A stretch of 64,000 nucleotides of DNA from Tilletiaria anomala UBC 951 (taxonomy: Eukaryota > Basidiomycota > Exobasidiomycetes > Georgefischeriales > Tilletiariaceae): positions 1 to 64,000 of the forward strand of contig NW_013546968.1 of the NCBI RefSeq assembly GCF_000711695.1, written 5' to 3'. This document shows positions 1 to 64,000 of this stretch, piece after piece. How positions within the stretch are numbered: the first letter of the stretch is position 1; every line of letters begins with the position of its first letter. A model generated the notes under the pieces. It did no database searches, had not been told where the DNA came from, and worked only from the letters and a program-made list of their open reading frames with translations. The position numbers and the translations under genes are program-made.

Positions 1-957
1 CGCGCAAAGCGGCGCAGCGAGCGCAAGGTTGTCAACCGCAAGTCCAAGCATGGACGCCATGGCGGCAGCAGCTCGGACCAGCAGCAGCAGCGCGCGCATG
101 CACAGGCGCAGCACCAGCACTATCGGCAGCAGCTAACGGCGGCGGTGGCCAAGGAGCGCGCTGCGTACCACGACGACTCGGATGATTCGCGCATTCACAC
201 GCACTCAGACAGCGGCAGTGGCGGGTACCACCTCCCCTCGGACGCACCCCCGACGCTGCTCGCCGCGGCTGCCCTCATTGCCGCTGCACAGGTGGCCGTC
301 AAGGACGAGCATGATATGCAGATGGGCATGGACGGCGCAGACGCAGGCGCGCCGGCGCACGCAAGTACGGCTGACTCGTCTTTGTCGCTACTCAGCACCT
401 CGTCTTCGCCGCTCCTTACGCCCCTGTGTTACGAAGACATGGACGCAGAGGAGGCAGGCATCTACGCGCTGCACCTCGGCACACTACCCGACCCCATCGA
501 GTCGCTGCGCAATGAGCTGCTCAACCCGACTGAGCTCAGGTTCTACTGCCTCCCGCTCGAGGTCGCGGCGCACATGAAGACGCTCGCGCATGCCGAGGCG
601 AAGAACAGCGCGGGTGCGTCCCACCTCCCGGTGCAACCGCAACATCAGCACCAGAATCAACTGCATCAGCATCAGCACGCGAAAGCTCCATCTTCCCCGT
701 CCGGCGCTTCAGCGCCCGACAGTGGACAGAGACGCCAGGCCATGGAGGCGCAGTACGTCTCGCTGCGCACGCTTGAGAAAGACTGGGACGAGTGGCGTTG
801 GGAGACGATGGAGAGCGGCGATGTCACTGTGAGCTTGTCATCTTTGTCGGCGGCGGCGTCGGAGCTCTGGCCGTCGTACCAGCGTTCTCCACAAGCGAGT
901 AACAAACGGAGCGAGGATGCAGCGTTGCCTACAACAGCAGCAGCAGCAGCTTCATGA
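1..957 (+). CDS. C-terminal part of an unidentified protein, 5' end outside the window
   Basis: The frame is open from base 1 to the TGA at 955-957, about 318 codons, so the true start lies upstream. The first visible residues are strongly basic (RAKRRSERK), which could be a nuclear localisation or DNA-contacting tail. This is followed by Gln/His-rich stretches, an acidic Asp/Ser patch, a non-repetitive central stretch (around LGTLPDPIESLRNELL), a second His/Gln run and an Ala run at the C-terminus. I recognise no domain. The composition fits a low-complexity regulatory protein such as a transcription factor tail, but that is inference. The frame is clearly coding by codon bias and lack of stops. 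Confidence 0.6.
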   Translation, partial: RAKRRSERKVVNRKSKHGRHGGSSSDQQQQRAHAQAQHQHYRQQLTAAVAKERAAYHDDSDDSRIHTHSDSGSGGYHLPSDAPPTLLAAAALIAAAQVAVKDEHDMQMGMDGADAGAPAHASTADSSLSLLSTSSSPLLTPLCYEDMDAEEAGIYALHLGTLPDPIESLRNELLNPTELRFYCLPLEVAAHMKTLAHAEAKNSAGASHLPVQPQHQHQNQLHQHQHAKAPSSPSGASAPDSGQRRQAMEAQYVSLRTLEKDWDEWRWETMESGDVTVSLSSLSAAASELWPSYQRSPQASNKRSEDAALPTTAAAAAS

Positions 958-2228
958 CTGCCGCTAGATTGTGATGGTGGATTTTGGGGATATGTCTTTT
1001 CCGCCCTTTCTCTTTTCTCTTTACGCTTGCCTTTACACTTTTTCCCTTGTCATTTGTCACCTTCGCAACAACGCATTTCCCTCGCCTCATCTCACCACGT
1101 CAGACTTCACTGCTGTCCGACGCACGCTATCTATGCACGCATGGTCCTTTCCCTCTGACCTGCCACCTGTCGGTCTCGTCGCAACGGGATATAGTACCTT
1201 CTGTTCTCATCTCTCCTCTCCTTGACTCTACTCTTGCATCTCGCATGGCCCACGGCCGCACACGGCACAGCTGCCCCGTGTATTGCCTGCTGCTGCTGCT
1301 GCTGCTGCCGCCGCTTGGTCTATTGTATGATATGCCATACCTACACACATGTAACATGCTCCCTTTTCTCTGCCACCTCTGTCGAATTTGCGCCAGCGTG
1401 CGTGTTAACCGGCCCTGTCTCCAACCTGCAGAATTGTGGGCGCACATCTACATTGTAGGCTCCGAGGCTGGCACCGCGAGGCAGGTCTACCGCTCTGTTG
1501 CCGCACAGCTACGCCTTCGGTAGAACAAACTTTCTGCCCCCACGCGCTCGGTCGCGGACCGTCACGTCGGACTGCAGGCGCGCGTTCAGTTTCCATGGCG
1601 TCGCGCACAGCTGCGTCTCCGTCGTCTGTGGCGGCTGCGCCAGACCCTTCTCGCCGCTGCTGCTGCTCGCAGGGAGAGAGGGGGGTTATGATGCGAGGAC
1701 GTGCTGACGCTCGAAGGTAAGCTGGTGCGGACCCGCTTGGGGAGGGACGCTTGTTATAGCCGCACCACTTGGTGGTGTGAGTAGAGCAGGCGTGTGCGCA
1801 TCGGCCCTCTTTGCACGTTGCAATTTGTTCCCCGCCGGCGGCGGTTGGAGCCGACGCGGACACAAGGGAAGATCGATGCACAAGAGACGAGTGGAGTGGC
1901 TGGTGGAGGAGTGGGTGTGAGGCAATAGAAAGCTTATGTAATCGATGAGACTATAGCAAAGCCATGTGGGACTAATGCATAGGCGAAACTGCCAAGGTGC
2001 CAAGACCTGTGGGGGGGGAGGGCGGGTGAAGGGAGGATGTGCATTGGCCCATCCAAATTTCCCCCTTGGAGAGAAGGACATCTCGCACTCAAACTCATCA
2101 AAAGCGGGACGGACGCCTTTATGATAAGAGCCAGCTGAACTCGCCGCACGCATCCCTCTCCCGCTACATGTGCACGTGCTGCAGACAAGGATCACCCGCA
2201 CGCCAACTCTGCAACACACGTGGATAAG
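958..2228. other. intergenic, no gene seen
   Basis: Between the end of the first gene and the CFEM-like gene I find no convincing coding frame. It contains pyrimidine-rich tracts (about 1000-1240) and a run of seven CTG units at 1287-1307. It probably holds the 3' UTR of the first gene and the promoter and leader of the next. Confidence 0.5.
1287..1307. repeat. CTG trinucleotide microsatellite, 7 units
   Basis: Seven perfect CTG units lie in non-coding DNA downstream of the first gene. The same triplet appears in coding regions nearby as Gln or Ala runs, so the motif is common in this genome. Confidence 0.85.
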
Positions 2229-3239
2229 ATGCGCTCCTCCTCCTCTTCGCGTGTGCCGATTCCCTTCCGGGCAGCCATGCTAGCCACAACGCTGCTCCTG
2301 GTGGCGGTCTCAACGACGACAGGCGCGCTCGCCCAGTCGGCACCCGGCACCATTCCGCTCAACGCGGGCGCAACCTGCCCGCAGCAGACGGCCGACCAGA
2401 TCGTCAACTGCCTCGCCGTCATCGAGAGCGACGAGGCGGCGCGCCCCGGCGGACCATGCACGTCGGAAGACTGGGCGTGCATCTGCAATGTCAGCGCCCG
2501 TGTATAGTGTATGCATGCATTTCGACTCGTCTTCTCATCTCATTTTTCCCCCTTTGGCATCTCCTCCTCGCTTGCCTGCAGAAGCAGCAAGGTCTGATCG
2601 CTTGCTGGGCCCCCTGCTACGGCGCGCAGCCGGCAGACCAGGTTAACTACAACAATGTGCGCGTGGCGAGTGCGCATCTGCTTTCCTGTTCCATCTTGAC
2701 ACTGACATGTTCCGCCTTTGCCCCGCTCGCTACATGGCCCATCGGTCCTGTCACCTGCGAGCCCATCAGGCCAACTGCAATGGGCAGCACGGCGTGACGA
2801 ATGCCGCGGCGAACAACGGCGTCGGTGCACAGTACTCGGGCAGCCCCATTACGACGACGGCAGCCGTCAGCGGCTCGACCGGCGCCATCCCTACAACCTC
2901 ATCGTGAGTCAGCTGGTTTCCCTTGTCTGGCCACTTGTATCAAAGGCATGCACGCGCGCCGTGCTACTGCTTTGTCATGTACAGACAGGACGTGGGGAAT
3001 CTGCGTGCAGCGCTGATCGGCTTTCCCTCGAAAATTATCACCCAAGTAGCTCCTTGGCAAGCCCTACATCCAGTGCTGCTCCCACCACACCTGCTGCTTC
3101 TACAGCTGCAACAAAAACAGCTTCGCCTGCCAGCAGCGACAAGGCAAACGCAGCCGCGCACCAGCACAGCTGGTTCATCGCTGTTACCGCAGGAGCAGCT
3201 GCTGCTGTAGTCTTGCCGCTTGCACTCCTCGCTGCGTGA
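2229..3239 (+). CDS. CFEM-like GPI-anchored extracellular protein
   Basis: Four exons: 2229-2501, 2582-2656, 2770-2903, 3050-3239; 223 aa. Residues 1-36 or so form a signal peptide (hydrophobic core LATTLLLVAV, cleavage near ALAQ). The mature part carries eight cysteines. Their order matches CFEM: a Cys followed by three residues and Asp (TSED), then C-x-C, then C after 12, C after 3 and C after 15 residues. CFEM domains bind haem or iron through that Asp and help in iron uptake or adhesion. The first two spacings (10 and 15) are longer than the usual consensus. A Ser/Thr/Ala-rich stalk and a C-terminal hydrophobic tail (ending LPLALLAA) suggest a GPI anchor. The splice model restores the cysteine pattern across two junctions. 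The donors GTATAG and GTGCGC are weak, so exon ends carry some doubt. Confidence 0.75.
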
Positions 3240-3762
3240 GATGCATCTGCATCGAAAGCCTGCGCACATACCAGTCTATGGCTCAGACGCTGCGAAAACG
3301 CACGCACCACAATAAAGGACAACTTGCAAATGCTTTTTGCCTCTTCTTCCATTCCAGGACCGTGCTGATGATGGTCGGTGTGTGTATGATACAGTTGGCA
3401 ACAGAGCCTAGAGAATTGCAGATTCTACACTTATCAACAGCATGCAGAGGAATATCAGCTAGCTAGTTAGAGCGGATGGACGCACAGCGGCACGGACGGC
3501 GGGTGGGCGGGCAGTGTGCGGGAGTAGACTTTGGTCTTCTGAGGGGAAATTGTCCATGAGAAAGAGTGTGTGGCGAGGATCGATTGGAGAGGCGCGCGCG
3601 GTCCTCACATGTCGATGGAGTGCTGCCATGCATATGCCGATGGTTAGCGCGCGTGAAAGTGGTGGATCTTGCCGTGAGGCAGGCGGGTAAGCAGTGGCGA
3701 CGCGGCTGAGCGCAGCGTCTCGCAAAGCAGTAAAGCCAACAGCAAGCAGCCGGGTGCCCTGG
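3240..3762. other. intergenic between convergent genes
   Basis: Short 3'-to-3' spacer between the CFEM-like gene and the Tvp38-like gene. Nothing beyond likely 3' UTRs was seen. Confidence 0.5.
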
Positions 3763-6215
3763 CTAATATGCATGACAGGTGACATCGACGGGGCTGCGGA
3801 TTACCTCGACCGGGTCGTCCTCTGCATCGCAAACTCCAGGCCTGGCATTGCCGTCCCTGAGCTTGTCGGCGCCGGCGGACTCGAGCGGATCGCTCAGGCG
3901 CCGCTTGTGCGTGAGCAGGCTCGGCAGCGTGGGGCGCCGCTGGAGGTGGCCCTTGTTGGGCCCGCGCTTCTTGGCGCCACCTGTCCCCTGCTGCTGAGCA
4001 ATGCGCGTCGCAGAGCGGAGCGGCGAGGCGGGCAGCGACCCGATGCCGAGATTGCCCGCGGCAGAACGTGCGAAATTGTCATCGTTGGCGGCAGCAGCGG
4101 AAGAACAGGCGGCTGGGATGCCCTCGGAAAGGGCTAGCGGATGCAGACCGGGGCCGGAGCGCTGGCGCACAGCCAACTTCCAATGCGCAATCGAATGCGT
4201 CGACGGTGAGCGCACCAGGCCAAAGTCCTCTGCGCGCAGCGCGAGCGCCGCCCCGGCCTCGCCAGGCGTCAAGTCAGGTAGCACCCGTGTCGCCCCCATG
4301 CCGCCTCCCTGACGCGCCTTGGGATCCGCGCTGGTGTTCGCATCCGCATCGGCACCCGCATCTTCCCACTCTTGCGGCGTGGCCGCATCGCAGAGCATGA
4401 GGAAGCGCTGGTGGCGCAGCTGGCGCTGGACGGCGGGGCGGGCGATGCGCATGTGGTGGTATATGTCTGCAATGCAAGGGAGCGATCGATCAGCATGCGC
4501 TCGTGCGCAAGGCCTTCCCGGGAGGCAGAAGCAATGCTGCCGCTGCGAGCATGGCGCTTCGCCCGCACAAACTCACAAATCGCAGCAAGGACGGTGACGA
4601 TGGCGGTGATGACGAGGACGGAGTACTTGATGATCTTATCCGTGTGCCTCTCGGTCTTGTAGCCGGAGATCTTGATGGCAACGCCGACGTAGACAATGGC
4701 GGCCTGCTTCGGCAGGCTGAGGACGGCGGCAAGGGTGAAGATGCCTATGCTCATGCCGACGGTCGCGAAGATGGCCGTGGTGAAGTGTCCGGGGATGGCG
4801 GAGAGGCGCGCCATGAGGACGACGACGAAGCCGCCGTCGCGGATAATGCGTGCGAGGCACGCATAATCGGTGCTCTTGCGTTCCATCTTGCGCGCCCTCC
4901 CGCGAAGGCAGGTCTTGAACGCGTAAAAGTTGCCGATCTCTCCCAGCAGCGTACCAAGGGCGACAATGCCGAGGGCGACGCTGAAACTCCAGACGATGCC
5001 GCAAAGGATCGCGATGACCTCGTGCCCAAAGAGCGGCGGGAAGGAAACAATGAAGAGGATGACAACGGGGAGGATCCAGCCCCACCAGGAGCGCTTGAGG
5101 TGATGCGACGTTGGCTCGAGCAGCTTGACCAACGACTTGTGGTACACCGCCGTGAAGATAGCGGAAGCGGCGAGCAGCACGAGCAGCACGTACCACGGCA
5201 CATACCGCCACTGCAGGAAGACGCGCCAGTTGCGGATCGCCCACGAGATTGAGTTGAGCAGCGAGCTGTTTGGGTCGTCCAGGTCGACGGGGAACATGTC
5301 GGCAATTGCGCGCTGCTCCTCGTTGAGCAGGTGCCGCTCCGGCGCCTTGTCCTCATACACCCCCGAAGGCGCCGGGCGCATCATCTGGACCTGGCAGCCG
5401 CCGCCACCATCATCTTCGTCATCGTAACCGTCCGCCGACTTGTCGCCGGTGCCAGCGTCGGCGTTCTGCAACTTAGCCTTGCTGGAGAAGCTGTCGAAGA
5501 GGGACGAGATGGCCGTCACTGTGCTCCGTGTGGAGGAGCGGGCGCACGACCCGTTTCGAACGCCGCCGCCGCCGGCTGCTGGCCTGCAGTCGCTGCTGTG
5601 GCAGTTGTCCGCCTCGGATGCGGTGGCGGTCATCATCGTGGCTGCGCTGGGATTCTTTGCATCGATATCACGTCGACCGCCCCTCGCCGCTGCTAACGGC
5701 GCAGGTGCAGCGTGGTACGAAGGCGGCGGGGCGCACACGGACCGGTGTTGCGGGGTGCGGTCCAGCGCATTGGGTCTGTCACTGGCGGCGTCCACCGTGC
5801 CTGCTCCGTTTCCTCTTCTGGCGTCGTCGACGGCATGCGCGGCGATGACGGTCGCGGGCGACAGCGGCCTCTGCTCGGGCGGCAGCGCGGCAAAGACACC
5901 GCCGTCGCTGACCTCGGAGCAGTACGAAGGCAGGTGCGCGCCGAGCGGCGGTCGCATACAGCTGGTGTTGCTACTGTTACAACTGCTGGCGTCTACTGGC
6001 TCCTGCGCGTAGCCCGACTCGAAGAGGGACGAAGACGCGGGGGCACATGTCGGCAGCAAAAGCATGTTGGCCGGGCCCGTTGACTCGCGCGAGGTGGTCG
6101 GACCGAGCAAGAATGCTCCAGACCCGTGTGTACGTGGGCTGCTGTCGCTGTCGCCGCCGCTCGCTACGCCGTCAGACGTCGCGGGCATGGAGCTCGGCTG
6201 CTTGCCGGCGTGCAT
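3763..6215 (-). CDS. TVP38: Tvp38/TMEM64-type VTT-domain membrane protein with long N-terminal extension
   Basis: Two exons on the minus strand, 6215-4577 and 4466-3763, joined at a GTGAGT donor and TTGCAG acceptor; 780 aa. Residues 1-330 or so are disordered, rich in Ser, Ala and Asp. Then come hydrophobic segments at about 338-360, 382-400, 402-428, 457-495 and 525-546. Between them lies the VTT (SNARE-associated Golgi/DedA-like) core, with a conserved glycine-rich helix (LGTLLGEIGN) and the re-entrant motif near LMARLSAIPGHF. Yeast Tvp38 is a Golgi vesicle protein, and related VTT proteins scramble or move lipids. Family assignment rests on the core; the yeast protein is only about 340 aa, so both tails are extensions. 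The C-terminal tail (547-780) is hydrophilic and basic, with no recognised domain. Confidence 0.8.
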
Positions 6216-7567
6216 CGTGGCTGTCGAGCTGCAGCGGACGATGACGTGCGCTGCACGCGCGGCAGCTCTGCTCTGCTCTGCACTATACTGGTGTCTATGA
6301 AGTGGGGGTGACGCTTAATGGAGACGATGGGGAGCAGCGTGAGCGAGGGCGAACGTGCAAGAACCGCTGGCGTGCCAATGTCAATGCGGGTTGCTAGTAT
6401 AGTATGCAAACAACCACACACATGCGCTCGCCAGAGGTGTTGCCGCGTGTGCACCGCCTGCGGATGGTGTATGCTGCTGCGTGCGACGTGCGTGATGGCA
6501 CGTGCCCGTCTCTGCACAGCGGGGGAGGCGGACCATGCCTTGCAGAGGTGGATGAATGGGACGGGTTGCGATGCGGCGGTGGCTAGAATGAGAATGGGTG
6601 TGATAGTGACGGGGTGGCGAGTTCATTGAGTATCGCCGCTTGTGTGCGTCGTACTCTCCTATCCGTTGTGCCAGTGCCAGTGCCAAGCACCAGCGCACAG
6701 ACTCATCTCCCCCGATCGGCTTGGGGTTTGGATTTGGCACGGCATGCACAACGTTGCGTCCAACTCTCCTCTGGGGCGGCCCTGGCGTGAGAGAGCAGCG
6801 CAGTCTGCCCCCATGTGGCGTGCAGCAGGCTCATTGTGCACCATCACGCTACCTGCGTAGTGCCGAGTAGTGTGGGATGGAGGGGAGTGGAGTACGCTCC
6901 AATGCCGCCACTCCAACACCGTTTGTCGCTTCGGCTCGCCCCCCGTGCCCCTGCTTGTGCCAAATGTGTCGGCATCTGCGTCTGCCACGTTGCACGCCCT
7001 TGGCGGTCAGTTGCCACTCAGAATGCCATCCGCAGGGTCACCGGTGTTCCGCGACCCGGATTGTTGGGAACAGTGCGTGTATGGTATACTATATATATAT
7101 ATTCCATATCGATCGTTGGTTCTTGTGCTGCTTCCTTTACCCACATCGCATGTCCAGTGGACAGGCAAGGAAGACGTGCTCCCTGCAGTTCGTCAACACG
7201 ACCACCACCCCAAAAGCACAGCACTGCATGTCCTCGCTTCTCCTTTTCCCACATGTAGCGTACCCGCATGCACACCAACCATCGAGTCACTGATCAGTCA
7301 AATTAAAAAAAAACATGCACACGGCGCCGAGCTACATGGGCATATGAGATGCACAACAATCCGACCAAGCGGGCGGAAAACAAAACAGAGAGAGCGTGTG
7401 TACGTGCGAGTTTGCTAGCATGCAAGCAAAAAGGGAAATGAGGCGCACAGAGCCCAAACAGCCTCCATTCAGAGACACGAGGGCAGTCGGAGGCGCCGGT
7501 GTGGATGTGTGGATGTGTAGCAACGAAGAGCACACCGCGTTGCATGCTACACGCGTTACCGCCCCTG
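6216..7567. other. intergenic, no gene seen
   Basis: Upstream of the Tvp38-like gene and downstream of the DUF1776 gene. Several short open frames exist on both strands but none has recognisable sequence or consistent codon use. A short AT-dinucleotide tract lies at 7090-7102 and an A9 run near 7308-7316. Confidence 0.45.
7090..7102. repeat. short TA dinucleotide tract
   Basis: A perfect alternating TA run of 13 bases in the spacer between two minus-strand genes. Too short to infer function. Confidence 0.7.
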
Positions 7568-9937
7568 CTACTGCTGCGGCTGTGTGATGTTCCCCTCTTG
7601 CGAATCGCCAAGACGAACCCAGCTACCACCGAGCACGCCGCTGTTGGCGCCTGACGCCGAGCCGTGCTCGACGCTGCTGTTGCTGTTGCCGTTGCTCACG
7701 TAGATTGCAGCGCTACTGCTGCTGATCTCGCTCGGCCCGCTGCTCCTGAACGCACCCGCCCCCGCTGGTTGAAGGAGGCGGCTGCTGCTGCTGCTGTGAG
7801 GCTGCGGCCCAAACCACGGGCTGCCAGCCGCGCTCCAGCGCGCATCCTCCTCTCCGTCCGCTGACGAGCTAGGCGCAGAATGCAGCACAAAGCCCTCACT
7901 GTCGTTCCCGTTCTCGTCGCTATCGCGCTCGCGCTCGCCGTCCCTTTGGCGCGCACGCAAGCCATAGCCTCCACCACTACCACCACCGTCACTACTGCCT
8001 TGCAGCTCGTCCCCGCTCGAGCAGGACGGCGCCTCCAGCTCGCCGCCAGCGTGCGACGGTGTGCTGCTCGCGGGCGTCGCGGACGTGCCTCCGGGAGTTG
8101 GCAGCGCCTCCTGCTGCACAGTGCGCAAGCGCTGCTGCAGCGCTACTGGGACGCTGCTGCTGCCTCCTGCCCGGGAGTCAGACGCGCTAACCGACGCATG
8201 AGAACGCACGAGCTGCTGGCTGCTAGCATTGCTGCCGCCACATGTGTCCGAGGAGCCGCTCCGCCTGCTCCGCCGGCTGCGCCGTGCGCCATGCTGCGCG
8301 ATGAGTGTCCGCACCCATACGACTGGCGCTGCTTCCCACGCCCTGCAGAACCGAGCATGGACAAAAGTCGGGACGTAGCTGTGTGCTAGCGCACGCCACG
8401 CAGCGAGGCTCGTCGGTGCCCGCACCACATACCGCTTCTTGAGTGCTCGGCCACAGTCTGCCGCAAGGACCAGGTCGACGACCCTGTTCTGCAGCCGGAC
8501 GGTGTGCGCGTCCTTTGTTTGCCACGTACTGCTGCTGCTGCCGCCACCAATGCTGGCGGAAATCGATCGTTGCACCGACGGGCGCACTGGGCTCGTGGGG
8601 CCAAACGTCGTGCCGCCTGCCGCGGCGAAAGGATGCACAGGCGGCGGGGACAGCAATTCGATTTCCAGCACCGTCATCCGCACAGGACGGCTCTGCACCG
8701 CACTGCTGCCCGTGATCTCCCCGCGGAGGGCATCTGCGCCCGCGAGAGCCGCCTGCGAGACCATGCGGTGTGTCGCGCTCGTGCCGCTGCCGACCTTGGC
8801 AACGAGCGAGATGATCGTCACGGGCGACACGCACTCGGGGTTGGCGCTGTACATGCGCTTCTGTGCGATGCGCACCTCGGGAAGCAGCGCAGAGATCGCT
8901 GCGAGCGGGCCCACAACGTGCTGGTCCATCGCACGGGAGAGCGCCATGGCGCCTGCGCTGCTACCCCTGTCCGAGGTGATCGAAGCCGGCACGGTCCCAG
9001 GCGCAGGAAATGAGATAAAGCTGAGCGCATTGACGATGCCGATCAGCGTGACATTATCACCTGGCCTTGCAAATGGGTCTCCAGCGGCGGTAAGCGGAAA
9101 GCGAAGGGCGAGCGTCGAGTGCACCTCGGACGCAAAGCTGGTGATCGAATCAGGCATCGCGGTCGGCTCAAAGTGACGCACGGCAACATAGCCCCGTGAT
9201 GACGGAAGAAGCTGCGAGTCAAAACTCCTGAGCGAGGCTGGGTTACTGACGGAGGCAATGACGATCAGGCCTTGAGACGCGAGTGCCATCAGCACCGCTC
9301 GCCCGATGGCGGTGTCCGCACCGAGGATGACTGGGCAAAGAAAAAAGTGATTGACGATCAGTATATCAGTTACGCTACTCGAGTTGCAGAAAGGACGCAC
9401 CAACTGCCTCTCTCCGTATGCCATTTCGTACTCGTGCTGGCCGCCTTGTTGGCTTTCCCCTTCCCGTGAGCGCTGTCAACCTGTTGAAACGCTGAGGGTG
9501 GCAGCGATACGCCAGTCCAAGTCCGACCACGGCGATCGCGATTCCGCTTCCAATTGCATATTTATAACCCTTCACCCACCCTGTAATCCTTTCCAGCCTC
9601 GTGGGTGGTGGTGGTGGGGGAGGCGGCGGCTCGATGCGAGAAAATGAGGGCAAGTGCTCCTCAATCGTGTCCCTCAGCGACGGGAGTGAGACGTTTGGCA
9701 GCGCCGGCGGGCCATACTTGGTCAGCTGTTCGTACAGTACTTCTGAGTAGCTGTATACCGTTTCTGAGATCCTGTGTGGGAGGCCATACTGCAGAGTGGT
9801 CCCGAGAAAGATTACGTGCGTCAGAACGAACCAGCTGCGCACGGAGCGAACTCGCCGCGCAACGACAGCTCCGCACGCACCAGGTTTCGAGGCCACTGCT
9901 CCTCCAGCCACTCTTCAAGCTCGGCCAGGCTCGGCAT
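7568..9937 (-). CDS. DUF1776-family protein (SDR-like fold, membrane-linked)
   Basis: Three exons on the minus strand: 9937-9881, 9788-9401, 9330-7568; 735 aa. The N-terminal part (RISETVYSYSEVLYEQ, then a proline run) and the segment around 96-113 (YAIGSGIAIAVVGLGLAY, a likely membrane helix) are typical of fungal DUF1776 proteins. After it, VVILGADTAIGRAVL from residue 149 is a Rossmann-like beta-alpha start. A sequence near IISLVAKVGS follows where SDR enzymes have the catalytic Ser region. Members of this family have been placed in mitochondria, and no reaction is known. The splice at 9401/9330 exactly restores the first Rossmann strand. The last 250 or so residues are Ser/Gly-rich and disordered, much longer than usual. 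The short first exon (19 codons, GTGCGT donor) is less certain. Confidence 0.75.
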
Positions 9938-10530
9938 CTTGCAAAGTATGCACGCGAGTCGAGGAGCGACTCAGCTTGTGCTGTTGTTCAGGTAGGGCGG
10001 CCTGGCGGACTTGAGTCATCATCAGACCATGTTGTGGTATGTACATGGTACAGCGTGGTTGGGGGGGCTGGGGTGGCGCGTCCTGATCACTGCGTGGTGC
10101 GCGAGTGCGATGCCTTTCAACTCGTGGTGACGTGACCGCAGCGCGGCGGTGGCACATGCAAATACAGCACACGTGCAGAGTTTGCAGACGCTGGACGGCG
10201 GACGCGGCGCATCATCCCCAACGACTGTGAGCCTATGAATAAAGGAGGGTTGAATAAAGTAGGGTTTTGCAGCTTGGTCCCATGTGTGTATGTATGTATG
10301 GTCAGCCAGCTTCACCACCATCGATGATCTGTGATCTAGGCGCCAATCGAGTGGGAGTGCACTTCCCAGTCCCACATCACGGACAACGGTGGACACCAAA
10401 ACGGCATGGCAGCTCGTGGTGCAAAGGCGCTGTCGAACTGAATCGAACCCTTCTCCCGGCCCCCCTCCCTCTCCGCCTAGACAGAAAGAGCCTCTCACGC
10501 CTGTCGTGTTCCTGGAATCCCTTACCAGAC
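9938..10530. other. divergent promoter between DUF1776 gene and SGF73
   Basis: About 590 bp separates the two start codons, which point away from each other. No coding sequence or distinct motif was found; a CT-rich stretch precedes the SGF73 start. Confidence 0.45.
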
Positions 10531-12055
10531 ATGGCCGCCGGACCAACATGGGACGACATCTTTGCGGCCGTGAAGAGCGGTACGTCGTGGCTAGCTGGCC
10601 CAATGCCTGCTAGCGTTAGTCTTGGATTACCATCAGTATTTGTGCGAGAGTCTGACATGCGCCCTCATATCGCATTTTGTATCTGCTTGAATCCTGATGC
10701 CTTCTGCTGGTTTCCAAAGATCCACCATCGCCAAGGGAAAGCAAGGTGCCTGGATGGTACAAGGATGACCAGAACGTCGCGGACTTCGGCCCGGCGCCAC
10801 TCGACGACGACGTGCGGATACTGGAGTGCCCGGACTGTTCAAAAACGGTGCTGCAAGAGGCTTTTAGCTTCCATCAGAGTACGTAGATGCTCGTGTCACT
10901 GGTTCCATCGGTCAGATTGCTGACACGGTACTTAACACGCGCAGAGAACTGTCAGTTGATTCGTGATATCAGAGAGGGAGTGGTGCCCGTGTCCGTGCTG
11001 GACCCTGTCCTCAAGCAGTCCACAATAGGTATGTGCTCCCTTCCTCCTGAATGCCCACTCTCTTTCAAGCGGGGCATACAAGCTCACACGACCGTGAACC
11101 GCCTACTCTGCACTGAAAAGTGCTGGATGGCAGCGATGAAGACGAAGATGATGAACCGCTATTTGGCAGTGGTGCAAAACGCAGATTCTCGCAACTAGAC
11201 GACCGCGAGGCAAAACGCAATGCGAAAAAGCAGAAGCTGAAGAAGAAGGGCCGTGGCTATAGAGGTAGGCGGTTGTATAGCAGACTGCCTTCTGCACACA
11301 GGGACTGACGTATGAGAACCGACTTTTGCTCTCTCTCTCAATCCGCAGGCCCACTTGATGTTGACAGGCAGTGTGGCGTGATATCCGAGAAAGGCCCGTG
11401 TCTGCGCTCTCTAACGTGCAAGTCGCATAGCATGGGCGCGAAGCGCTCGGTGGAGGGGCGATCGCGTCCCTATGACGAGCTGCTGTTCGAGTGGCAGAAG
11501 GCGACCAACCCGGCTTTTGTCGCCAAGCTCGAGGAGAAGGAGCGCGCCGCGGCTGAAGCCGCTGAACAGAAGAAGCTAAAGCTGGAGCAAAAGGCGGCAA
11601 CCAAGAAGCAGAAGAAGGCCAGCGCTGCAGCCGCAGCCGCTGCTGCTGCTGGTGCCGCAGTTGCCGCAGCGGGGGGCGACGCAGCGGCGATTGCCGCAGC
11701 CGAGAAGGCAGCAGCTAAGGAAGCTTCGTCCGGCGGGAGTGACAAGACGAGTGCGGCCGCAGTCGCTGCAGCAGCCGCTGCAGCCGCCGCGGACGACCCT
11801 GATGCGGACATGTACACGCAGGGCGCCGGCGATTCGGACGTCGAGCACGAGCTGCATGTGATCCTTGAGGCGCTGCGGCGCGCCAACGCGCAGCCGCGCA
11901 TGTCCTGCGCGCCGTTAGCGCAGCGGAGCCAATCCAGCACGTTCTCCGCGCGATCGCACTGTCTCATGCAGTATCGCTCGCTGATTCAGAATGCTCTGCG
12001 CGGGCATAGCGCCAGCGTAGTCGCTGACCGCAGCACCGTGCTCGCACGGCGGTAG
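10531..12055 (+). CDS. SGF73: SAGA-associated factor 73 (ataxin-7 homologue)
   Basis: Five exons: 10531-10579, 10720-10878, 10945-11028, 11121-11264, 11349-12055; 380 aa. Sgf73 anchors the deubiquitinating module to the SAGA coactivator and acts on histone H2B in the nucleus. An N-terminal zinc motif is visible as C53, C56, H68 and C72 (ECPDC...HQKNC). The SCA7 domain starts at residue 146 ([10 protein letters not shown]) with C154, C163, C169 and H172, spaced 8, 5 and 2 as in the family. It is followed by the conserved [11 protein letters not shown] stretch. The remainder is a Lys/Glu-rich helix with poly-Ala, then a short C-terminal part. The start ATG sits in a good context (CAGACATGG). 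Introns 1 and 3 use AAG acceptors, less usual than CAG/TAG, but reading phase and motifs agree. Confidence 0.9.
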
Positions 12056-12642
12056 GCTCGCATCTCGCTACTCCACATCACTTTCGTGTACCTCGCTCAT
12101 TTCCCAGTACCCACTTGCAACTATATCACACCTGTATTATGTCAGCAGCATATTCGATACCATATCTCCACAGCATGAGACGAAAGGCAGGACGATCGCT
12201 CCCACAAACACAGTCCTGATTTCTTTTCTTTCTGATTGAATGCAATGCTTGCGAGATACATTTGTTAAGAAGCGTAATGGGCCGCTCCAGCGTGCGCCTG
12301 AACGCTTTTCGGGATGACAGGTTGGTGATCGGAATGGAATGCTGATGTGGAATAGGAGTGATGATTAGGGACGATTGCTGCGCTCTCGATTTCTCTTTTG
12401 TGATATGATTTGATTTCACCTGTTGTTCCGAATAGCACCGCTTTGCGGATTCGTTCATGCATTTGAACATTTTTTTCGATTATCCGAGTGGGAGAATGTG
12501 AAGAGAAGTGGTGATGCGAACGTGTATCTTGTGCTCTGCTTGCGAGCATATGCAAATTGTTGCCGAGTCGAAAAGCCATTTCGACACATACCTAGCAGGC
12601 AGCCTCCGCTCGTCTGCCTCTGAAGATGGTTACGCGCACGCA
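12056..12642. other. intergenic between convergent genes
   Basis: AT-richer spacer between the 3' ends of SGF73 and the Ecl1-like gene. Likely 3' UTRs and terminators; no gene seen. Confidence 0.45.
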
Positions 12643-14982
12643 TCAAGCGTCATCGTGCCCGTAGTCAGGCAAGACCTGCTCGCAGATCGCCTCGTGCACC
12701 AAGCCGCCGGCGCCAAAGCCACGCGAGAGACGCGCGTTGAAGCGCTTGCCCTGCCGCCCGCGCGTCCGCTCCTCCTCTTCTTCGTCGTTCTGATTCTGGT
12801 CATTATCGTCATCGGCGCCAAACAGGGCGTCGCTGGGCGCTTCACTGTCCAGGCCGAGTGGGACAGCTGCGCTGGGTAGGCCGCGATCGCTGCCCCGTGA
12901 TGCAATGCTTCCTGCTGCTGCTGCGGCGTCGGACGCTGCTCGCGAGCGCCGGCGGTCGCCGCGCCTGGGTGGACTGGGACTGCGTCGACAAGAAGAAGAG
13001 CGAGGACCGCGCGCTTTAGACCGTCCTCGCGGGTCGCCTTGCGCTGCTTCTACAACCGCCACTGCCGCAGCCGCCGCTGCTTCTTGCGCCCGCTGCATGC
13101 CTGACAAGTCGCGTAAGGGAGAAGGAAGCTCGACTGGCGCAGTTCCAATGCTTCGGCCGGTGCTGCCGGCGCTAGCAGACGACGCGCTGTTGTGCTTCGT
13201 CAGCCCCCGCACCGTGGTCGGCACCAAGGCAAGTGACGGTTGCTGCTGGAACGAGTCAACGTCGCAGCCGCCGCTCGAGGTCGATGTCAGCAGGATGACC
13301 GAAGCCATGGAGGGGGAGACTTGCAGCGGTACGGTTGCAGCATGCGCCACGGTCGGTCGCCGGGGTGTCAACCCGGTGGAACGCGACGACCTCGACGACA
13401 GGACTGAGTCGGATGACATACGACTGTGCCAGCTTGCGCGCCCTGCGGGTGATTCATGGCGTATGGTGACGGCAGTGGTGGTGACGGTGGCTGCTGTGAT
13501 GTTCGAGGCAGATGTCGATGGCTGCGCCGTGGCAGGTCCAGCGCTCCGGGAACCCCGGTCGGTGTTAGGGAGAGTGACCGTCTGCGACAGAGGCGAGCGA
13601 CGGTGCGCGGGAAACCCCGGCTGCTCGAGCTCGAATCCGGAGGAGCCAGGCGAAAGATCGCCGCCGGATAGGTCAAGGTCAGAGGTGTCCGAGCCGCTGC
13701 CATTAGGTGTGACTGGCTTGCTCTTCCTGCCGTATGTATTGCAGCTGTCGCTGTTGCTGGCACCGAGAGCATTAGCAGGTGACTTTGCGCCGATATGCGT
13801 CCTTCCACCTGTGCTGACTTTGTTAATCGCTGCAAGCACCGGGCTGGAGAAGAGGATGGGCGCAGGCACGTTTGTACTGCTTGGCCGCCGTGTGTAGCGC
13901 ATAAAGCTAGCCAGCGTCGAGGGCGTCGGCATTGTCTCTGCCAGCTGTCGCTGTTGCAGTTGCTGTTGCTGTGTATGCTGACGGCCAGCATGGGGTAACT
14001 TTTGCATGCCCTTCATCTCTGCATGCAGCGAGGGAGGAAGCATGAGTGCGGACGGCTCGCCCATGGCATGCGCATGTGGTGCACTCGAAGCCCACAGGTT
14101 GGGCGACGGTGTTGCCGGGTCTGGAGATTCTTCCTCTGACAACGAGGACCGACTCGAAGACGATGAGCTTGAACGGTGCTGTCGGGACTGTGTTGAATGA
14201 TGCTGATGCTGATTCTGTTGCTGCTGCTGTGGAGATATAAGACAAGGCCTCGCAAATGGATAGGCCCACCTTGCCATGCTTTGCTTCGATGGTTGCCGGC
14301 CCGAGCGCGGGAGTACATGCGTTGATGAGCCGGAGATGGATGCAGAGCGGGACATGAATGTGGGCGAAAGCGGGGCTGAAGTGTCTGCGCTGGCGAGATT
14401 GTGGTGGCTTGTACGTACCATTGGTGATCCGAGCGTACCTGCGGCAGTCAATGGAAGTGCAGTGTAGCGCAGTGTATCGAGCTGGTCCACCCCGTTGGTC
14501 GACAAACCCCAGCTCGTGTCAAGTCCCAAAAGGGTGGAGCCCCCACTCGACGATGAGGGATTGACAGCGGTCCCTGGAATCGGAGCGAAAGCCGACGGTG
14601 ACACGCTCGTCGACGAGATGTGCCCTGCTAATGTGAGGGCATCGTGAGCGAGATTCTGAGAGGCGAGTTCATCCTGATGCCTGCAGACCTGAGAGCAGTA
14701 CAGGCTGCCTGCCGTCTTGACTGGGTTGGAGCAAACGCTGCAGAGCTCGTCATCAAGCCAGGTCGCTCCTTGTGCAGTCGAGGTGCCATCTTTGTACTGA
14801 TCGTGCGTCTGTGAAGCGACTGAGTCAATGGAGGATGATCGATTTCGTAGTTTGACTGCGCGCTGTAAGCGGCACTGCTGCTTGCTTTGTTGTAGTCTCT
14901 GTTTTGCGCTGGCGAGTGGCGGAGCGACAAGGCCATCATCCCAGCTGCCCGCGGCGTGCACCACTGCAGTCGCCGCGGCCAT
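12643..14982 (-). CDS. long low-complexity protein with an Ecl1-type (life-span regulatory factor) zinc motif
   Basis: One uninterrupted frame of 779 aa from ATG at 14982. Residues 77-101 read DDELCSVC...GSLYCSQVC, with Cys81, Cys84, Cys96 and Cys100. This matches the zinc-binding motif of the fungal Ecl1/2/3 family (life-span regulatory factor), small nuclear proteins of about 80 aa in fission yeast that extend chronological life span. Here the motif is embedded in a ten-fold larger protein with Ser-rich, Gln/His-rich and acidic segments and many short Ser/Pro motifs that could be phosphorylated. The C-terminus has a poly-Ala stretch, an Arg/Ser-rich block and an acidic cluster (DNDQNQNDEEEEE). 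The motif match is strong; the function here is inferred and likely regulatory or nuclear. Confidence 0.7.
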   Translation of the reverse strand: MAAATAVVHAAGSWDDGLVAPPLASAKQRLQQSKQQCRLQRAVKLRNRSSSIDSVASQTHDQYKDGTSTAQGATWLDDELCSVCSNPVKTAGSLYCSQVCRHQDELASQNLAHDALTLAGHISSTSVSPSAFAPIPGTAVNPSSSSGGSTLLGLDTSWGLSTNGVDQLDTLRYTALPLTAAGTLGSPMVRTSHHNLASADTSAPLSPTFMSRSASISGSSTHVLPRSGRQPSKQSMARWAYPFARPCLISPQQQQQNQHQHHSTQSRQHRSSSSSSSRSSLSEEESPDPATPSPNLWASSAPHAHAMGEPSALMLPPSLHAEMKGMQKLPHAGRQHTQQQQLQQRQLAETMPTPSTLASFMRYTRRPSSTNVPAPILFSSPVLAAINKVSTGGRTHIGAKSPANALGASNSDSCNTYGRKSKPVTPNGSGSDTSDLDLSGGDLSPGSSGFELEQPGFPAHRRSPLSQTVTLPNTDRGSRSAGPATAQPSTSASNITAATVTTTAVTIRHESPAGRASWHSRMSSDSVLSSRSSRSTGLTPRRPTVAHAATVPLQVSPSMASVILLTSTSSGGCDVDSFQQQPSLALVPTTVRGLTKHNSASSASAGSTGRSIGTAPVELPSPLRDLSGMQRAQEAAAAAAVAVVEAAQGDPRGRSKARGPRSSSCRRSPSPPRRGDRRRSRAASDAAAAAGSIASRGSDRGLPSAAVPLGLDSEAPSDALFGADDDNDQNQNDEEEEERTRGRQGKRFNARLSRGFGAGGLVHEAICEQVLPDYGHDDA

Positions 14983-17900
14983 GGCGGGAACCAGGGGAAT
15001 TGAGGAGGGGGTCGAGGATCACGGTTGCGTCGCTGGCGGGAATGCCATGTGCCGTCGAGCGCAGCGTGCTGTTGGAACGATGGACGTGAGAGAAGAAGAA
15101 CAAGGAGGGGTGAGGAGAACTGATGGGAAGAGAACGTGGAAGAGGAAGAAGAAATGGTCGATGGCTACTTGACCACCTCTTAGTTAACCCCAGGTGGGAG
15201 TGTTCGTTATGGCCGTGGTCCGTGTTCTGTACAATATACAACAAGGGGAGGAGTCATTGGCAATCTTGTCCCATCACACTGCGCCCGTGCCAGATCTTCG
15301 CGGCTGTTGAAGCTCATCTGATCGCTGCACAAAAGGGCACAAGCAGAGTACATTATTATCGTTGTTATAATCTTTTTGGCCATGGAAGCTTGTATGTGCT
15401 CAGCAGCAGCAACAGCAGGAGGCACTGAGTCAGCAGACAGTTGATAGCCCACAAGATCAGTGTCTCTCCCCAGTCTCCATATCTCCTCTCCTCCCTGTGG
15501 CCTGTGCCGTCCCTGCAAAAAGAGGGTCCCTTAATCGCGTCTTCTTCATCCAACCAGAGGAGTCTCTAGGGTGGCCGCGGCGCACGCCACTCTGCGCCAC
15601 GTCATGCCACGCCACAGTGCCGGCCTGTGCCGTCTATGCCTAACCCTGAGCCCTTAATTGCGCAAAGCAGCAGATTCATCGTCAGAAGGAAGATGACGAG
15701 AGTGCATCGCGGCCAAACGCCAAAAATTACGACAGAGGGTCGTGGGCAACAAGCAAGAGCCAAGCATAACCGGCGGGGTGCCGCGGACCGCCTATCCGGC
15801 TTCAGGAAATACGGCGGGCACACCGAAAGTCATTCCCGCCGATGCGCGGCTGTGCCCACTGCAGAGCTGCGTCACTATGACCCTCACCTTGCCTCCGCCC
15901 TCTATCAATCACATCAATTGTGGGCGTCCCCTTTCAACATGCTGATGATGCATGCACGCCACTGCGCAAGTGTGTGATGTCTGGTGTGATGATCTCTTTC
16001 GGTGCAAACTGCAAGAGGCGCAGCCAAGAAAGCACGTTCTTTTCACCTGGTCGTATGGCCTTTGTGTAGAACGAGCAACGAAATTACGAAAGACCCCAAA
16101 AATGATCGAAAGAGGAGACTACACAGGGAGTTTCCTTGCAGTTCGTTGCAGTTCCCTGCAGTTCCGAAGGCACCCACCAACGTATCTGCCATGTGGCGCC
16201 CTTTTCTACGTGCTTCTGGCTGCAGAACGTTCGCAAAGTTGCGGGCTCTCGCCTCGGAGCCTTTTTGAGATTTGTCCCTCTCCAATCTCCATATCTTTCT
16301 TCCATGCGTGCAAACAACGAAAGCTTATTTCTCTGTCCAAGCCGCCAGCGAGCGAATCCCTGTGTGTCCTTTGTGCTGCCTGCATGGTCGCATCTTCATT
16401 GCAAGTGATGGAAGTATGGGACCGATGAAGAGCAAATATAAGGCGTCGATAGCGCGATCTTTTGCCGACTTGCCTTAGCTTGCAACACAAAGGTGCGTGC
16501 AGCAGAGCAGAAGGGAACAAAGAAATATGCGCACTGCACAGCACAGCACAAAAAGAACGAAATGGGAGCCGACGAATACAAGTGTCAGATTGCGAATACG
16601 GACGGCCCAAGCTTCTGTTCTTTTTGAAATTCAAGCGAGGGTCTACTCGATCGTCACACTGCTTTTTGCACTCTTAAGTCAGATTCAGGGAGGGAGACGA
16701 TGAAACACGCTGAGACATACCTGCCACAATAAAGGCATACATGCACAAAGGTACAATCGACCACCATATTTGCAGTCGGCAACTAGTTGCCAGACGTTCA
16801 TCACGAAGACGAAGATATGGCAAAAGGGGACGGCCTATACGATGGAAGATGGATGAGGTAGAATTTGAATTGCGCAATGGATAGAAGGGACCGGATGGAC
16901 CATGGTCAGCATGCCAGCTGGAAGCGCCGAGCTTCGGCAAGTTCCTTTCGTTTTCTTGAACGAGCGCAAGTGGGTTCTGCCCAGCATTTCCGTACTACAC
17001 AAGTTGTGCTGCCCTTCCTCAGTACCCTCGCTCGGATCTGCCGGACTATAATGTTTCTCCCGGCGAGGCAGTGCGTCCAGCGTAGCAAGGCACATAGCGA
17101 CCAATCCCTGCCATTTTGAGTGCTTGCGGTGGCAAGAATCACGAGCTTCTCCACGTCCACTCGGTACATAGGTATGTACAGCAAAGACTCCTTGGAATCG
17201 ATAGGCACGCTCTCTCCCAGAAGTCCTCGTGTGTCGGTGTCTGAGTTCTGGTAGGGAGCTCACTTCGGTACCTCGACCCTTGAACTTATGTTAAATGCTA
17301 GGCTCAGGCGGGCCGTCTGCTGGGTCTGTCTGAGCGGAGAGGCAAACACAAATAGTACACACGATAAGTGAAGCCATTCAGCGGTGCGTCCCGCTCCGTA
17401 TAATAAGATATCAGATGGCCTGGCAGCTTCCATACGATAGCCACTGCGTCATAGACGCTCTGTGTATCACATCAACTTCCACATCAGATATTTGCAAACA
17501 TCCAGACCGACCCCTGTTGGGTTGATGTAGTCGTAATCGATTACCCATACTATGTACACACCTACTGTGATGAGCAGGAATTTGACTGTCCTTGTAGCAA
17601 TTGACCTTTATCGGACAACCGGTCAGTCGCCATCTTTACTGATCCTTCTATACCTGCTCGTCAGTCCAGCCACGGGTTGCCTCATCAGCCCGGTTGAGCT
17701 CAGCATCTGGGCTGTATGGCGTGATATCCAGAAGTCGTGACTTGGGCACTGATGTCGCTGTTCACAGATTCTCTGATCAAAGAATGGATACTGAATGATT
17801 GGATCGCTCGGTCAGACTGCCGACCACGCCGGCGTTCGGCAGCTCGAAAGTCTCCTACCTATGTGGCTACCATGCAATTTGTGACACATGCTCTGCTTCG

Positions 17901-18508
17901 AATGCTTGGAACACACGCAGGATTTGCTTTTCATCACACAAAATTAAGATTGATTATTACTCTTTGATGCTAGCATTAGCAGCGAGATTATGTAGACCCA
18001 CAGCAGCGGAAACTTGCACGCACATGAAAGTCATTTCTTAGTGCTGCGAAAGACTCTCTTAGCACCTTGCAACTGCAATATACTTCAGTTCAGTTCCTTT
18101 CAATGTCCCGGCACCAATAAGCACTCTCGGAGATGTAACTAGAGTCTGACCCGTAGGATATGAAGTATAGGATCAAACAGGGGAGTAATCGGACAAGCGG
18201 CGCGCTTTAGCAGACTCTGCTTAATTTCGATCGTGCTTAGGTTACAGTAAGGGCATGTTTGCGAGTGCACACCCCTTGATGGAAGAGAGAGAAGGCATGA
18301 CAGATCGAGAAGCATATACGTGGTACCACTAAGCCGAATGACGACTAAGGGCCTACCCGCCCGACGCTCTCCTTCAAAATGCGTGCGTGCTGAAGTGACG
18401 AGTCGAGAACTAGAAATGGTGGAGAACGTGCCCTCATTCTACGCCTGCGGTCCGCTCCTCTCGCTATGCGTTCATTGTCAAGATAGAGAAAGGTAGCGAC
18501 TTTGCGAT
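14983..18508. other. gene-poor gap of 3.5 kb
   Basis: No conserved protein was recognised in any frame and no tRNA, snRNA or transposon signature. The longest open frames (for example 15952-16428 plus and 16835-17263 minus) look random in composition. Sequence is AT-richer than the flanks, especially from 17.3 to 18.4 kb. Two features stand out: a weak direct duplication near 15508-15540 and 15626-15660, and three close copies of a GCAGTTC unit at about 16138-16164. Confidence 0.45.
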
Positions 18509-19034
18509 TTACTCGCGTGGACCACCACGGCCGACGCCACCGGCGTAGCGGGGACGGAACTCGCCCGAGGGCGCACTGTCCTTCTTGTCGCCAGCGTCAC
18601 GGCGGCGGTACTCGCCACGGTCCTCCCCGCCAAAATCGCGGCGCGGGGGAACGTAAGCGCCGGAGCTCGGAGCTTCGCGTTGAGGGCGAGCAGGGCGTTT
18701 GTGGGTAGCCGGGACAATTTCGGCGGGAAGGTGAAGGTACTCCCGGAGGTAGTTAAGGCCCTACAAACGCAGGAGGAATCGTCAGATATGAAAACCTAAA
18801 ACGGTGGCCAGCATGATAACTCACCTCCTCAGTAAGCGTGTAAAAGTACCACTGCCAGCTGAACTGAGTTTTGACGAAGCCCTTGGAAGTCAGCGACTGG
18901 CAAGCCTTGACGACCTCAAGGTTGGGAATATCGAGCTCTGGGTGCTTGATCTCGAAGTTCTTGGGGGCAACCATGACGCCCTCCTTGAACAAGGAGCTGT
19001 AAATAAGCTTGCGGTTCTCCTTTGAGATAATCAT
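18509..19034 (-). CDS. RPS10: 40S ribosomal protein eS10
   Basis: Two exons on the minus strand, 19034-18825 and 18760-18509; 153 aa. The first 70 residues (MIISKENRKLIY..., KHPELDIPNLEVVKACQSL, FSWQWYFYTLT) and the continuation after the intron (LNYLREYLHLP, IVPAT) are the conserved eS10 winged-helix core. The tail is Arg/Gly/Pro-rich (PPRRDFGGED, GGVGRGGPRE), as in other eukaryotes. It sits near the mRNA entry side of the 40S head. The intron has a GTGAGT donor and TTTGTAG acceptor. A pyrimidine-rich TTCCTTAG just upstream of the start suggests another intron in the 5' UTR. The gene is divergent from RPS30. Confidence 0.96.
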
Positions 19035-19843
19035 CTTGGCAATAGTAGGAGCTAAGGAAGAACAATTTAAGACGTCAGTCTTGAATGCTTCTTGACCAAA
19101 TTGAGCGCCCTCTGAATCAAAGAAAAATACGAGGACGAAGCACGACATGTATATGTCCTCCATCCTTCGTCAAGAACTGCGGAAAGCCCTGATGAGTGGC
19201 CGCAGCAGCGATGCCGCGCATGATTTAGCGATCTACTCCTCCCGCAATGACCATCCCCCTTTGCGCCTTCTTGCATGTCCATTCGAGGCACCTAATGCCC
19301 ACTGCATCCTTTATCGAGATCCTGGTGCAAAAAGACCCTGGCCATGCGCTCGAATCTTGGCGTACCATCTAGCCTTCGGACAGCGATGTTCCTTCCCATG
19401 CTTTGCCGAATGCTTTGAGCCACGAATCCATCCCCTGCTTTTTCGCTCGCCCCGTTTTCTTCAATCTTCTAGTTCTGCAGCCAAATACACACCTTGTCTG
19501 ACCGATTGTCCGATGAATGAACCTGGCGAAAACAGCAGGAACCGATGAAAGGTAGCGAAGAACAAGTGACTTGAAGCCGTGGTTACCGTGCTGCTGGCAC
19601 ACACCTACGAGGCGGCGCGGAGCCATCCGCAGCGCTTTTCATTCAGCCACATTCACCACCACCCACACACTTTTTGTGTGACCCGCCTTTCCGCCGCCCG
19701 CGAGCCTGCCATTGCCTGGCCACAGCATCTCTCTCCGTGTGCGTCCACTGAGTCTCGCTACACAGCTTGCTTGCATTTGACATACTTCACCTTCAATGCT
19801 ACCATTGGCCCTATTGTAACCCTCAATCACCAAATTCGCCAAG
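19035..19843. promoter_or_regulatory. shared divergent promoter region of RPS10 and RPS30
   Basis: The 809 bp between the two start codons must carry promoters and leaders of both ribosomal protein genes. No TATA box was seen. The RPS10 side appears to hold a 5' UTR intron acceptor about 15 bp before the start. The RPS30 side is CT-rich with short CACCACCC-type tracts. No other gene was found here. Confidence 0.5.
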
Positions 19844-20740
19844 ATGGGTAAGGTTCACGGATCCCTCGCTCGTGCCGGTAAGGTCAGTAGTTGCAGCTTA
19901 CTCGAAGAAACGATGTTGCTGGATGATGAGCCGACCGCTGACGATGACTATTGCTCTTGTCGCCATTGATTTATGATATCTACGTCAACAGGTCAAAGGC
20001 CAGACGCCTAAAGTCGAGAAGCAAGAAAAGGTGTGTCATTCTTGAAAATTGGGTTTAAACTAAACTCAAGCTGATGCATTATTTTCACCATGATGCAGCG
20101 CAAGCAATCAAAGGGCAGAGCGCACAAGCGTGTCCTCTACAACAGGCGGTAAGTCTTGCACAACCCACCTTCTGCCTTCGCGCGCAATTGAGATCGCAGC
20201 TGCAAGATTAATGTGTCACGGGAATGGATCACCATGGGCAATAGGACGAGATGGTTTGAAACTGGCTTGGATGCTATGCAGGAGCGGGAAGTGCCCCCAA
20301 AGCTACTGCGCACAGCGTTCAAGTCGATGACGGATCATGATCGGAGTACGATGGAATCTGGGCACGGGCTTGCATATGAGTGCTTTGCGGATGGGCCGCA
20401 TCTGCATTCACACTCATCGCTGCAGTGCTTTCGCATTGCACCTTGAATAGTTAAGTGTAAGCGGAAATGCAAGTAGAAGTATGTGCCCGTTTTGCAGTCA
20501 CATCATATCAGCCCATGTGCTGGGGTGATGGCAGGGAAATGAGCACATGATGGTTGGACAGTGCGCGTCGGATTCATGCACCCATTCATGTGCTGGGATT
20601 CCATCTGTTGCTCCTTACCTACAGATAACAACGCACATACCTAGATGCGCTTGCTGACTGCGCTTGACCTTGACTTTTACAGATTCGTCAACGTTCAGCT
20701 TGGACCTGGCGGCAAGCGGAGGATGAACCCGAACACATAA
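19844..20740 (+). CDS. RPS30: 40S ribosomal protein eS30
   Basis: Four exons: 19844-19882, 19992-20030, 20099-20148, 20683-20740; 61 aa. The protein reads [20 protein letters not shown] and continues with the basic KGRAHKRVLYNRR and FVNVQLGPGGKRR segments, which align throughout with eS30. It lacks the N-terminal ubiquitin-like FUBI domain found in animals, as is normal for fungi. All junctions are canonical (GTCAGT, GTGTGT, GTAAGT donors; CAG acceptors) and phases agree. The third intron is 534 nt, far longer than the others in this gene (109 and 68 nt). Confidence 0.96.
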
Positions 20741-21674
20741 GGGTGAGACGCCAGTTCGGGCAGGCACAGGGCAAGCAGGATATTGGAAATGCTCTTTATC
20801 CACCCGCATATTTTGCGTATCAAAGAGCAGCAGATGAAAGAATGATTTCATCTGTATATGACATGCGCCGCGACGTCCAAGCGGTCCTCATCAAGTGGCT
20901 CGCTTCACAGTCGTCAGCTCAGAATCCATCACCTTGGTTTGCTCTTGCAAGTCCCCCCTCAACGACATCGCTTCTCACAACACAAAGCCGTTTGTGTTGG
21001 TGTACATGTATTCGTTTCAATTGCATCTCTAAGCTCCACCCTTAAAGCATGCTGTTTGTGTTCGAAGCCGCAAACAAGCCCCGCTTGGATCGCCCCGGAT
21101 GTTGTTTGTCATAGTTCGTGACATCTCTCAAAACAATGTTCTAGCATGTTCACAGTAGATCATTCCAGTGGTGACGTGGATACTTTACAACCAATATCGA
21201 GGATGCAAGCAACTATGGAAGGATGCGGTGAAATGAACAAAGCCCATTAAGGTGGCGCTGTGCATCGCCACTGAAGAAATGAAGCAAACTGGCGCCTTTG
21301 ACGAAGAACATTCCTATCGGTGTGCGCTGCGCGAGACTGCAAGGTGAACCCAAAGAGAGCAATGTCATGGAGGACGATGGGTAGGCGGGTGGTGGAAACG
21401 AAATGAATTCACACGGAAAAAAGCCTGGCGAGCGTGACGTTGACCGAAGAGCGGAAAGATAGTCCGTTGCTGTTGTTGAGGGATGGAGTGGAAGGTTTGG
21501 AAGATTTGCTGCACGTAGGTGTAATACAGTCGAGGCCGGCTTTGGGAAGGATTGAATGAGAGGGTTGACATGACGACGATGGCGATGATGATGTTGAGAA
21601 CAGGCTGACACGGTAGCTTCTATACTGCAAAGGTCGGCGGGCTGCAATGTACTAACTGCCGCACGGCGATGCTC
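20741..21674. other. intergenic between convergent genes
   Basis: About 930 bp between the RPS30 stop and the 3' end of the next minus-strand gene. No coding frame of note; presumed 3' UTRs. Confidence 0.45.
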
Positions 21675-23235
21675 TCAAAATCTCCTACCATTCACCATAC
21701 CACTTTGCTGCTGCTGCTGCTGCTGTGGCGCTGGCATCGGTCTGACAGGGTACCCTCCCTGTCCGCCTGGAGGAGCTCGCTGCGGGTAGCCCTGGTTGTT
21801 GGGCGGTGGGCGGTAGCCTTGCTGGCCGGCGCCTTGCATTTGGCCGTATCCTGCAGGCGGCTGGCCGTACGGCGCGCCGCCCTGAGGTGGAGGAGGCCGT
21901 ACAGCACCCGGGCCGCCCTGTCCTCGCATCACCTGCGGAGCAGCTTGCGGACTGCCGTAGCCTGAATATGCATTCGGCGAGGGGCCTCTCGCTGGCATTC
22001 CCTGCATGGGCGGCCGCATGTTGCCGCCGCCATTCATGATGACTCTCCCTTGGTAATTGGTTGGCGGCGCGTTCGAGATTGGCGCTGGACCAGCGTTGCG
22101 TGGGACGGGGCCGTTCGTTGGTGTCAGGCCAGGTGCCCGCGCATTCGCACTCGGTCGGCTCGAAGGCACTGCGCCCGCTGGCTTGCCTGCTGCTGCACCG
22201 CCGGACTTTTCCGCTGCCTTTATAATCTCTTCATCAAGCACGTTCAACGCAGCACACAGCACAATCCATTCCACCATGTCTTCGTTCCCCTCGCCCAGCG
22301 TTTGCCACACGGCTTTCTCCTCTGGTGACTTTCCCGTGATGGTCACCCGCGTCCCTCCTCCGCCACCGCCAGAGTTCCTCTGAATCTTGCCAAACTCGAT
22401 CCGCTTCGGAGGAATGAGATGCCCAGCGTAAGTAAAGTAGAACAGTGTCCACCAATTTGCATTCGGATTTGGCTTGGAGACCTGGAAGAGCGGCTGCTCG
22501 TTGCCAGGCGCGTCCGGATTTGGAAGCGTTAGCTTGTAAACCGGCGCGTGGATGCCAGTATTGGTGATGCTCCACTTGAGATTCCGAGACGCTTCGCACC
22601 GCACCGATCGGTCCCTCGATGGGTCAGACGAGTGGCCTGGGTCTGACGCTACCGCACCAGGACCGCCTGGCCCTCGAGAGCCATGCGGGGGGACCATCTT
22701 GGCGACACATAGGTCGCCTTGCGGTGATGGGGTCAGCAGATATGTCTCCTTGTTGAAATTTGTATGGATGTACGAGTATCTGTGCAAGAGAAATCCGAGT
22801 GGTCAGCATAGATATCTTCAGGGATGAGCCGGGCGGTGAAGGCGCTCACAGCGTGTGGTGCGGTTGCCCGTAAGGGGTGACAATGAGGGTGGGAAGGTGA
22901 TTGGGGATCGGCGCATGATTAGGAGAGGTGTAGATGGAGTAGATGGCTATGCAAGGATGAAGGGTCGCGATCAGCATCTTCCTGGCAGCCTTATGAAGGT
23001 AGGGTCGACGCAGCAGGCGCCAGTGCAATCCCTCGCGCACTCGGTTCCAGACAATAAAGGGCAGTCTTGGCGAACATGGATGTGCTGTTGGATGATCGTC
23101 AAGCTGTCCTTCAGGGTAAGGCTGCCTCATCGCAATGAGCCACTCCTCCACGTCCGTGACGCCAGCAATGTTTCCCTCCATCAGAAGCGACATAATGGCT
23201 GTCACAAGAAGAGTCGTTTGACACTCACCAGACAT
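21675..23235 (-). CDS. unidentified protein with conserved-looking core and Pro/Gly/Gln-rich tail
   Basis: Modelled as two exons, 23235-22850 and 22779-21675, 496 aa, joined at a GTGAGC donor and TTGCACAG acceptor that keeps frame (PYGQPHHTL-YSYIHTN). The N-terminal exon has well-folded composition (TTLLVTAIMSLLMEGN, GVTDVEEWLIAMRQ). The middle contains NPNANWWTLFYFTYAGHL and EFGKIQR followed by a Gly run. The C-terminal 150 residues are disordered, rich in Pro, Gly and Gln, ending with a poly-Gln tract. I do not recognise the family. The frame stays open upstream of 23235 (to about 23305, encoding FVFASGSPAN), and long open frames continue to about 23830. Further 5' exons are therefore likely and the given start is provisional. 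Confidence 0.55.
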
Positions 23236-24770
23236 GTTTGCGGGGCTGCCACTCGCGAAGACGAAGCGGAGTGACTTTGTTTGCTCTGACGAGAGGCAAG
23301 TGTATCAAAACTTGCAACCCTCTTTGCTGCAGTGGATCAATGTCCGCCGTCCTCGCCACAGACACAAGGAATGTGGGCTTCGCAATCGACCAGAAATGCA
23401 CCAGTAGGCGCAATCCAGAGCAGCACGTCAAGTAGTTCTGAGCCTGGTAAGGGCGTAGCAACCAACGTGCGTTGACACCAGCGAGCGAGAAAGGGAAAAG
23501 GAGAGGAAAGCGGGCGGGTGAACTTGCGGACGCCCAGCGACCAGACGGCGGCCTTGCAGCGACCAACAATTCGAGCCTCTCTTCCAGCCGCGCTTGAAGC
23601 CTGCTGTGTTATGCTTGAGGCAACGATGTTGATGACGATCTTGTCAATGGCCCCGGCCGGAGTAGTTGGATCGGGGTCGCAGCAGAGGAAAGGGATGTGT
23701 GCAATGTGTGTGTGTGTGCAGTGCAGTGTCAGGAGCTCCTTGCGGGTGATCCCCTCTCCCCTCTCTGCTTCTCTCCAGTCTACAGGCGCACGCTGAGTAG
23801 AGAAGCTGTTAGTGCACGGCGGCCAAGCAAGCAACTACATACTCCAGCCTCTCTTTTCGTGCGTCGCGCAGCAGTTCCGCCGTCTTTCGCTTTTTCGCTC
23901 GCCCTTTTGCCTGTCGTCTCTATTGTGCCGTATGGTCTGGGGAAATGCATGTACACGGAATTCATTCGTACTTAGCGGCCACTAACGCGCAGCGCACTGC
24001 CAGATGCAGAAGACATGTATCAAATCAGAATCAATGTGCGCGAAATGGACTGCGGACGGTCTTTGAAGCCCATGTCTCCTCTCGTCTTGTGGTCGGGTTC
24101 CCTATAAGACCAGAAGACTGAAGAGCGTCATATCGTTTCAAGGTGACAGCAAACGACGTGCACGTCTTGCGGGATTAAGGAGACGCCGTGTCTCCCGAGT
24201 GTGGCCATCATTGTCATGCGCCTCGGGCTTTGATCCGTTGCAATAGTCCTCTGAGAATATGTACTTCGAAAATGAATAGCTGCTATTCAACTTGGCGAAC
24301 GCGCAAACAGCCCTTGCTCAACACTGATGCGACAGGGGCAGGCGTCTGATACAATTAGGTGCGTGGCTGCTCAGCCATCCGCCAAGGCGCTCAGCAGATC
24401 AAATAAAGACAGAGATGCAATACGATCGTCTCTCGAAACGATGCACAACCGGATCGCGAGGCTTGTTACAGCTCATTGAAGCAATGAATTCGAGCACGAG
24501 TGAAGTGGGCAACTATCGGCCATAAAGCCATGAATGACTTCGTCAGATTAAGCATCATCCGAAGCGCTGAGCCAGGAACTGAACATCGTCCACTCATGGT
24601 ACTCAGACAAGGGTCTGCAGGGGCACAGGTGCCAACATGGAGGCATTTCGGCTCGCAACAAGGTCGACTGACTCAATGGAATGGATGCATATCCGCAGTC
24701 TTCCTTCGTCCATTGTCGATGACGTGAGTCGCAGACGCATGATACATGAACTTATTTTAGCTTCTGCAAC
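23236..24770. other. probable 5' exons or leader of the minus-strand gene, then intergenic
   Basis: From 23236 to about 23830 the minus strand has overlapping open frames. Segments such as LLDVLLWIAPTGAFLVD and FWSIAKPTFLVSVART look protein-like, but I could not join them with consistent splice sites. From about 23850 to 24770 I see no gene. Confidence 0.3.
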
Positions 24771-25265
24771 CTAGCGATGGAATATCTTCAACCCCGGCTT
24801 ACCTCGAGGGAACCTTGAAGGTAGCAGCCGATCGTTTTCGGGGAGCAAATCTCCCACAGAGCCGTCTTGTCCTTTGGAGCGGCTCGAGGCTTGCAACCCG
24901 GGACCAGTGAAAGGGTAGTCATCTGAAAACATATGTAGATCATCCTCTTCTTCAACGGTATTGGCCACTTGGAACCATGATTGCGAAATCCAGCGCCTCC
25001 AGGCGACGAAGAAGGAGTATGACGTACAGTAATTGTGATGCTCACAAGCTTGTTGGATAAACCGCTCAAAATCGTTGCTGTATCGCGAATAGCATTCATT
25101 CAATGAGCCTTCAAAGCTACACCACTCAAGTCCGTCGCTCATACTCGAGGCACTGGCTGGTGCCGTGCCCATTGAGAACATTCCTCGCGAATCGTAGCCG
25201 TAGCTAGTGGCAAGGACAGCCGCCAGAGCGCCCCAGCAAGTAGTAAGCAATGGAAAGAGTGGCAT
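24771..25265 (-). CDS. candidate small secreted cysteine-containing protein
   Basis: A 164-residue frame from ATG at 25265 begins with a clear signal-peptide shape (MPLFPLLTTCWGALAAVLAT). It then has four cysteines (WCSFEG, NECYS, QACEHH, NYCTS) and a hydrophilic tail. A GTACGT donor-like site after NY and an in-frame TTTTCAG acceptor 100 or so bases later could remove an internal piece without shifting frame. A GTAAGC site near the end could add another exon. The start is preceded by CTTTGATTCCAG, itself acceptor-like. No homology recognised. It could be an effector-like secreted protein or a fortuitous frame in a gene-poor region. Confidence 0.4.
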   Translation of the reverse strand: MPLFPLLTTCWGALAAVLATSYGYDSRGMFSMGTAPASASSMSDGLEWCSFEGSLNECYSRYSNDFERFIQQACEHHNYCTSYSFFVAWRRWISQSWFQVANTVEEEDDLHMFSDDYPFTGPGLQASSRSKGQDGSVGDLLPENDRLLPSRFPRGKPGLKIFHR

Positions 25266-26080
25266 CTGGAATCAAAGAGGGCCTCTTATACAGCATCCAT
25301 CTCCGGCCATCGTGGTTTTCGAACGGACTACGCGGACGACAGGGAATGCAAATACACTTCGTCTGATCTTGGCTGTACCATTTCCCAGACAGGTGCTAGC
25401 TGCGGCTGCTGCAGAATTCGAGCTGAAGTAGAACGCCGGCGTGGTCGAGTCTGCCTGTTTTAGTGCCATCCAGACTTCGAGATTGTGGAAGGATGACTCG
25501 ACACAGAACTACAACGATGGAAACATATCCGCTGACCTGTCCGAATGTTCTTGTCGCATTTGACGATCTAATCTGTCTGGCAGCTTCAAAGCGCCTGTGC
25601 GCTACTCATATGCTGGAGTCTGTCAGCGCTGATGCCGGCCTGGAGAGCCTTTAGAACATAGCCGCACTGTTCCCAAATTCTCGCATCACATGAAATGCCG
25701 CATCTGCAGACTGGTGCATGTGAAGCTCTGAGATTCGAAGTAGTGTTGCAGCTGAATTCGAAGTCTAAATCTGAATGCCTAGAAAAGTATTTTGGGGCTC
25801 TGGAGCACCGGGAGCTGAAGCGCAAACAGGTGTACAATGGTCAATCTTCACGCTTCAGGAGTCATCATCCACCATTCACTCACTATATTCATGTATGTTT
25901 AGTAATCACTTAGCTCCTCCTTTGGCTCTTAACAATGACGCGCTCTCATCATCATCGCCGGGTGCCGACGCTTTCCTCGAACAGGCCCCACATCACTCAC
26001 TACATTATCATCGATAAAGTTCATGGTCCTGTAAACCTGTAGCGCATGCGGCGCGACGTCACGCCAAAACTGAACTCCAA

Positions 26081-26130
26081 GGCGCCTTGACCCGCCCGTT
26101 CGCGGGCCATACGGTCAAGGAGCAGGCGCC
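26081..26130. repeat. nested GC-rich inverted repeat
   Basis: The outer arms are GGCGCC at 26081-26086 with 26125-26130, and TTGACC at 26087-26092 with GGTCAA at 26113-26118. A six-base bulge lies on the 3' side. Inside, GCCCG (26094-26098) pairs with CGGGC (26103-26107) around a TTCG loop. The structure is strong for non-coding DNA. Its role is unknown: it could be a small structured RNA, a protein-binding palindrome or a transposon end. Confidence 0.5.
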
Positions 26131-27091
26131 TGTGGGCGCACGAGCACAAATGAACTGGGCCACAGTCCACACACTACACAGTAACATGTGTCGCAGGCAC
26201 GCGGTTCCAGGCGGACAACCAATGCTGTGGCGAACGTCGCTCTCGGAAAGGGACAAACGAAGACTGCTCGTCGTACGCGATGGCGTCTCGACTTTGGGCT
26301 CAGGCCGCATGCGGACCTTCTCCTTGGGAGAATCTCCAGCCTGAATTCCCGATAACTATCTCATGTTGAACGTGCTTGGCGGCTGTGGTTTGTGTACCTT
26401 GGTCTCATGAATGCGAAAAAACTGTGTTGTACCAATGAGTCGACAATTGACGACAACTGGCACCAGGGCGAGGCCTGGCACGACTGGAGGTCTGGTGATA
26501 AGATGTGCGACTTGCTCTCCAGAACTGCCATCTAGCGAGGCAGGTAAGGCGAGAGTCAATTTCTGAAAGCGGTGAGAGGCCGTGAGGCCATGAGGAGGGA
26601 CGGCCTCGGCCCTTCAACAATCCGATAGCGCAGGTCGCACAACGACACTGGCGTAACGCATAGCGGGTGGTGTCACTTTCGGAGCATCCGAGCTTTTTCA
26701 GCGTGCACCGCTTCCGGGTGGAGCCTATCTGAGGCTAGGAAGTACCGCAGTCAGCGGGGCATTGCGTCACTCTGCCAGCTTCTGAATATAGTGTCCTTGG
26801 CTCCAGCGCTCAGGTGCCTTTTTTTTCTGAGCGGGCGCTGGTGTCAGACAGTCAGTCACCATAGGGCATGCGTACTGTGTACTTCCATTTCCGGGCAGAA
26901 AGGAAGCGAATTCCCGCTCTTCTATACACTAGGCTCTCCAGTCGCCGCTTCCAAGGTTTGATAGAAGACAAATTTGGTGCCACCTGCTGGTTTGACGCCG
27001 CGCACCCTCGGAGGATGGGAGCCCCTTCCGATGAAAGATGTTCGATCCGCAAAAGAAAGGCAAAATGAGGGGCGCACAGGTGTCAAAGAGG

Positions 27092-27097
27092 TATAAG
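27092..27097 (+). promoter_or_regulatory. TATA-like box of the Ser-rich wall protein gene
   Basis: TATAAG lies 250 bp before the ATG at 27342 and is followed by a CT-rich leader. Position and orientation fit a core promoter element. Confidence 0.4.
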
Positions 27098-27341
27098 AAC
27101 CCGAGCAGGCGGCCTTGCTTGCCCAAACTTCTTCCTTCCCCTTCTCTCCCTGTAGCTGGCTACAAACCATCTCCCCCAGGTTCCTTCGTCCTCAAGCGAG
27201 TGTTCGATACACTGCCAATCCTCCACTTCCTGTTTATCCACTTTTCGACTTCGATACGGAACAGCTGGTCTGCTTCCACCACTATCGACACTCTCATTTC
27301 ATCACTGTGCTGACCGTCTGTCCAACCGCCATTTTCGCACC

Positions 27342-28805
27342 ATGACCAAGATCTCGCTCTACGCTCTCATCGGCGCTGTCGCCACGGCCTCTCTGTCCGT
27401 CAGCGCTGCATCTGTCACTGTTGCCGAGGCCCGCGTCACGCCGCTGGCCACCCGCAACATCGATACGAGCAGCGATTGGAACTACGATAGCTGGGCTCGC
27501 CGTGATATCACCCAGCCTCGCAACACCTGGGAGATGCCCGCGGCCCGCGCTGGTATCATCTTCGCCCGGGATGATGTGGCTTCATCATCCTCTGACTCTA
27601 GCTCTATTGCCACACCGTCACCGAGCACAAAGTCTAGCGACAACTACAAGCACCACAAGCACCACAAGCACAAGTCTACTCCTGCCGACGCTAAGGCCGA
27701 ATCGACGTCATCCAGCTCGAGTTCGTCATCCAGCTCGAGTTCGTCGTCAACCTCGAGTTCGTCGTCAACCTGGAGTTCGTCGTCAACTTCGACTTCGTCG
27801 TCAACTTCGACTGCGTCGTCAACTTCGACTGCGTCGTCAACTTCGACTTCGTCGTCAAGCTCTTCCAGTAGCCACAGTGCGACCTCAACCACATCTTCGG
27901 CCGCCAAGGCCACACCCACCCCTGCTCCTGTCTGGGATGCCGAGAAGTTCCGCGCCGACTTGAAGTCCAAGCTCGACAAGCAGCGCACCAACCTGTCTGA
28001 AAAGATGTCATCCGTGTCCTCGTCCCTGTCTTCGGCTCGCGCATCCCACTCGGCCTACGCCGCCTCGGTCACCAAGTCTCACTCGACGATCGCCATGCCC
28101 ACCGCCACCCACGGTCACTGCGATGGTATCAAGGTCCATGGCAAGTGCTGCAGCACTCGCATTGTCATTGACGGCAAGTGCTATGCCTCAGACGACAAAG
28201 GCTCCACTAAGCCTATCCCCGGCAAGACGGTCTATATCAACAACAAGGAAGTCAAGATCTCCGAGTCAAGCACCTCGCACAACTCGACCTTGTCTTCTTC
28301 GTCGTCTTCTTCGTCTTCGTCTTCTTCGTCATCTTCGTCGTCGTCCTCACTGTCTGCCGCCAAGGCCACTTCCACAAGCTCCACGGCCTTGCACAATGAC
28401 AAGAAGAAGGAAGAGCACCTGAGCAAGACCCGCGTCGAGCTCAAGCACCAAAAGGAGGAGGCCAAGCACGAACTCCAGAAGGCAAAGGAGGACCTCAAGA
28501 AGGCCAAGAAGCCGGAAGAAAAGCAGAAGGCCCACGACGACGTTAAGCACGCCAAGGACAAGGCCATCAAGGTGCAGGAAGGCGAGAAGAACCTCAAGGT
28601 TGAAGAGGCGGCTCTGAAGGAGAAGACCAAGGCCGACAAGAAGGAAGCTGATCACGACGCTTCCAAGTCGGCCACCATTCTTGCAACGCCCCACATCAAG
28701 ACTACAAAGAAGAGCGGTGCTGTCTCAGACCTTCTCAATTCGACTGGCTTCAAGCCGGTCGTGACTGCCGCCTTTGCCGTCATTCTCGCCAACAGCGTGC
28801 TGTAG
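27342..28805 (+). CDS. secreted Ser-rich cell-wall protein with charged C-terminal half, probable GPI anchor
   Basis: Single exon, 487 aa, from ATG in a strong context (GCACCATGACC). Residues 1-22 are a signal peptide (LIGAVATASLSVSA). Then a region with RR and DD pairs, a His/Lys patch (KHHKHHKHK), and a long Ser/Thr run encoded by an 18-bp minisatellite. A short cysteine segment follows (HCDGIKVHGKCCSTRIVIDGKC), then a second Ser run. Next is a strongly charged Lys/Glu/Ala stretch of about 90 residues likely to form a coiled coil (HQKEEAKHELQKAKEDLKKA). The C-terminus (LLNSTGFKPVVTAAFAVILANSVL region) is hydrophobic, as in GPI precursors. No enzyme domain. The Ser/Thr runs are likely O-mannosylated, giving a stalk at the cell surface. 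Confidence 0.75.
   Translation: MTKISLYALIGAVATASLSVSAASVTVAEARVTPLATRNIDTSSDWNYDSWARRDITQPRNTWEMPAARAGIIFARDDVASSSSDSSSIATPSPSTKSSDNYKHHKHHKHKSTPADAKAESTSSSSSSSSSSSSSSTSSSSSTWSSSSTSTSSSTSTASSTSTASSTSTSSSSSSSSHSATSTTSSAAKATPTPAPVWDAEKFRADLKSKLDKQRTNLSEKMSSVSSSLSSARASHSAYAASVTKSHSTIAMPTATHGHCDGIKVHGKCCSTRIVIDGKCYASDDKGSTKPIPGKTVYINNKEVKISESSTSHNSTLSSSSSSSSSSSSSSSSSSSLSAAKATSTSSTALHNDKKKEEHLSKTRVELKHQKEEAKHELQKAKEDLKKAKKPEEKQKAHDDVKHAKDKAIKVQEGEKNLKVEEAALKEKTKADKKEADHDASKSATILATPHIKTTKKSGAVSDLLNSTGFKPVVTAAFAVILANSVL
27705..27866 (+). repeat. coding minisatellite, about nine 18-bp units
   Basis: Units of the type TCGTCGTCAACTTCGACT repeat head to tail inside the Ser-rich wall protein gene, encoding S-S-S-T-S-T or similar. 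Units 5 and 6 are identical to each other, as are 7 and 8. The outer units are diverged, which suggests recent internal expansion. Confidence 0.85.
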
Positions 28806-29984
28806 AGCCCCTTGCAAATATCTGACCATGACGAGTCTAGCTTTAGCACAGTCCATAATGAGAACTACGGCCAACTTGAACTCAAGAAGGAAACAATATG
28901 CGAGATGTGTACTTATCATTCCTGGAGGGGAAAGAATGACTTGTTCAACAAATTGCTGTGTTCGCCTGTTCGTTTCGAAATCACGCATCGTGCGCTGCTC
29001 ACCGCTGATCAGTACAGTCGCTGCTAGTAGAATATCCGAGCCCGGCGACGTCCATTGGCAGAAATTTTGAGACATTGCAGCAGGGAATGGTGTGATCTCG
29101 TTTGACAAGTATTAGTTCGCAATGCCATAAGGCTGCGAAAGGTTCCGCTTTTGCTCTACAAGTCTGGACTGGCTAAAAAGCACCCTGCTATTGCAACACA
29201 TCAGCCGACGCTGATATGGCAAGGGCCTTGACGAAGATTTGGTACCATTTTCTGTCATCATAGCCGCATAGAATGGTATGTTGTCGGGATGCAGCAAAGT
29301 GACTTTCAGCGTGCACGGTCCATGAGGTATGTACAGGCCTGTCACAGTTTGATAGTGTGGCTTCGCCAGCACCACATTTCACCATGCGAACTCTGCAGAC
29401 ATTATTGTCGAGCTGTGGATGATCCACTGAGCGTTGCTGTGAGGCGTCCTGTCCAAAGCGTCCGATGCGTTCGCAACTTGACCATGCAGGAACACCACAT
29501 GTCCGCAACGCAACGCAAGGCGCGTCGTTGTGGTTGCAACTAGCCTCACACATGACCAGCGCTGCAGCCAACATGGATGAAAATCATGACAGAGACAAGT
29601 TTTATGTGCATCAGACTCGCATTGCCGAATCGTATGCTATGCGGACAGTGGAGAGGACCGAGGACAGGGCATTCAGTAAGCGAGGCCAGGTGATAATGAT
29701 AAAGAGAACCCCGAAGCTTCGAAGCTCAACCTGTTTGACTTACGCCTCATAGGATTGACACGGCCATCGAGGTGCTGTCTCGGCCGAGAAAAGTGCCTCT
29801 TACAGAAAATATATGATCATTTGGATTTTGCCTCCAGAAAGCGAACATCAGGGAATAGGACGTCTCATCGCCTTCTCGTTTCTAATGTCTTGACCACATC
29901 CATTAAACATATAACTCCCTATATAGCTCACCCTAGTGAATCGAATGTTACACCCAGGAGAGCTGCATCTCAGTGAAATCTCAG
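28806..29984. other. intergenic, no gene seen
   Basis: Only short random-looking frames on both strands; AT-richer than the flanking genes. Holds the 3' UTR of the wall protein gene and the promoter of the Mzm1-bL31m gene. Confidence 0.45.
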
Positions 29985-30970
29985 ATGTCGCTCACTCAAG
30001 CCCAAAAAGTGCGGGCCCTTTCGCTTTATCGGCGTCTACTCAAAGCTGGCCAGACCACGTTCGCTGGGGACCAGCGGGTCATTTCAGCCTGGCAAGACAA
30101 GATCAAGACCTCCTTCAAGGGACCTCAGCAACTCGCCAGCGATGGGGCTAAGGCTGTGGAAGCCAAGCTACAGGAGTGGGAGGATGTCATTATGCTGCTG
30201 AGGCGGAACGTTGTGCAAGGAACAATGCACCCCGAGACTGGCGCTTACAGTGAGTCGACACGCTCATGTGCAGGGCGTTTTGCACACTACAGAACATTGA
30301 CCGAGCTTGTCTTGCAGGCTTGCGATTCACAGCAGACACCGAGCTTGGATCAAATGAATCGGTAAAGCAGGCACGTAAGCAGCAATTAGAGTCTCTGGCG
30401 ACTAGCAAGGGCCCGTCGTGCCGAAGCTCCCAGACCCGAGCATTCAGTCACGCATCGCCAGCTCAACTGCTTTCCGCGTCTTCTCGAGCGCTGGACTTCT
30501 CCACATCCTCACGTCATGCGTTACCGCAACAGCGAACGTTCAGCTCGAGCAGGCTGTATGCGGCTAAGGCTTCTTCAAGCTCTGTCCCCTCGCCTGTCCC
30601 TCACTTCCCAACAACGATGATTCTCTCGGACGGTTCATCGATTCAGATGCACACCACCTCGCCACGACATGTCACTCGTCTGACACGTGACGTCACCAAC
30701 CACCCGCTGTGGAACCCTGCGTCGGAGAAGCGTGGTAATGGCCAGGGCGATGGGTCCGAGGCGGAAGTCGGCAGGCTCGGTCGCTTTAGGCGACGCTTCG
30801 CAGAGGAGGCTATCCCTGCATCATTGCCATCGTCTGGCGCAAGGTCTGGCAGCGCACAGGCAGCCGATGGGCGGTTCGGGGAAGAAGACTTGGCATGGAT
30901 GAGCGTGGGTGGCAGGCAAGCGCGAGCCGGGACACCGATCTCGAAATCGAAGGCCAAGGGCAAGAAATGA
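29985..30970 (+). CDS. MZM1: Mzm1/LYRM7 complex III assembly factor fused in frame to mitochondrial ribosomal protein bL31m
   Basis: Two exons, 29985-30249 and 30318-30970; 305 aa. Residues 1-115 or so are a LYR protein (LYR at 14-16 in ALSLYRRLLKAG, then FKG, LLRRNVVQG, LRFTADTELGSNESVKQA). The order matches Mzm1/LYRM7, the matrix chaperone that holds the Rieske protein before insertion into complex III. The frame continues through a Ser/Arg-rich linker (about 125-188) with no acidic residues for long stretches, like a mitochondrial presequence. It has R-x-(F/Y)-(S/A) sites such as RLY-A at 167-170. From residue 189 comes bL31m: MILSDGSSIQMHTTSPR, then LTRDVTNHPLWNP and FRRRFAEE. The intron (GTGAGT to TTGCAG) lies inside the Mzm1 part. 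No ATG in the linker could start a separate bL31m with its presequence on the spliced mRNA. Confidence 0.85.
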
Positions 30971-32121
30971 GTGGCACAGAGCCCCTTGTATGCAGTTGTA
31001 TCTTCGTGCAATGCCTTTGTTTCTTCTTGCAATACCTTTCATGCTCCTATTTGCACGCATCAGGTCTGTCTCCAGGACCTGGGTTGACGTGCGGTTAACT
31101 TCAAAGACTTCGTGCGAAGGCATCCTTAGTACCTGGTAGATATTGCTCTTGTATAGTGGAACTGCACTCCGCGCGGAAAGTCCTCAACACATGCATCCGG
31201 GTGCGCCTCTCAGCTTGGCTCAGTGCTTGCTTCTTTGCCTGAGCACCTCGGTGTACAAATGTCGTAGCGGTTGTTTCATATATAGACAGCAGATGCTCAT
31301 TCGGCCGACTGCAGGTCGAAGAAAGAGCGGTCTGATCGGGTCGTATTCTTGGCGAGAGGAAGGCGAAAAGGCCGTTCACGTTGATATTGTGATGTGACGA
31401 CTGGTGCTGCTGGTGTTGGCTTGATGGTGGCACAGTCTCACTGTGGCCGATTACCGATAGGCGCCGGCGCGCTCCTCCGAAGATCTCGCAGGGTGCGCAA
31501 CCACAACTTCAACATCTCAGAACCACTCTCCACAGAACTCCAACGTCCCTAACGGTCCCATCAATCATCCATCTGGTTCCATGAATCAACTTACCGAAAT
31601 TAGCAGCTTCTGCACAAATACCTACCTTGCCAGTGTGGATCTCAATGTGATATGCAAACCGACACTGGCGCCTTGAGAATTCAATCTTTATCGTCCTCGC
31701 GCGCGGGTGCTCACTGCTTCGACGACCCTAATTGATTACCGGAAAATCACATCCAACAGCTTATGCAACTGAGACTCGTCGGCTTACTGACTACACCTTG
31801 AGGCAACTTGAACTGATTGACCGCGCCACGCTGATCCAAAGTCGCTCGGAGGTGGGGTTTCTTCTCCCAATAGACTTGCGACCAACAAGCATCGATGCAA
31901 AGCGTTTTTTGTGAACATTGCCTACCTAGGGTCTGGCCAGACCTGACGTATAAAAGACCACGACAGAGTGCCGTAGTCTTGACATTCACCTTAAGTTCAT
32001 TCGACCTTGATGTCATCCGCCTCGGCTTCTCGTCCACGTTGTCCTTCAGCTTTGCCTTCGACCGCTGACCACATCTCAAGGTAAGATTGATTTCGAGCGA
32101 CCGCCCGCAAGATATCCCATA
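30971..32121. other. intergenic, promoter of the sedolisin gene at its end
   Basis: No coding frame recognised. The last 200 bp hold a TATA box and the leader of the sedolisin gene. Confidence 0.45.
31949..31956 (+). promoter_or_regulatory. TATA box of the sedolisin gene
   Basis: TATAAAAG lies 173 bp upstream of the ATG at 32122, the best TATA match in the window, followed by a CT-rich leader. Confidence 0.55.
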
Positions 32122-34484
32122 ATGGTCCGACTTCAGCTACTTGCGTCTGTCACGCTGGCTCTTGCTATCGCACACCATGCTGCTGCACTCCCTGGCACCT
32201 TGGACGTTTTGTCTCTTATAGATGGACAAGTAATGCAGCCTCCCCCTCGGATCGACCCGGCCTGGCAGCAGGGAGAGCCTAGTAACACCAACGGCCTCAT
32301 GACTTTTACTATGGCGATCCAGTCTTCTGACGTCTCAGGGTTAGAGAAAAAAATGCTCGCTATCTCCGAGAGCCACGATGGGCCCAACGGAGGCATGCCC
32401 TGGCTCAGTGAGGACGAGCTCAAGGCCTTTGCCATGCCTTCGGAGCCCAGCTTGAATGCGGTCCGCGATTTCCTCTCCGCCGCTGGCATTAAAGACGGCC
32501 AGATCAAATACTCGAAGTTCAAAGACAGAGTCACTGTGCAAGGGGTCACTTTGGGCCGCATTGCACAGCTTTTTGACGCCCAATTCTTTGACTACAGCCT
32601 CAAAGGCCAGCACGAGGTGGCTCGCACGCTGACGTACACCATCCCTGCATCACTGAAAGGCACAGTGACCACCATCTCACCCTTCAATGTGTTCATGAAT
32701 GTCAAGGCCATGACGACCAATGTTCGCCCAATGCTACCTGAGGGCGTGCCCGCCGTCGCCGAACCCGACTCGCTCGAAAGTCGGCCCGCCGGCAGCCGCG
32801 TGTCTACATTGGTAGGAGCGAAGCGCCATCACACGACCATGCGTCGTGGCTCGGCCGCTGAGCGTACATCGCACAGAGCTCAAAAATCGTACACGGAGTC
32901 AATCGCGGCTCCCTCAGCATGCAGTCTCACTGCAGTGACGCCCGCCTGCCTTCGAAGTCTTTACAAAAATGATCTCTACAAGCCCCAGCCTCATCAAGCA
33001 GGTGAAGATGTTGCCATTATGGGCTACATTGATCAATCTGTGAGCCTCGAGATGGCCATTCCTTAAACCTTTCCAGCTATGCGCTAACTTTCCACTCCTT
33101 TATCATTTTGCAGGTTTCGCAAGCGGATCTCACCGAATTCCTCAAGATATATCGTCCAGAGGCGGCGGATGTCCTGTTGCCCATTCGAAGCAGCAGGGAA
33201 GCTATTAATCTCGAACAGAACCCAGGTCTCGAAGCGATGCTGGATGTCGAGACCGTGGTCTCTCAGATCTGGCCGCTCAAGGCTGCTTTCCAAGATGTCG
33301 GTACGTATCTCACCCAAGGCGATGTCTTTCAGATTGCTACCCAAGATTTTATTGACAAGGTGGGTAGAGTAAGGTAGCTTGGGGTTGCGGAGCGCTGCTG
33401 ACCACGATATATACCGCGCGCTGCTCAGTTCGACCATACCGACCGCCCCCGCGTCGTCTCAACGAGCTACGGTGCCGACGAGACAGGCATGACACTGGAT
33501 CAAGCGCAGCTCCTGTGCGACTCTAGCATGAAGCTCTCAGCTCTAGGCACAACCCTTATCTACTCAAGTGGCGACAATGGTGAGTTTCTTCACCCTACAC
33601 CGCATTTCGGACGTCGCAAGAACCATGCTGACCCAAGCCATTTCCTTCAGGCGTTGCTGGAACGCAAGGGCCCCCCGAAGGAACAAATACCTGCCCAGAA
33701 TTTACCCCAACTTACCCGAGCGGCTGTGCTTTTGTGACGAGCGTCGGCGCATTGCAGAAATTTGCACCAGAAGTAGCCGTCGGCCAAGATCTCGCAGGCT
33801 ACTATGGCGGGGCTGGCTTCAGCAACTATTTTAAAGTGCCTACTTGGCAGCACAGCGCTGTGACGGAGTACTTTGCCCGAGACGTTGCATCGACCCCTCC
33901 CGCAGAGGGCAATTATAATCGATCCGGCAGAGCTTATCCGGACCTATCAGCTCAAGGATACGCTTATGCCATCGTGCAAAATGGCCAGAATCTCACCGTT
34001 TCCGGCACGTCGGCCAGCGCACCGACCATTGCGTCTAATATTGCGCTGCTGAATGATGCGCGCCGTCGGAAAGGCCTCGGCACGCTCGGCTGGCTCAACC
34101 CGGCGCTGTACCGCGACTCACGCGGATTCACCGATATATTGAAGGTAAGCTCGCACGTAGGCAGAAACTATCCGAGGTTCCATGCGAACTGAACATTCCG
34201 TCTACTCAATGCGATCAGGGCGGCTCGTTCGGATGCACTAACCTCCCCACGCAGGCAGAGGACAACCGCTTTCCCGTCGGTTCGCCTCTGCATTCCACTG
34301 GATTCCCTGCTACCAAGGGATGGGGTGAGTACGACATGCCCCGGTAGGTTTCTAATTCTCACAGACTGTGGTTGCTCATCACTGGCGCTACTTCCCCCGT
34401 TCTTCCCGTGGCACTACAGATCCCTCGACCGGTGTTGGCTCACCCGTCTTCACCGTGCTCCGCGAGCGATTCCACGCAAACTAA
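32122..34484 (+). CDS. secreted sedolisin (S53) tripeptidyl-peptidase-type protease
   Basis: Six exons: 32122-33039, 33114-33359, 33429-33579, 33651-34144, 34219-34324, 34420-34484; 659 aa. A signal peptide (LLASVTLALAIAHHAAA) is followed by a pro-domain of about 200 residues (PWLSEDELKAF, FDAQFFDYS). The catalytic part shows Glu346 and Asp350 (GLEAMLDVE), the oxyanion Asp437 (SSGDN) and the nucleophile Ser559 (SGTSASAP). The C-terminal FTDILKGGSFGC and KGWDPSTGVGSP segments hold the calcium site. S53 enzymes are acid proteases that take tripeptides off the N-terminus or cut internally. The pro-segment is removed by self-cleavage, perhaps in the stretch between VGAKRHH and the YKNDLYKP start of the mature fold. 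All junctions restore conserved residues. It is expected to be extracellular or vacuolar. Confidence 0.93.
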
Positions 34485-35627
34485 TGCGTACAGAGTGACG
34501 TGTCTTTGAGCACATCGCATTTGCAAAGTGTGTTGCGCGACACAATTTCGCTTCCTCGCATAATGTGGCTAATATAATATCAGAAAGTACGCTAACATGT
34601 GTACAGTATTGCAGTATGCTCCGCAATGGAAGCGATGCATTGTAAGATAGAGACCAATTCCCCATGCTATGACTATGATCATGACTATGCAGTTGTACAG
34701 CTTGACACACCTGATCCTGGTGCTACTGTCCTGCCATCCACAAAGGTTGCGATCCGCCAGGCACGTATCCATCATACGGTCGAGCACCATGTGATTATGA
34801 GCGCACGGTGCAGATTGTCGTATGCAGGGCGACATCATTCCAGATCCTCGTCAGCAATACCATACCGAACAAGTGACGTCAACACGAGCCTCGCCTCGCA
34901 GCCAGGAAGCGCGGGGCACCATGTCGTGTATGTTAAGCGCCTACGGAAGCCTGCAATCTCTGTGAGAGAGGAGCAGGTGAAGATGGAAAGGGCGATAGTA
35001 AGCTGTCTGCCCTGTGGACTGTGGAGAATAGGGTTGGTATTGTCAACAGGGTTGATGCCGCCAACGTCAAGAAGTTGTAAACTCGGGCAGAAGCGCAGCA
35101 TAGCCACAGAGGGCGTAGCAGTGAGCAGGACCTCTGAGGACACTCACTTCACTCAGTGGATGGGACTGCCGCGCAGTGCCTGTTGGTGTGTGTGCGCTCA
35201 CACAGTGTGTGATTCTCTGGTTGACTCCAGTATACAGACCAGCCGATGACCCCGAGTCGCTCTAGAGCCCCCTTGTGTCCACTCTACATCAGCTCAGCCT
35301 CATGCCCTCCTCTGATCCGCTTTAGCTTCCATCGGCCATCCTGACATCCCGTCGACCTCTGCAGCAGCTGCACAGGGTATTGTCACGAAGAGGAAGAAGC
35401 ACGAACGTGCCACCTCTCAGACCCTCGCCCGCCTGTTTCCCACTGGCAACTGGCAAACCCTGGTGCCGCCTTGGCAGCCGCAGCCGGCTTTGTCGCTGTT
35501 TTGGTCTACAGTCCGTCGATCGTCGACAGTGGCCGCCTTTGGCTGGAATTTGATCCTCCATATTGGAAACGTGGCAGAGGACCTTTTCTTTTTCTGGACT
35601 TGACGGGGCTACAGTAACTTGGGCAAG
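34485..35627. other. intergenic, promoter of RSP5
   Basis: A 216-codon open frame at 34599-35249 has random composition and is not called. A CT-rich leader precedes the RSP5 start. Nothing else seen. Confidence 0.4.
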
Positions 35628-38600
35628 ATGGTCAACTCGAGGGCTCCGGGACAGATGTAAGTATGCACTGTCCTGTTCGAACCGAGTAACCACGTTTGAT
35701 TGCGTTCGGATCGCGGATAGGCCTTTGACCCATATCCATCTCTTCTTCTGTCAAACGAGCAGTGCCCGCAAGATCAGAGTCACCGTCGTAGCAGCCGATG
35801 GCCTCGCCAAGGTGAGCAGCTCCCCCTTCCACGTCACCGATGGGGCAAGTGACTGGAATATATGCAATTTGCTCTATCGCACTCCCAGCGAGATGTCTTC
35901 AGGCTGCCGGACCCATTTGCCATCGTCACGGTCGATGGAGAACAGACGCATTCCACATCGTGAGTCGTGACTTGTGAACATCCGACGCCATTAGGGATGC
36001 ATTCTCTGAGCTGATTCCTTGACTTCTACTCATCGTTTTTGTAGCGTCATCAAAAAAACCTTGAACCCTTACTGGAACGACAGCTTTGACATCGACGTCA
36101 CCGACTCCTCTGTCCTCGCCATACAGATATTCGATCAGAAGAAATTCAAGAAGCGTGATCAGGGCTTCTTGGGTGTCATCAACGTCCGCGTCGCGGATCA
36201 CATCGACTTGGAGCTGGGGGGCAAGGGTGAGTGGAAGACCAACTCAATGTTCCTGGTGCACGAGCTTTGGCGCTGATTTTCTTCCGCATCTGTACGACCT
36301 CCAGTTCTGCTCACACGAGACCTCAAGAAGAGCAATGACAATCTTGTCGTCCACGGCAAGCTGCATATAGATCTCAACACGAACGTCTCGACGCCGATCG
36401 TGAACAATCCAAATGCAGGTGCAGCTCCGAACATGCTCGGCCTTGGCAACGCCTCTTCCGTCTCGGTCAACTCCTCCATACCTGCAACCAGTGCTGGACC
36501 TTCACGCTCAGAAAGCAGCACCGGTGCGGTCGCGTCGCCCGTTCGTGCTTCTGATCCTAGTGCGCCGATCAATGCGCACAGGCAGAGCGTCGCGAGCGCG
36601 TCCGGCTCAACTGGGACAGTTGCAACAGTAGCGTCGCCAGTAGCCGCGAGCAGCCCATCGGGCAGCCGCGTCACGTCCACTTCTGGCACTCCAGCCGCTG
36701 CGAACCCCGCCAATCGCGCTTCGGCCACCACCTCCAGCACGGGCGCCATCTCCGCTGCTGGCGCCGCTGCTGCAACCAGCGCTGGCAATGCGGCATCCGG
36801 CTCCACTTCCGCTCCTTCTGTTCCTCGCACGCAGATGCAGGCCTCCGACGACCAAGGGCCTCTTCCTGCCGGTTGGGAGCGTAGGACGGACCACTTAGGT
36901 CGGACATACTACGTCGATCACAACACACGCTCCACCACTTGGACGCGGCCATCGACGAACGCCAGCGCGAATGATGCAGCGCACGCCAGCTCAGCAGCAG
37001 CAGATCGGGCGCGGCACTCGAACCGCGCGCTCGCCGATGATATGCTTGGCGTCGACGGTGCGGCCTCAACGATCGCGCCAAGCCCTAGCTCTGCGTCCGT
37101 CCAAGGGTCCTCGTCACAACCCTCCGCTGCGGGTGCATTGGGAACCGCCGCAGCAGCAGCAACGACGAGCGCAATCGCGACAAACACGGCCACGACAGCA
37201 GGAAGTGGTCCGCTGCCTTCCGGCTGGGAGCAGCGGCACACCCCGGAGGGCCGGCCGTACTTTGTCGACCACAACACGCGCACCACCACATGGGTCGATC
37301 CGCGACGGCAGCAGATCCTGCGGGTCATGGGCCCCAACGGCAACAACCTCACCGTGCAGCCGCAGAGCGTCTCGCAGCTTGGCCCGCTGCCGAGCGGCTG
37401 GGAAATGCGCCTAACGTCGACCGCGCGCGTCTACTTTGTGGACCACAACACCAAGACGACCACGTGGGACGATCCGCGCCTGCCTTCGAGCCTGGACCAG
37501 AACGTGCCGCAGTACAAGCGCGACTTTAGGCGTAAACTCATCTACTTCCGCTCGCAGCCGGCCCTGCGACCCATCCCGGGTCAGTGCCACATCAAAGTGC
37601 GACGCACGCACATATTTGAAGACTCATACGCTGAGATCATGCGGCAGCAGCCGAACGATCTGAAGAAGCGCCTTATGATCAAGTTCGAAGGCGAAGATGG
37701 TCTCGACTACGGCGGTCTGTCTAGAGAGTTCTTCTTCTTGCTCTCGCACGAGATGTTCAACCCGTTCTACTGCCTCTTCGAGTACTCCGCACACGACAAC
37801 TACACGCTGCAGATCAACCCGCACTCGGGCATCAATCCGGAGCATCTAAACTACTTCAAGTTCATCGGCCGCGTCCTAGGCCTCGCTATCTTCCACAGAC
37901 GCTTCCTCGACGCGTACTTTATCGTCTCGTTTTACAAAATGATTCTCAAGAAGAAGATCACCCTCGCCGACCTGGAAAGCGTCGATGCGGACTACCACCG
38001 CTCGCTGCAGTGGATGCTCGAGAATCCCATCGAAGGCGCAATTGACGAAACCTTCACCGCCGTCGAAGACAAGTTCGGCGAGATGGTCACCGTCGAGCTC
38101 AAGCCTGGCGGCGCAGACATTCCCGTGACAGACGAGAACAAAAAGGAGTACATCGACCTGATGACCGAGTACAGGATTTCGAAGCGCGTCGAGGAGCAGT
38201 TCAAAGCCTTCACCTCGGGCTTCACCGAGCTCATCCCGCAGGACCTGATCAACGTCTTTGATGAGCGCGAGCTCGAGCTGCTCATCGGTGGCATGAGCGA
38301 AATCGACGTCGACGACTGGAAGAAGTGGACTGACTACCGCGGTTTCACCGAGTCCGACGAGGTCGTTCAGTGGTTCTGGCAGTGCGTCCGCTCCTGGCCC
38401 GCCGAGCGCAAGAGCAGGCTCCTCCAATTCGCAACAGGTACGTCGCGCATCCCCGTCAATGGGTTCAAGGATCTCCAGGGCTCCGACGGCCCCAGGCGCT
38501 TCACGATCGAAAAGAGCGGAGAGATCTCCGCGCTGCCCAAGAGTCACACGGTGAGTTTGCGCGTGCTCCTTATCGTAAGGAACTGTGGGTGCTGACGCGC

Positions 38601-38809
38601 GAAACGCTGTTGGGCTTGGGTGCTTTTTCTAACCAGTGCTTCAACCGTATGGACCTGCCGCCGTACCCGAACAAGGAGGTACTCGAGGCGAAGCTGAGTG
38701 AGTTAAGGCATTTGTTGCCTACTTCGCTATCGACGGGATTGTACGCTCACACTCCCCTACCTCCGCAGCGCTTGCCATCGAAGAAGGACTTCACTTTGGG
38801 GTGGAGTAA
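35628..38809 (+). CDS. RSP5: NEDD4-type HECT E3 ubiquitin ligase Rsp5
   Basis: Seven exons: 35628-35656, 35763-35811, 35889-35959, 36045-36226, 36305-38550, 38637-38697, 38769-38809; 892 aa. Domains in order: a C2 domain (about 10-130; [36 protein letters not shown]), a long Ser/Ala/Thr linker, and three WW domains. The WW domains sit near 296, 411 and 469, each with GPLP(A/S)GWE and YYVDHN or YFVDHN. The HECT domain follows from about 520 ([15 protein letters not shown]) to the end. The catalytic Cys860 ([13 protein letters not shown]) is the first codon of exon 6. The tail [12 protein letters not shown] matches the family's conserved end. Rsp5 ubiquitinates membrane cargo via PY-motif adaptors and acts in endocytosis, sorting and stress. 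Yeast Rsp5 has 809 residues; the difference is in the linker. Confidence 0.97.
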
Positions 38810-39177
38810 TTCACAACATGGCTCTTGCAGTGCCGCAGGCTATACCTACCCTACCTTACTACATATATGTTCCCGGCAGTTCAAGTCAACGATTCATTTT
38901 AGGTCTGTGCCAGCTCTTCGGCGTTCTTCCACCATTCATGCCCTTCCGTTTTGTTCCGCACTTCGCGATTCACTTGTCTGCACTCATTGCATGCCCTCAT
39001 GTGGGCAGCTCTTGTAAGATATCAAACCGACTTCCATACAGGATTTTCGCCATGATTTGTGCAAAGGCTCGCAAAATATCAAGAGGCAGCATCAGTGTGT
39101 TGCATGTGCCGCCGAAGCCTCTAGGATAATGGCTTGCACTTGGCGTTTTATACGAGTACACTCCCGTTGTACACATT
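38810..39177. other. intergenic between convergent RSP5 and PWP1
   Basis: 370 bp of 3'-to-3' spacer, AT-richer than the flanks; no gene seen. Confidence 0.5.
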
Positions 39178-41149
39178 TTAAGCAACGTCTTCATCCTCCT
39201 CTTCTTCTTCATCGTCCTCATCCGCCAGCTTGACGACGCCGTCTCCGCGGCTCGGTTCAGGGCCATCCAGCGCAGGGATCTTGTCCTTGCTCAGGGCCTT
39301 CAGCCGGTCGCCAAAGGTCTTGCGGACCCCGACGTTTGCGAACGCATCCCAAACACGAAGTACGCCTTTGCTCCCTGCTACGGCCACCGTCATCGCCTCG
39401 TCCGGCGAGAAGGCAACTGAAAAGATTTTGCCCTGTTGCAAGGCCAAAAGCGGACGGTGTTTCGAACCATGTCAGCGCTTGTGGCATTGTCAAAACTAGG
39501 CGGCACTTTGACGACTCACCGCATCAAGGTCCCTATTGGCCACAAGAGAGATGTTGGCTGGCCGCGCGTCGCCAATGTCTTCAGCGACGCCGTCCGTCAG
39601 ACTCCAGACCTTGGTCTGGCGGTCGCTGCCAGCAGTGACGATACAGCCGGGAATCAGGGTATTGACGTCAAAGCTGGTGCAGGCGCCTGTGTGCGCTGAG
39701 AGCGTCCACAGAGCAGTGCTGCTCTGTGCACTATGCGCTGACCCGTTCGAAAGCATCCTCGCATCGAAACTCTGTAGCAGACCCGATTCGAGCGATGCAA
39801 GGAAATGATTCTCCTTCCATGGATGCCATTTGACGCATTCGACGTCAGAGTCCACTTTAGCGAATACACCTGCTTCCGGACTGCGGCTGTCAAATACCCG
39901 CAACGTGCCGTCAAATGATCCTGTCAACAATACCGTTGCGGCTGACCCGGCACCTGCACCGGAGCTCGAGCCTGAGGTGTTCCACTGTACGCTTTGCACC
40001 TTGTCCGTGTGCACCTTGTCGAAGGAGCGCAACGCTGAGCCGTGCTCCCCCGAACAGGGACGCGAGAGGTCCCATAACTTGACAGTAGTGTCTGCGCTGG
40101 CGGACGCAAGAATATTACGTGCTGTTCGGTTCCAGGAGAGTCCAAGCACAGCGTCGACGTGATGTGTCGGGTTGGGCACGCGAGCCCTCATCTGTCGCTT
40201 CTTCTTCTTTCCCGTCCCAAGCGGCGCATTGAGACCTTCCGTCAAGTCTTTGCGGCCAAGGATTGCGTCGGGGAAGCAGGCTTCTACGACATCCATGCTC
40301 CAGATCTCAATCTCTGGGTCCATGGTACCGACGGCGATGAAATTCCCCACGTCACCAGCTTTGGCACCCGCAGCTCCTTCCATTTGTACCGGCGCATCAT
40401 TCTGATCCGCACTGGAGGTAAACGCAGCTGGCCGGTAATCGAGCCATTCAAGGCACAATGGAAACGATGGTAGCATCAGGTCGTGGTGGACATAGATATT
40501 CGAATCGGATGAGGAGTAGAGATATGCATCGATCTGCGAGATATCGTCTTCCGTCTTTGCTGCGATGATGAGGTTGTCCGTTGGGTATACTTCCAGAGCC
40601 TCGCGGGAATCTTGCGAATCTGCGTCGTCCTGTTGCATACCAAAGGAATTGAATGAGCAGAAGCGCAAACGAGCGCTGCAACCAACAGCTACTCACGTCT
40701 TTCATTGTGATGTACGGATCCTCGTCGTTATTTCGATGGAATGTTAGCCCCTTAATGTTGCTGAAGGCTCCCAGTGTTCCCCCTGACTCCTCCTTGTCGT
40801 AGTCGTCGAGCTTAAACCGGCTTAAGCCATCCAGGTCTTCGTCCATAGCTGCATCACCCTCTCCATCGCCCTGGTTCTTGACCTTTCCTTGCTCTCCGGC
40901 ATCGTCACTCATTTTTTCATCATCGTCTCCGTCGCTGCCTTCTTCGTCCTCCCACTCTTCATCCGCCTTTCCCATACCCTGTGCAGCTTTTTGCGCCTCC
41001 TCGAGCTGCTTTTGAGCATCTTGAAAATGCAACCCGGTTAGTGCGCTGATGCGTGCGACTTCTTCCTCGCTGTTCAGGTTCGTTCGCTGGGGGTACTGGG
41101 CGGCTCTCCCCCGCGGGACCCAGTGGATGGCTGAAATCAAGCTCGCCAT
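39178..41149 (-). CDS. PWP1: periodic tryptophan protein 1, WD-repeat ribosome assembly factor
   Basis: Three exons on the minus strand: 41149-40697, 40629-39520, 39432-39178; 605 aa. The N-terminus (MASLISAIHWVPRGRAAQYP) and the acidic block (EEWEDEEGSDGDDDEK) are typical of Pwp1. So is the stretch around YPTDNLIIAAKTEDDISQ. WD repeats follow (LSWNRTARNILASASADTTVKLWD, VQSVQWNT, VLLTGSFDGTLRVFD, IVTAGSDRQTKVWS, VAVAGSKGVLRVWD), and the C-terminus is acidic. In yeast Pwp1 helps process pre-rRNA for the 60S subunit in the nucleolus. Introns have GTGAGT or GTGAGTC donors and CAACAG acceptors. Its promoter is shared with RPF2, another 60S factor. Confidence 0.95.
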
Positions 41150-41518
41150 TTTCCCTTGCTCAATTTATCAGGTCTTGTACACGGGCACCGAGTCTGACGT
41201 TTAATCCTCCTACAGGCCCTAAGCTGCTGGAGTTTAGAGGTGTCTGTATGAGAGACATCGATGATGGAGCGTCCAGCAGTCCCATCAACAACAGCAGTTG
41301 CAGCCGGCAAAAATTTGGGGCCGGATTCCGAGTTCCGTATTTGCTCGCCATTCCCATTGATGGTCTGCAACTCTCTTTCGGATACGAAATGCACCTACCT
41401 CGAACCAGCCTCGCTATTGAGCCTCCAGCAACGAACATCGACCATCAGAGGGGAATTTGAAAGGCCTTTTCACCCAGCATTTAAAGACCACAGCAGCAAA
41501 CCATTCATTCGATCTATC
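41150..41518. promoter_or_regulatory. bidirectional promoter of PWP1 and RPF2 with an RRPE-like element
   Basis: 369 bp separates the two divergent start codons. AAAAATTT at 41309-41316, near the middle, matches the core of the yeast rRNA-processing element (RRPE) found in ribosome-biogenesis promoters. A GATGATG stretch near 41261 resembles, but does not equal, the PAC motif core GATGAG. No TATA box seen. Confidence 0.5.
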
Positions 41519-42930
41519 ATGCTCAAAGTCGTGAAGCCGCGCAATGCGCGCTCCAAGCGCGCTCTCGAGAAGCGCGAGGCCAAGGAAGTGGAGAATCCCA
41601 AGACAGCCTTGTTCATTCATGGGTTGCGCGTTAGCGACACAGTCAAGACGGCAATGGTCGAGCTGGCCGCGCTGAAGAAGCCGAATGTTATCATGTTCAA
41701 CAAGAAGAACGAGATCGCCCCTTTCGACGATGCTTCCAGCTTGGAGTTTTTTGCTGGCAAGAATGACGCGAGCTTGTTCGTCGTCGGGAGCACACAGAAG
41801 AAGCGGAAGGACAACCTCGTCTGGGTCAGGACATTCGATGGCCAGGTGCTGGACATGCTTGAGATGGGCGTCCTCGAGGGAAAGGCGATGCGAGAATTCA
41901 AAGGGGTGAGGAGTTCCTACTGGTAAGAGTCCTCACCATTAGCAGCAATATTGACATTCTGCTCGATATTTTGTAGACCCTGAAACCTGGCCTCGGAAAT
42001 CGTCCCTTGTTCCACTTTTCGGGACCACAATTTGCAGTTGACGAATCTTTGAATGTGGATCGCGTTTCTGCACAAGAGCTTGCGGCATCCTACCTCGAAT
42101 CTGAATATCCAGCGCACCAGCACCTCAAGTCACTTTTGATGGACTTTTACCGCGGCGAGGAACTTCCGAGCGGGGCACAGGGACTGCGGCCTGGAGAGCA
42201 CCAGATTGCTCTGTCAGGTCTGCAACACGTGATTTGCGTCACTGCAGGCGAGATGAGCAAAAGCAATGGAGATGTATCAGCAGGCAAGCAAGATGCGGAG
42301 GATGCGCTGAACGCTATCGAAAGCAACAAGCTCGCGGAATTGTACGCGGCCGGTAACGCGACCTCCACTTCCAACGCGACCGGCGCATCCGCGAATATCG
42401 ACCGCTCGTTCGAGGGCTCTATCGTGCATTTCCGAACGTACGCGCTCGACCTACGTGCCTCCGGCTCGCGCAAGCCGCGGGTGGAGTTGCAAGAATGCGG
42501 GCCGTCCTTTGACTTTGTGCTGCGTCGACGACGCCCAGCGACATTCGACGCGCTCGCCAACACTCTGAAACGTCCCAAGACGGTGCTGGAGAAGAACAGC
42601 CAGGGCAAGGGCAAGCGGAAGAATGTGGGCACGGACGATATGGGTGACATGGTCGGCCAGGTGCATATGGAGCGGCAGGATCTGGACAAGCTGCAGACGA
42701 GGAAGATGAAGGGTCTCAAGGCTGGGCCAGCAGCGGCGCAGAGCGGCGGAGAGAGTGATGAGGATAAAGATGAAGAGGGAGGCGACAGCAATGGGGGAGA
42801 GGAATACAGCGACGATGATGAGGAGATCGTCTATGGCGAGGATTCGGACGAGGAGCTCGAAATGGAGGATCTGACGAGTCAGCCGCTTGGCGACGCGGTA
42901 GCCCCGAGCAAAAAGCTAAAGATGGCATAA
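41519..42930 (+). CDS. RPF2: ribosome biogenesis factor Rpf2 (Brix domain)
   Basis: Two exons, 41519-41905 and 41977-42930; 446 aa. The first exon (MLKVVKPRNARSKRALEKRE, ENPKTALFIHGLRVSD, KKPNVIMFNKKNEI, PFDDASSLEFF) is diagnostic for Rpf2. The Brix domain continues after the intron (NRPLFHFSGPQF, HVICVTAGE, IVHFRTYALDL). The last 120 residues are basic and then acidic (GGEEYSDDDEEIVYGEDSDEELE). Rpf2 works with Rrs1 to bring the 5S RNP into pre-60S particles. The intron runs from GTGAGG to TTTGTAG; a downstream GTAAGA could be an alternative donor. Yeast Rpf2 has 344 residues, so the tail is extended. Confidence 0.95.
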
Positions 42931-43052
42931 TGTGCCCTACTTTGCATTGACCGATCCGCTTCGTCATTTGTACGTGTACAGTTGTGCAATCGATAAAGAT
43001 ACTGTTCGCATCTGCCTCCGAATTCCCCCATGCCCCTTTTGTCTCCACGTGC

Positions 43053-44946
43053 TCAAGGACTTCCACCGAGTCTGCCCATCCAATACGCCAAGTCGTTGCC
43101 ACCCTGTCCACTTCCGCGTTGCATCCACCAGATGCTAACGACAGCGACGACAGCGAGCTCGAGCAGACCAGCAACGAGATTGCCTGCGCCGGCCGTGATG
43201 AGCGCGGTCCAGATGAAGCCCACCTGTCGGTCGAGCAGTGTGCCGAGCGCACGCTTAGTGCGCCAGCTCGCATCGGTCATGTACGGCGGCTTATATACGA
43301 TCAGTGGCGCGGAGGATGAAGAGGAGTCGCCATTCATGGGAAGAGCTGGTAAGCGCAGAAGGGCCGTTACAGGTTTGTGGTCGGAATGCTGCATGAAGCG
43401 GGGATATAGACAAGGAAAGGATACGTGATAAGTTCCTGCTACGCCCAACACCCTGCGTACTGGAACCAATCAAAAGCACGTCTCGGAGCGCACGCAAATG
43501 CACCTTCAAATTGCATCGCAATGTGAAAAAACTCACAGTGTACGTCATGATACTCCGATAGAGCTCCACGTCCACATTTCCGGCACTCTTCGGCTGCAGC
43601 TCGTCCTTGCCGTCTGCCCAACTGCGCCAGAGCACACGATCGGTCCAACCTGGAATCCTCTTCTTGCTCAGCATGCCGACATCCGCCAATGTTGACTTCG
43701 GCTTCCTAGCGGCCCCTGCACCCGTGCTGTTACTACTCTTCCTCTTACCGCCCTGTGCCTTCTTGTTCGACTTGTCCACTTTGTATTTGTACGTCGGCCC
43801 GAACTTGGCTCCGCCCAGCGGCGACTCGGTCAAGCCGTGGAAGACGCGACCGCCAAGGCGCTCGGTGGACAGCTGGTCGTATGCGGCGAGCGTCTCCCAT
43901 TCTTCCATGACCACCTTGAAAGCTACATCGGATTTCTTGAGAGGCGCAGTGGATTTGCTGCCGGCCGACGAGGAAGCGAGTGCCGGATGTGGTGGGATAC
44001 CCACTGCAATGCGGTAGTTGAGGTCGCCGAAGACAAAGAGGTGCGAGGAGTCGTACAGCGTGTGCTCGCGATCGTCCAGCGGCCTGGCGGGCCTGCTTTT
44101 GCTCTTGCTGCCTCCCTTTTCACTGTACTGGGACTTGAGCTTGTCCAGGTCCACCGGACCCGGTTTCTCGCGCTCCGAGCTGATGTTCTGCTGCAAGGAG
44201 GGGAGCGGCACCACCGAATCAGGCGGAAAGACGAGCCGGCGGACGATGTTCTTCCAGTCGGTGTTCCTGCGCGCTATATTGTGGTCGTGCGCGGCGAGAT
44301 GGGCACACACGAACGTCAAGACCTGCTCCGCGTCCTTTTTACCCGTGCCTTGCACATTAGGGGAGCCTTCAAGCACGACGCGCACGCCAACGGCGCCTTT
44401 GTTCCCGAGCAGGTTGAAGATGCCCGTTCCAGCGCGGTTTGTTCTCACCTCCCTGACCCGGCCGACGATGCCGGAGCGCTCGCGCGCATAAACGAAGAGT
44501 GCGAGGCCCACGAGGTTTTCACGTGCAATCAGCGTGTACCCCTCTGGTCCGCCGCCGGGTGGGTAGAGCCCGTCGCCGCTGACCACTGCAGAGTGTGGAC
44601 GAACCGCGCGCCTTATCTCCGTGTCCGTGTCACGCAGCACTTGGCCAGCTGCGCCGCCACCTTCTTCGTCGCTACTGCTGCTATTTCCAGTGCTAAACAA
44701 GGAGCCGGTTCCAAGGAAGCCCATGTGGAGCGGCATAAGCTCCTGGAAGCCTACCGCGAAAATGTCCGGTGCGTCACGAGGCCCTCCGGTTGTGCTGTAG
44801 CCCGAGTCTGGATCCTCTTCGACCGTAGGGATGAGCCATGGCTGCAGGTCAGGCGTATCGTACTGCGACGAGCCGCGGAGGTTGTAGTTGAATGTTCCGA
44901 TCTGCACGCGCAGCGAATACGGGCCCATGTGTGCGTTGAGCGCCAT
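43053..44946 (-). CDS. INP54: tail-anchored inositol polyphosphate 5-phosphatase, Inp54-like
   Basis: Two exons on the minus strand, 44946-43537 and 43388-43053; 581 aa. The 5-phosphatase fold is visible from RVQIGTFNYNLRG through DIFAVGFQE, NLLGNKGAVGVRV, VCAHLAAHD and HLFVFGDLNYRI to PGWTDRVLW. The last motif, SDHKPVTA (472-479), is encoded just after the intron. These hold the metal and phosphate ligands. After the catalytic part, residues 526-558 form one long or two short hydrophobic segments, then a short tail. Yeast Inp54 is a PtdIns(4,5)P2 5-phosphatase fixed to the ER by such a tail, so I use that name. Yeast Inp54 has 384 residues; the extra length comes from Ser/Lys-rich inserts. 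The start at 44946 is the first ATG before the fold; an upstream untranslated exon is possible. Confidence 0.85.
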
Positions 44947-46412
44947 CACCGATACTGGCCACCTGTACGCGCCGGGGGCTTGACTATCGTGTGAGTGATC
45001 GGCGCGACGAGAAAGAGAGACTGCCTGCAGGAGACAGAGACGGGATGCCGCTGCCGACGCGGTAGACGAAGCTGAGCAGAAAGTGAAGTGACCAAGAACC
45101 TCGACTCGGCGGCCAGAAGGACCGCGGCTCAAGGGAACATCAATGATCTATCTTGGTGGACATGGTGCACGAGGTCTTCAATATGTTGTTTCTGTTCTGG
45201 CCAGTAAGGGGGATGCGGGGTTGGTGAATGGGAGTCCCCCGGACAGGCTTCAGGCGCTGTTCCTCTCGTTGCGCTTGCTGTCAGCGCTCGCGCAGTTGAA
45301 CTCGGTGCAACGTGCCGCAGAACGTCCGCCGCCCCGAACTCGGCCGGCAGCTTCGGTGTGGCTTGGTGAAAGCCATGGGCTTTCTGCGAATGGCTGCGGC
45401 AGCTGGCTCGGCGGCCGGCATGACGAACCATTGACTTCGCAGTCTCACGTACACAGCATCATCCCTTCTGCAGCTCCTCTCTTCACTCTCGGCGTTCGTT
45501 TCCCCTTGCCAAGCAAGTATCATTCCTGGCCAGCGTCACCAATCGGCCTCATCAGCACTGCAATCTGTTTCAAAGACGACGTGAAAGTTTCGATCGCATT
45601 TCTTGGCATAGCTTCCGTCGCGGCTCGGCACCGATGGTCGGGCACATCCTTGCCTTCCACGGCCGGATGAGGCTTGCCAGGCCCAAAGGAGGTTCGCACA
45701 CGTCCTGTTACAATGCTGACGCTGACGGCATGTTGAAGAGTGACGGCGCTCGCGCACAGCTTCGTTTCTGGAGCTCTGGAACAGTGCTTGACAAGTGCGC
45801 GTATGACGCGGCTCTATCTGTGTAAAGTTGCGTCCAATACTTACACTTTTGTTGGTTTCTTCGTCCGTCTATGGAGAGCTTTCCGCATCAGCCGCGGCCC
45901 CGCCTTTTCTTCCAAGAACAGAGAACGGGGTCTCATCTTGTTGCCACAGCGGCACGCACATCGGCTGGAAAGCTTAACAAACAACTGACAGGTAGCTTCC
46001 GAAATTCGCTACCGTGGTACTTGCAAACGCGCAAACATACCCTCTCCTTCGCGATCAGAGTAGAAAAGCATAGAAGAGCCTGATGCACCGCAGACCAGCA
46101 TGGAGGTCTCAAGCCAGTGGCAACTCGAAAATATGATTGCATAGATGGCTTTTACTCACACGGCTTTATCCTCATCTCCGTCGCGTGCCCTACACATCCA
46201 CATCGGGTCTTCTGTCCAACTTCGTTATCTAGCTCGAGATGTTATAAAGTGCGGCTGTACTCCAAAAGTGCTCGTTCAAGACGAACAGTTCCCTACATTC
46301 CTTGCCCCTGACCTGACTGATATTCTCACCCGAGTACTCATCCTTATATCCGACAGACAGACTGTCCCATAAAGCGCGGCCCTGCGTACTCTAAATTCTT
46401 AGCCCTTGTCAG
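44947..46412. other. intergenic between divergent genes
   Basis: About 1.5 kb between the 5-phosphatase and the GPI protease starts. A frame at 45143-45670 looks random. No gene, RNA or repeat recognised apart from a TATA box at the right end. Confidence 0.45.
46243..46248 (+). promoter_or_regulatory. TATA box of the GPI aspartic protease gene
   Basis: TATAAA lies 170 bp before the ATG at 46413, a spacing like that of the sedolisin gene. Confidence 0.5.
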
Positions 46413-48576
46413 ATGGGAGGCAACATGACCAAGGCAAGCCTTTTTTCAGCTGCAGGTACACTGGCCACTCTGCTACTAGCAGCAAGCATCACCGTGCCAC
46501 AAGCACATGGCGTCGCGCTATTGAAGCCACACATACCAGAGTATGAAGCACTCGTCGACCGCACCAAGTCCATTTATTCGCCAACTCCGGACGTCGACGG
46601 GCGGCACTACCTCCCGCAACCACGCGCAGAAGCACTGCGCCCCGGCGGTCGAGCAGTTGCAACCCGCCGTTCGACAGGAGGCGGCGGGGTGAAAGTGCCG
46701 ATCAAGCGCTTTGACAAGTATGCCGGCCATCGTCGCGACGGCATGGCACCGGATGAAGTTAAAGCGTGGGCGCTCAAGCAGAAACACTACATCGCTAAAA
46801 AGTGGGGCAGCGCATTCAAGGGTGGCGACAGCGCCGTCAAGCGCAATGGGGGCCAGGACGTCACAAAGCTCGATAGGAGGGGGATCGCCGCCCTTACGAA
46901 CGTCGACCAGGACACGTGAGTGACAATAGAGTCGATGTGAGAACCTCAAACACTGACACGGTGATGTGGCCGCAGATACTACTATGCGGACGTCTCTATG
47001 GGCACGCCTGCGCAGTCCATGGCTCTTGTGCTTGACACGGGCAGCAGTGACCTTTGTAAGCATCAATCAATCAGCTTCTCCTTCACGATGCCGAGACGTT
47101 CATGACGAGTCGATCATTGGGCTCGTGCTGGTCTTGTTTGATTTGCAGGGGTCGCCACCTCTGAGTGCAGCAGCAACACCTGTTCGTCGCTCAGCAAGTT
47201 TTCCATGTCTAACAGCTCGACGTACCAATCCTCCTCGCAAGTCTTCTCCATCACCTACGGCTCGGGCGCCGTGACGGGCCACATGGCAGGCGACACGATT
47301 ACCCTCGGGGATTACACCGTGTACAGCCAGAGCTTCGCCGTCGCGCAGCAGGTCGCCCAGGATACGATTAGTGCACCTGCGAGCGGGATCATGGGCCTCG
47401 GCTTCCAGGAGCTTTCGACCGCCGGCGTCACGCCGTGGTGGGAAGTGCTGGCTAAGGAAGGCGTGCTTGAAACAAACGCCTTCACCTTCCAGCTCACCCG
47501 CACCTCCGCCTCCTCATCCTCGTCATCTTCCACTTCGAGCGATAGCTCGACAACCAAGACGGCTGGCGGTGTTTTTACAATCGGCGCTATCGACACGGAC
47601 CAGTACAGCGGGACTATCAACTACGTTTCGATACCTTCCCAGTACCAGTCGTACGGCTACTGGTCCATCATGTTAGACAGCTACGCGCTCGGCGGCGGCA
47701 GCTCTACCTCGATCGACTCGATCGCATGCATTGATACGGGCACGACGCTCATCGCGACGACGTACACCTTCGCAGCTTCGCTCTACGAGCAGATCAGCGG
47801 GAGCAAGAGCCTGGAAGAAACGTACGGAGAAGAAGGGCTCTACGCTTTCCCGTGCGACTCGACCGTGAGCCTGACACTCTCTTTCGGTGGTGTTCGTTAC
47901 ACGATGGACGGCGCCGATTTTAACGCTGGGGCTGTCGACAGTAAGGGTGAATACTGCTTGGGCGCAGTGTTTGGGTCTTCCAACGGCGGCTCGTCTAGTG
48001 AGTGCAATCTGGCAGCTACAAGGAGAGCTCGTAGATAGATGCGCCCTGTTGTCATGCCCACTTACCATAATCGATCCGTCTACCTTGACTCTTACAACAG
48101 CCCCTGCCTTCATCATCGGCGATGCCTTCCTCAAGTCCTGGTTCAGCGTCTTCGACTACGATAAGAAGGCGGTCGGTTTCGCCAGTCTCAAAGGCGGCAG
48201 CGCTCAGACTGTCGTCAGCAGCAGCAGCGCTGCCTCTGTAGCCACAACAATTGCTACTGCCGCCGTTACAGCGCGTCAATTCGGAGGACCGGGCCTCGGA
48301 GGACCGGGCGGCTTCACATACGGCTCGTTGAGCTCGACGTCCGAGGTGTGGACAACCGTCACGGCCTCTGCCACAGCAGCCACGGGCACGGGCACGGGCA
48401 TCTATTGGGCGTCAGGCATCTCGGCGCCAACTGCTTCGGGCGCCACGTCGCTCAGTGAGAAACTCAGCAGCAGCGCTGCTGCTCATGCTGCTGGCGGTGC
48501 TGGCGCTGCGGGCTTCGGTGCTACGGCGCTCATCTGCGCTGCTGTTGCGGGCGCGATGACAGTGCTGGCACTCTGA
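46413..48576 (+). CDS. secreted, probably GPI-anchored pepsin-type (A1) aspartic protease
   Basis: Four exons: 46413-46915, 46976-47055, 47149-47997, 48101-48576; 635 aa. A signal peptide (LFSAAGTLATLLLAASITVP) leads into a basic pro-segment (VKVPIKRFDKYAG, RRGIAALTN). The two catalytic motifs are Asp188 (LVLDTGSSDLWV) and Asp390 (ACIDTGTTL). Other family marks are YGSGAVTGHMAGDTI, ASGIMGLGFQ, and FIIGDAFLKSWFSVFDYDKKAVGFA near the C-terminal end of the fold. A Ser/Thr/Ala/Gly-rich stalk and a hydrophobic end (ALICAAVAGAMTVLAL) suggest GPI attachment, as in yapsins. Such enzymes shed or mature wall and surface proteins. The pairs KR and RR in the pro-segment could be processing sites. ATG at 46425 is an alternative start. 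Confidence 0.93.
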
Positions 48577-51500
48577 ACGAGCATTGCACCGCTTAACAAT
48601 ACGACGATCCGGTCATCATCTCTACTATTTGGCTTTTTTGATCGACATGGACGATCGCCCCGAGCTTGACTGCTGTATTTATATGTGCTCACTTTGATAC
48701 GAATGATTATGTCGACCGACGGGAACCAATGCGCAATTGAATACACTGCCAGCGATGCCGTCGGCGCGGGCATATCCTCCACCTGCAAGTGATCAAAAGA
48801 GATCCCATTTGGTGTATGTACATAGCCTCACCCGGGAGGGTAGAGTAGAGTGATTACAAGACAATATTCGATGGGCGGTGTAGTCAATCACACAAGGAGG
48901 GAGAAAGAGTTACCACATATCATCAGCAGCGCTGCCTGCGTCTGCATCTGTTCCGAACGTTTGAAGTGGCGCGAAACCAGAGGTGTAGTGTGCCTCTCAT
49001 TGTTGGAGAAACGCAAATGCATCGCCAGTTCGCCAATCTATAAAATTTCAAAGCTGAGGCTATTGTGAACGCCCGTTGGAAATGGGTACACTTATTGGGC
49101 TTTGCTGGCAGAGCTCAAATAGGAGCAAGCGGCGAACAAAGTATAAAGCATTTGTACAGAAGGCGTGCTCACTGCGTATCATCCTTTTCCATTTTTTCTT
49201 TTCGATTGTGCTCCATAGGGTGAGCTCTGCTGGTGCGCGATGCGCCGGCATGTGCAAGGTAGAGCTGTAGCTCTTTGGATGGCTGCTGAGTGCCGGCGGG
49301 CACGGCGCAATGTGATGACGGTAGGGACGCGGCGAGACCGTAAAGTCGCGACCGTTGAGTTCAATGTGTTCATATCCGGAAAGTGTCATGGACGTCGATG
49401 ATGCGCCTGCCCCTACAACTCCGCACTGCCCCCTCGCCACGGAGCCGCCACCTGCTCCTGAGCAACCTGTTCTCTACTTAATTGACTCTTTGGGTATGTC
49501 CAGGAAAAGCAGTCATGTACAACCTGAGCTCTCCGAGCTCCAGTGACGCTTCGGAGCCGTCCGCTAGATTACTAGATAGCAATTCAGTATGCAGGTTCAG
49601 CCACAATCAACAATCCAGCACTTTCCACGAAGGGCAATTTTATCACTCCGGGCTCTCGAATCATCGAGGCTCGAAGACAGGTGGGAGGCTGCAAGAGCAT
49701 TGGGGGATGTGAAGGGGGAACAGACATAAGGACGGCGGCACCAGCGCCCTGTAGCAGAGATGGGATCGCATAGCCGCCGGTTGAGAACTGCCCATCCACG
49801 TTCAGGGAGCCCCGGCGTGGCGGTATGCTTGGCTTCAGCTTCGATTCTCTCTCTCTGCATTTGACTGCCAACCTCTCGGCGACGGGTATGCGATGATCTC
49901 CTTTCTGAAAATATCTTGTGATCTCCTCCCTCTACATTGGCACATCCTTCCAGTTCATATGGGCTATCGTTCGTTCCTCATCGGCCTCATACATCTCCTC
50001 ATTCCCGATTGACATTCCCTCTCACACTCCCCATCGACTCTGCCCCATACAAGCGCACGCCTGCGACGCTGACAGCAGTAGACTCACTTGTGCGTCGGCT
50101 GCAGCGCTCTTGACCTCGCCCCTTTGTCATCCTCCAAGGAAGCCAAGGGTGAGCACAAAGAGTCGGCGAGCGGAGACCAAGGTGCAGCCAAGCCGAGCCC
50201 GCTTTCCTCTTGGCAAGCATCGAGACGCGAGCCTCTCTGGCTAGACGCTCTGCGCTCTCGTCGTTAGTCATCAGCCACTTGCCGGTCACCAGTCACCTTC
50301 GCTTTGCGGGGCACAAGCGGCATTGGCACATCAATTAGTCATTCTTTTCCACTCTCACGCGCATCTGCACGCCGCTTTGTCGCTTTCGTCATCCGACTGA
50401 CCCGTCTGTACGCATGTGTGCAGCAGCGAGCAAGCATTCTGTTGCTCCTGCATGTCCATACTACGTTACAGCAGCAGCACACTCCTTTTTGGTCAATCCC
50501 AAAGTCTTTTGTACCCTTTCAACCATCACCACCGACAGCATCACTACCGGCTAGCCAGCTCGCACTCGACCTCACTCCACGTCATCAGCGCCACGCTCCC
50601 TGTTCTGCACAGCGTCTTGTCAATTGAGGTGAGTTTTGCATCCATTTCGCGGCGCTTGCAATGTCCGCCATCATTGAACGGTGTCAGGAGGGGAAGGGTC
50701 TAGGGTCTAGGGTGGTGGTCGTGTTGATCTGCTGTCGCTCGGCAGGGGGACTGTCGCTCTTCCGAATCGCACTCCAGCCGGGCGGAACGGTTTCTCTTTC
50801 CTCAGGGGCCTAAGTTGGTGCCTGGGGCGGGGTGCCTGTCGACGCCGCGCGTTCCCCGGCAGGGCGGAGCTTTTCTTAGCGCAGAAGGGAATGCAGGACG
50901 TTCAGGCCCTTGCGATTCCTGTGACGAGGAGAGGAGAGATATGCTTGCTGCTGCTGCCTGTTGCGAGGGACGAGAGTGACAAAGCCTTTCCCAGAGGCTG
51001 TGTCAGCAGATTTGGGACATGGAGAAAGTGGTAGGCATGGGCGAGCGTCGAGGGCCGCTAAGGCGCTGGCCGAGTGAGAGCAGTCCGCAGAGGCAGGTTT
51101 CGTCGTCCTGCGCAGTGCCTGCGATCGACGCTTTTCGGCTCAACTGGCTTGTGGGGGATCTGCACGCGCGCTCTTTCTCTCGCCAAGTGCCTGCTTGCTT
51201 CTGCACAAAAGTCACTAGAGCCCAACAAACACCTCCGCCGCCGTGCGGATCCATTTCTTTTTTTCTTATTATGGCTGTGCGCCCCAGTCTGCTTTGCTTG
51301 CGCACAGCTTGGGGCCACAGCATGGAAGCATTTGCTGCCGTCAGCACGGATCTAGTCTAGTCATCTAGCTTCCACTTTCATCTACGCATCCTCGCCATCC
51401 TCCATCTCTTCGTCAGCAACACCCCTCCTTCCCTCCCCAACTCCCTCTCGACCTCGTCGACGTGGCCCCCTTTTCTTCCCCTCTTGGCCCGGCCATCTGT

Positions 51501-51794
51501 GCGCTTTGGCCTTTCATTCCCTTTCCCTATACTCTCCTGCTCTCTTTGGCTTCGTCTTGTCGTCTTGGACCGCAGCTAGTCTTTCCTCTTTTAAACGCCA
51601 ATCAGCTCACGACCCTCTCCCCTTCCTTTTCTCCGTTCCATCCTTCCCTTTCAACCCCTTTTCTACGCCTCATGCCTCACGAAACTTGACCACCCCCGCA
51701 TACAGTGACAACCACCTGCTCGGATCCTAGTATTCACTCACGACCCTCTCAGATCCACGCAGAGACACTACATAACAAACCGCCACTCATCGAC
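48577..51794. other. long intergenic region with CT-rich leader sequence for the glucanase gene
   Basis: About 3.2 kb without a recognised gene. A small frame beginning MDVDDAPAPTTP at 49388 continues only if a very short intron is assumed, so it is not called. From 50.3 to 50.63 kb and again from 51.36 to 51.79 kb the plus strand is strongly pyrimidine-rich. A perfect GTGAGT at 50629-50634 would fit the donor of a 5' UTR intron. Confidence 0.4.
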
Positions 51795-53565
51795 ATGCTC
51801 GCTCGGACGCTGCTCGCGCTTGCTACGCTGGCAGGCGCATTCGGCCTGCCACCTCCCACCATCGCGTACAGTGGGGACGGTCAGTTCATCATTCAGAAGG
51901 TGGACTTCAACCGCAACAAAACCATCGCCGGCCTCGTGTCGCCAGCCTATCTCCCGGGCGCGAAGAGCACCAGCGCCGCCCCTAAACCTGCTAAGTCTGC
52001 CATACCTGCTGTCGATGCCGTACAGGATGCTACTCCTGCTGTCACACTCACTCCTGCTTGGGATTATGGTGGAAGCAAGAAAGTTCGTGGTGTCAACATT
52101 GGGTAAGTGGGTTTGTAGGCATTCGCCCTCCCGCCTGCCTGCCTACCAAGCTGAGACAGTTTCCCTTATGGTGGTTGACCATCTTGTGCTTGCAGCGGCT
52201 GGCTCGTCGCGGAACCGTGGATCACTCCATCTCTCTTCGACAACACCGGTGACAACAGGGTGATCGACGAGTGGACGTTCGGGCAATACGTTAGCGACGC
52301 CAAATCTCGCCTGCAGAAGCACTGGGACACCTGGATCACCGAGAACGACTTTTCACAGATCGCGGCCGCTGGCTTGAACCACGTTCGTATCCCGATCGGT
52401 TACTGGGCCTTTGACACGAGCGCAGGGGAACCATACGTCAAGGGCTCCCAGTACTCCTACCTGAAGAAGGCGATCGGTTGGGCGAGCAAGCACAACATCA
52501 AGGGTGAGTGCCAAGCCGAGAGATCGGCGGTTTGTGTGAATGCTGGGTAACGTAATCGTGGGGCATGCAGTCATGGTCGACCTACACGGCCTGCCCGGTT
52601 CGCAGAATGGATTCGACAACTCGGGCCGCAAAGGCTCGATCACCTGGCCCAACGATTCGAACAATTCCGCTCGGGCCAAGAAGATCCTCACGACTATGGC
52701 CAAGGACTTTGCGACGGCGCAGTACAACAACACCGTCACGATCATCCAGGCTGCCAACGAGCCATTCATGGTTGGTGGTCCGAGCAACATGCAGTCGTAC
52801 ACTAAGCAGTTCTTCCGCGACGCCTACGGCACCATCCGCTACGACGCCGTGCAGGGCGCACAGTCGAACATTGTTGTCGGCCTGCACGACGGGTTTGAGG
52901 GCTTGTCGTACTGGTCCGGCTTCATGCCTTCACCTCAGTACCAGCAAGTGTTGATGGACCAGCACATCTACACTGTCTTCTCGCCGCAGGAAGTGTCGCA
53001 GAGCAAGTCAAGCAGGTTCAAGCAGATCTGCTCGCACCGCAACGACATCAAAAATAACCAGGGCAATCTCTGGACCGTCATTGGCGAATGGACCGTTGCA
53101 CCTACTGACTGCGCCAAGTACCTCAACGGCCGCGGCGTCGGCGCGAGGTACGACGGCTCCTACCCCGGCTCCTCATATGTTGGCGACTGCAGCACCAAGA
53201 CTGGCGATGGCAGCAACTTTTCGTCGAGCTACAAGGCGTTCCTTGCACAAATGTTCGCGACGCAAATTTCCGGTACGTGACGACGAAGTTGACGAGACCT
53301 GCAGTGGCCTTCTATTATTCTGGTGCTTACACGCCGATCGTCGCTTTTCACCAGTGTATGAAACTGGAAGCGGATGGATTATGTGGACCTGGAAGGTGAG
53401 CAACTTCGCCAGGCTTCTTCGGCCAACACTGCCAATTAATCTCACGCATGCACATCTTCTCCCCTCGCACAGACGGAACAAGCTGCGGATTGGGACTACC
53501 AACGGGGTCTTGCCGGCGGCTGGATCCCGAAGAAACTGGACAACCCGTCCAATGTCCAGTGCTAG
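51795..53565 (+). CDS. EXG1: secreted exo-1,3-beta-glucanase, GH5 family
   Basis: Five exons: 51795-52102, 52196-52503, 52571-53272, 53355-53395, 53473-53565; 483 aa. The signal peptide is MLARTLLALATLAGAFG. After a Pro/Ala linker comes the GH5 barrel: [34 protein letters not shown] and VMVDLHGLPGSQNGFDNSG. The acid/base Glu269 is in AANEP, with QHIYTVFS further on. The nucleophile Glu378 is in VIGEWTVAPTDC, and GWIMWTWK comes near the end. The last residues (AGGWIPKKLDNPSNVQC) are typical of Exg1-like enzymes. It trims beta-1,3-glucan during wall remodelling. Every junction falls within a conserved motif and restores it. No GPI signal, so it is likely released or wall-bound without an anchor. 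Confidence 0.95.
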
Positions 53566-54156
53566 ATTCTTTCACAGCGGGAAAGCTTGGATTCGGCTAG
53601 GCTCGGCTGGCCGAACAAGACTGCCGCATTGCACATGCGCCGCTTCGGCAAATCTCCAGCCGCTCCGATAATGGCAATAGCAATGGCGATGGACGATTGT
53701 GATACATGTATTTTGTGGCGCGCTTGGTTCCCTTCATACCTTTACTCAATGACATTCGTACCCCATTCTACACCTTCATTTTGCTCTGTGAGAGGTACTT
53801 GATGGTTACGTTCTTGTAGCTGGTGTGGGTAATATACGCATGGTCTCTGAGCAGTGCGCCCGGAGTTTACGCCGCCCAATTCCGATCGCGTCGATCGCCC
53901 TCGAGCCTGACTGCTCGCACTCTCGCAGGCGAGGCGAAAACGTCGACGACACGAGCTGATAAGCTGTCAGTCTGTGCCGTGTGCGCGTGTTTTGCCAATC
54001 ATCTTCCCCGTGTCATCCACTCATCCTACCCTTTCCAGCTTGCCTTCTGCTTCCTTTCGCACCTCTCCAGCCGCGCGGCTTCCAGATCATCCCGGAGTCT
54101 CATGTGCCCCACAACAGCCACCCTGCTCTGCCCTCTACACCCTGCACCTTACAAGG
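53566..54156. other. intergenic, promoter of the GGT gene
   Basis: About 590 bp. It holds the glucanase 3' UTR and a CT-rich leader before the GGT start. Nothing else seen. Confidence 0.45.
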
Positions 54157-56272
54157 ATGGTCTCCCCAGCGGGCGGCCCGGTCGTACACTCAGCTCACCA
54201 GGGTAGCTCGGCAACGGCCGACGAAGAGACACCCTTGCTCGCATCGACAACGAACGGCTCAGTTGTCTCGTCCAATCTCCCAGGCGGTGGGCGCGCCAGT
54301 GGTAGCAGCGGCAGGCGGCGCAACTCGATCTCGAAGCGCACGAGCGCTCGGATTATACGCGCACTACTGGCCGTGCTATGCGTCTTTGTCACCGCGCTCG
54401 CAATCGCCATCGTGCTGCAGTCCATTGCAGACGGCGGAGCAAGTAACCCGCTCAAAGGGGAAACTCGTGAGCGGAGACGGCGGTCAGGCCGGCCCTATGA
54501 TGCTTTCCTCGTCCGAGGGCAACGGGGCGCCGTCGCGACAGAGAATGGAAAGTGTAGCGAGCTGGGCGTGTCGAGTGAGTACCTCTACTGTGCATCTGAA
54601 AAGTATTAGCGTCACTGACCATAGTGGCTCTTTATGCGATTTCGTAGTCCTGCGCCAAGGAGGCAATGCAGTAGATGCAGCAATCACAGCGACGCTGTGC
54701 ATTGGCACCGTCAACATGTTCAGCAGCGGCATCGGAGGCGGCGGATTCATGATCGTTCGCAACCCGGTCCCTTGCTCATCGCAACGAGAGAAGGGAGTCT
54801 CTCACTGCGCAGAGCACTTCGAGATCGATTTCCGGGAGACAGGCCCATCGCTCTCCAATGCCACCATGTACGTGGACAACCCGCTCTCGTCCAAGTTCGG
54901 CGGCTTGGCGATCGGCGTTCCAGGAGAGGTAAAAGGGCTGGAAGAAGCTTGGAATAGGTTCGGCTCCAAGAAGGAGGGTCTTGGGTGGAAGGACCTCATC
55001 GAGCCTGTTGCCAGGATCGCTGAGGAAGGGTGGATCATCAGTGCTGAGCTAGACCGTCGCATGCAGGTGATGACGCGTCTGCTCGGCGACTTCTTAACGC
55101 GAGAGCCAGAGTGGGCTGCCATATTCAGCGACAAGGCAACAGGAGAGCTCAAACGGGAAGGTGACATCATGCGGCGGACGGCGTACGCCAAGTCGCTGCG
55201 CGAGATTGGCCAAAAGGGCTCCGACGTCTTTTACCACGGCCATATGGCACACAGCATGGTCCACGCTGCGCAAAAGCACGGTGGCATCCTGCTTGCCTCA
55301 GACCTTGCGCGCTACAGCGTCAATGTCAAGCCCGCGCTCCGCGGAGACTGGTTTGGCAGACGAGTATGGACCACCAATGCGCCCAGCTCGGGGCCGGTGT
55401 TGCTCTCCTCTCTTCGCATGCTCAGCCACTTCACTGACTTTGTCCGGCGACCGATGAGCTACGATGTGCTGTCTGCGCATCGCTTCATCGAGGCGATGAA
55501 GTTCAGCTCGGGCCAGCGGACGTACTTGGGCGATCCAGCGTTTTTGAACACGGCTGCACGACGAAAAATACGCCAGATTGGCGGGAGCGAGAATGAGTCG
55601 CATCGACTTTTCAAGAAGATCCATGACGAACATACCCACGAAATCGATTACTACGAGCCGCTCTTCGATGTTCGGGAAGACCACGGCACGATGAGCCTGA
55701 GCGTTGCTGATGCTGACGGCGTCGCATGCTCCATCACGTCGACCGTGAATCTGCCTTTTGGTAGTCAGGTGATGGATTGGGAAACAGGGATCATCCTCAA
55801 CAACGAGATGGACGATTCGTCAACGCCTGGCGAACCGAATGCCTTTGGACTCTGGCCATCACCTTACAATTATCCGGCTCCGTTTAAGCGTCCGCTGTCG
55901 AGCATGGCACCAACGATCATCGAGAAAGCCGACGGCAGTTTCCTGCTCACTCTTGGTGGCTCCGGCGGGTCGCGCATCTACGGCAGCGTCCTGCAGACGC
56001 TGCTCAACCTCGACTGGGGCCTGGATCTGTCAGACGCGATCGAGCATCCACGCTTGCACCACCAGCTCCTCCCGCATGAGATCTCTGTCGAGACAGGATA
56101 CCGCCAAGACGTCCTTAACGGCCTGATGGCAAAAGGACACAACTGCACTTTGATCGACATCAACAATGCCGTCGCGGAGATCCAAGCCGTCATGCACGTC
56201 GGCGTCGGACGGCATGCCGTTTTCCATGCTGCCAGCGACAGCAGGAAGCAAGGTGTGGCAGCGGCCTTTTAG
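54157..56272 (+). CDS. gamma-glutamyltransferase, single-pass membrane enzyme
   Basis: Two exons, 54157-54574 and 54648-56272; 680 aa. A Ser-rich cytosolic tail precedes one membrane segment (IRALLAVLCVFVTALAIAIVL, about 67-87), a type II topology. The catalytic domain shows GRPYDAFLVRGQRGAVATEN, LRQGGNAVDAAITATLCIG, SSGIGGGGFM and FRETGP. The self-cleavage and catalytic Thr487 lies in DHGTMSLSVADADG. GSQVMDWETGIILNNEMDDS and TLGGSGGSRI follow. The enzyme removes the gamma-glutamyl group of glutathione. In yeast it sits in the vacuole membrane; in other fungi it may be at the cell surface. The intron restores VSILRQGGN. A nearer acceptor (CCATAG) would give a stop, so CGTAG is used. Confidence 0.95.
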
Positions 56273-56412
56273 CGAGCGCTATCGTGCGTACGGCGCGACT
56301 CTGAAACAATGCTCTTGCACCATCTGCGAACGCGGCACGCTGCCCAATATCCACTACTTGTATTATACATGTACACTTGAATGACTTGACATCACGGGCG
56401 TTCATCATTCAC

Positions 56413-57496
56413 TCAGGACCTCGGCCCCAACTCTGTGAGGATGGCCTCTTTTAAGTCCTTCATCGATTCGTCCAGCTGCGCATTAGGCTGTAACGCTGCA
56501 ATGGACTGTGGAAAATAGACCATTCAACAACACTATCTTGTGGTCGAATGATCCAGGTGCCATTTTAGTGCTCACATTCATCAAAGAGTCCAGCGTATCC
56601 GCTGCATGTTGCTGCTTCGCCAGCGCTTTCGCTCGGGTATCCCTCAGCTCGTCTCGCCGTTTTCGATTCGCCTGTCTAATCTTGTCCAGTTCGGTTTCCA
56701 GCTTTCGTATGCGATCCGCTCGATCCGGATTGGAGCGTGCCAGCAAGGCGGTCTGAATGTCGAGATTTGGTCGCCAGACGTCTTTGAGGCCTTCATCCGC
56801 GTCTGACTGTTGGCCCGCGCTCGCAGCGTCGGCTACCGATTCTCGGTGTTTGCCCTTATTGCTGCTTCTGTCGGTTGAAGTGCTCGACTCGGCTCGCTCG
56901 TTTGCTTCTGCCACCAGTGCATCAAGCTCATTGAGCCGTAACGTCAGATCATGCTCTTCAATGAGCGTTTCGTTGTTTTCCTAGTCGTCCCGAATGAAGC
57001 GAAGGAGACAGGCCTGTGTCAGTCAGAAGTTGGGGGCAGCATGCGGATGAAGGGGCGCTAACTGGTACTGACAGCGATAGCACACTTCAGCCCTTGCAAG
57101 AACTGCACTCGGAAGCCCTCAGCCAGTTCCGGTTCGATCTGCGGTATAGCAGATGCGAAGTTTTGTGATCTACAAATCAAACAAGTGGGAGAATAGGAAC
57201 CATTGCAAGTTACCGGTCAGCACGCGGTACACTCAAAGCAGAGGGCGAGCGGTCCGCAGTTGCCTTCGCAAACAACGCAGTGATCGTCGTCGTACACATG
57301 AAACGCACGTGGCAGCCGCATCTAAGATCTCTGCAAACTGCTCTAAGGCAGCCCGGAGCTTGTCTATCCTTGGTTTCTCCTTATTGCTCTTGCCACCACC
57401 GCTGCCGTTACCGCTGCCACTGGCCTTGCGTGCGGTGCTGGAGGTATTTGTGGTGGCTGCGGTTGAGCGCCCACCGCGAGAGGAGGATGCCGCCAT
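56413..57496 (-). CDS. NNF1: kinetochore MIND complex subunit Nnf1 (PMF1 homologue)
   Basis: Four exons on the minus strand: 57496-57309, 57169-57073, 56980-56576, 56505-56413; 260 aa. After a Ser/Gly-rich N-terminus, the order of motifs fits Nnf1. They are DKLRAALEQFAEILDAAATSQNFASAIPQ, then ELAEGFRVQFLQGLK, then ETLIEEHDLTLRLNELDALVAEANER. The rest is mainly coiled coil (IRKLETELDKIRQANRKRRDELRD) with an acidic or Ser-rich insert. Nnf1 pairs with Mtw1 to form one head of the MIND/Mis12 complex that joins CENP-C and Ndc80. All introns have consistent phase; donors are GTGCGT, GTCAGT and GTGAGC. The family call rests on motif order, so it is good but not certain. It is divergent from the ER DnaJ gene. 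Confidence 0.8.
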
Positions 57497-58011
57497 TTTG
57501 CGAATGGCTTTAAATATTGAGGGTACGGAAGAAGACCTCTTCTGCTGCGTGCTCGTTCTTACTAGCAACCTGGACGACCGTCCACCACGCGACCTTTGTT
57601 AGACAGACCCTTGGTAAGTTACATTTGGTACATGACGAGTGGTTGTTCGAGGACGCGCAGCTGGCCAACACAGTCGCGTCGCGACTCTCCTTTTGTGGTC
57701 TCATCGGGAGCGGCAATGGGTCTTTCTCCACCTTCCTCGGAACTCGGAGCATATTGGTCTCGGCCGAGAAACCAATGCGATATACTCGTATCCCTGCTGG
57801 AGCCAGGAGAGTTGATGAGTGTGGCCTGCGTGGAAGGTCCCCTTTAGCATCAAGGCACACTTTCCGGATGCAGCGCTGCGTCTCAGGATCGACGGTAGGA
57901 CGAGGGGACAGAATACTTGGCCGCCAAGAAACGAACGAGGTCGAGGAAGCGCAGCTGGAGCACTTACCCGACCATCGAATCCTCTGCACCGACCGCTTTG
58001 CCCTTGGCGTC
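57497..58011. promoter_or_regulatory. shared divergent promoter of NNF1 and SCJ1
   Basis: 515 bp between the two start codons. The plus strand is open for a long way here, in frame with the DnaJ gene, but the sequence has no conserved residues before the signal peptide. I therefore treat it as leader or promoter. No clear motif seen. Confidence 0.45.
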
Positions 58012-59402
58012 ATGTCCCGCTCGTTACGAGGCGACAGGCGAAAGGCCCGCGCAGTATGGCTGCGGCGACGTGCCTTATCCTCGCCGACATTTGGACTTCT
58101 CCTATTGACCACCTTTTGCATGCTGCTCTTGGCCTCGCTCGTAGAAGCTGCGCGCGACTACTATAAGATCCTAGATGTAGACCGGTCCGCTTCAGAGCGC
58201 GATATCAAGCGTGCCTACCGCAAGAAGGCGCAAAAGCTCCATCCAGATAAGCACCCAGACAAGGAGTCGGAATTCATCGACGTCTCCGATGCGTACCAGA
58301 CACTCTCGGACCCTGAATTGCGCAAAGTGTACGATCGCTTTGGAGAAGATGCCGTTAAGAGACACCAGGCTGGTCAAGGCCAGGGAGGACAGGATCCGTT
58401 CGACCTCTTCTCCAGCTGGTTTGGTGGAGGTGGCTTCGGAGGCGGGCAGCAAGTGCGCAAGGGTCCTTCGAAGCAATTCAATGTACAAGTCTCCCTCGCT
58501 GACTTTTACAAGGGCAAGAAATTCGAGATCGAGCACGAGCGCCAAGTGATCTGCATGAGTTGCGACGGCAGCGGGGCCCGGTCCAAGGCGGATATCCACC
58601 AGTGCGAAACGTGCGGCGGCCGAGGCATCCGCATCGTACGGCAGCAAATCATGCCGGGCTTTGTGACGAATGCACAGATGCAGTGCGACGTTTGTGGCGG
58701 CAGGGGAAATGTGATCAAGCACAAGTGCCCCAAATGCGATGGAGCCAAGGTCCAGATGGATAAAGTGCCGATCAGCGTTGAACTAGAGCCAGGGGCACCC
58801 GAAGGCCACCAGATCGTCTTTGAGGGAGAGTCGGACGAGGGCCCGGACTTTGAGGCAGGGGACGTCATCGTGAAGCTGAGGTGAGCGGTCATCGCAGGGT
58901 ATATTCGTATGCGATGCTCAACTCTCTGACTCTCCTGCTCCCTATCATTTACGACCTCCAGCTCTGTCCGCGGACACTCCACCTTCCGGCGGCGCGACGC
59001 AAACCTCTACTTGACGCACTCGATAGGTCTCGACGACGCACTGCTCGGATTTGAGCAGAACATCACGCACCTCGTTGACTCGCGGGTCATCACGCTGAAA
59101 CGCTCCAGCGTCACGCAACCCGGCTACGTGCAGACGATCCAGAACGAGGGCATGCCGCTGTGGGATGCGCGGATAAAAAGTCCGGTCGCAGAGGGCAAGA
59201 ATGGGGATCTGTTCGTCGAATATGAGGTCGTGTTGCCGCAGAACGTGCAAGGAGATTTTAAGACAGGTGAGCGTCGGAACTGCCAATCTTCGTGTGCATA
59301 ACGAAGCTGAGGGATTGAAACGCATCCCTCGTGCCCACAGCTTTGGAACGGATCTTCGGACGCCCCAGTAGCGCGCCGAACAGCGAGCATCAAGAACTAT
59401 AG
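58012..59402 (+). CDS. SCJ1: ER-lumenal DnaJ chaperone, Scj1-like
   Basis: Three exons: 58012-58880, 58962-59266, 59341-59402; 411 aa. A basic N-terminus and hydrophobic stretch (FGLLLLTTFCMLLLASLVEA) form the ER signal. The J-domain follows (ARDYYKILDVDRSASERDIKRAYRK) with HPD at 77-79. Then come a Gly/Phe region (SSWFGGGGFGGG) and a zinc domain with four CxxC motifs (CMSCDGSG, CETCGGRG, CDVCGGRG, CPKCDGAK). Substrate-binding beta domains complete the protein. It stimulates BiP/Kar2 ATPase and helps fold glycoproteins. The last four residues are HQEL, resembling the HDEL/KDEL retrieval signal. The start at 58012 was chosen because it places the signal peptide near the N-terminus; the frame is open further upstream. 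Confidence 0.93.
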
Positions 59403-59617
59403 AACACAGCATTGCAACATGGATTGGCCTCATCGCTATGTAGACAGACGCCAGCTTTATCCTGATGATGCGCAACATGGCATGCATTTCTATTTATTGC
59501 GTCGCCAGAGCTGACCTGCTGGCTTCAGCCCCGGTTCTCCTGCCTCCATTTCCCGACAGAAGCGATGGCATAACCAACGCCTCCTTTTGTGTATTTCAAG
59601 GGCTTTCCGGCGTCGCC
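59403..59617. other. short spacer between convergent SCJ1 and ADK1
   Basis: 215 bp between stop codons. Overlapping 3' UTRs are likely. Confidence 0.5.
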
Positions 59618-60608
<991 letters not shown>

Positions 60609-61045
60609 GATGCTCAGCTGTACTGCTTCAAGCAGGGCAGAGATGCTGGTAGGAGGAGTAGCGATGGATTTTTGGGCTGCAATAGAAGCGGCCGGAGGTG
60701 TTGGGAATATAGGAACAGAATAAGGGAGGATGCGGGCTTTTCGCTGCCTGCTGGAATCAATGTCAGTGATCGGACTCTTCGGATCGCAACGGCGAACTTG
60801 GCAATCATTTTAGTTCTCCACTCTTCTGAACTAAAAGGCCAGTCCACCATTGACGAACCACACCGTCCGCTGGCGCACGGGGTTGGCGCTGCACCACACG
60901 CTGGCCTGCCTAGTCAAGCAATTTCGCGTCGATTCAAATTCCTGTATCGTTCGAAGAAGACTTATAACAACGCGACACTGATAAGCTTGACCCGAGTCAT
61001 CAGCACCCCTGATCTGACGTCTCGCGCACCAACAACTTAAACGTC
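60609..61045. promoter_or_regulatory. shared divergent promoter of ADK1 and GCV3
   Basis: 437 bp between the two start codons, both for energy or one-carbon metabolism enzymes. No distinct element was recognised. Confidence 0.4.
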
Positions 61046-61669
61046 ATGGCTACTGCACGCACTTTTGCGCGCTCCCTCCTTCGGGCTCCGTCGCTCGCCC
61101 TCTCGTATCCATCGAGCGCTGTTCTTCCGACGCAGCGTCGGGCCGCAGCAGCGTCATCGTTCCTGCACACTTCATCCTTCCGCCAAGCCGTCTCCACGCG
61201 CTACACTAAGGAACATGAGTGGGTGCAGTTCGACGACCAGAGCAACATTGGCAAAATCGGCATCACGGAGTACGCCCAGAAGAGCTTGGGTGATGTCGTC
61301 TACGTCGAGCTGCCTGCCACTGGGACCGACGTTGGGCAAGGTGGTAAGTGCTCAAGGCCTGCATCGCTGGCGTTTCAGCTCTGAAGGCTGATCTTGTATT
61401 GATCAAATGATCATCTGCACCATCGCTTCTGCTCGCATGCAGACCAGATCGGCGCTGTTGAGTCCGTGAAGGCTGCTTCAGACATCTACGCTCCCGTGTC
61501 TGGGCAAATCGAAGCGGTGAACGAGGCGCTGTCGGACGAACCTGGCCTGGTCAATAAGAACCCCGAGGAGATTGGATATCTATGCACCATCCGCCTTAGC
61601 AACCCGGGCGAATTTGACACGCTTCTCAGCAAGGAGGCTTACACTGCTTTCACGGAGGAAGAGTCCTGA
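61046..61669 (+). CDS. GCV3: glycine cleavage system H protein, mitochondrial
   Basis: Two exons, 61046-61343 and 61443-61669; 174 aa. The N-terminus (MATARTFARSLLRAPS, to about residue 50) is an Arg/Ser-rich mitochondrial presequence. The H-protein fold follows (TRYTKEHEWVQFDD, GKIGITEYAQKSLGDVVYVELP). The lipoyl attachment Lys109 lies in VESVKAASDIYAP, and the end includes VNEALSDEPGLVNKNPEE. The lipoyl arm shuttles aminomethyl groups between the P, T and L proteins. The intron (GTAAGT to CATGCAG) precisely restores GQGDQIGAVES. Confidence 0.96.
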
Positions 61670-62799
61670 GTGCCAAAAAAGCTAGCCCGAGCTCACGTGC
61701 TCGGCCGCCTCTCGGATTATCAAGCACTCAGATACGCGGGACCTAATCGAAGACGAGGGGTGGGGCATGGGTCACATGAGGGAATGCGCCGCTTCATGCG
61801 ACTTGACAACCCTACGCACACAAGCGCACGATGGGCTCCTTCCCTCTAGAAAGCGGCCATTGCCCAACGCAAGCCCGCGGACGAGCGTTGGAGAGCATGT
61901 AAGGTGGAACGTCATCACATCGCCGCCATACAGCACGTATGCATGACAGTCCATCCCTTTGTCCGTCTTGTGCATTTCGCTTTGTTCTGTGATGCCAGTG
62001 CGGTCACCATTGCTAGCTCGTCTTTCGATTAGTAGCGGCAAAACTTATAGTAAGCTCTTCGGATGTTGCGAAGCTCCTGATGACCCAGCTGGCGCCTCAC
62101 GTGCTGCCCACTTCCGAGCGGAAAGCCGATCCAAATGAGCCTTTCCCTTTTCGTACTTACGATAAACGAGGGAGCCTCGTCCTTTCGACCCAAACTGCAG
62201 CCTTCCAGAGTGAGATCATATGAGTGCCCACCCTGAGACTGTAGACTCGAGAGACCGGCGAGAACGCCTGAGCAGAGGCCAGAGGACGACAGCCCTATTT
62301 TGGGGTCAACCCATTCTTCCCGAATCTCTCCCATTCGGCTTGGCAATCCGAGTGCCAATGCCAAGCGGGTGGGTCGCCGGATGCTTGCGGAGGAGATCTG
62401 CTTTAGTTCCGCCCTTTGGGGAGGCGTGGGCACAGGAGAAGAGGGAGTTTGTGGACGAGTTTGCGAGTGCGTCACATTTCATGAAAGCGAGAGATCGATT
62501 GAAACCACAAACTCATCAATCTCACAAAAGGCCACTGCGAAACTATTATCTCCCAAGTACTTCATGTGGTTCATCCCAAGTACTTCAGAGGCGCGTGCAT
62601 GCACACGCTTTGCTGGGGTACAGAGCGCACCGACACAACATCATTCGCATCGCAGTTCACCGGAACCGAGCTGACCCGCCTTGCATCTCATCCAGCTTTT
62701 AAGCAGAGATCACACAGTAGAGCACCGCTTATTCGGGAGGAAGGCTCTGTCAGAAGACTACAGGCCGCGGAGCCGCCCAACGCATTGCCCACCGAAAAG
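61670..62799. other. intergenic, no gene seen
   Basis: About 1.1 kb between GCV3 and the last gene. Open frames on both strands lack recognisable sequence. The last 250 bp stay open in frame with the next gene, so its start could be further upstream. Confidence 0.4.
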
Positions 62800-64000
62800 A
62801 TGGCTTATCAACACGCTGGACAGATTTCGGAGGATGATCTCCAAGCGGCCATTACCTCTGCTGCAGACGCTTACGCCATGCGGCCCACCACGATGGCGCC
62901 TGCCCACATGGGCAGTGACGGTGCGCAACGATATCTACCACCAACACTCGCTGACCCGGCCGACATCCCCCTGTCCACATTTGAGCCCCCTGGTAATGCT
63001 AGCGATGATGAAAAAAGGCACAAAAAGCAGCAACAACACCGTGGATATAAGAGCGCGAACGGGAACGAAGCGGACGACTCGTCCGCCAGCGATGACGACG
63101 AAGATTATTTGGACCGCGTCGCAGGTGATGACAACAACTCGCCTATGGCTTCTCAGCCCCCACCTCACCACGTTATGCATGGGCCGCATGAGTCGGCAAT
63201 GTCCATGTACGGACACGAGCACCGTGACAACGTACCCAGCACTTCGGCTGTGGCTGATGCTTCTGCTGGCATCCCGGCTGGTGTTAAGCAAGGCGGCTGG
63301 CCCGAGCAGCAGGACACACTCATCGGAAGAGGTGAGTGCATGCGGGCAGCTTCACTCAATCTGTCTTCTTTCGTCAGGTAGCTCACGTTCTTGAATGTCT
63401 TTCAGATGGCCCCTACGTCGACGAAAAGGCAGGGATGCGTTTGACTGGGGGCCTTGGCGGCGACACGACCCCTCCTTCCCGGCCCATCTCTTCGGCAGGT
63501 ATGAGCTCCGCCGACGAGACCGATGACTTTGACTGGGATACCTCTACCGACGAAGAAGTTGACGAAGTCAGCAAGGCGATCGGACCCGATGGTAGGAAGC
63601 GCATCCGTGCTCGCCGCGGTCGTAAGGTCTACCTCGCCTGCCTCCGTCTCGCTCGCCCGGTTCGCATCTTCCTCTTTGCAATTATCGCAACGATAATCGC
63701 CTTGGTGCCATTCATTGTCGCCATTGCCGCCTTTCCAAACGCCCCGGCTCGTGCTCAAGTACAAGTCTGGTCGATCTGGGTCGCAATCATCATCGCCGCT
63801 TCCGCCGGAACGTTCGTCTTTGTCGACTGGATCCCCGCTCTGCTCATGCGCTTATCTGTTGCCGTCTATGGTAAAGCGCGCGAGGTGTTCAAATTCTACA
63901 TCGAAGTCATCATGGCTACCGGGCTCTATGTCAAACTGCTCGGTTGCGTCTCGTGGGCCTGGATCTCCCTCGGCGGGGTGCTGGCCATCCAGTTCGCCTA
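62800..64000 (+). CDS. N-terminal part of a multi-pass membrane protein, possibly an MscS-like channel; 3' end outside the window
   Basis: Exon 1 is 62800-63331; exon 2 runs from 63406 to the window end; about 375 residues are visible. Residues 1-240 or so are hydrophilic and disordered, with acidic clusters (DDSSASDDDEDYLD, TDDFDWDTSTDEE). A basic stretch (RKRIRARRGRK) leads into the first membrane helix (PVRIFLFAIIATIIALVPFIVAIAAF). A second helix (WSIWVAIIIAASAGTFVFVDWIPALLM) and a third (TGLYVKLLGCVSWAWISLGG) follow. This layout, with paired N-terminal helices and the YVKLLGCVSWAW-type motif, resembles fungal MscS-like mechanosensitive channels of the ER or plasma membrane. The pore domain is not in view, so this is tentative. 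The intron runs from GTGAGT to TTTCAG and restores frame. Confidence 0.6.

What the first reader, a model, noticed from the sequence alone, without database searches (positions are those of the whole stretch)
29985..30970. Mzm1 (complex III assembly) and bL31m (mitoribosome) in one reading frame, with a presequence-like linker between them
One two-exon gene encodes an LYR/Mzm1 domain, then an Arg/Ser-rich linker with R-x-(F/Y)-(S/A) sites (for example 167-170), then a complete bL31m core. In the families I know these are separate proteins with separate genes. The linker looks like an ordinary mitochondrial presequence now trapped inside a fusion. There is no Met in the linker on the spliced message, so a separate bL31m with its own targeting signal cannot start there. 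If the matrix protease cuts inside, one precursor would supply a respiratory assembly factor and a ribosomal protein in equal amounts, linking two mitochondrial programmes. An ATG inside the intron at 30266 is in frame with exon 2 and could give an alternative product.
Basis: partly seen in the sequence, partly recalled or inferred. Interest (0 to 1): 0.75.

Follow-up and report, generated by a model that had tools for sequence, protein, structure and literature searches.

The report
Conserved Mzm1–bL31m mitochondrial fusion precursor
In smut fungi and their relatives one gene makes a joined protein holding both a respiratory-chain assembly factor and a mitochondrial ribosome protein, with a conserved cutting signal between them, so both are probably made from one import precursor.

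Summary
The gene is real. Exons 29985-30249 and 30318-30970 encode 305 aa: an Mzm1-type LYR domain, a Ser/Arg-rich linker without Met, and a fungal bL31m. The window is Tilletiaria anomala UBC 951; its assembly shows no second bL31m or Mzm1. The fusion is not peculiar to this species: 61 full-length relatives (28 named taxa, three of the five named classes of Ustilaginomycotina) carry it, while the unfused relatives found are other fungi. The linker varies from 23 to 106 residues, yet R-x-(F/Y)-(S/A/T), an MPP plus Icp55 type site, is kept in 55 of 61 (5.3 expected by shuffling); other spacings are near chance. The 30 residues before the site are nearly free of acid. Best reading: a composite precursor cut in the matrix, probably after Phe163, into Mzm1 and bL31m. 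Cleavage was not shown. Precedents exist (Arg5,6, Atp25, Rsm22-Cox11); this pair I did not find in print. Equal final amounts are not shown, and the intron ATG is unsupported. Unexpectedly, agaric models join Mzm1 to a C12orf65-type release factor, so Mzm1 may have joined mitochondrial translation genes more than once.

The parts
29985..30249 (+). Exon 1: LYR domain, residues 1-88 and the first base of codon 89
   Evidence: Translation; PF13233 at 12-81 just over cut-off; profile alignment with L14, Y15, F26, N75-G79 conserved
30250..30317 (+). Intron, 68 nt, GTGAGT...TTGCAG; contains ATG 30266 in frame with exon 2
   Evidence: splicing restores the Mzm1 C-terminal motif LRFTADTELGSNES, which unfused Mzm1 also have
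30318..30970 (+). Exon 2: Mzm1 C-terminal part, linker and bL31m in one open frame, stop included
   Evidence: identical to deposited K437DRAFT_247959
30320..30361 (+). Mzm1 C-terminal motif, residues 90-103 (LRFTADTELGSNES)
   Evidence: L90, T96, E97, L98, G99 invariant in 11 aligned fusions; motif also in unfused Mzm1
30407..30595 (+). Linker, about residues 119-181, Ser/Arg-rich, no Met, presequence-like
   Evidence: low predicted confidence
30437..30448 (+). Possible cleavage site RAFS, residues 129-132
   Evidence: Motif R-x-(F/Y)-(S/A/T)
30533..30544 (+). Favoured cleavage site RTFS, residues 161-164 (MPP after T162, Icp55 trim to S164; inferred)
   Evidence: Lies 22 residues before the linker end, within the range of the last site in many relatives; 55 of 61 linkers keep the motif
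30551..30562 (+). Possible cleavage site RLYA, residues 167-170
   Evidence: Motif
30602..30721 (+). bL31m core, residues 184-223
   Evidence: PF21492 over cut-off, profile positions 21-60 of 60 (only match in the genome); 6yw5_V E 7.2e-6, 3j6b_V E 3.9e-5; Foldseek's first six rows are fungal bL31m chains but none with E under 0.001
30722..30967 (+). bL31m C-terminal part, residues 224-305, with conserved G240-R241, F245-R246, F249, D279, W282-M283, G286-G287
   Evidence: Invariant columns in 41 aligned fusions

Best explanation
The gene encodes a composite mitochondrial precursor. The cytosolic ribosome makes one 305-residue chain; the basic amphipathic N-terminal LYR helix takes it into the matrix and stays on (inferred). 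In the matrix MPP cuts the linker after R-x (favoured R161-T162) and Icp55 trims one Phe to leave Ser164 (inferred from the motif), freeing Mzm1 with a C-terminal tail and a bL31m of about 142 residues. bL31m joins the mitoribosomal large subunit; Mzm1 guards the Rieske protein for complex III (both from what the families do). The fusion most likely arose once, early in Ustilaginomycotina, by joining an upstream Mzm1 gene to a downstream bL31m with its presequence; the presequence survives as the internal cutting site. Shown here: the frame, its conservation, the conserved motif, no second copy in this genome. Inferred: import route, cleavage, products, single origin.
For: One open frame joins the Mzm1 C-terminal motif to bL31m within exon 2. 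61 full-length relatives. Motif R-x-(F/Y)-(S/A/T) in 55 of 61 linkers, 5.3 expected; at under 80% identity 32 of 35, 3.0 expected, while R-(F/Y), R-xx-(F/Y), R-xxx-(F/Y) and K-x-(F/Y) variants give 2, 5, 1 and 2 of 35 against 3.0, 2.9, 2.7 and 1.7. 30 residues before the last site are 1.0% acidic, whole proteins 11.3%. Unfused bL31m carry the broader R-x-(F/Y/L/V/I)-(S/A/T) in 32 of 38 (16.3 expected), and their presequence region has the same median amphipathicity as the linkers, 0.40. One bL31_N match in the genome; the whole protein matches only this gene and a weak linker-only place. bL31m tree: a split holds all 61 fused and none of 38 unfused, support 0.634. Precedents of internal MPP cutting: passages.
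Against: No cleavage product, transcript or mass-spectrometry datum was available. 6 of 61 linkers lack the motif, four of them Tilletia models. In this species the linker is weakly amphipathic (0.33; the LYR helix 0.53). The motif also occurs in the LYR part of 10 and the bL31m part of 25 of 61. 25 of 61 linkers hold a Met, in 8 of them at one place 25-45 residues before the last site. Unfused bL31m carry the narrow F/Y motif in only 8 of 38 (2.9 expected). The tree support is moderate.
Confidence: 0.8

Rival explanations
1. The protein stays whole: bL31m carries a permanent LYR domain on the mitoribosome and tethers a respiratory assembly step (or acyl carrier protein) to it.
For: LYR proteins do sit on mitoribosome assembly intermediates (5ool, 7o9k rows). 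The fusion is old and kept.
Against: The linker diverges in length (23-106 aa) and sequence but keeps a protease motif; a selected tether would not need that motif.
Confidence: 0.08
2. bL31m is (also) made on its own from an internal start: the intron ATG 30266, Met189, or, in smuts, a linker Met, through another transcript or leaky scanning.
For: ATG 30266 is in frame with exon 2. 25 of 61 linkers hold a Met; 8 at the same alignment place before the motif. 7 of 16 N-truncated models begin in what reads as intron.
Against: 36 of 61 linkers, this one included, hold no Met. Met189 occurs in 1 of 61. Two smut linkers have Val at the smut Met place (P0008, P0011). The intron seems to be present in unfused Mzm1 too (by eye).
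Confidence: 0.08
3. Two neighbouring genes wrongly merged by annotation.
For: Merged models are common; the LYR review warns of annotation errors in predicted LYR fusions (PMC4381221, passages).
Against: The Mzm1 C-terminal motif and bL31m lie in one exon without a stop between, and so read 61 full-length relatives.
Confidence: 0.02

Closest known systems
S. pombe Rsm22-Cox11 tandem protein
   Same: A mitochondrial ribosome-related protein and a respiratory assembly factor in one precursor, said to be cut after import (PMC4381221, passages)
   Different: Other proteins, other order (ribosome-related half first), another lineage
Atp25 (yeast, Emericella)
   Same: Composite precursor joining a mitoribosome-linked and a respiratory-complex-linked part, with internal MPP site (PMC8847149, passages; the original papers are not held)
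   Different: Domains unrelated to Mzm1 and bL31m
Arg5,6 and ACAD10
   Same: One precursor cut internally at MPP sites into two proteins (PMC8847149 passages; PMC11342911 passages)
   Different: Metabolic enzymes; unrelated domains
Predicted LYRM4-C12orf65 (RF-1) fusions of insects
   Same: LYR protein joined to a mitochondrial translation factor (PMC4381221 Table 2)
   Different: Isd11-type LYR, release factor instead of bL31m; database predictions, not tested there
Mzm1-release factor models of Agaricomycetes (this work)
   Same: Mzm1 first, mitochondrial translation protein second, R-x-(F/Y)-S-like site before the second half in many
   Different: Other partner; only protein models seen; unfused Mzm1 models also occur there

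Membership tests
Composite mitochondrial precursor cut by MPP | Two otherwise separate mitochondrial proteins in one open frame | tested here: met
   unfused relatives of both halves found in other fungi
Composite mitochondrial precursor cut by MPP | MPP-type site between the two parts | tested here: met
   As a motif only: three sites here, 55 of 61 relatives, 5.3 expected
Composite mitochondrial precursor cut by MPP | Two mature products in mitochondria | not testable with these tools
   Needs proteomics or import assays
Mzm1/LYRM7 | LYR tripeptide and downstream Phe in a helical bundle | tested here: met
   L14-Y15-R16 and F26; helices 5-74; PF13233 just over cut-off, PF05347 below; LYR chains among structure matches
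Mzm1/LYRM7 | C-terminal TELG(S/N/D)N motif shared with unfused fungal Mzm1, set apart from other LYR proteins | tested here: met
   Profile hits to unfused Mzm1-type models down to E 1.7e-29 (P0134); PF20263-type LYR proteins, one of them named Isd11, only at E 1.1e-3 or worse
Mzm1/LYRM7 | Stabilises the Rieske protein for complex III | not testable with these tools
   Role from PMC9502982 passages
bL31m | bL31_N domain and sequence match to solved fungal bL31m | tested here: met
   PF21492 over cut-off; yeast and N. crassa bL31m
bL31m | Present in the mitoribosome | not testable with these tools
   Needs purified mitoribosomes

The most novel reading that the evidence does not exclude
Mzm1 is a recurrent natural carrier for mitochondrial translation proteins. 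It joined bL31m in Ustilaginomycotina and, independently, a C12orf65-type release factor in Agaricomycetes, each time with an R-x-(F/Y)-S-like cutting site before the second half, because joint synthesis of a complex III assembly factor and a piece of the mitochondrial translation machinery is selected for as a way to balance the two programmes.
Probability: 0.2. Interest if true: 0.72.

Novelty: new member of a known kind. Interest (0 to 1): 0.52.

Why it matters
It adds an old, lineage-wide natural polyprotein to the few known cases where the matrix protease makes two proteins from one precursor, and pairs a respiratory assembly factor with a ribosomal protein, as Rsm22-Cox11 does in fission yeast. 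Dozens of diverged linkers form a natural library for what an internal MPP site needs. It also shows that databases name these proteins by one half only (for example 'Mitochondrial zinc maintenance protein 1' or 'ribosomal protein L31').

Tried and rejected
Intron ATG 30266 as a conserved start: not supported; an intron at that place is also seen in unfused agaric Mzm1 models (by eye). Of 16 N-truncated models 8 begin at the native Met of the LYR tail, 7 in what reads as intron and 1 in exon 1, so an in-frame Met in the intron is neither rare nor general.

Out-of-frame frame 30516-30620, Arg-rich, whose stop overlaps Met189: presequence-like by composition, but out of frame, and Met189 occurs in 1 of 61 relatives; treated as chance.

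Cryptic introns in the linker: one pattern scan (GTRNGY-type 5' site, branch site, YAG, 45-160 nt) gave none; a weak test.

A second copy of either half in this genome: none seen. Seven LYR-family places were found, this gene among them; the other six were not identified one by one. Short unfused proteins in other Ustilaginomycotina were not excluded: search 1 only sees 168-534 aa, and no search was made with bL31m alone.

Foldseek gave no match with E under 0.001; its first rows fit bL31m but are weak.

Literature: searches brought up no paper on Mzm1 joined to bL31m (held open-licence library only; one search gave one unrelated listing). Friedl 2020 and Woellhaf 2016 are not held; I know them here only from reference lists and a review.

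Full report

It is conserved. The search with the whole protein (candidates of 168-534 aa) gave 127 proteins at E up to 10, 120 listed. In 77 of these the Mzm1 C-terminal motif lies upstream of the bL31m core; 61 of the 77 are long enough to hold the LYR domain and 16 are N-truncated. The 61 include 29 named proteins from 28 taxa (names read, two proteins from Tilletia horrida, three names cut off in the listing): Tilletiaria, Exobasidium, Meira, Microstroma, Parajaminaea, Ceraceosorus, four Tilletia, Ustilago, Sporisorium and other smuts, Violaceomyces and eight Malassezia. A ninth, Malassezia sp. CBS 17886 (P0072), is a fusion by eye but lacks the motif letters and was not counted. Looked-up members belong to Exobasidiomycetes, Malasseziomycetes and Ustilaginomycetes, three of the five named classes of the subphylum; the other placements are recalled. 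Several N-truncated and exon-1-only models share a longest-contig length (P0067 and P0125, 12371; P0068 and P0129, 5621; P0073 and P0137, 4145), which suggests that gene callers split one gene at its intron. In a bL31m tree of 61 fused and 38 unfused sequences (108 columns) one split holds all the fused and none of the unfused, support 0.634.

No separate copies here. In the 18.4 Mb assembly bL31_N matches once, in this gene, and the fusion protein matches only this gene plus a weak stretch of linker. One unnamed model, P0078 (195 aa), shows bL31m without an LYR half; truncated model or separate gene, I could not decide.

The linker. Taken from 10 residues after the Mzm1 motif to 8 before the bL31m core, it is 23-106 residues long. 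R-x-(F/Y)-(S/A/T) occurs in 55 of 61 (5.3 expected from shuffled linkers). With relatives thinned to under 90, 80, 70 and 60% identity outside the linker the counts are 45 of 50, 32 of 35, 17 of 18 and 8 of 9, against 4.4, 3.0, 1.5 and 0.9 expected. Controls at under 80%: R-(F/Y) 2 (3.0 expected), R-xx-(F/Y) 5 (2.9), R-xxx-(F/Y) 1 (2.7), K-x-(F/Y) 2 (1.7), R-x-(L/I/V) 1 (7.5) of 35. The 30 residues before the last site are 1.0% acidic and 13.3% basic; whole proteins 11.3% and 15.9%. The motif also occurs in the LYR part of 10 and the bL31m part of 25 of 61, so the letters alone do not prove a cut site. Unfused bL31m carry the broader R-x-(F/Y/L/V/I)-(S/A/T) in 32 of 38 (16.3 expected) and the narrow one in 8 of 38 (2.9 expected; two of 40 models had no parsable core); their presequence region and the linkers have the same median amphipathicity, 0.40, and the fusion N-termini 0.60. 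In this species the linker is weakly amphipathic (0.33), the LYR helix more so (0.53, charge +4). A Cys occurs within 30 residues after the Mzm1 motif in 51 of 61, as near the end of many unfused Mzm1 (by eye); the join seems to lie just after the old Mzm1 C-terminus.

Exceptions told. Six linkers lack the motif: P0020, P0026, P0027, P0028, P0032, P0033. Four are Tilletia, which keep FST but lack Arg at that spacing; a fifth Tilletia model, P0037, has RSFS. 25 of 61 linkers hold a Met; in 8 (P0006, P0009, P0013, P0014, P0018, P0022, P0025, P0044) it lies at linker position 16, 25-45 residues before the last site, so separate initiation is conceivable there, though P0008 and P0011 have Val at that place.

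Mechanism. MPP plus Icp55 processing at RX(F/Y/I/L)|(S/A)(S/T), and internal MPP cutting in Arg5,6, Atp25, Etp1 and Rsm22-Cox11, are described in PMC8847149 (passages). Rsm22-Cox11 is said to be cut into separate proteins after import in PMC4381221 (passages; conclusions and Table 2 read). Human/mouse ACAD10 is cut internally at MPP consensus sites (PMC11342911, passages). Engineered polyproteins are cut in yeast mitochondria at a 10-residue MPP site ending RRAFHT (PMC10450427, passages), close to the RAFS of many of these linkers. Mzm1's role with the Rieske protein is from PMC9502982 (passages). Import by the LYR helix, cutting at R161-T-F163/S164 and the fates of the two parts are inference.

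Parallel case. Some unfused-length Mzm1 hits from agarics ran on into a release-factor sequence. A search with five of them gave 533 proteins at E up to 0.01, 120 listed, 115 of them new. 69 of 115 have a strict Mzm1 motif ahead of GPGGQ; 85 of 115 have a relaxed Mzm1 motif ahead of the release-factor N-terminal motif. Of three scanned, all pass the RF-1 cut-off; the LYR Pfam model is below cut-off in one and absent in two, so the Mzm1 half rests on the profile hits. R-x-(F/Y/L/M)-(S/P/T) within 12 residues of LKKAH occurs in 57 of 91 parsed models against 3.0 expected; that pattern was chosen after seeing sequences, and 24 models were not parsed. Unfused Mzm1 models with KCCS-type ends occur there too (Pleurotus, Armillaria), so splicing or annotation could lie behind these fusions; no agaric DNA was seen. 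With the LYRM4-C12orf65 predictions in insects, this hints that LYR genes and mitochondrial translation genes have been joined more than once.

Verdict. A real, old, widely kept composite precursor; new as a pair as far as my searches reach, known as a kind. The regulatory claim (equal amounts, linked programmes) stays open.

Noticed in passing
Proteins P0160, P0174, P0181, P0189, P0200 and P0212-P0326 (no window coordinates): Agaricomycete models join Mzm1 to a C12orf65-type release factor (85 of 115 new models hold both motifs in order), often with R-x-(F/Y)-S just before the second half. Could be fusion, alternative splicing or merged models.
   Followed up: partly
window 30516-30620, +: Out-of-frame, Arg-rich 34-aa frame inside the linker whose stop overlaps the ATG of Met189; Met189 occurs in 1 of 61 relatives, so probably chance.
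   Followed up: yes
P0078 (unnamed metagenome model, 195 aa): bL31m with a presequence-like start and no LYR half: either a truncated fusion model or a separate gene.
   Followed up: no
L007 (genome contig C172, 17723-17875): A Complex1_LYR match over cut-off lies in an open frame of 1694 aa, possibly another LYR domain next to or inside a large gene.
   Followed up: no
window 32011-33066, +: Open frame with a pro-kumamolisin activation domain (PF09286, E 4.3e-21), likely a sedolisin-type peptidase.
   Followed up: no
window 27156-28805, +: Ser- and Lys-rich low-complexity open frame of 549 aa; only a sub-cut-off Pfam match (PF11600).
   Followed up: no
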